From Frankiales bacterium (GTDB taxonomy: Bacteria > Actinomycetota > Actinomycetes > Mycobacteriales > SCTD01), in contig JAODNB010000303.1 in the NCBI GenBank assembly GCA_025464795.1, forward strand, positions 1 through 34,529: DNA of 34,529 bases, given 5' to 3'. A model generated the notes under the pieces. It was not told where the DNA came from. It did no database searches and saw only the letters and a program-made list of their open reading frames with translations. The position numbers were made by a program, and so were the translations under genes. Below are positions 1 to 34,529 of the stretch, piece by piece. Position 1 is the stretch's first letter. Each line of letters begins with the position of its first letter.

Positions 1-1633
1 CCTCGAGGTCGAGCTGCTCGACGACGTAGGACTCGCCCTGGTGGAGGTAGACGGCCCCGGTGTGCGCTTGGGCGTGGGCTGAGCTGTTGTCGACCGTGCC
101 GAGCAGCCGTCCCGTGGCCGACTCGACCAGCCGCACGGGTGGGCCGCCGGCCCCGCGAAGGTCGGCGTCGGGACGCTCACGGGAGGTCCAGAACCAGCCC
201 CGCGGGCGGTGCTTGAGCAGCCCTCGCCGCACCAGGTCGGGCAGGACGTCGAGAGCGCCGGGGAACATCGGCAGGTCCGCCTCGGTGAGAGGCAGCTCGG
301 CGGCGGCGCAGCACAGGTGAGGTCCCAGGACGTAGGGGTTCGCTGGGTCGAGCACCGTCGCCTCCACTGCGCGACCGAACATCGCGGCGGGATGGTGGAC
401 CAGGTAGGTGTCGAGCGGGTCGTCCCGGGCGATGAAGACCGCAAGGGCGCCCTGGCCGGCCCGTCCGGCACGTCCGGCCTGCTGCCACACCGAGGCGACC
501 GTGCCCGGCCATCCGCTGAGGACAACGGCGTCGAGGCCCGCGACATCGACACCGAGCTCGAGGGCGTTCGTGGCAGCGACCCCGAGCAGATCGCCGGACT
601 GCAGGCGCTTCTCGAGCTCGCGCCTCTCCTCGGGCAGATAACCCGAGCGGTAGGCAGCGATCCGCGGGGCCAGTGAGGGCGCGGCTTCCTGCAGCGCCCG
701 TCGTGCGTTGATCGCGACCGCCTCAGCACCCCGCCTGGAGCGCACGAAGGCGATCGTGCGTGCTCCCTCCACGACCAGGTCGGCGAGCAGGTCACCGGTC
801 TCGGCCGTCGCGGAACGCCGTACGGGGGCGCCGTTCTCGCCGCCGTAGTCCGGCATGAGCGGCGGCTCCCAGAGCGCGAACTCCGTGGTGCCTCGAGGGG
901 ACGCGTCGTCGGTGACGGCGACGACGTCCAGGCCCGTCAGGAGGGACGCTGAGGCCGCTGGGTCGCTGACCGTCGCCGAGGCGAGCAGGAAGACCGGCTC
1001 CGCGCCGTACCTCGCGCAGACCCGGCGCAGTCGGCGCAGCACCTGCGCAACGTGGGACCCGAACACCCCGCGGTAGGTGTGGCACTCGTCGACGATCACG
1101 AAGCGCAGACCGCGCAGGAACCGCGAGAAGTCCGCGTGCCGCGGGAGGACGGACCGGTGCAGCATGTCCGGGTTGGTCAGCACGAAGGTCCCGAAGCGGC
1201 GGACCCAGTCCCGTTCCTCGTGGGCGGTGTCCCCGTCGTAGGTGGCCGCCCGCACCGCCATGAGGTTGAGGGCGCGCACCGCCCGGAGCTGGTCCGTGGC
1301 CAGCGCCTTGGTGGGGGACAGGTACAGCGTGGTGGCCCGCTCGTCCTCCAGCAGCGCAGCCAGCGAGGGCAGGAGGTACGCGAGGGACTTGCCGGAGGCC
1401 GTACCGGTGCTGATCACCACCGAGGAACCACCGCGCGCGAGGTCGGCGGCCTGCGCCTGGTGCTCCCACGGTGCCGTGACGCCCTGCAGCGCTAACCGGT
1501 CGAGCAGCAGCTGAGGGACCCACAGCGGCCACTCGGCGGCCCGACCGACGCGTGCGGGGACGTGCTCGACGTGCGTGACGCGGTCAGCGCGGGACGGATC
1601 CAGCAGCAGGCGCTGCAACAAGGAGGAGGACAT
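1..1633 (-). CDS. DEAD/DEAH-box helicase with C-terminal DUF1998-type region (3' end truncated by window edge)
   Basis: Not in the ORF track because it runs off the edge. Manual minus-strand translation from ATG at 1633: [38 protein letters not shown]..., Walker A-like [36 protein letters not shown] box; ends in frame at [21 protein letters not shown]. Confidence 0.88.
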
Positions 1634-1752
1634 CGCAGGACCATCCTCGACCATGTGGGCATAGGGTGGCGGCACGGTTAGATCACCGTGCCAGGGGTAC
1701 CCAACCCCGAGTGGCGGCACCGGCCGCCCTGTCAGTCGTGGAGGAAACCGCA

Positions 1753-2100
1753 GTGGACCTGTCGCTGGAAGATCGCCAAGAGGGTGACCGCACGATTGTG
1801 GTGGTCGGCGGCGAGATCGATGTCTATACGGCACCGAAGCTGCGCGAGAAGCTCATCGACCTGGTCAGCGCGGGGCACTACCACCTCGTGGTCGACATGG
1901 AGGCCGTCGAGTTCCTCGACTCGACGGGGCTCGGGGTCCTCGTCGGTGGTCTGAAGCGCGTCCGTGCGCACGAGGGATCGCTGCGCCTGGTCTGCACCCA
2001 GGAGCGGATCCTCAAGATCTTCCGCATCACCGGTCTCACCAAGGTGTTCCCGATCCACGCGACGGTGGCCGAGGCCGTCGCCGCGACGGAAACGGCCTAA
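1753..2100 (+). CDS. bldG: Anti-sigma factor antagonist, STAS domain, BldG-like
   Basis: GTG start preceded by GGAGGA (1740-1745). [20 protein letters not shown] and [16 protein letters not shown] with candidate phospho-Ser. Gene order helicase / STAS / anti-sigma / hppA / topA matches the Streptomyces bldG locus as I recall it. Confidence 0.85.
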
Positions 2101-2108
2101 GCGCGGGC

Positions 2109-2528
2109 GTGGCCACCGTCGAGCTGCTGCTCTCTGCTCTCCCTGCTCACGTCCGTACCGCTCGTCTGGTCGGTGTGGCTGCCGCGCGCCGGGCGGGACT
2201 TGCCGATGACCTCGTCGACGAGCTTCGACTCGCGGTCGGGGAGGCCTGCTCCCGGGCTGTCGCGGTCAACGCCGAGCACGCCCCGGAGACGCCCATCAAG
2301 ATCACCGTTCGTGATGATCCTGCTGGCCTGACGGTAGAGGTGACCGATGCCGGGCCCGAGAGCGGCCCGTTGTCGGACGACGTCGAGGACCTGTTCGCTG
2401 AGGACGCGGTCGACCCGCGGGTGGCCCTGGCCGTCCTTGCGGGGCTCGTCGACGAGCTCGACATCACGTCCACTGAGGCGGGCACGACGGTGACCCTCCG
2501 GTGGCCCCTGCCGGTGCGCGTCTCCTGA
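2109..2528 (+). CDS. RsbW-like (HATPase_c) anti-sigma regulatory protein, partner of the STAS protein
   Basis: LRLAVGEACSRAV and C-terminal GTTVTLRWPL; directly downstream of the STAS gene. Confidence 0.75.
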   Translation: MATVELLLSALPAHVRTARLVGVAAARRAGLADDLVDELRLAVGEACSRAVAVNAEHAPETPIKITVRDDPAGLTVEVTDAGPESGPLSDDVEDLFAEDAVDPRVALAVLAGLVDELDITSTEAGTTVTLRWPLPVRVS

Positions 2529-2680
2529 TCTTGGCGGGGCGGTGTGAGTCGGATCACGCCGACATGCGTATTCTGGCCGCGCCCGTCCCGTTTCCCGGGT
2601 CGGAGCCGCACCGCCTTCTGCCCCTACGAAGCGTGCGACCCCTTCGCGGGCAATGTTGCCCGCGCTGACCTGGAGGACAC

Positions 2681-5002
2681 ATGTCAGCGCTCCACCTCGC
2701 TGCCGGCAGAGTCGCATCAAACGACCTGCCAACGTACTTGCCCGATGACAAGAAGCTTCTGTACATCATCCTGGCCGTCTCGATCGTGGCGCTCGGCTTC
2801 GCGGGACTGTTCGCGAAGCAGGTCCTGGTCGCCGAGCAGGGCCCGCAGAAGATGCGGGACATCAGCAAGGCCGTGCAGGAGGGCGCAGCCGCCTACCTGA
2901 ACCGGCAGTTCAAGACCCTGGCCGTGTTCGCGGTGCTGGTGTTCGGGCTGCTGTTCATCCTGCCCGGGAGCTCCGAGGTCCGAGTGGGCCGCTCGCTGTT
3001 CTTCGCCGTCGGTGCGCTGTTCTCGGCCGCTGTCGGTTTCATCGGCATGACCCTCGCGACGCGGGCGAACGTCCGTGTCGCGCACGCCGCCAACACCGTC
3101 GGGGAGAAGCCGGCTCTGCGGATCGCCTTCCGCTCGGGCGGCACGGTCGGCATGCTCACCGTCGGCCTCGGCCTGCTCGGTGCGACGACGGTGCTCCTCG
3201 TCTACGGCAAGAACGCGCCCGAGGTGCTCGAGGGCTTCGGCTTCGGCGCTGCTCTGCTCGCGATGTTCATGCGCGTCGGCGGCGGCATCTTCACCAAGGC
3301 GGCTGACGTCGGTGCCGACCTGGTCGGCAAGGTGGAGCAGGGGATCCCTGAGGATGACCCCCGCAACGCCGCCACCATCGCGGACAACGTGGGTGACAAC
3401 GTCGGCGACTGCGCCGGTATGGCGGCAGACCTCTTCGAGTCCTACGCCGTCACGCTCGTCGCCGCGCTCATCCTCGGCCAGGCGGCCTTCGGCTCACTCG
3501 GGCTCGTGCTCCCGCTCATCATCCCGGCCATCGGCGTGCTCACGGCCCTCGTCGGCATCTACGCCACGGCGTCGCGTGACAGCGACAAGAACGGCCTGAC
3601 CGCCATCAACCGCGGCTTCTTCATCAGCGCGCTCGTGTCGGCGGCGCTCGTCGCCGTCGCGACCTACTCCTACCTCCCCGACAGCTACGCGCAGATCGAG
3701 GGGGTAGCCGGCAGCATCAAGGGCCTCGACGGGGATCCGCGGCTGTTCGCACTCGGTGCAGTCATCATCGGCATCGTGCTCGCCAGCGCGATCCAGGTCC
3801 TGACGGGGTACTTCACCGAGACCGACCGCAAGCCGGTCCGTGAGATCGGCAAGAGCTCGCTCACGGGCGCGGCCACGGTCGTCCTCGCTGGCATCTCCGT
3901 CGGCCTCGAGTCGGCTGTCTACTCCGCCATCCTCATCGGTGGTGCGGTGTACGCCGCGTTCCTGCTCGGTGCCGGCGTCCCGCTGCTCGCGCTGTTCGCT
4001 GTCGCCCTGGCCGGAACGGGGCTGCTCACCACGGTCGGGGTCATCGTCGCCATGGACACCTTCGGCCCGATCTCCGACAACGCCCAGGGCGTCGCTGAGA
4101 TGTCCGGGGAGGTCGGCGAAGAGGGCGCGATCGTGCTCACCAAGCTCGACGCCGTCGGCAACACGACCAAGGCCATCACCAAGGGCATCGCCATCGCGAC
4201 GGCTGTGCTCGCCGCCACCGCCCTGTTCGGCTCCTTCCGCACGAAGGTCGGCGAGGCCCTCGTGACGGCAGGCGGGGCCGCGCACCACTACCGGTTCGCC
4301 CTGTCGATCGACGAGCCGAACCTGCTGTTCGGGCTGATCATCGGCGCGGCGGTGGTCTTCCTGTTCTCGGGACTCGCCATCAACGCGGTCTCCCGAGCGG
4401 CCGGCCGGGTGGTGTTCGAGGTGCGCGAGCAGTTCCGCACCAAGCCGGGGATCATGGACTTCACGGAGAAGCCCGACTACGCCCGCGTCGTCGACATCTG
4501 CACGAAGGACTCGCTGCGCGAGCTGGCCACTCCTGGTCTGCTGGCCGTCCTGGCACCGATCGCCGTCGGCTTCGCCCTCGGCTACGCCCCGCTCGGTGCG
4601 TTCCTCGCCGGCGCCATCGCCGCCGGTGTCCTCATGGCCGTCTTCCTGGCCAACGCCGGTGGCGCGTGGGACAACGCGAAGAAGCTCGTCGAGGACGGCA
4701 CGCACGGTGGCAAGGGCTCCCCGGCCCACGAGGCGACGATCATCGGTGACACCGTCGGTGACCCCTTCAAGGACACCGCCGGCCCGGCGATCAACCCGCT
4801 GCTCAAGGTCATGAACCTGGTCGCCCTGCTCATCGCTCCCACCGTGGTGAAGTACGGCCTCGGAGTGGACGAGAACAAGGGCGTCCGGGCCGTGGTCGCG
4901 GGACTGGCGATCCTGGGCATCGTCGTCGCGGTGACGATCAGCAACCGCCGTGGGGTCTCGACCACGAGCGACGTCATCGAGAAGGCCAAGACCGGCGCCT
5001 GA
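2681..5002 (+). CDS. hppA: Membrane-bound proton-translocating pyrophosphatase, K+-independent type
   Basis: GADLVGKVEQGIPEDDPRNAATIADNVGDNVGDCAGMAADLFES and GNTTKAITKG; many TM segments; GGAGG upstream of ATG. Confidence 0.97.
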   Translation: MSALHLAAGRVASNDLPTYLPDDKKLLYIILAVSIVALGFAGLFAKQVLVAEQGPQKMRDISKAVQEGAAAYLNRQFKTLAVFAVLVFGLLFILPGSSEVRVGRSLFFAVGALFSAAVGFIGMTLATRANVRVAHAANTVGEKPALRIAFRSGGTVGMLTVGLGLLGATTVLLVYGKNAPEVLEGFGFGAALLAMFMRVGGGIFTKAADVGADLVGKVEQGIPEDDPRNAATIADNVGDNVGDCAGMAADLFESYAVTLVAALILGQAAFGSLGLVLPLIIPAIGVLTALVGIYATASRDSDKNGLTAINRGFFISALVSAALVAVATYSYLPDSYAQIEGVAGSIKGLDGDPRLFALGAVIIGIVLASAIQVLTGYFTETDRKPVREIGKSSLTGAATVVLAGISVGLESAVYSAILIGGAVYAAFLLGAGVPLLALFAVALAGTGLLTTVGVIVAMDTFGPISDNAQGVAEMSGEVGEEGAIVLTKLDAVGNTTKAITKGIAIATAVLAATALFGSFRTKVGEALVTAGGAAHHYRFALSIDEPNLLFGLIIGAAVVFLFSGLAINAVSRAAGRVVFEVREQFRTKPGIMDFTEKPDYARVVDICTKDSLRELATPGLLAVLAPIAVGFALGYAPLGAFLAGAIAAGVLMAVFLANAGGAWDNAKKLVEDGTHGGKGSPAHEATIIGDTVGDPFKDTAGPAINPLLKVMNLVALLIAPTVVKYGLGVDENKGVRAVVAGLAILGIVVAVTISNRRGVSTTSDVIEKAKTGA

Positions 5003-5016
5003 TCTTCCGCACGGTC

Positions 5017-5054
5017 GAAGGGCCCGTTCCCGCAGTACGGGGGACGGGCCCTTC
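5017..5054 (+). terminator. Hairpin terminator after hppA
   Basis: GAAGGGCCCGTTCCC...GGGACGGGCCCTTC inverted repeat just after the hppA stop; no strong U-tract. Confidence 0.7.
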
Positions 5055-5189
5055 CGCTATGTCGCCCCATGTCCGTGGTGCCCGAATCCACCACCCGCCC
5101 GTGAGGTTTGCAGGGCGCAGGAACGTGCACAACGTGAACGAGACGTAACGCTGAGGCATCACGACGCCGCGGGCTCACCCCTCTGCGCG

Positions 5190-5219
5190 TTGACCCTTGC
5201 CCCGGTCGTCTCCAAGGAT
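5190..5219 (+). promoter_or_regulatory. Candidate housekeeping promoter for the surface protein gene
   Basis: TTGACC (5190-5195), N18, AAGGAT (5214-5219), upstream of GTG at 5255. Confidence 0.45.
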
Positions 5220-5254
5220 GTCCGCATCAGCTCGATCAAGGCAGGGGAACGACA

Positions 5255-6562
5255 GTGAGCTTCCGAAGCAGCACCAGAGTCCTGGGTTCGATCGTCGCCA
5301 TCACGGTGCCGCTCGTGCTCGGCGGCATGCAGACCTCAGCGTCCGCGGCAACCGTCGACTCGGGCGGGTTCGCCGAGGCCTACGGCCTGCTCATCGACGC
5401 CACCCTCCTGCAGGGCAACGTCCCGGTGACGGTCGGCCCGCTGGCGCCTGTCGCCAGCTCCTGCCCGCCGGCGTCGGGCGTCAAGACGACCCAGCTCCTC
5501 GGGGCAGGGGACCCGACGGTCGCTCGGGCTGACGTGCTGAACACCGGTGCCGCGACCGACTGCTCCGGGAACAAGTCCCTGGCCTCCGCCCAGACGACCA
5601 ACGTCACCGCGCTGGGTGCCGCCGCGCCCCTGAAGATCGAGACGGACGAGATCACCGCGACGTCCGGGACCACGTGCGCAACAGCCCCGAAGGGCTCCAC
5701 GGTCATCGCGAACCTGAAGGTGGGTGGCACCGCCGTGCCGCTGCCCACGGACATCCCGCCGAACACCGACCTGCTGCCGCAGCTGTTCGGGCCGCTCGGC
5801 ATCCGCGTGATCCTGAACGAGCAGCACCCAGCTGCGTCAGGCCGCGGCCTGGTGGTCAACGGACTGCACATCATCGCCGCGGGCGCTGGAGCGCTCCCGA
5901 TCGGCGGCGCCGTGATCCGCGGTGACGTCATCATCAGCCATGCCGTGTCCGGCGTGGTCTGCCCGGGCGGTCCGGGCAGCGACAACGGTGGCCTGCCCAA
6001 GCCCGACATCAGCTTCACCAAGGTGGCGAACCCGACGACCGCCAAGCCCGGGGAGAAGGTCACCTACACCGCCACGGTCACCAACACGTCCACGACCCCC
6101 TGCGAGGTCCTGAAGTTCGTCGAGCACGTCTCGCCGGCCTTCAACCTCGGCTCCAGCGCCGGCGCCTTCGGCACTGCCCTGGACACCCCGGCTCCGGTCC
6201 GCACCGATGGCGGCGTGGACGCGGTCCTGCGGCCGACCGGTCTCACCATCGCCCCTGGTAAGTCCGCGGTCCAGACGTTCACGGTCACCGTCAAGCCCAC
6301 GACGGCCCCGGGGACCTACTACGACTCGCTCGAGATCTACTGCGGTCTGAACGGGAACTTCGTGAGCGGCCCCCTGGCCCCCGTCACCGTCCCGGCTGCT
6401 GCCGCGCCGGCCCCGCCGGCCGTCACGCCGCCGGTGGACGTCGCGGGTCCCGCTGCCCCGCAGCTGCCTCGCACCGGTGGCTCGCCGCTCCCCGCCGCAG
6501 CCGCTCTGGTGCTGCTCGCCAGCGCCGCAGTGATCTACCGCAAGCGGCTCGCGCAGCTCTGA
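5255..6562 (+). CDS. Secreted cell-wall-anchored surface protein (choice-of-anchor / DUF11-like region, LPRTG sortase signal)
   Basis: Signal peptide MSFRSSTRVLGSIVAITVPLVLGGMQTSASA; ISFTKVANPTTAKPGEKVTYTATVTNTS; C-terminus LPRTGGSPLPAAAALVLLASAAVIYRKRLAQL. Confidence 0.85.
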   Translation: MSFRSSTRVLGSIVAITVPLVLGGMQTSASAATVDSGGFAEAYGLLIDATLLQGNVPVTVGPLAPVASSCPPASGVKTTQLLGAGDPTVARADVLNTGAATDCSGNKSLASAQTTNVTALGAAAPLKIETDEITATSGTTCATAPKGSTVIANLKVGGTAVPLPTDIPPNTDLLPQLFGPLGIRVILNEQHPAASGRGLVVNGLHIIAAGAGALPIGGAVIRGDVIISHAVSGVVCPGGPGSDNGGLPKPDISFTKVANPTTAKPGEKVTYTATVTNTSTTPCEVLKFVEHVSPAFNLGSSAGAFGTALDTPAPVRTDGGVDAVLRPTGLTIAPGKSAVQTFTVTVKPTTAPGTYYDSLEIYCGLNGNFVSGPLAPVTVPAAAAPAPPAVTPPVDVAGPAAPQLPRTGGSPLPAAAALVLLASAAVIYRKRLAQL

Positions 6563-6572
6563 GACACGGCTG

Positions 6573-6613
6573 ACGACGCAGGCCCGGCCCACCAGGGCCG
6601 GGCCTGCGGTCGT
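6573..6613 (+). terminator. Strong hairpin terminator after the surface protein gene
   Basis: Perfect 14-bp stem CGCAGGCCCGGCCC / GGGCCGGGCCTGCG (6577-6590 / 6595-6608), loop ACCA, extended by further pairing with one bulge. Confidence 0.8.
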
Positions 6614-6619
6614 TAGCGT
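6614..6619 (+). promoter_or_regulatory. Candidate -10 element (TAGCGT), leaderless spacing
   Basis: TAGCGT followed by 6 nt and GTG at 6626. Confidence 0.5.
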
Positions 6620-6625
6620 GACGGG

Positions 6626-8044
6626 GTGTCGCCGTCCACCCCCGCCCTGCCTGATCCGACCGCTCTGCTGGTCGATGCGCCCGAGGTTCGAGCCGCCCTG
6701 CAGCGGGCCGGCTGGTCCTCGTCCGCGCTCGACGAGCTGCTCGGCCCGTCCTACCGAGGGCACCTGGATCGGGGCGAGCTGAGCCCGCTGCTCCGTCGTA
6801 CCCGGGGTTCTGGCGAGCTCGCGCGACTCGTTCGGGCTCTCGTCGTCGGTGGGGAGGTCGCGCCAGGGACCCTGCCCGACAGCTGGGTGCGGGACGGCCG
6901 CGCTGTCACCCGGCTGCAGGCCGTACCGCACGACGGCCTGGACGTGACCGTCCCGCACGACCCGGGCAGTGCCGCCGCGCAGGTCCATCCCGAGCAGGTC
7001 CTGGGCGTCGGCGCGGCCAGCATGACGCTCGCCTCGGCGACGCCGCGCGCGGTCGTGGGCTCCACCCTGGATCTCGGGACCGGGGCCGGGATCCAGGCAC
7101 TGCTCGCCGAGGACCACTCCGGCTCCGTCGTGGCGACCGACCGGAACGCCCGAGCCGTCGCCTACACCCGCCTCGCAGCCGCCTTGAACGGAACGGGTCT
7201 CGACGCGCGACAGGGAGACCTGCTGGACCCGGTGAGGGGCGAGACGTTCGACCTCGTCGTGAGCAACCCGCCGTTCGTCGTCTCTCCCGGCCGCCGCTAC
7301 ACCTACCGGGACGCGGGCTACCAGGGCGACGACGTGTGCAGCCGGTTGGTGCAGGAGATCCCGACCGTGCTAGCACCGGGGGGGCACGCGGTTCTGCTGG
7401 TGAACTGGCTCCACCTCGAGGGGCAGGACGGCGACGAGCGCGTCCTGTCCTGGTTCGAGGGGACGGGCTGCGACGGGTGGGTCGTGCAGCGCGAGCTGGC
7501 CGCCCCTGAGGACTACGTGACCGCTTGGCTCCGGGACACCGACGAGACGGCGTTCGACGACCTGTACGACGAGTGGGTCGACGCGCTGAGGGGCGTCGAG
7601 GCCGTGGCGTTCGGGATCGTCGCGATGCACAGGCGGGTCGACGGCTTGGCGCCCCAGGTCGTGCTCGACGTGGTCGACCAGCCGACCGCGGCGACGTGGG
7701 GCGAGGAGGTCACCGCGCACTTCGCCCGACGCGTGCTGCTGGAGGGCGACCTGCTCGAGGCTCGGCTGCGACTTCGTCCGGACGTGCGGCTGCACCAGGT
7801 CGCGACGCCGACCGCAGACGGCTGGATGGCGGACAACCAGCTGCTGCAGCAGGAGGCCGGCCTGCGCTGGAGCGGAGGGGTCGATCCGTACGGCGCGACG
7901 CTCCTGGCTGCCTGCGACGGCACCCAGAAGCTCGGGAACCTGCTGGCGGTCCTGGCCTCGAGCGCAGGTCTGTCCCAGGCCGATGCGGCAGAGCAGGTGC
8001 TGCCCGTCCTGCGGCACCTGGTCGCCAAGGGCTTCCTGTCCTGA
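6626..8044 (+). CDS. Class I SAM-dependent methyltransferase with NPPF motif
   Basis: LDLGTGAGIQALLA (motif I), VVSNPPFVVSPG (motif IV), long C-terminal domain. Confidence 0.82.
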   Translation: MSPSTPALPDPTALLVDAPEVRAALQRAGWSSSALDELLGPSYRGHLDRGELSPLLRRTRGSGELARLVRALVVGGEVAPGTLPDSWVRDGRAVTRLQAVPHDGLDVTVPHDPGSAAAQVHPEQVLGVGAASMTLASATPRAVVGSTLDLGTGAGIQALLAEDHSGSVVATDRNARAVAYTRLAAALNGTGLDARQGDLLDPVRGETFDLVVSNPPFVVSPGRRYTYRDAGYQGDDVCSRLVQEIPTVLAPGGHAVLLVNWLHLEGQDGDERVLSWFEGTGCDGWVVQRELAAPEDYVTAWLRDTDETAFDDLYDEWVDALRGVEAVAFGIVAMHRRVDGLAPQVVLDVVDQPTAATWGEEVTAHFARRVLLEGDLLEARLRLRPDVRLHQVATPTADGWMADNQLLQQEAGLRWSGGVDPYGATLLAACDGTQKLGNLLAVLASSAGLSQADAAEQVLPVLRHLVAKGFLS

Positions 8045-8122
8045 GCGAGACACCCCACAGCGACCCGCTTGACACCGTCATGCACTCTGTTTGGACACGA
8101 CCCCCCTTGAGCTTGGAGAGAT

Positions 8123-10810
8123 GTGCCAGCCGGTCAACGCCTCGTCATCGTCGAATCGCCCGCCAAGGCGAAGACCATCGCGGGCTACCTCGGGCCCGGC
8201 TACGTCGTCGAGTCCTCCATCGGCCACATCCGGGACCTGCCGCGCAGCGCGGCCGACGTCCCTGCGGAGTACAAGGGCCTGCCCTGGGCCAAGGACGGCG
8301 TCGACGTCGACAACGGCTTCAAGGCGCTCTACGTCGTCAGCCCCGACAAGAAGGCACAGGTCGCGAAGCTCAGGGCCGCGTTGAAGGAGTCGGACGAGCT
8401 CTACCTCGCGACGGACGAGGACCGCGAGGGCGAGGCCATCGCCTGGCACCTGCTCGAGACCCTGAAGCCGAAGGTCCCGGTGCACCGGATGGTGTTCCAC
8501 GAGATCACGAAGCCGGCCATCCAGGCCGCCGTCGAGAACCCGCGGGAGCTGGACACCAAGCTGGTGGACGCGCAGGAGACCCGACGGATCCTGGACCGCC
8601 TCTACGGCTACCGGGTGTCGGAGGTGCTCTGGAAGAAGGTCATGCCGCGGCTGTCCGCGGGGCGGGTGCAGTCCGTGGCGACCCGCGTCGTCGTCGAGCG
8701 CGAACGCGCTCGCATGCGCTTCACCGAAGCGGGTTACTGGGACATCGAGGGGACGTTCGTCGCGGACGGCCAGACCGAGCGGCTCGTCGCCACCCTGCAG
8801 GTCGTCGACGGCAAGCGGCTCGCGAGCGGTCGCGACTTCGACGCCGACACCGGCACCCTGACGCGGGACGTCCGTCACCTGAGCGAGCCGGAGGCGCGTT
8901 CGCTCGCTGAGGGGCTCGAGTCCGCATCCTTCTCGGTGCGTGCCGTCGACGAGAAGCCCTACACCCGCAAGCCCTACGCCCCGTTCATGACGTCGACCCT
9001 GCAGCAGGAGGCCGGCCGCAAGCTGCGCATGTCCTCGCGCCAGGTCATGCAGACCGCCCAGCGGCTGTACGAGAACGGCTACATCACCTACATGCGCACC
9101 GACAGCACCAACCTGTCGGAGACGGCGATCAACGCCGCGCGTCAGCAGGCACGTGACCTGTACGGCAACGAGTACGTCCCGGACCAGCCGAGGACGTACG
9201 CGAAGAAGGTCAAGAACGCCCAGGAGGCCCACGAGGCCATCCGGCCTTCGGGCGACGTGTTCCGGACACCTGGTCAGGTCGCCGGCGAGCTGCGCGGCGA
9301 CGAGCACCGGCTGTACGAGCTGATCTGGCAGCGCACTGTCGCGTCGCAGATGGCCGACGCCCGCGGGACCACTGCCTCCATCCGCCTCGGCGCTGTCGCT
9401 GCCGATGGCACCGATGCTGAGTTCGTCGCCTCGGGTCGCACCATCACCTTCAAGGGCTTCCTCGCTGCCTACGTGGAGGAGGTCGACGACCAGGCCGAGG
9501 CGGCCGAGCGCGAGGACTCCGAGAAGCGGTTGCCCGCCGTCGCGGTGAACCAGCCGCTGAGGGTCTCGGCGCTCGACCCCGAGGGTCACACCACCTCGCC
9601 CCCCGCCCGCTACACCGAGGCCTCGCTGGTGAAGCAGCTCGAGGAGCTGGGCATCGGCCGCCCGTCCACCTATGCGTCGATCATCTCGACCATCCAGGAC
9701 CGCGGGTACGTCTGGAAGAAGGGCTCTGCCCTGGTCCCGACGTGGCTCGCCTTCGCCGTCATCGGACTGCTCGAGCAGCACTTCGGCCGGCTGGTCGACT
9801 ACACGTTCACCGCGTCCATGGAGGACGACCTCGACCAGATCGCCGACGGCCAGCGCAACAGCGTCGACTGGCTGACGGCGTTCTACTTCGGCTCCGACGA
9901 GGGCAAGGAGGGCGGTCTCGCCAAGCAGGGTGGCCTGAAGAAGTTGACCTCCGAGGGCCTCGGTGACATCGACGCCCGCGCCATCAACTCCATCCCGATC
10001 GGGCTCGATGCCGACGGCACCCCGGTCGTGGTCCGGGTGGGTCGCTACGGACCCTACGTCGAGATCGGCGAGAAGCGGGCGTCGCTCCCCGAGGACCTCG
10101 CTCCCGACGAGCTCACGGTCGCCATGGCGATCGAGATGGCCGACGCGCCGTCCGACGACCGCGTCCTGGGTCAGCACCCGGCCTCAGGCCTGGACGTCAT
10201 CGCGAAGAAGGGCCGCTTCGGGCCGTACATCACCGTCGCCCTTCCCGAGGGCTCACCGGAGAAGCCGGCGACGGCGTCGCTGTTCAAGACGATGGACCTC
10301 ACAACGGTCACCCTCGAGGACGCGCTGCAGCTTCTGACGCTGCCGCGGACCCTCGGTGAGATCGAGGGCGAGCCGGTCACGGCGCAGAACGGTCGCTACG
10401 GGCCGTACATCAGCAAGGGCAAGGAGAGCCGCTCACTGGTGGACGAGGAGTCGCTGTTCACTGTGACGCTCGAGCAGGCGGTGGCGCTGCTGGCGCAGCC
10501 GAAGCTGCGGGGTCGGGCTGCCGCTGCTCCGCCTCTCAAGGAGCTCGGTGTCGACCCGGTCAGCGAGAAGCCGATGGTCGTCAAGGAGGGGCGCTTCGGC
10601 CCCTACGTCACGGACGGCGAGACGAACGCGTCGCTGCGCAAGGACGACTCGATCGAGGAGCTCACCGACGAGCGCGCGTCCGAGCTGCTCGCAGACAGGC
10701 GCGCGCGCGGCCCGGTGAAGAAGAAGGCCGCGCCGCGCAAGACCGCAGCCAAGAAGGCGCCCGCGAAGAAGGCCGTTCCGAAGAAGGCTGCTGCCAAGAA
10801 GAAGGCGTGA
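8123..10810 (+). CDS. topA: DNA topoisomerase I
   Basis: RLVIVESPAKAKTIAGYLG, TDEDREGEAIAWHL, YITYMRTDSTNLS (catalytic Tyr), Lys/Ala-rich C-terminal tail. Confidence 0.97.
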   Translation: MPAGQRLVIVESPAKAKTIAGYLGPGYVVESSIGHIRDLPRSAADVPAEYKGLPWAKDGVDVDNGFKALYVVSPDKKAQVAKLRAALKESDELYLATDEDREGEAIAWHLLETLKPKVPVHRMVFHEITKPAIQAAVENPRELDTKLVDAQETRRILDRLYGYRVSEVLWKKVMPRLSAGRVQSVATRVVVERERARMRFTEAGYWDIEGTFVADGQTERLVATLQVVDGKRLASGRDFDADTGTLTRDVRHLSEPEARSLAEGLESASFSVRAVDEKPYTRKPYAPFMTSTLQQEAGRKLRMSSRQVMQTAQRLYENGYITYMRTDSTNLSETAINAARQQARDLYGNEYVPDQPRTYAKKVKNAQEAHEAIRPSGDVFRTPGQVAGELRGDEHRLYELIWQRTVASQMADARGTTASIRLGAVAADGTDAEFVASGRTITFKGFLAAYVEEVDDQAEAAEREDSEKRLPAVAVNQPLRVSALDPEGHTTSPPARYTEASLVKQLEELGIGRPSTYASIISTIQDRGYVWKKGSALVPTWLAFAVIGLLEQHFGRLVDYTFTASMEDDLDQIADGQRNSVDWLTAFYFGSDEGKEGGLAKQGGLKKLTSEGLGDIDARAINSIPIGLDADGTPVVVRVGRYGPYVEIGEKRASLPEDLAPDELTVAMAIEMADAPSDDRVLGQHPASGLDVIAKKGRFGPYITVALPEGSPEKPATASLFKTMDLTTVTLEDALQLLTLPRTLGEIEGEPVTAQNGRYGPYISKGKESRSLVDEESLFTVTLEQAVALLAQPKLRGRAAAAPPLKELGVDPVSEKPMVVKEGRFGPYVTDGETNASLRKDDSIEELTDERASELLADRRARGPVKKKAAPRKTAAKKAPAKKAVPKKAAAKKKA

Positions 10811-10819
10811 CCACCGCCG

Positions 10820-10825
10820 TAGGCT
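10820..10825 (+). promoter_or_regulatory. Candidate -10 element (TAGGCT), leaderless spacing
   Basis: TAGGCT, 6 nt, ATG at 10832. Confidence 0.5.
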
Positions 10826-10831
10826 GACCGC

Positions 10832-12790
10832 ATGGAGTCGGGGCACCACTGGCCGGGGGCGTTGGCCCACCGCGGCTTCCGGCGGCTGTCCCTCGCCCTG
10901 CTGCTGTCGAGCTTCGGTGACTGGCTCGGGTTCCTCGCCACCACGGCACTGGCGGCGCAGCTCGTCGACGGCTTCGAGGGGCAGAGCTTCGCCATCGGCG
11001 CGGTGCTCGCCTTCCGGCTGCTGCCAGGTGTCGTCCTCGCCCCCTTGGTCGGAGTCGTCGCGGACCGGTTCGACCGGCGAGTGACGATGGTGGTCTGCGA
11101 CCTCCTGCGCTTCGGCTTGTTCCTGTCGATGCCTCTGGTCGGCACGCTGACCTGGCTGCTGGTCGCCTCCGCTCTCGTCGAGGTGCTCTCGCTGATCTGG
11201 ATCCCGGCCAAGGAGGCGTCCGTCCCGCACCTGGCCAAGGAGCAGCTCGAGTCGGCGAACCAGATCTCGCTGTTCGCGACCTACGGGACCGCGCCCCTCG
11301 CGGCTGTCGTGTTCGGGGTGCTCGGGGTCCTGAAGGTCCGCACCCACGAGTCCGCAGCCAACATCGGGCTGTTCGTCGACGCGGGAACGTTCCTTTTCGC
11401 TGCGGTCCAGGTCGCCCGGATCCGCGAGATCCCCTCGCACAGCGAGTCCGTCTCGGCGGGGGCGACACCGTCTGTGGTGCAGAGCGTCCGGGAGGGCCTG
11501 CGCTTCGCCCGCAGCAGTCGCCTCGTACGCGGCCTGCTGGTCGGCATGCTGGGCGCGCTGGCCGCGACCGGTGTCGTCGTGGGCAACGGCAAGACCTTCA
11601 GCGACACCGTCCTCAACGGCGGGGAAGGGGCCTTCGCGCTGCTCTTCGGGTCGGTCTTCGTGGGCATCGCTCTCGGCGTCGCCCTCGGACCCCGACTGGT
11701 GCGCGACGTGTCCCGCCGCCGGGTCCTGGGGCCGGCGATCGTCGGCGCCGGGCTCTCGCTGGTGTTCATGTCCGCCGTCCCCGTACTGGCCCTGGTCGTG
11801 GTCGCGACGCTGCTGCTCGGTTCCTGTGCCGGGCTGGCCTACGTCACCGGGCTGACGCTGCTCGGAGCTGAGGTCGAGGACGCTCTGCGAGGGCGGACCT
11901 TCGGCTTGGTCAACACGCTGATGCGGTTGGCGCTGCTGCTGTCCCTGACGGTGGCGCCCGGGCTCGCAGGGCTCGTCGGCATCCACCGCTGGGGCCGCTT
12001 CGACGTCAACGGCGCCTCGGTGACCTTGCTGCTCGGAGGCCTGCTCGCCGTCTTCGTCGGTGGACTGTCCTACCGCACCATGAACGACCGGCCTGGGATC
12101 CCGCTGCGGTCAGACCTCGTCCGCGTACTGCTTCGCCGACGCGTCCGCGGGCCGCTGCACCCTGGCCTCTTCGTGGTCTTCGAGGGGGGCGAGGGTGCGG
12201 GGAAGTCGACGCAGGTCTCGCGGCTTGCCCACCTGCTCGAGAGCACGGGGCTCGAGGTCGTCGTCACCCGCGAGCCCGGCGCGACGGAGGTGGGCGCGAA
12301 GATCCGGACGATGCTGCTCGACCCGGCGACGACCCTGTCGGTTCGGACCGAGGCGCTGCTCTACGCTGCCGACCGCGCCCAGCACGTCGCGACCGTCGTG
12401 CGACCAGCTCTCGAGCGCGGGGCAGTGGTCATCAGCGACCGCTACGTCGACAGCTCGCTCGCCTACCAGGGCGCGGGCCGCGCTCTCTCGCTCGATGAGG
12501 TCGCGCAGCTCTCCCGCTGGGCGACCGAGGGGCTGCGTCCCGACGTGACCCTGCTGCTCGACATCGACCCCGAGGTCGGACTGGCCCGCGCGACGGGCTC
12601 ACCGGACCGGATCGAGCAGGAGTCCCTCGCGTTCCACCGCGCCGTCCGCCAGGGGTTCTTGGACCTCGCCTCTGCTGAGCCGACGCGCTACCTCGTCGTC
12701 AGTGCGGTGCAGACTCCCGACGAGGTCCATGCGGCGATCGCGGCGCGGGTGCTGCCCCTCGCCCCTGCGCAACGCTTGGAGCGAGTGTGA
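10832..12790 (+). CDS. tmk: Fusion: N-terminal MFS-type membrane domain and C-terminal dTMP kinase
   Basis: About 440 aa multi-TM MFS region (VVADRFDRRVTMVVCD), then LFVVFEGGEGAGKSTQVSRL, DRYVDSSLAYQGAGR, DRIEQES in one continuous frame. Confidence 0.93.
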   Translation: MESGHHWPGALAHRGFRRLSLALLLSSFGDWLGFLATTALAAQLVDGFEGQSFAIGAVLAFRLLPGVVLAPLVGVVADRFDRRVTMVVCDLLRFGLFLSMPLVGTLTWLLVASALVEVLSLIWIPAKEASVPHLAKEQLESANQISLFATYGTAPLAAVVFGVLGVLKVRTHESAANIGLFVDAGTFLFAAVQVARIREIPSHSESVSAGATPSVVQSVREGLRFARSSRLVRGLLVGMLGALAATGVVVGNGKTFSDTVLNGGEGAFALLFGSVFVGIALGVALGPRLVRDVSRRRVLGPAIVGAGLSLVFMSAVPVLALVVVATLLLGSCAGLAYVTGLTLLGAEVEDALRGRTFGLVNTLMRLALLLSLTVAPGLAGLVGIHRWGRFDVNGASVTLLLGGLLAVFVGGLSYRTMNDRPGIPLRSDLVRVLLRRRVRGPLHPGLFVVFEGGEGAGKSTQVSRLAHLLESTGLEVVVTREPGATEVGAKIRTMLLDPATTLSVRTEALLYAADRAQHVATVVRPALERGAVVISDRYVDSSLAYQGAGRALSLDEVAQLSRWATEGLRPDVTLLLDIDPEVGLARATGSPDRIEQESLAFHRAVRQGFLDLASAEPTRYLVVSAVQTPDEVHAAIAARVLPLAPAQRLERV

Positions 12791-13962
12791 GCGTGTTCAG
12801 CGACCTGGTCGGTCAGGAGGCCGTGGTCGAGCAGCTCACCGCTGCCGCAGCGGCAGCCGCTGAGGCCCTGGCTGGAGGGGACGGTGCGGGCATGACGCAC
12901 GCGTGGCTGTTCACCGGACCTCCCGGCTCCGGACGGTCCAACGCCGCACGGGCCTTCGCCGCCGCCCTGCAGTGCCCGGAGGGGGGCTGCGGGCACTGCG
13001 AGACCTGCCACCAGGCGCTCGGAGGGACCCACCCGGACGTTGCGGTGATCGTGCCCGAGGGCTTGCACCTGCTCATCGACCAGGCCCGCGAGATCATCCA
13101 GCGCAGCTCCCGCGCGCCGACGCGGGGCCGTTGGCAGGTCACCCTGATCGAGGACGCGGACCGCATGGAGGAGCGCACCTCCAACACGCTGCTGAAGGCC
13201 GTGGAGGAGCCGCCACCTCACAGCGTCCTGCTGCTCTGCGCGCCGTCCGTCGACGACCTGCTGCCGACGATCCGGTCCCGCTGTCGCCTGGTCCCTCTCC
13301 GATCCCCCTCCGCCGCCGCGGTCGCACAGGTGCTGGTCGAGCGCGACGGCGTCGACCCCGCGATGGCCGCCTTCGCCGCGCGGGCGTCCCAAGGCCACAT
13401 CGGCCGCGCGCGTCGCCTCGCGACCGATGAGGAGACCCGTCGAGAGCGACGGGACGTGCTGGCCCTGCCCCGATCGCTCGGCAACGTCGGCCAGGCCCTG
13501 AACGCCGCCAAGGACCTGTTCGACGCCGCGAAGGACGAGGCCGACAAGCTGGCCGCATCGCGGGACGACGTCGAGCGCGAGGCGCTGTCCACTGCCCTCG
13601 GCGGAGGCGCCACCGGCAAGGGCTACGCCGGGAGTGCGCCGAAGGGGGGCGCCGGGGCGCTGAAGGAGCTGGAGAAGCGGCAGCGGTCGCGGGGCACCAG
13701 GACGCAGCGCGATGCCCTCGACCGGGCGCTGATCGACCTGGCCGCCTTCTACCGCGACGTGCTGACCGTGCAGCTGGGCACGAACGCGGTGCCGGTCCAC
13801 GGCGACCTCGCCGATCAGGCAGCGGTCATCGCCGGCAACTCGACCCCCGAGTCCACGCTGCACCGCATCGACGCGATCCTGGCCTGCCGGACCGCAGTCG
13901 AGGGCAACGTCGCCCCGCAGCTCGCGGTCGAGGCCATGGCCCTCGCCCTGCGCACCGGCTGA
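12787..13962 (+). CDS. holB: DNA polymerase III subunit delta'
   Basis: GTG overlaps the tmk stop (GTGA). TGPPGSGRSNAARAFAAALQCPEGGCGHCETCHQAL (Zn module), EERTSNTLLKAVEEPP. Confidence 0.93.
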   Translation: MSVFSDLVGQEAVVEQLTAAAAAAAEALAGGDGAGMTHAWLFTGPPGSGRSNAARAFAAALQCPEGGCGHCETCHQALGGTHPDVAVIVPEGLHLLIDQAREIIQRSSRAPTRGRWQVTLIEDADRMEERTSNTLLKAVEEPPPHSVLLLCAPSVDDLLPTIRSRCRLVPLRSPSAAAVAQVLVERDGVDPAMAAFAARASQGHIGRARRLATDEETRRERRDVLALPRSLGNVGQALNAAKDLFDAAKDEADKLAASRDDVEREALSTALGGGATGKGYAGSAPKGGAGALKELEKRQRSRGTRTQRDALDRALIDLAAFYRDVLTVQLGTNAVPVHGDLADQAAVIAGNSTPESTLHRIDAILACRTAVEGNVAPQLAVEAMALALRTG

Positions 13963-13988
13963 CGTCCCGCAGCGGGGTGCCTTAGACT
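13959..13988 (+). promoter_or_regulatory. Candidate tRNA-Thr promoter
   Basis: CTGACG (13959-13964), N18, TAGACT (13983-13988), 14 nt before the mature tRNA 5' end; -35 overlaps the holB stop codon. Confidence 0.5.
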
Positions 13989-14002
13989 TTCCCGCGTAGT
14001 AC

Positions 14003-14078
14003 GCCGCCTTAGCTCAGTCGGCAGAGCACCTCACTCGTAATGAGGTTGTCCGGAGTTCGATTCTCCGAGGCGGCTCCA
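14003..14078 (+). tRNA. tRNA-Thr (anticodon CGU), CCA encoded
   Basis: Acceptor stem GCCGCCT/AGGCGGC, anticodon stem-loop CTCACTCGTAATGAG, T-arm GGAGTTCGATTCTCC, encoded CCA at 14076-14078. Confidence 0.96.
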
Positions 14079-14083
14079 CCGCT

Positions 14084-14109
14084 CCGCCCCAGCCCACCGG
14101 CTGGGGCGG
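14084..14109 (+). terminator. Hairpin between tRNA-Thr and prfC
   Basis: CCGCCCCAGCC / CACC loop / GGCTGGGGCGG, perfect 11-bp stem. Confidence 0.7.
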
Positions 14110-14138
14110 CTGCGCTTGATGACCAGGAGGACCCACGG

Positions 14139-15734
14139 ATGAGCGCTCGCGCTGGCACTCTTGCTGTCACGGAAGCCGCGCGCCGTCGCACCTTCGCGGT
14201 CATCAGCCACCCCGACGCCGGCAAGTCGACCCTGACCGAGGCCCTGGCGCTGCACGCCCGGGTGATCAACGAAGCGGGTCACATCCATGGCAAGGCGGGA
14301 CGCAAGAGCACCGTCTCCGACTGGATGGACATCGAGAAGGCCCGTGGCATCTCGATCTCCAGCGCGGCCCTGCAGTTCGAGTACGAGGGATCGGTCATCA
14401 ACCTCGTCGACACCCCAGGTCACGCGGACTTCTCCGAGGACACCTACCGGGTGCTCGCGGCCGTCGACAGCGCCGTGATGCTCGTCGACGCTGCCAAGGG
14501 GATGGAGCCGCAGACGCTCAAGCTGTTCGAGGTCTGCCGGCACCGCCGCATCCCGGTCCTCACCGTCATCAACAAGTGGGACCGACCCGGACACGAGGCG
14601 CTCCAGCTCATGGACGAGGTCTTCCTCAAGACCGGCCTGAAGCCGACGCCCTTGACCTGGCCAGTCGGCATCGCGGGTGACTTCCGCGGCGTCCTCGACC
14701 GGCGGAACGGCACGATGATCCAGTTCACCCGTACCGCCGGCGGGGCAACGCTGGCAGCTCAGGCCGTGCTGTCGGCGGACGAGGCCCTTGCTGCCCACGG
14801 CGACGCCTGGACGACGGCCGTCGAGGAGTCGGAGCTGCTGTCGGCGGACGAGGCCGACCTCGACGTCGAGGCCTACCTCGACCACCGCGCGACCCCGGTG
14901 CTGTTCGGCTCGGCCGTCCTCAACTTCGGCGTCTCGCAGCTCCTCGACACCCTGCTCGAGCTGGCCCCCGCGCCCGGTCCTCGTCCGGACGTGGCGGGCG
15001 AGCCGCGGGAGGTCGACGCCCCGTTCAGCGGCTTCGTCTTCAAGATCCAGGCAGGGATGGACTCGGCGCACCGGGACCGGCTCGCCTACATCCGGGTGTG
15101 CTCCGGCGTCTTCGAGCGCGGCTCCGTCGTGACCCACGCCGCGTCCAAGAAGCCGTTCGCGACCAAGTACGCGCAGCAGGTCTTCGGGCAGAGCCGCGAG
15201 ACGGTCGACCTGGCGTACCCCGGCGATGTCGTCGGCCTGGTGAACGCCTCGATGCTCCGCGTCGGCGACTCGCTCTACGTCGACTCGGCGGTGACCTTCC
15301 CGCCGATCCCGTCCTTCGCCCCGGAGCACTTCGCCGTCGCGCGGGCGAACGACTCGGGACGCTACAAGCAGTTCCGTCGCGGCATCGAGCAGCTCGAGCA
15401 GGAGGGGGTCGTGCAGGTCCTGCGCAGTGATCGTCGTGGCGACCAGGCACCCGTCCTCGCCGCCGTCGGCCCTATGCAGTTCGAGGTGGCGACCCACCGG
15501 ATGAAGGGGGAGATGGGGGCTGAGGTCACCCTCGACCGGCTGCCGTACTCCGTCGCGCGACGCACCACCCGCGACTGGGTGACTCAGCTGGACTCTCAGT
15601 CCGGAGTGGAGTGCTTCCTGCGCGGCGACGGCGAGTGGCTGGCCCTTTTTGCCGACCAGTGGCGCCTGGGCCGTACGCAGCGGGACCTCCCCGAGGCCGT
15701 CCTCGAGCCCCTCGTCGCCGCCACCGACGCCTGA
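14139..15734 (+). CDS. prfC: Peptide chain release factor 3
   Basis: FAVISHPDAGKSTLTE, KARGISISSAALQF, VDTPGHADFSEDTYR, NKWDRPG. ATG at 14139 follows AGGAGG; the track start at 14040 lies inside the tRNA and is an artefact. Confidence 0.95.
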   Translation: MSARAGTLAVTEAARRRTFAVISHPDAGKSTLTEALALHARVINEAGHIHGKAGRKSTVSDWMDIEKARGISISSAALQFEYEGSVINLVDTPGHADFSEDTYRVLAAVDSAVMLVDAAKGMEPQTLKLFEVCRHRRIPVLTVINKWDRPGHEALQLMDEVFLKTGLKPTPLTWPVGIAGDFRGVLDRRNGTMIQFTRTAGGATLAAQAVLSADEALAAHGDAWTTAVEESELLSADEADLDVEAYLDHRATPVLFGSAVLNFGVSQLLDTLLELAPAPGPRPDVAGEPREVDAPFSGFVFKIQAGMDSAHRDRLAYIRVCSGVFERGSVVTHAASKKPFATKYAQQVFGQSRETVDLAYPGDVVGLVNASMLRVGDSLYVDSAVTFPPIPSFAPEHFAVARANDSGRYKQFRRGIEQLEQEGVVQVLRSDRRGDQAPVLAAVGPMQFEVATHRMKGEMGAEVTLDRLPYSVARRTTRDWVTQLDSQSGVECFLRGDGEWLALFADQWRLGRTQRDLPEAVLEPLVAATDA

Positions 15735-15783
15735 CCCCCTCGCCCCTCCCGCCACTTCAGGGAAGTGCAAGGTCTGGGGGGGA

Positions 15784-16164
15784 TCAGCGGAGGCGGCGAC
15801 GGACGTTCTTGGCGGACAGCCACGAGACATAACCAGCACCCGCCCCGGCGGCGGCACCCGCGACCAGCAGCGCGACGGACAGGACCGGCTTCGCCCCGCT
15901 GACCGCTCCTCGCAGCGGAGCAGCACCACGGGGGGACGACGAGTTCTCGAGCAGGGACTCGAGCAGGCCCTCAGGCGGTGCCGAAGGAGCCCCCGCGAGG
16001 GTGGACAGCCCGACGTGCAGCTCCCGCTGGATCGAGAACTCCGCCTGGCAGGCCGCGCAGCGACGAAGGTGCAGGGCCACCAGCTTGCGCCGCAGCCGCG
16101 GCAGGGAGAGGTCCACGTACGCAGGCAGCTGCGCCTGGACCTCCTGGCAGACCCGCTCGCTCAT
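15784..16164 (-). CDS. zf-HC2 / ZAS-type anti-sigma factor with one C-terminal TM helix
   Basis: LHLRRCAACQAEF (HxxxCxxC), TM-like VLSVALLVAGAAAGAGAGYVSWL, ends AKNVRRRLR; overlaps the sigma gene by 4 nt. Confidence 0.85.
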   Translation of the reverse strand: MSERVCQEVQAQLPAYVDLSLPRLRRKLVALHLRRCAACQAEFSIQRELHVGLSTLAGAPSAPPEGLLESLLENSSSPRGAAPLRGAVSGAKPVLSVALLVAGAAAGAGAGYVSWLSAKNVRRRLR

Positions 16165-16709
16165 ACGACCAGCTCCCTCAGCCTCGTGTGCGCCCGGTGC
16201 AGCCGGACCTTCACGGCTCCTTCGCTGATGCCGAGCAGCTCAGCGGTCTCCTTCGTGGACAAGCCCTGGACATCTCTGAGGACGACGACCTCACGGGCGT
16301 CCTCCGGCAGGTCAGCCAACGCCTTTGCGGTACGGCGTGCAAGGTCGGCCGTGGTGACGCGCTCCTCCGGTGAGGCGTCGTTGGACGCGAGGTCGTCGAA
16401 GACGGCGTCCACCGTGCCGGCGCTCTGACCGCGGGCGCGCACGTCGCCTCGCTTGCGCAGGGACGTCATGCAGACGTTGACGGTGACCCGGTGCAGCCAG
16501 GTACCGAAGGCCGCCTCGCCCCGGAACCCCAGGACCGAGCGGACGACCCGCACGTAGACCTCTTGCGTGGCGTCCGCCGCATCGGACGGATCCCCCAGCA
16601 GGCGTCGGCAGAGGGCGTAGACGTGCGCGTAGGTGCCGCGGATGAGGTCATCCATCGCGCCCTTCTCCCCGCGCTGCACGGCGCGTACGAGAGCAGGATC
16701 GACCTCCAC
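16161..16709 (-). CDS. ECF-family RNA polymerase sigma factor
   Basis: Region 2 DATQEVYVRVVRSVLGFRGEAAFGTWLHRVTVN and region 4 LPEDAREVVVLRDVQGLSTKETAELLGISEGAVKVRLHRAHTRLR. Confidence 0.95.
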   Translation of the reverse strand: MEVDPALVRAVQRGEKGAMDDLIRGTYAHVYALCRRLLGDPSDAADATQEVYVRVVRSVLGFRGEAAFGTWLHRVTVNVCMTSLRKRGDVRARGQSAGTVDAVFDDLASNDASPEERVTTADLARRTAKALADLPEDAREVVVLRDVQGLSTKETAELLGISEGAVKVRLHRAHTRLRELVV

Positions 16710-16813
16710 AGCGAAACGTTCTCAGAGATCCTTGTAACCAAGGGGGATCCGCGCGGTCCAACGTACTGAGCGAGGCAGATCGCCCCGCCAGCCTCATCAC
16801 AGGAGTGGTGAAC

Positions 16814-17143
16814 ATGTACGCCTTCGTCGTCTTCCTCGGCCTCGCCCTCGGCCTCACTGTCGTCATGCAGGTCATCGACGAGCTGCTGCCCATCAAGGCC
16901 CCCGCGGCTTTGTCCCGCACCATCGCCGTTGCCCTCGCCTGCGGCTTCGCGTGGGCCCTCGACTACTCGGTCTTCACCGCCTTCGGCCAGGACTTCCGCG
17001 AGAGCTGGATGCATCCGGTCATGACCGGTCTGGCCCTCGTCGGCGGCGGCGAGTTCGTCCGCTCGCTCGTCCTCGCGATCAGCCACCGCAGCGGGGACGC
17101 CCCCGTCGAGGTCTCCCCGAGCCACGTGATGCGCGCCGCCTAG
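16814..17143 (+). CDS. Small hydrophobic membrane protein of unknown function
   Basis: MYAFVVFLGLALGLTVVMQVIDELLP...; ATG preceded by AGGAG (16801-16805); divergent from the sigma factor gene. Confidence 0.7.
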   Translation: MYAFVVFLGLALGLTVVMQVIDELLPIKAPAALSRTIAVALACGFAWALDYSVFTAFGQDFRESWMHPVMTGLALVGGGEFVRSLVLAISHRSGDAPVEVSPSHVMRAA

Positions 17144-17157
17144 CCCTCTCGACCCGG

Positions 17158-17187
17158 AGGCCCGTCCTGCACCTGCAGGGCGGGCCT
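17158..17187 (+). terminator. Hairpin terminator downstream of the small membrane protein gene
   Basis: AGGCCCGTCCTGCA / TGCAGGGCGGGCCT inverted repeat with one G-U pair. Confidence 0.6.
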
Positions 17188-17190
17188 TCG

Positions 17191-17196
17191 TATGTT
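17191..17196 (+). promoter_or_regulatory. Candidate -10 element (TATGTT), leaderless spacing
   Basis: TATGTT, 6 nt, ATG at 17203. Confidence 0.45.
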
Positions 17197-17202
17197 GGTG
17201 GC

Positions 17203-17673
17203 ATGGACGCCGCGCAGCGCAAGGACCTGGCCGACGAGCACCTGCGTCCGGACCGCCCGCCGAGCGCCGCCCGGGGGGTGCACCACCTCGCGCTGATCTC
17301 GAGCGACGTCGAGCAGACCGTGCGCTTCTACCAGGACGTGCTCGGCTTCCCGCTGACCCACGTGATGGAGAACCGCGACTACGCGGGTTCCACGCACTTC
17401 TTCTTCGACCTCGGCCACGGGAACGGACTGGCCTTCTTCGACCTCCCCGGCCTGGACCTCGGTCCGTACAAGGAGGTCCTCGGCGGACTGCACCACCTCG
17501 CGATCAGCGTGACCCGCGAGGAGTGGGAGGGCGCGCGGGCGCGTCTGAAGGACGCCGGCATCGAGGTGGTGGAGGAGAGCGGGACGTCGCTGTACTTCCG
17601 GGACCCGGACGGCGCACGCCTCGAGCTGCTCGCCGAGCCCCTCGGGACGATGTACGGCGAGCGGGTGGTCTGA
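17203..17673 (+). CDS. VOC (glyoxalase/bleomycin resistance/extradiol dioxygenase) family protein
   Basis: VHHLALISSDVEQTVRFYQDVLGFPL, LHHLAISV, FRDPDGARLELLAEP. Confidence 0.88.
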   Translation: MDAAQRKDLADEHLRPDRPPSAARGVHHLALISSDVEQTVRFYQDVLGFPLTHVMENRDYAGSTHFFFDLGHGNGLAFFDLPGLDLGPYKEVLGGLHHLAISVTREEWEGARARLKDAGIEVVEESGTSLYFRDPDGARLELLAEPLGTMYGERVV

Positions 17674-17676
17674 CCG

Positions 17677-18204
17677 CTACTGGTTCTTGTAGTCCGGGTC
17701 GCCGGAGTGCTCGATGGCGTGCGGGTTGTCGAGGTAGCGCTTCTGGGAGATGACCACCTCGGCCTCAGCCTCGGTGCGGCCGACCCAGGCAGCGCCCTCG
17801 ACGGACTTGCCGGGCTCGAGGTCCTTGTAGACCTCGAAGAAGTGCTGGATCTCGAGCCGGTCGAACTCCGGCACGTGGAAGATGTCCTGCAGGTGGGACT
17901 GGCGCGGGTCTCCGACAGGTACGCAGAGCAGCTTCTCGTCCGGCCCGGCCTCGTCCGTCATGCGGAACATGCCGATCGTGCGGCAGCGGATGAGGCAGCC
18001 CGGGAACGTCGGCTCGTCGAGCAGCACGAGGGCGTCCAGCGGGTCACCGTCACCGCCGAGGGTGTCCTCCACGAAGCCGTAGTCGCTGGGGTAGCGCGTC
18101 GAGGTGAAGAGCATGCGGTCCAGGCGGATGCGGCCGGAGGTGTGGTCCACCTCGTACTTGTTCCGCTGGCCCTTCGGGATCTCGATGGTGACGTCGAACT
18201 CCAC
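17677..18204 (-). CDS. ppa: Inorganic diphosphatase (family I)
   Basis: [62 protein letters not shown] start; a second in-frame GTG at 18213 is possible. Confidence 0.96.
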
Positions 18205-18332
18205 GGTGCGCACTTCTCCTGGCCTCAAGCGGTGACACGGACAGCACCTAGTGTCCCGTACGGACGAACCGGGCAGGTTCCCGGGAGGGTGTGGCAACGG
18301 CCACGTTCTGCAGAGCTCAAGGAGGCGATGGC

Positions 18333-19685
18333 GTGCGCAAGGGGCTGCTCGGGGTCACGGCCCTGGTGCTGCTCCTGGGTGCCGGCGCCGGCGGGACCCT
18401 CTACTACCGGGCCGACAACCCGACGACGCCCGTCGCCTCGCCCACTCGCAGCGCTGCACCACAGCCGGTCCGTGCCCCGATCCTGCAGCCGGCCGTCGCG
18501 ACCGCTCCGGTTCCCACGGGAGCCGGGTTGGCGCGCGCGCTCACGGCGGCGCTCCGGGCCCCTGGGCTCGGGACGAAGGTGGGGATGTCGGTCCTCGACG
18601 CGCTGTCCGGGGAGGCCCTGCTCGAGATCGGCGCGAGCCGCCCCGTGACACCGGCGTCCACGGCGAAGATCGCCACCGCTGTGGCTGCCCTCAAGGTCCT
18701 GCGACCCGAGCAGGTCTTCACGACGACCGTCACCCAGGGCGCCGCGGGCGACGTGGTCCTCGTCGGCGCCGGCGATCCCACCCTCGGTGGCAGGTTCGCC
18801 CAGGTCGGCTACCCGAGCGTGGCGCGGCTCTCGAACCTGGCCGCGCAGCTGAAGGGCGTGGTCGTCAAGCGGGTCGTCGTCGACGACAGGCTGTTCGCCG
18901 GCGCCCGGCTCGGCCCCGGGTGGAAGCCCGGGTACGTGAGCGACGGGGACGTCGCCCCCGTCAGCGCGCTCGAGGTCGATGAGGGACGCACCTCTCGCGC
19001 CAAGAGCTCCCCCCGGTCCTCGGACCCTGCGCTGGAGGCCGGACGGCAGCTCGCCGCCCTGCTTAAGGTCAGGACCGTCGTTCGCGGAGCGTCGCCCGCT
19101 GGTGCTGCGGTGCTGGCCCACGTGGACTCCCCGACGGTGGCCCAGCTGGTGGAGTCCATGCTGACGCGCAGCGACAACGACCTCGCCGAGGCCTTGTCCC
19201 GGCACGTCGCGCTGTCCATGAGGATGGCTGCCACCTTCGCCGGAGCGAGCGCGGCGGTCCACATCGCCCTCGGATCGATCCTCGACGACGCCCGTGTCGA
19301 TCGCTCCGCGCTTCAGCTCCGGGACGGCAGCGGGCTCTCGCCACTGGACCGCCTCGAACCGGCTGCCCTGACGAGGCTGCTCGCCGTCGTCGGCGCTGAC
19401 CAGCGGTACGGGCCCCTGCTGAGCGGCCTGCCCGTCGCCGGCTTCGACGGGACGCTGGCGAAGCGCTACCGCACGGCACCGACGTCGACCGCTGCCGGCG
19501 AGGTGCGGGCCAAGACCGGCACCTTGAACGGGGTCAGCGCTCTGGCTGGTCTCGTCCGCACCAAGGACGGCCGGTTGCTGGCGTTCGACCTGACCGCTGA
19601 CGGGGTGCCGCTCACCGGCAACCTCAAGGCCCAGGCCGCCCTCGATCGGGTCGCCGCCGTGCTGGCCTCCTGCGGCTGCACGTGA
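18333..19685 (+). CDS. dacB: D-alanyl-D-alanine carboxypeptidase/endopeptidase, PBP4 (DacB) family
   Basis: N-terminal [13 protein letters not shown] (SxxK), [12 protein letters not shown] (SxN), [14 protein letters not shown] (KTG); AAGGAGG upstream of GTG. Confidence 0.9.
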
Positions 19686-19693
19686 CCGCCACG

Positions 19694-19699
19694 TAGCCT
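19694..19699 (+). promoter_or_regulatory. Candidate -10 element (TAGCCT), leaderless spacing
   Basis: TAGCCT, 6 nt, ATG at 19706. Confidence 0.5.
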
Positions 19700-19705
19700 C
19701 AGAGC

Positions 19706-20734
19706 ATGGGAGTCGTCGACACCGACCTGGCCGCTTCGGTCGCCGCTCGCCTCGCGCCCGCGGGCCCGAGGCTCAGCCTCACGGAGGCCGCCGATGTGGT
19801 GATCATGCTGCGCGACGTGACCGACCAGGCCGAGCAGCACGTCCGCGACGTGACGGGGCTGCACGGGGTTGTCGGACCCGCGACCGTCGTCGACCGACCA
19901 GGTTGGGCGAAGGCCAACATCGAGGGCTTCGACGTCGTGCTCGCCCCGCTCGGGGAAACCCTGCTGGCCAAGCAGAACAAGCTCGCCGCAGGCGTCACCT
20001 CGAAGGTGACGGCTGTCCAGATGGGGACGCTGCTGTCGTGGCTGTCGAGCAAGGTCCTGGGCCAGTACGAGGCGTTCCAGCCTCCGGGCCAGGAGGGCCG
20101 CCTGCTGCTCGTGGCGCCGAACATCGTCGAGACCGAGCGCCGGCTCGGTGTCGACCCGCACGACTTCCGGCTCTGGGTCGCGTTGCACGAGGTGACCCAC
20201 CGCACCCAGTTCACCGCTGTCGACTGGTTGCACGACCACGTCCGCTCCGAGATCGGTGAGCTGCTCAAGGCGACGTCGCTGGACGACCCGGAGGCCCTGC
20301 TGAAGCGGCTGAAAGCCGTCAGGTCCGTGCCGCGGGGCTCCCTCGCCGAGATGCTGCAGACCCCCGAGCAGCGCGTCGTGATGGACCGGGTCACCGCCTT
20401 CATGTCGCTGCTCGAGGGTCACGCCGAGCACGTCATGGACGGCGTCGGTCCGTCGGTGGTGCCGACCGTGCAGCTCATCCGCGACCGCTTCGAGGAACGT
20501 CGCCGGCACCGTGGCAACCCGCTCGAGCGCCTGCTGCGCAGGCTCCTGGGTCTCGACATGAAGGCGCTCCAGTACGCCGAGGGCTCGCGCTTCGTGAAGG
20601 CCGTGGTCGACGAGGTCGGCATGGCCGGCTTCAACCGGGTCTGGGAGTCGCCCGCCACGTTGCCGACCCGTGCCGAGATCACGGCGCCGCTCGACTGGGT
20701 GGCGCGCGTGCACGGGACCGCTGCCAGCGCATGA
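19706..20734 (+). CDS. Zinc-dependent metalloprotease-like protein (DUF2342 / F420-biosynthesis-associated type)
   Basis: LWVALHEVTHRTQFTAVDWLHDH (HExxH); GHAEHVMDGVG. Confidence 0.82.
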   Translation: MGVVDTDLAASVAARLAPAGPRLSLTEAADVVIMLRDVTDQAEQHVRDVTGLHGVVGPATVVDRPGWAKANIEGFDVVLAPLGETLLAKQNKLAAGVTSKVTAVQMGTLLSWLSSKVLGQYEAFQPPGQEGRLLLVAPNIVETERRLGVDPHDFRLWVALHEVTHRTQFTAVDWLHDHVRSEIGELLKATSLDDPEALLKRLKAVRSVPRGSLAEMLQTPEQRVVMDRVTAFMSLLEGHAEHVMDGVGPSVVPTVQLIRDRFEERRRHRGNPLERLLRRLLGLDMKALQYAEGSRFVKAVVDEVGMAGFNRVWESPATLPTRAEITAPLDWVARVHGTAASA

Positions 20735-21600
20735 CCGGCCCGCCGGTCGCGACAGCCGCCGTCAGGGTGGCCGTCCGCCGGTGCCTCGAGGGCGTCGAGG
20801 GCGTCGTCAGCGCAGCCGTGAGCGGAGGTGCTGACTCGCTGGCGCTCGCGGCCGCGCTCGCCTTCGAGCGCCCGGGTTCCGGAGCGGTGGTGGTGGACCA
20901 CCGGCTCCAGCCAGGGTCGGAGGAGGTCGCTGCCAAGGCAGCCGCGCAGTGCGCGGGCCTCGGGCTGGTGTCCCAGGTCCTCACCGGGCAGTCGCCCCCG
21001 GGTGAGGCCGCAGCCCGTGCCCTCCGTTACTCGCTGCTGGACACGGCCGGGGGCACCGTTCTGCTCGGACACACGAAGGACGACCAAGCCGAGTCGGTGC
21101 TCCTCGGCCTCCTGCGCGGATCCGGTACCCGAGCAGCCTCCGGCATGGCCGCCGTCCGCGGTCGCTACCGCAGGCCGCTGCTGGACGTCGCCCGCTCGGT
21201 GACGAGGCGGGCATGTGAGGAGGCGGGGCTCGAGCCGTGGGAGGACCCGCACAACGAGGACCCCTCGTACGCGCGGGTGAAGGCGCGACAGCTGCTCCAC
21301 GGGTTGGACCTGACCGACGGTCTGGCGCGCAGCGCACGGCTGCTCCGGGAGGACGCGGACGCCCTCGACGCGCTGACCGTCGTGACGCAGGACGTCGGTG
21401 AGCTGGCCAGCATGCCAGCGGCGCTGCGGTCGCGGAGCCTCAAGCGCTGGGCCGAGGAGCGCTGTGGCCAGGCCGTCACCAGCGCCCATGTCGATGCCCT
21501 GAGGGCCCTCGTCGAGGACTGGCGGGGCCAGGGCCCGGTGGCCCTTCCGGGGGGAGGCCGTGCCAGCCGCGATCAGGGACAGCTAGCCTTCGGACGGTGA
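20731..21600 (+). CDS. tilS: tRNA(Ile)-lysidine synthase
   Basis: [18 protein letters not shown] (PP-loop SGGxDS-like), [37 protein letters not shown] overlap with the upstream gene. Confidence 0.92.
21584..21589 (+). promoter_or_regulatory. Candidate -10 element (TAGCCT) inside the tilS 3' end, leaderless spacing
   Basis: TAGCCT, 7 nt, GTG at 21597. Confidence 0.45.
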
Positions 21601-22148
21601 GCCAACGCGTCCCCGCGGAGATCGAGAAGGTCCTTGTCTCCGAGCAGGAGATCCAGGCCAAGATCCAGGAGCTCGCCCAGGCCATCGACCGGGACTACGC
21701 CGGCAAGGAGATCCTGCTCGTCGGGGTCCTCAAGGGCGCCGTGATGGTGATGGCAGACCTGGCGCGCGCCCTCGAGACGCCGGTCTCCATGGAGTTCATG
21801 GCCGTGTCCAGCTACGGCTCCTCGACCTCGTCGTCCGGTGTCGTCCGGATCCTGAAGGACCTCGACCGGGACCTGGCAGACCAGCACGTCCTGGTCGTCG
21901 AGGACATCATCGACTCCGGGCTGACCCTCAACTGGCTGCTGCGGAACATGCGCTCGCGCGGGCCGGCCTCGGTGGAGGTCTGCGCTCTGCTGCGCAAGCC
22001 CGAAGCCGCGAAGGTCGAGGTGCCCGTGAAGTACGTCGGCTTCGACATGCCGGACGAGTTCGTCGTGGGCTACGGACTGGACTACGGCGAGAGGTACCGG
22101 GACCTGCCTTTCGTGGGTCTGCTCAAGCCCGAGGTGTACGCGAGGTAG
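21597..22148 (+). CDS. hpt: Hypoxanthine phosphoribosyltransferase
   Basis: PRTase motif [36 protein letters not shown]. Confidence 0.95.
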
Positions 22149-22164
22149 GTCACGTCCGGGTGGT

Positions 22165-22190
22165 GGAACGAGCCTGTCTGCGGGAGCGTT
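22165..22190 (+). promoter_or_regulatory. Candidate SigR/SigH-type ECF promoter upstream of ftsH
   Basis: GGAAC (22165-22169), N18, GTT (22188-22190). Confidence 0.45.
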
Positions 22191-22233
22191 GAACCGGTGT
22201 ACCGTTTGTGACCACGTCCTACAGGACAATTCG

Positions 22234-22263
22234 CCGTCAGGAGGGACGGGGCATCCCGCCCCG
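22234..22263 (+). promoter_or_regulatory. ftsH 5' UTR: SD in a hairpin loop plus an alternative hairpin between SD and start codon
   Basis: CCGTC-AGGAGG-GACGG (22234-22249) and CGGGGC-ATCCC-GCCCCG (22247-22263); SD AGGAGG (22239-22244) lies 24 nt before ATG 22269. Confidence 0.5.
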
Positions 22264-22268
22264 CGCAC

Positions 22269-24326
<2,058 letters not shown>

Positions 24327-24349
24327 CGCCTGTCAGCAGGACCCTCGTC

Positions 24350-25117
24350 ATGGGGGTCCTCAACGTCACGCCGGACAGCTTCAGCGACGGCGGCCGCCAC
24401 GCCACCGTCGAGGAGGCGCTCGCGTTCGGGTTGCAGCTGCGCGACCAGGGCGCGGACCTGGTCGACGTCGGGGGCGAGTCCACCCGCCCGGGCGCCTCTC
24501 GGGTCCCGGTCGACGTCGAGCTGTCGCGGGTGGTCCCGGTCATCGCCGGCCTGGCTGCTGCCGGGGTGCAGTGCTCGGTCGACACCACGCGAGCCTCGGT
24601 CGCCCTCGCCGCTGTCGAGGCCGGTGCGGTTCTCGTCAACGACGTGAGCGGCGGTCTGGCCGACCCGACGATGCTCGGTGTGGTGGCTTCGCTGGGGGTG
24701 CCCTACGTCGCGATGCACTGGCGAGGTTCCAGCGCTGACATGCAGACCCGAGCGGTGTACGACGACGTCGTCGCCGAGGTCTGCGCCGAGCTCGCCGCGC
24801 GGGTGCAGGCGTGCTCCGCCGCGGGGATCGCGTCGGTGATCGTCGATCCGGGGATCGGGTTCGCGAAGACGGCGGAGCACAACTGGGCGCTGCTCGCTGC
24901 CCTCCCTCGTCTTCGTGAGCTGGGCCCGCTGCTGCTCGGTTCGTCACGCAAGGCCTTCCTGGGTGCGCTCCTCGACAGCCGCGAACCTGCGGGCCGGGAC
25001 AACGCCACCACCGCCCTCACGGCCCTCGCAGCGGCGGAAGGCGCGTGGGGGGTGCGGGTGCACGACGTCAGCGGCTCCGCTGACGCCGTCAGGGTCGTGG
25101 AGCGGCTGCGTGGATGA
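24350..25117 (+). CDS. folP: Dihydropteroate synthase
   Basis: MGVLNVTPDSFSDGG, DVGGESTRPGA, NDVSGG, GSSRKAFLG; AGGA upstream of ATG. Exact start uncertain. Confidence 0.95.
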   Translation: MGVLNVTPDSFSDGGRHATVEEALAFGLQLRDQGADLVDVGGESTRPGASRVPVDVELSRVVPVIAGLAAAGVQCSVDTTRASVALAAVEAGAVLVNDVSGGLADPTMLGVVASLGVPYVAMHWRGSSADMQTRAVYDDVVAEVCAELAARVQACSAAGIASVIVDPGIGFAKTAEHNWALLAALPRLRELGPLLLGSSRKAFLGALLDSREPAGRDNATTALTALAAAEGAWGVRVHDVSGSADAVRVVERLRG

Positions 25118-25505
25118 GGTCGAGGCCGCGAACGCGGCCCTCTACAGCGCCTTCGAGACCGGTGACGTGGACCTGATGGAGGCGGTCTGGGACCAGGAGG
25201 AGCCCGAGGCTCTGGTCTGCGTGCACCCCGGCTGGCCGATGCTCCGGGGTCGCGTGGCGATCCTGCGGTCGTGGTCTGCCGTCATGGCCAACACCGACTA
25301 CATCCAGTTCTTCCTCACCGACGTGCAGGTCGCGGTCGCCGGCCCGACCGCGATCGTCACCTGCACCGAGAACGTGCTGACCTCCGCCGACGTCGGCGAG
25401 AACACCTCGGTGGTTGCCACCAACGTCTTCGTCAAGCGAGCGGAGGGGTGGCGGCTCCTGGTCCACCACGGCTCGCCCGTGCTCGGGAGGCTCTCTCATG
25501 AGTGA
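25110..25505 (+). CDS. NTF2-like / SnoaL-like domain protein
   Basis: ANAALYSAFETGDVDLMEAVWDQEEPEALVCVHPGWPMLRGRVAILRSW; GTG start overlaps the folP 3' end. Confidence 0.82.
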   Translation: MDEVEAANAALYSAFETGDVDLMEAVWDQEEPEALVCVHPGWPMLRGRVAILRSWSAVMANTDYIQFFLTDVQVAVAGPTAIVTCTENVLTSADVGENTSVVATNVFVKRAEGWRLLVHHGSPVLGRLSHE

Positions 25506-25854
25506 TCGCATCGCCCTGACCGGGCTGCGCGTCCGGGGCTTCCACGGCGTGCTGGCCTCCGAGCGCAGCGAGGGTCAGGACTTCGTCATCGACGCGGTCC
25601 TCAACGTCGACACCCGAGCCGCGGCGGCCTCGGACGACCTGGCTGCAACGGTCGACTACGGCTCGCTGGCGTCGCAGCTGGCGGACGTGGTCGCGGGCGA
25701 GCCGGTCAACCTCATCGAGACCCTCGCGGCCCGCCTCGCCGCGGTGTGCCTCGCCGACCCGCGCGTCATCTCCGCCCGCGTCACGGTGCACAAGCCGTCC
25801 GCACCGATCCCCTTGACCTTCCAGGACGTCTCGGTGACGGTGGAACGACCGTGA
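25498..25854 (+). CDS. folB: Dihydroneopterin aldolase
   Basis: DRIALTGLRVRGFHGVLASERSEGQDFVIDAVLNVDTRAAAASDDLAATVDYGSLA. Confidence 0.95.
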   Translation: MSDRIALTGLRVRGFHGVLASERSEGQDFVIDAVLNVDTRAAAASDDLAATVDYGSLASQLADVVAGEPVNLIETLAARLAAVCLADPRVISARVTVHKPSAPIPLTFQDVSVTVERP

Positions 25855-26297
25855 CGGCGGTCCTGTCGCTGGGCTCCAACCTCGGAGATCGCCTGGGGTA
25901 CCTGCGATCTGGCCTCGCCGTGCTTGAGCCGGTGGCCGTGTCACCGGTGTACGAGACGGCGCCGTGGGGGGACGTCGAGCAGGCCGACTTCCTCAACGTC
26001 ATCGCGCTGTGCTCCTGGGACGCGTCCGAGGCATGGCGTCGCGCCGTCCTCGCGGAGACCCGAGCTGAGCGCTCTCGCGAGGTCCGTTGGGGCCCGCGGA
26101 CCCTGGACGTCGACGTCGTGTGGGCCTCGGGTTCCGACCCGGCGCTCGAGCTGCCGCACCCACGAGCTCACGAGCGCGCCTTCGTCCTCGTCCCCTGGTT
26201 GGCCGTCGATCCCGCCGCGGTGCTTCCGGGGCACGGACCCGTGGCCGAGCTTCCGGTCGACGCCTCGTCGGTGTGGCTCGCAGCGGAGCAGCTGTGA
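25851..26297 (+). CDS. folK: 2-amino-4-hydroxy-6-hydroxymethyldihydropteridine diphosphokinase
   Basis: VLSLGSNLGDRLGYLRSGL, VSPVYETAPWGDVEQADFLN, RWGPRTLDVDVV; GTGA overlap with folB. Confidence 0.96.
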   Translation: MTAVLSLGSNLGDRLGYLRSGLAVLEPVAVSPVYETAPWGDVEQADFLNVIALCSWDASEAWRRAVLAETRAERSREVRWGPRTLDVDVVWASGSDPALELPHPRAHERAFVLVPWLAVDPAAVLPGHGPVAELPVDASSVWLAAEQL

Positions 26298-26740
26298 CTC
26301 CCACCAGGCTCCCCGTTCTGGTGGCGTTGGCGGTCCTCACCGCCGTCCTCGGTTGGTTCGCCATCAACCTGCAGACGGGGGAGCTGCTGTCCCTGCCGCT
26401 TCTCGCGCCGGGTGTCGGCACGCTGATGGCGCTGTTCGAGCTCGTGCTCGCCAAGGTGGTGCGGGACCGGCTGCGGGGGCGCAGTCGTGGTCGGCGGCAG
26501 ATGCACCCGTTCCAGATCGCTCGGGCCGCGGTCCTGGCGAAGGCCTCGTCCACGACCGGAGCACTGCTCACCGGCCTGTACGCCGGTCTGTGGCTGTGGT
26601 TCTTCCAGCACGACGAGCTGCGCGTCGCCGCTGACAACGCCGTCGTGGCGGCCCTCTCGGTCGGCGCGTCAGTCCTGCTCGTCCTCGCGGCGCTCGTCCT
26701 CGAGCGGATGTGCCGGACGCCGGACCTGCCCTCGGAATAG
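26294..26740 (+). CDS. DUF3180-type membrane protein
   Basis: Four hydrophobic segments; position directly after folK; GTGA overlap. Confidence 0.8.
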   Translation: MTPTRLPVLVALAVLTAVLGWFAINLQTGELLSLPLLAPGVGTLMALFELVLAKVVRDRLRGRSRGRRQMHPFQIARAAVLAKASSTTGALLTGLYAGLWLWFFQHDELRVAADNAVVAALSVGASVLLVLAALVLERMCRTPDLPSE

Positions 26741-26743
26741 GTT
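26738..26743 (+). promoter_or_regulatory. Candidate -10 element (TAGGTT), leaderless spacing
   Basis: TAGGTT overlapping the upstream stop codon, 6 nt, ATG at 26750. Confidence 0.45.
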
Positions 26744-26749
26744 CTCCGT

Positions 26750-27004
26750 ATGGAACCCACCACCGAAGAGCTCCGGCAGCAGGCTTTCGACAAGGCCCGC
26801 GCCGCCCACGACGTCGGCTTCTTCTGGGACATCGTGAAGCACCTGCGCTCGTCGGCCTCCTTCGCGTCGGAGGACGGCTCGGGCGGAGGCCTCACCGGAT
26901 CGATCAGCGACGCGGTCGAGATCGTCCGCGAGCTCATGGGCAAGGACCTCGGCGACGACGAAGCCCTCCTCCGCGCCAAGTTCTCCGACTACCTGAAGAC
27001 CTGA
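26750..27004 (+). CDS. Small acidic protein (84 aa), unknown function
   Basis: MEPTTEELRQQAFDKARAAHDVGFFWDIVKHLRSS...; intact ORF with upstream -10; codon usage consistent with coding. Confidence 0.7.
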   Translation: MEPTTEELRQQAFDKARAAHDVGFFWDIVKHLRSSASFASEDGSGGGLTGSISDAVEIVRELMGKDLGDDEALLRAKFSDYLKT

Positions 27005-27008
27005 CCCG

Positions 27009-28076
27009 CTACTTGTCGATGTCGCCGACGGTGAAGAAGAAGGAGGCGAGGATCGCGGGCAGGTCCTGGACACGGGACCCGGGCAGCACCGAAGGCAGCG
27101 CCGACACGTTGTTGAACGAGGGCGTCCGCATCGCCAGCCGCCACGGCGTGGACGCTCCCCGCGACACCAAGAAGTAGCCGACCGCCCCGGACGGGGCCTC
27201 GGTCCACCGGTACGCGGACCCCTCGGGAGCGCGGACGGCCTTGGGCAGCTTGACGTTCACCGGGCCGGTCGGCAGCTGTGACAGGCAGGCGTCGACGAGG
27301 TCCAACGACACCGACACCTGCTGCTGGAGGCAGGAGAACCGCGCGGCCGCGTCGCCGGTCGTGCCCAGCACCACTGGGACGTCCAGGGAGGGGTAGAGCA
27401 GGTACGGGTCGTCGCGGCGAAGGTCGAGGTCGAGCCCCGACCCGCGGGCCACGGGACCTGACACCCCGTACGAGAGCGCGTCGGCGACCGACAGGACGCC
27501 CAGCCCCGCGAACGCAGCGAGGTCTAGCGCGGGGAGCGCTGAGCGCACGGCCGCGACCGCGGAGGAGCAGCGCGACGCCCAGCCCGCCGGGACGTCCTCC
27601 AGGAGCCCGCCCACTCGGGTGCAGACCACGTGGACCCGGCCGCCCGTGGCCTCCTCGAGCACCTGCTGCAGCGGCTCGCGCAGCAGGACGCAGGACGGCT
27701 CGACGTACCCGAGGAACATCAGGTGCGACAGCACTCGGTTGAGCTCGGCGAGCAGCATGCGCAGCCAGGTCGCGCGGGGCGGCACCTCCATGCCGAGGGC
27801 CTGCTCCACGACGAGCGCCACGCCCAGCTCGTTGTTGAACGCTGCGAGCCAGTCATGCCGGTTCGCGAGCATCAGGATCTGCCGGTAGTCCCGGACCTCG
27901 AACAGCTTCTCCGCACCGCGGTGCAGCGCCCCGACCACCGGCTCCGCCCAGGTGACGATGTCGGAGTCGAGCCCCAAGCGGAGCCGCAGCGAGCCGTGCG
28001 TGGACGGGTGGTGCGCGCCCAGCTCGAGGGTGATGTCAGAGGGCCCCGCGGCTGCTCCGATGCCGGCGACTGTCAC
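27009..28076 (-). CDS. NADH-quinone oxidoreductase subunit D-like protein (orphan NuoD paralog)
   Basis: [65 protein letters not shown]-terminal TVGDIDK. GTG start overlaps the upstream methyltransferase stop. Confidence 0.87.
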
Positions 28077-28957
28077 CCGCCCATCCAACCGTCCGTCAGG
28101 CCGACCCGCTGCACCAGCCACCCGAAGCCACCCAGGCCGGCCGGGTCCAGGAGCTCGGCGGCTTGCGATGCCCGCTCGAGTCCGAGCGCGTACGAGGGGT
28201 CCGCTGCGTCCGGGAGGGTGGCGCGGATCCCCAAGGCGTGCAACGCGGCCCGCTGGGTCATCAGCTCGGCCCCGGTCGCCGCTGCGCAGGAGTCCAGGGC
28301 CACGTGCGCGGTGAGGTCGCGCGCACCGTCCGGGACAGGTGGGACCTGCAGCCCGTCCCGATAGCCGGTCAGCGTCGGGCGCCGGGTCTCCATGACGTGG
28401 CCGTAGTCGATCGCGACGGCGGCTCCCCGAGTCACCCTGGAGACGGCCTGCGCCCAGGCCTCGTCGCGGGACCAACCGTCCTCGACGCGAGCGCCGGCGG
28501 GCCACCAACGATCGGCCCAGGCCGAGTCCACCGGGTCACCGAGGGACTCACTGCCGTCAGGTGCGACGAGGACCTCACGCCCGTTCTCCAGGACCTGCAG
28601 CGGCACAGCGTCCAGCCACTCGTTGGCAACCAGGAGCCCTGTCAGCACAGGGATCTCGGAGGTCCAAGCGAAGGGCACGTCGGCGTCCGCGACGTCCACG
28701 CCGGTCAGCCGCCAGCGCTCGGGGACGTCACCGAGCCCGAGCAGCAGCTCTCCGCGGCCCGCGCCGACATCGACCAGGTCGAAGGGGTCCGGGAAGCCGA
28801 GAGCTGCATCCACGCGGTGGGCGAGCCGCAGCACCGCCTCCGCGAACAGCGGGACGGCGACGTTCGTGCGGAAGTGCTCGCCCGGCACCTCGTGCCGGAA
28901 GAAGCCGGAGGACCCGTAGAGCGCCTCGTTCCACGCCGAGCGCCAAGATGTCGCCAT
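28073..28957 (-). CDS. NDUFAF7/MidA-like (DUF185) SAM-dependent methyltransferase
   Basis: [74 protein letters not shown]. Start could also be ATG at 28966. Confidence 0.8.
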
Positions 28958-29387
28958 GGTGCACATCGGTCAGACCATCGGTATGTCAGTCGTGGAGCGT
29001 GCGGAAGGGCGGTCCGTGCTGACGTGGGACGCGCAACCGGAGTACGGGTTCCCGACGGCGTCGGGCCAGGTCATCCACGGAGGCATGGTCACCACGATCC
29101 TGGACAGTGCCATGGGGGGTGCCACCTGGTCGGTACTGACCGACGACGAGGTGTTCCTGACCGCGGACCTGCGGGTGGAGTTCTACCGGGCGACGCGACC
29201 AGGTCAGCTCACAGCGAAGGGCCTGGTGATCAAGCGGACCTCCCGGCTCGTCTTCGCGTCCGCCGAGCTGTTCGATGCTGAGGAGAGGCTGCTCGCGAGC
29301 AGCCGCTGCACCCAGACGGTCCTGCCGGCAACCGGCGGCGCAGCCCGTCCCGACCCTTCGAAGCGGGGGTTCGACGCCCGGGGCTGA
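28956..29387 (+). CDS. PaaI-family hotdog-fold thioesterase
   Basis: VIHGGMVTTILDSAMGGATWSVL, TADLRVEFYRATRPGQL. ATG at 28983 is an alternative start. Confidence 0.83.
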   Translation: MVHIGQTIGMSVVERAEGRSVLTWDAQPEYGFPTASGQVIHGGMVTTILDSAMGGATWSVLTDDEVFLTADLRVEFYRATRPGQLTAKGLVIKRTSRLVFASAELFDAEERLLASSRCTQTVLPATGGAARPDPSKRGFDARG

Positions 29388-29454
29388 GGACCGGCAAACC
29401 GGTGAAGACCTGCCGAACGTGATTCGGGTCGGCGGTGACTTAGGGCACAAGGCC

Positions 29455-29482
29455 TTGCACCGCCGTTTCTCAGCGTTACCCT
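29455..29482 (+). promoter_or_regulatory. Candidate promoter for the DUF2520-panC-panD-nadB-nadC-coaX operon
   Basis: TTGCAC (29455-29460), N16, TACCCT (29477-29482). Confidence 0.5.
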
Positions 29483-29528
29483 CGTCGCAACACGTCCGGT
29501 ACCCCTACGAAGGACTGGAACGGCTCTC

Positions 29529-30389
29529 ATGAACGCACCTGTGCGCCCTGACGCTGCCCGCCTGCGGGTCGGTGTGGTCGGTGCTGGCCGGGTGGGGTCC
29601 GTGCTGGGCGCCGCTCTGCGTCGGGCGGGTCATGACGTCGTGGCGGTCAGCGCCGTCAGCGAGGCGTCCAGGGAACGGGCCGCGCGGCTGCTCCCCGGTG
29701 TCCCGGTGCTCAGCCCTGACGAGGTCGTGAGCCGGTCGACCCTCGTGCTGCTCGCGGTCCCCGACGATGTCCTTGCCGGCCTGGTCCAGGGGCTCGCCGA
29801 TCTGGCTTCCTGGCAGCCCGGGCAGCTCGTCGTCCACGTCAGCGGGCGCCACGGCTTGGCTGTGCTGGCCCCTGCCGTCGGGGCACTGCCGATGGCGATC
29901 CACCCGGCACTGCCGTTCAGCGGTGCGGACGTCGACCTGGCCGGTGCCAGCTTCGGTGTGACCGCTCCTGAGGTCTTGTGCCCCATCGCCGAGGCGCTCG
30001 TGCTCGAGATGGGTGGCCGTCCGGTCTGGGTCTCGGAGGAGCTGCGCCCGCTGTGGCATGCGGCTCTCGCCCACGGTGCGAACCACCTGGTCACCCTCGT
30101 CGCAAGTGCGGCCGACATGCTCCGCGAGGCCGGCGCCGAGGACCCAGGGGCCGTCCTCGGTCCGTTGCTCCAGGCAGCCCTGGACGGCGCCCTGCAGCGC
30201 GGCGACGGGGCCCTGACCGGACCGGTGAGCCGGGGTGACGCGGGCACGGTCGCGGCCCACCTCGAGGTCATCCCCGACGCGGTGCGCCCTGCGTACCTCG
30301 CTCTCGCACGGCTCACCGCGGACCGTGCCCTCGCCGCCGGGCGCCTCAAGTCGCAGCAGGCCGAGGGCCTCCTCGGAGTGCTGGCATGA
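29529..30389 (+). CDS. Rossmann-like plus DUF2520 domain protein
   Basis: [52 protein letters not shown]; upstream of panC. Confidence 0.87.
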
Positions 30390-31174
30390 ACGTCGTCTCC
30401 ACGCGCGAAGAGCTTGCGGTCGCGCGCAAGGAGCTCCCCGGGCGCGTGGCCGTCGTCATGACCATGGGCGCGTTGCACGACGGGCACGTCGAGCTCGTCC
30501 GCCAGGCCCGTACCCAGGCCGACTCCGTCGTCGTCACGATCTTCGTCAACCCCCTGCAGTTCGGCGCGAACGAGGACCTCAGCACCTACCCCCGCACGCT
30601 CGACCAGGACCTCGCGCTGCTCGACGGCCTCGCCGACGTGGTCTTCACCCCGACTCCTGAGGTGGTCTACCCGACGGAGGCGCTCGTTCGCGTCAGCGCG
30701 GGCGCACTGGGCACCGTGTTCGAGGGTGCGTCACGACCCGGCCACTTCGACGGTGTGCTCACCGTCGTGCTGAAGCTCATGCACCTCACGACGCCGGATG
30801 TCGCGCTGTTCGGCCAGAAGGACGCCCAGCAGCTCGCAGCCATCCGACGGATGGTGAGCGACCTCGACGTCCCGGTGAAGGTGGTCGCGGTGCCGACCGT
30901 CCGGGAGCCCGACGGCCTCGCGATGTCGAGCCGCAACCGCTACCTCACCGACGAGCAGCGCTCGACCGCGCTGCTGCTCAGCAAGGCCCTGCGGACGCGC
31001 GACGTCGCCGCAGGAAGGGCGCTGTTCGACAGCAGCAGCGCCGACCTCGACTACCTCGAGCGCGTGGACTCGTCCACCTTCGAGGTGACACCTGAGGGTG
31101 ATCTGCTGATCATCGCCGCCAAGGTGGGTACGACCCGGCTGCTCGACAACCTCCCCCTGAAGGACAACAGCTGA
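30386..31174 (+). CDS. panC: Pantoate--beta-alanine ligase
   Basis: [58 protein letters not shown] overlap. Confidence 0.96.
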
Positions 31175-31647
31175 TGCTCCGCACCATGCTCACGAGCAAG
31201 ATCCACCGCGCCACCGTCACCCAGGCCGACCTGCACTACGTGGGCTCGGTGACCGTGGACCAGGACCTGCTGGACGCGGCAGACCTGTACGAGGGCGAGA
31301 AGGTCGCCATCGTCGACGTCACCAACGGGGCGCGGATCGAGACCTACACGATCGCCGGGCCGCGCGGGTCCGGCGTCATCGGCATCAACGGCGCCGCGGC
31401 TCGGCTCATCCACCCTGGTGACCTGGTCATCCTCATCGCGTACGGGCAGATGGACGACGAGGAGGCACGCACCCGCAAGCCGCACGTGGTGTTCGTCGAC
31501 GCGGACAACAAGGTGATCGGCACCGGTAGCGACCCGGCCGAGGCGCTCCCCGAGACCGGCCTCGTCCGCGGGGACCTGCGCTACCCGAGCGACCCCCGTG
31601 ACACGCACGTGGGCAGCTACGACGACGACCCGACGCTCGTCTGGTGA
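31174..31647 (+). CDS. panD: Aspartate 1-decarboxylase
   Basis: [29 protein letters not shown] with Gly-Ser self-processing site; [14 protein letters not shown]. Confidence 0.96.
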
Positions 31648-31651
31648 CTCC

Positions 31652-33259
31652 GTGACAGCAGCCACCCGGCTGCTCGCTCCTGACCCCGGCTGGACGGTGA
31701 CGACGGACGTCGTCGTCGTCGGTTCGGGCGTGGCCGGGCTCATGACCGCGCTCCACGCGACCCGCGCCGGACGCGTGCTGGTCGTCACCAAGGTGCACGT
31801 CGACGACGGTTCGACGCGCTGGGCGCAAGGCGGGGTCGCCGCCGCCCTGGGCACGGACGACTCGCCGCACGAGCACGAGCTGGACACCCTCGAAGCGGGG
31901 GTGGGCATCTGCGACCTCGAGGCGGTGCGGGTCCTCTGCGAGGAGGGCCCTGCGCGACTGCGTGAGCTCATCACCCTCGGCGCGGCGTTCGACCTCGATC
32001 CCGCCGGCGAGCTGCTGCTCACCCGCGAGGGGGGCCACCACCGGGACCGCATCGTGCACGCCGGCGGGGACGCCACGGGAGCGGAGGTCAGCCGCGCCCT
32101 CGTCGCGGCCGTCCTGGCTCACCCGCGGATCCAGCTGATCGAGCACGCGCTCGTCCTGGACCTGCTGCGCACCGCGGACGGGCGCGCCGCCGGGGTGACC
32201 CTGCACGTGCTGGGCGAGGGGACGCAGGACGGAGTCGGGGCCGTCATGGCGAGGGCTGTGGTCCTCGCGACGGGCGGCATGGGTCAGGTCTTCTCGAGCA
32301 CGACCAACCCCTCGGTCTCCACCGGGGACGGGGTCGCTCTCGCGCTGCGCGCCGGCGCCGAGGTCACGGACCTCGAGTTCGTGCAGTTCCACCCGACCGC
32401 GCTGTGGCTGGGCCCCGACGCGACCGGACAGCAGCCGCTCATCAGCGAGGCCGTTCGCGGCGAGGGCGCGTTCCTGGTGGACGGGGACGGTGAGCGGATC
32501 ATCACGACCGCGGACCACCCGCTCGCGGACCTCGCCCCCCGGGACGTGGTCGCGAAGGCCATCACCCGGCGGATGCAGGCCCTCGGCACCGACCACGTCT
32601 TCCTCGATGCCCGTGGCGTTCCCGGGATCGCTGACCGCTTCCCGACGATCGTCGCCCGTTGCCGGCAGGAGGGCGTGGACCCGGTGACCGACCTGATCCC
32701 GGTCGCGCCCGCGGCGCACTACGCGAGCGGAGGTGTGCGGACGGACCTGCACGGTCGTACGTCGGTGCCCGGCCTGTACGCCTGTGGTGAGGTCGCGTGC
32801 ACGGGGGTGCACGGGGCCAACCGGCTCGCCTCCAACTCGCTGCTCGAGGGCCTGGTGTTCGCCGGGCGCATCGGTGCTGACCTCGAGGCCGGTCTTCCCG
32901 AGCAGGGGCTGACCGCGCGACAGGGGCGCGAGCAGGTGCTGCTCGACCCGACCACCCGCCCGGAGCTCGCCCGCACGATGACCGAGGGCTCCGGAGTGCT
33001 GCGCAGCGCTGATTCCCTTGCCGCCACGGCCAAGGCGCTGCTCGCTCTCGAGGGCCGCGACAGCGCTGCACCCTCACCTGCTGCCTGGGAGGCGACCGGT
33101 CTGCATGCCGTCGCCACCGCCCTCGTTGCTGCGGCGCAGCGTCGGGAGGAGACCCGCGGCGCGCACTGGCGGGAGGACTTCCCCCTGGCGTCGGACTCCT
33201 GGCGCGGGCACCTCGTCACGACCCTGAGCGGGACCACCTACCAGCCCGTGGAGGACTGA
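31652..33259 (+). CDS. nadB: L-aspartate oxidase
   Basis: TDVVVVGSGVAGLMTALHA, TRWAQGGVAAAL, ATGGMGQVF, FVQFHPTAL, GLYACGEVACTGVHGANRLASNSLLEGLVF. Confidence 0.95.
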   Translation: MTAATRLLAPDPGWTVTTDVVVVGSGVAGLMTALHATRAGRVLVVTKVHVDDGSTRWAQGGVAAALGTDDSPHEHELDTLEAGVGICDLEAVRVLCEEGPARLRELITLGAAFDLDPAGELLLTREGGHHRDRIVHAGGDATGAEVSRALVAAVLAHPRIQLIEHALVLDLLRTADGRAAGVTLHVLGEGTQDGVGAVMARAVVLATGGMGQVFSSTTNPSVSTGDGVALALRAGAEVTDLEFVQFHPTALWLGPDATGQQPLISEAVRGEGAFLVDGDGERIITTADHPLADLAPRDVVAKAITRRMQALGTDHVFLDARGVPGIADRFPTIVARCRQEGVDPVTDLIPVAPAAHYASGGVRTDLHGRTSVPGLYACGEVACTGVHGANRLASNSLLEGLVFAGRIGADLEAGLPEQGLTARQGREQVLLDPTTRPELARTMTEGSGVLRSADSLAATAKALLALEGRDSAAPSPAAWEATGLHAVATALVAAAQRREETRGAHWREDFPLASDSWRGHLVTTLSGTTYQPVED

Positions 33260-33261
33260 CC

Positions 33262-34140
33262 GTGCTGTCCCGTCACGCTCTCGACGCCCTCGCGGCCGCC
33301 GGGCTCGATGCCGCTGCTGTCGAGGAGCTCGCCCACCGCACCGTTGCCGAGGACCTCGCCGGCGGAGTTGACGTCACGAGCACGGCGACCATCCCCGAGG
33401 GCCTGGTCGGCACCGCGGCCTTCGTGCCGCGTGAGGCCGGAGTCGTCGCCGGGATCGGCGTCGCGATGGCCTGCATCGAGGCCGTCGGCCCGGTGAGCTG
33501 GGACCTGGTGCGAGGCGACGGTCCGGCGGCCCAGGGCGAGACCGTTCTGCAGATGACCGGTCCCGTCCGGACCCTGCTGACCGGTGAGCGCTCCGCCCTC
33601 AACCTGCTGTGCCACCTGTCCGGGGTCGCGACACAGACCGCCCTGTGGGTCGCGGCCGTCGAGGGCACCGGCGCCCGGATCCGTGACACCCGCAAGACCA
33701 CCCCTGGGCTGCGCGCGCTGGAGAAGGCCGCCGTCGTCGTCGGCGGTGGGCTCAACCACCGCATGGCGCTCTCCGACGCAGCGCTGGTGAAGGACAACCA
33801 CGTCGTGGCGGCCGGTGGCGTGACGCAGGCCTTCCAAGCCGTACGTGCCATGTGGCCGGGACTCGACGTCGAGGTCGAGTGCGACACCCTCGAGCAGGTC
33901 TCCGAGGTCGTCGCGGCCGGTGCGGACCTCGTCCTGCTGGACAACATGAGCCTCGAGGACATGAGCGCCGCTGTCGCCCTCTGCAAGCCCAAGGGCGTCC
34001 GGACGGAAGCCTCCGGAGGCCTGACCCTCGACCGCGCCCGGCCCGTCGCCGAGACGGGCGTGGACTTCCTCTCCGTCGGCGCTCTCACCCACTCCGCCCC
34101 GGTCCTGGACCTCGGGCTCGACCTGCGCCTCGGAGCCTGA
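33262..34140 (+). CDS. nadC: Nicotinate-nucleotide pyrophosphorylase (carboxylating)
   Basis: LNLLCHLSGVATQTALWV, DTRKTTPGLRALEKAAVVVGGGLNHRMALSDAALVKDNHV. Confidence 0.96.
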   Translation: MLSRHALDALAAAGLDAAAVEELAHRTVAEDLAGGVDVTSTATIPEGLVGTAAFVPREAGVVAGIGVAMACIEAVGPVSWDLVRGDGPAAQGETVLQMTGPVRTLLTGERSALNLLCHLSGVATQTALWVAAVEGTGARIRDTRKTTPGLRALEKAAVVVGGGLNHRMALSDAALVKDNHVVAAGGVTQAFQAVRAMWPGLDVEVECDTLEQVSEVVAAGADLVLLDNMSLEDMSAAVALCKPKGVRTEASGGLTLDRARPVAETGVDFLSVGALTHSAPVLDLGLDLRLGA

Positions 34141-34141
34141 C

Positions 34142-34529
34142 GTGCTGCTCACCGTCGACGTCGGCAACACCAACATCGTGCTCGGCCTGTTCGACGGGGA
34201 CCACCTGTTCAGCAGCTACCGGCTGCGCACGGACTCCCGGGTCACGGCGGACGAGCTCGCACTGCTCTTCAACGGGTTGCTGTCGCGTCACCCCCAGCCA
34301 GACGGGGTGGCGGTCTGCTCGACCGTCCCTCAGGTGCTCGACCAGCTGCGCCTGATGTTCGACCGCTACTACGCCGACGCGCACACGGTCGTCGTCGGAC
34401 CAGGCGTGAAGACCGGCGTGGCGCTGATGTACGACAACCCGAAGGAGGTCGGGCCGGACCGCATCGTGAACACCTTGGCGGCCCACACCCTGTACGGCGG
34501 CCCGGCGATCGTCGTCGACTTCGGCACCT
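34142..34529 (+). CDS. coaX: Type III pantothenate kinase (truncated by window edge)
   Basis: Manual translation from GTG 34142: VLLTVDVGNTNIVLGLFDGDHLFSSYRLRTDSRVTADELALLFNGLL...KTGVALMYDNPKEVGPDRIVNTLAAHTLYGGPAIVVDFGT. Not in the ORF track because it is open at the edge. Confidence 0.94.
   Translation, partial: MLLTVDVGNTNIVLGLFDGDHLFSSYRLRTDSRVTADELALLFNGLLSRHPQPDGVAVCSTVPQVLDQLRLMFDRYYADAHTVVVGPGVKTGVALMYDNPKEVGPDRIVNTLAAHTLYGGPAIVVDFGT

Follow-up and report, generated by a model that had tools for sequence, protein, structure and literature searches.

A MidA/NDUFAF7-family methyltransferase gene coupled to the displaced D subunit of a second complex I-type module in Actinomycetes

Arginine methylation of the NDUFAF7 type has been studied mainly in mitochondria and Paracoccus. 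In humans, NDUFAF7 symmetrically dimethylates the arginine of an HRG motif (Arg85) in the complex I subunit NDUFS2 (PMC3829151). The equivalent arginine is required for cluster N2 in Yarrowia, is unmethylated in E. coli, and is replaced in Thermus by a threonine, which is offset by an arginine in the NuoB homologue (PMC8042128). Streptomyces is known to carry a nuo2 cluster with a separate nuoD2 gene (PMC3765725, PMC8388888). The papers that we found mention that nuoD2 is separate, and none of them links it to a methyltransferase.

Here, we analyzed a 34,529-nucleotide stretch of DNA from a Frankiales bacterium (the window; contig JAODNB010000303.1 of assembly GCA_025464795.1), in which a methyltransferase gene overlaps a gene for a NuoD-like protein, D2. 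The pair is like NDUFAF7/MidA and NDUFS2 in the family and fold of the methyltransferase and in the HRGxEK motif of the partner beside the N2 cluster. By contrast, it is bacterial, the methyltransferase is gene-coupled to its presumed substrate, and this substrate is a subunit not of the main complex I but of a second assembly that lacks NuoEFG. The separately encoded D2 of Streptomyces and its relatives is an ortholog of the window's D2. However, those bacteria keep the nuo2 membrane genes, whereas the cluster in the window's clade retains only B2, C2, and I2.

The gene pair and its products

Both genes lie on the minus strand. The methyltransferase open reading frame spans 28073–28966 and could start at the ATG at 28966 or at the ATG at 28957; the latter is more likely and gives a 294-residue protein (28073–28957) of the SAM-dependent MidA/NDUFAF7 family (Methyltransf_28/DUF185). 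D2 (27009–28076) encodes a 355-residue NuoD-like subunit of a second complex I-type module, and its start shares a 4-nt GTGA with the methyltransferase stop codon (28076–28073), an overlap that the initial annotation had described correctly. The same annotation regarded D2 as an orphan NuoD. For the window this is accurate, since no further nuo gene was found there in a search with NuoA, NuoB, NuoC, NuoD, and NuoH–NuoN references; for the genome it is not, because a second set of NuoB, NuoC, and NuoI genes is present on another contig.

The surroundings of the pair are folate/pantothenate genes, and DUF2520 and panC are found near D2 in about 36–38 of 80 loci on relatives' contigs. The ATG of a divergent PaaI-like thioesterase reading frame (28956–29387, plus strand; ATG at 28956) overlaps the methyltransferase ATG (28957, minus strand) within 28955–28966, on opposite strands. 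Were the thioesterase to start at the ATG at 28986 instead, a short divergent promoter region would be left.

The methyltransferase scored 46 bits against Pfam PF02636 (Methyltransf_28; cut-off, 23.3 bits). A phmmer search of the PDB with its single sequence returned no match; a profile of 18 relatives matched the DUF185 structures 4f3n and 1zkd and Dictyostelium MidA, an NDUFAF7 homologue (5ztz). The six best Foldseek matches of the predicted structure (pLDDT 93) were all DUF185/MidA proteins, including 4g67, 1zkd, and 5ztz (TMq 0.74–0.80), and the remaining listed matches had a TMq of at most 0.43. By profile and predicted fold, METHYLTRANSFERASE is a genuine MidA/NDUFAF7-family protein, as the initial annotation had supposed, and it is the sole PF02636-family member found in the window's genome, which is 75% complete. 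Three minus-strand motifs stand out: a SAM-binding DVGAGRG (residues 63–69, 28751–28771), with D63, G67, and G69 invariant among the 18 relatives; a DYGH (residues 184–187, 28397–28408), with D184, Y185, and H187 invariant in the alignment and the motif also present in 1zkd; and a DLTAH (residues 214–218, 28304–28318), with D214 and T216 invariant and H218 in at least 90% of sequences, whose counterparts are DLTAHV in 1zkd and DITAHV in 4f3n. The N-terminal part, unlike that of NDUFAF7/MidA, has diverged: the TSPE-like motif (DFxTSPE) of other MidA proteins is replaced by HFRT-N/S in the window protein's family.

D2 scored 174 bits against Pfam PF00346 (Complex1_49kDa; cut-off, 24 bits), and its model, of moderate confidence (pLDDT 73), matched NDUFS2, NuoD, and NdhH structures with a TMq of about 0.75–0.80. 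D2 nevertheless scored too low to pass as canonical NuoD by the NCBIfam cut-offs (TIGR01962, 261 versus 459 bits; NF004739, 274 versus 360 bits), and in a tree the D2 clade stands apart from canonical NuoD. His23 (HPSTHG; codon 28008–28010, minus strand), the equivalent of the conserved quinone-site histidine, is invariant in the D2 alignment. The quinone-site tyrosine is missing, however: where the genome's canonical NuoD reads RMDY, D2 reads RHDW (Trp76; codon 27849–27851, minus strand), and nearly all D2 proteins have tryptophan at this position where canonical NuoD has tyrosine. The HRG codons were placed at 27915–27923 by the initial annotation, and they do encode His52-Arg53-Gly54 within ALHRGAEKL. 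Arg53 (codon 27918–27920, minus strand), the equivalent of NDUFS2 Arg85 and the putative methylation site, is invariant in the D2 alignment.

Co-occurrence of the pair and its presumed target

In a survey of 198 genomes of the class, the methyltransferase (PF02636) was found in 64 and D2 in 72, with neither in 126. All 64 methyltransferase genomes contain D2 (Fisher p = 1.5e-43 over the 198 genomes, phylogeny ignored), and a methyltransferase with canonical NuoD only occurred in none of the 198. The two genes lie on the same contig, at most 12 kb apart, in 62 of the 64, and on separate contigs of fragmented assemblies in the other two. Among the 80 loci on relatives' contigs, 70 have the methyltransferase within 300 bases of D2. 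Since this close spacing is kept in changing orientations (46 co-directional, 24 opposite), the link survives rearrangement, and the adjacency seen in the window is indeed conserved in related genomes.

The genome's canonical NuoD (L004, 12737–14047) reads LHTGIEK, with threonine at the target position, and D2 reads LHRGAEK, with arginine. Canonical NuoD carried HTG in 30 of 30 loci of the phylum sample, and D2 carried HRG (HRGAEK) in 80 of 80 relatives' contig loci; D2 proteins at the phylum level have HRG, HRA, or similar, and one (L150) reads MHRGYEK. A role for the methyltransferase in servicing the canonical complex I of this class was ruled out, because canonical NuoD has threonine there and the methyltransferase never occurs with canonical NuoD only.

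The methyltransferase is not obligatory, given that eight of the 72 D2 genomes lack a PF02636 match and that several full nuo2 operons have the arginine but no methyltransferase. The latter are complete operons with an Arg-type D2 in genomes without a PF02636 gene (L170, L171, L173, L175, L177, and L186); their arginine may be the substrate of another enzyme or may, like that of E. coli, carry no methyl groups. One of the eight genomes, G229 (L327), has D2 together with a divergent methyltransferase detected by BLAST; canonical NuoD was not found there at the threshold used, and its single NuoH scores like the nuo2 type, so this genome may have no complex I other than nuo2. At the level of the phylum, the methyltransferase was found in 38 of 120 genomes, 37 of which also showed an Arg-type NuoD. 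The exception, G090 (L190), has two PF02636 proteins, and the only NuoD seen there is of the HTG type, possibly reflecting a MidA with a different substrate.

Could the methyltransferase-fold protein have its target elsewhere in the module, in another residue or another protein, or serve as a non-catalytic assembly chaperone for D2? Substrate specificity is not readable from sequence, the TSPE-like motif has changed, and Arg-type D2 also occurs without the methyltransferase. On the other hand, conservation is strong at the SAM site and in the DYGH and D-x-T-A-H motifs, the methyltransferase strictly co-occurs with Arg-type D2, and exactly this residue is the substrate of NDUFAF7 (PMC3829151); we therefore consider such a role improbable. 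The enzyme-substrate relationship put forward in the initial annotation is instead strongly supported by the 64-of-64 co-occurrence, the linkage, the invariant arginine, the residue switch described below, and the MidA fold, from which we infer that D2 Arg53 would be the residue methylated.

A second complex I-type module and the probable loss of its membrane genes

On contig C213 of the same genome, we found the end of canonical NuoN followed by a polyprenyl synthase gene, then NuoB2, NuoC2, NuoI2, and HtpX. The initial annotation had envisaged a stand-alone module outside the nuo operon. The module is indeed separate from canonical complex I, but the pair is not alone, and a two-gene stand-alone unit was ruled out by the presence of the B2-C2-I2 set. 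Rather, the pair supplies a second complex I-type assembly, which here consists of B2-C2-D2-I2, with its displaced D subunit and its maturation factor. Deep lineages (L159–L162 and L209) have a complete operon, A2-B2-C2-D2-H2-I2-J2-K2-L2-M2-N2, that is NuoEFG-less and is followed by the methyltransferase gene. L171 and L175 have the nuo2 operon after canonical nuo and the polyprenyl synthase gene, with D2 in place and HtpX at the end. In Micromonosporaceae, Streptosporangium, and Kitasatospora, the nuo2 membrane genes are kept and D2 has moved next to the methyltransferase gene or away. The HtpX protease gene regularly closes the nuo2 cluster (L168, 15564–17741; L165, L171, and L175).

B2 and I2 retain their Fe-S ligands: the N2 cysteines of B2 (CC, C, and GCPPRP) and two CxxCxxCxxxCP motifs in I2, the ligands for two 4Fe-4S clusters. 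B2 of the window's genome has threonine at the position that partners the D2 arginine (VVSGTLTD), so D2 fits B2 and not canonical NuoB. Among 66 operon loci, which are related and in a few cases overlap and so are not 66 independent events, NuoD threonine was paired with NuoB arginine in 32 and NuoD arginine with NuoB threonine in 34, without exception. The Thr/Arg arrangement of Thermus Nqo4/Nqo6 is thus common to canonical actinobacterial NuoD/NuoB (PMC8042128), whereas the D2/B2 pair is reversed and has the mitochondria-like Arg/Thr. A switch that had earlier been proposed from few structures is exceptionless here, both across the phylum and within single genomes that hold both versions.

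Seven Frankiales-type metagenome-assembled genomes share the layout of polyprenyl synthase, B2, C2, and I2, with HtpX seen in five. A2, H2, and J2–N2 were not found in the cluster between polyprenyl synthase and HtpX in the window's genome or in the related assemblies, and no second membrane-subunit set (NuoH2 and so forth) was found in either, H2 being judged by genome search and J2–N2 by synteny. Most of the related assemblies have one canonical-type NuoH: G120–G123, G126, and G127 have one NuoH each, G125 has a single partial one, and G124 has an additional divergent NuoH-like match (122 bits). Streptomyces, Actinoplanes, and Streptosporangium each have two or more NuoH, and a single NuoH match was found in 26 of the 72 D2 genomes of the class survey. 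Because the window's genome is 75% complete and yielded no NuoH of any type, the evidence that the membrane arm was lost comes from gap-free synteny and from the relatives. Further families likewise have B2-C2-I2 minus the membrane genes (L293, L295, L297, L298, L304–L307, and L309). The D2 proteins of the clade without H2 form one group nested among full-arm Actinomycete D2 (support 85/87, not decisive), which suggests a single loss.

The remaining subunits have changed as well. A PRQ loop in B2 is present in 17 of 17 genomes with H2 and in none of 15 without it. In mammalian PSST, the PRQ loop holds a hydroxylated arginine near the quinone tunnel (PMC3750175), and we read the B2 loop as its likely equivalent. 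In the reduced clade, the amphipathic N-terminus of I2 and the 'ELGAITP' loop of D2 are also missing or remodelled. All these segments of B2, D2, and I2 are expected to face the membrane and quinone.

These losses bear on the idea that B2-C2-D2-I2 docks on the canonical membrane arm, feeding it ferredoxin electrons as a membrane-bound, quinone-reducing enzyme. The canonical nuo operon sits directly upstream of B2-C2-I2 in the same genomes, D2 retains His23, and a set of B, C, D, and I is that of the hydrophilic arm of ferredoxin-using NDH-1. Yet B2 lacks the quinone-tunnel loop and I2 the amphipathic N-terminus, the D2 loop after helix 3 is remodelled, tryptophan replaces the quinone-site tyrosine, and loop loss tracks the absence of H2. 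We consider docking rather unlikely.

The stepwise disappearance of operon genes and loops might also mean that a second complex I has been lost and that D2 and the methyltransferase are what is left of it, decaying and without function. This is very hard to reconcile with open reading frames, with a pN/pS of 0.26–0.45, which places the genes under selection, with the retention of the Fe-S ligands and the arginine across several families, and with the persistence of B2-C2-I2 as a unit. Instead, B2-C2-D2-I2 seems to be a second version that lost its membrane arm in this lineage. We think it probable that the module is the remnant of a second, NuoEFG-less assembly without its membrane arm and with a dedicated MidA-type methyltransferase.

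Proposed working of the module

The ancestor would have been an 11-subunit NuoEFG-less complex (A2-B2-C2-D2-H2-I2-J2-K2-L2-M2-N2), distinct from the normal 14-subunit complex I. In Actinomycetes, D2 would have left the nuo2 operon and come to lie beside the methyltransferase gene; the window's clade would have lost the membrane subunits and kept the peripheral B2, C2, D2, and I2, with D2 as the putative catalytic (49-kDa/NuoD-type) subunit. Before or during assembly with B2, the methyltransferase would dimethylate D2 Arg53. The modified arginine may pack against and stabilize cluster N2, which is presumably held by B2 with its threonine at the partner position, and so lock D2 to B2. Ferredoxin would probably deliver electrons to the two 4Fe-4S clusters of I2, from which they would pass via N2 and the remodelled D2/B2 pocket to an acceptor that is probably water-soluble. 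That this Actinomycetes lineage has a soluble NuoBCDI enzyme, which passes electrons of ferredoxin type to an acceptor other than quinone and is matured by a MidA-type methyltransferase of its own, is in our judgement an even proposition; its solubility, donor, and acceptor we infer.

KorA/KorB (2-oxoglutarate:ferredoxin oxidoreductase) genes adjoin B2-C2-I2 in five reduced genomes (G141, G157, G170, G210, and G273; L293, L295, L297, L304, and L309). POR_N had no match in the 75%-complete genome of the window or in G121, G122, and G125–G127. As an indication of ferredoxin as the donor, the KorA/KorB neighborhood is only suggestive.

The hydrophilic arm of cyanobacterial and plastid NDH-1 consists of NdhH-I-J-K, and that of the methanogen enzyme of FpoBCDI. 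The module is like these arms in its subunit types (D, I, C, and B), in the absence of NuoEFG, and in a probable ferredoxin-type input, a comparison drawn from established knowledge, with the fold match covering NdhH only. By contrast, the arms of NDH-1 and Fpo are attached to a membrane arm and have quinone or methanophenazine as the substrate that they reduce, whereas in the window's clade a membrane arm of the module's own was not found and the quinone-site elements are changed.

A linked enzyme-substrate pair in bacteria whose main complex I does not have the target residue would provide a clean genetic system for the role of the methyl groups. If true, a NuoBCDI module without a membrane arm would amount to a complex I dissected by nature and would reveal the work of the Fe-S core when no protons are pumped.
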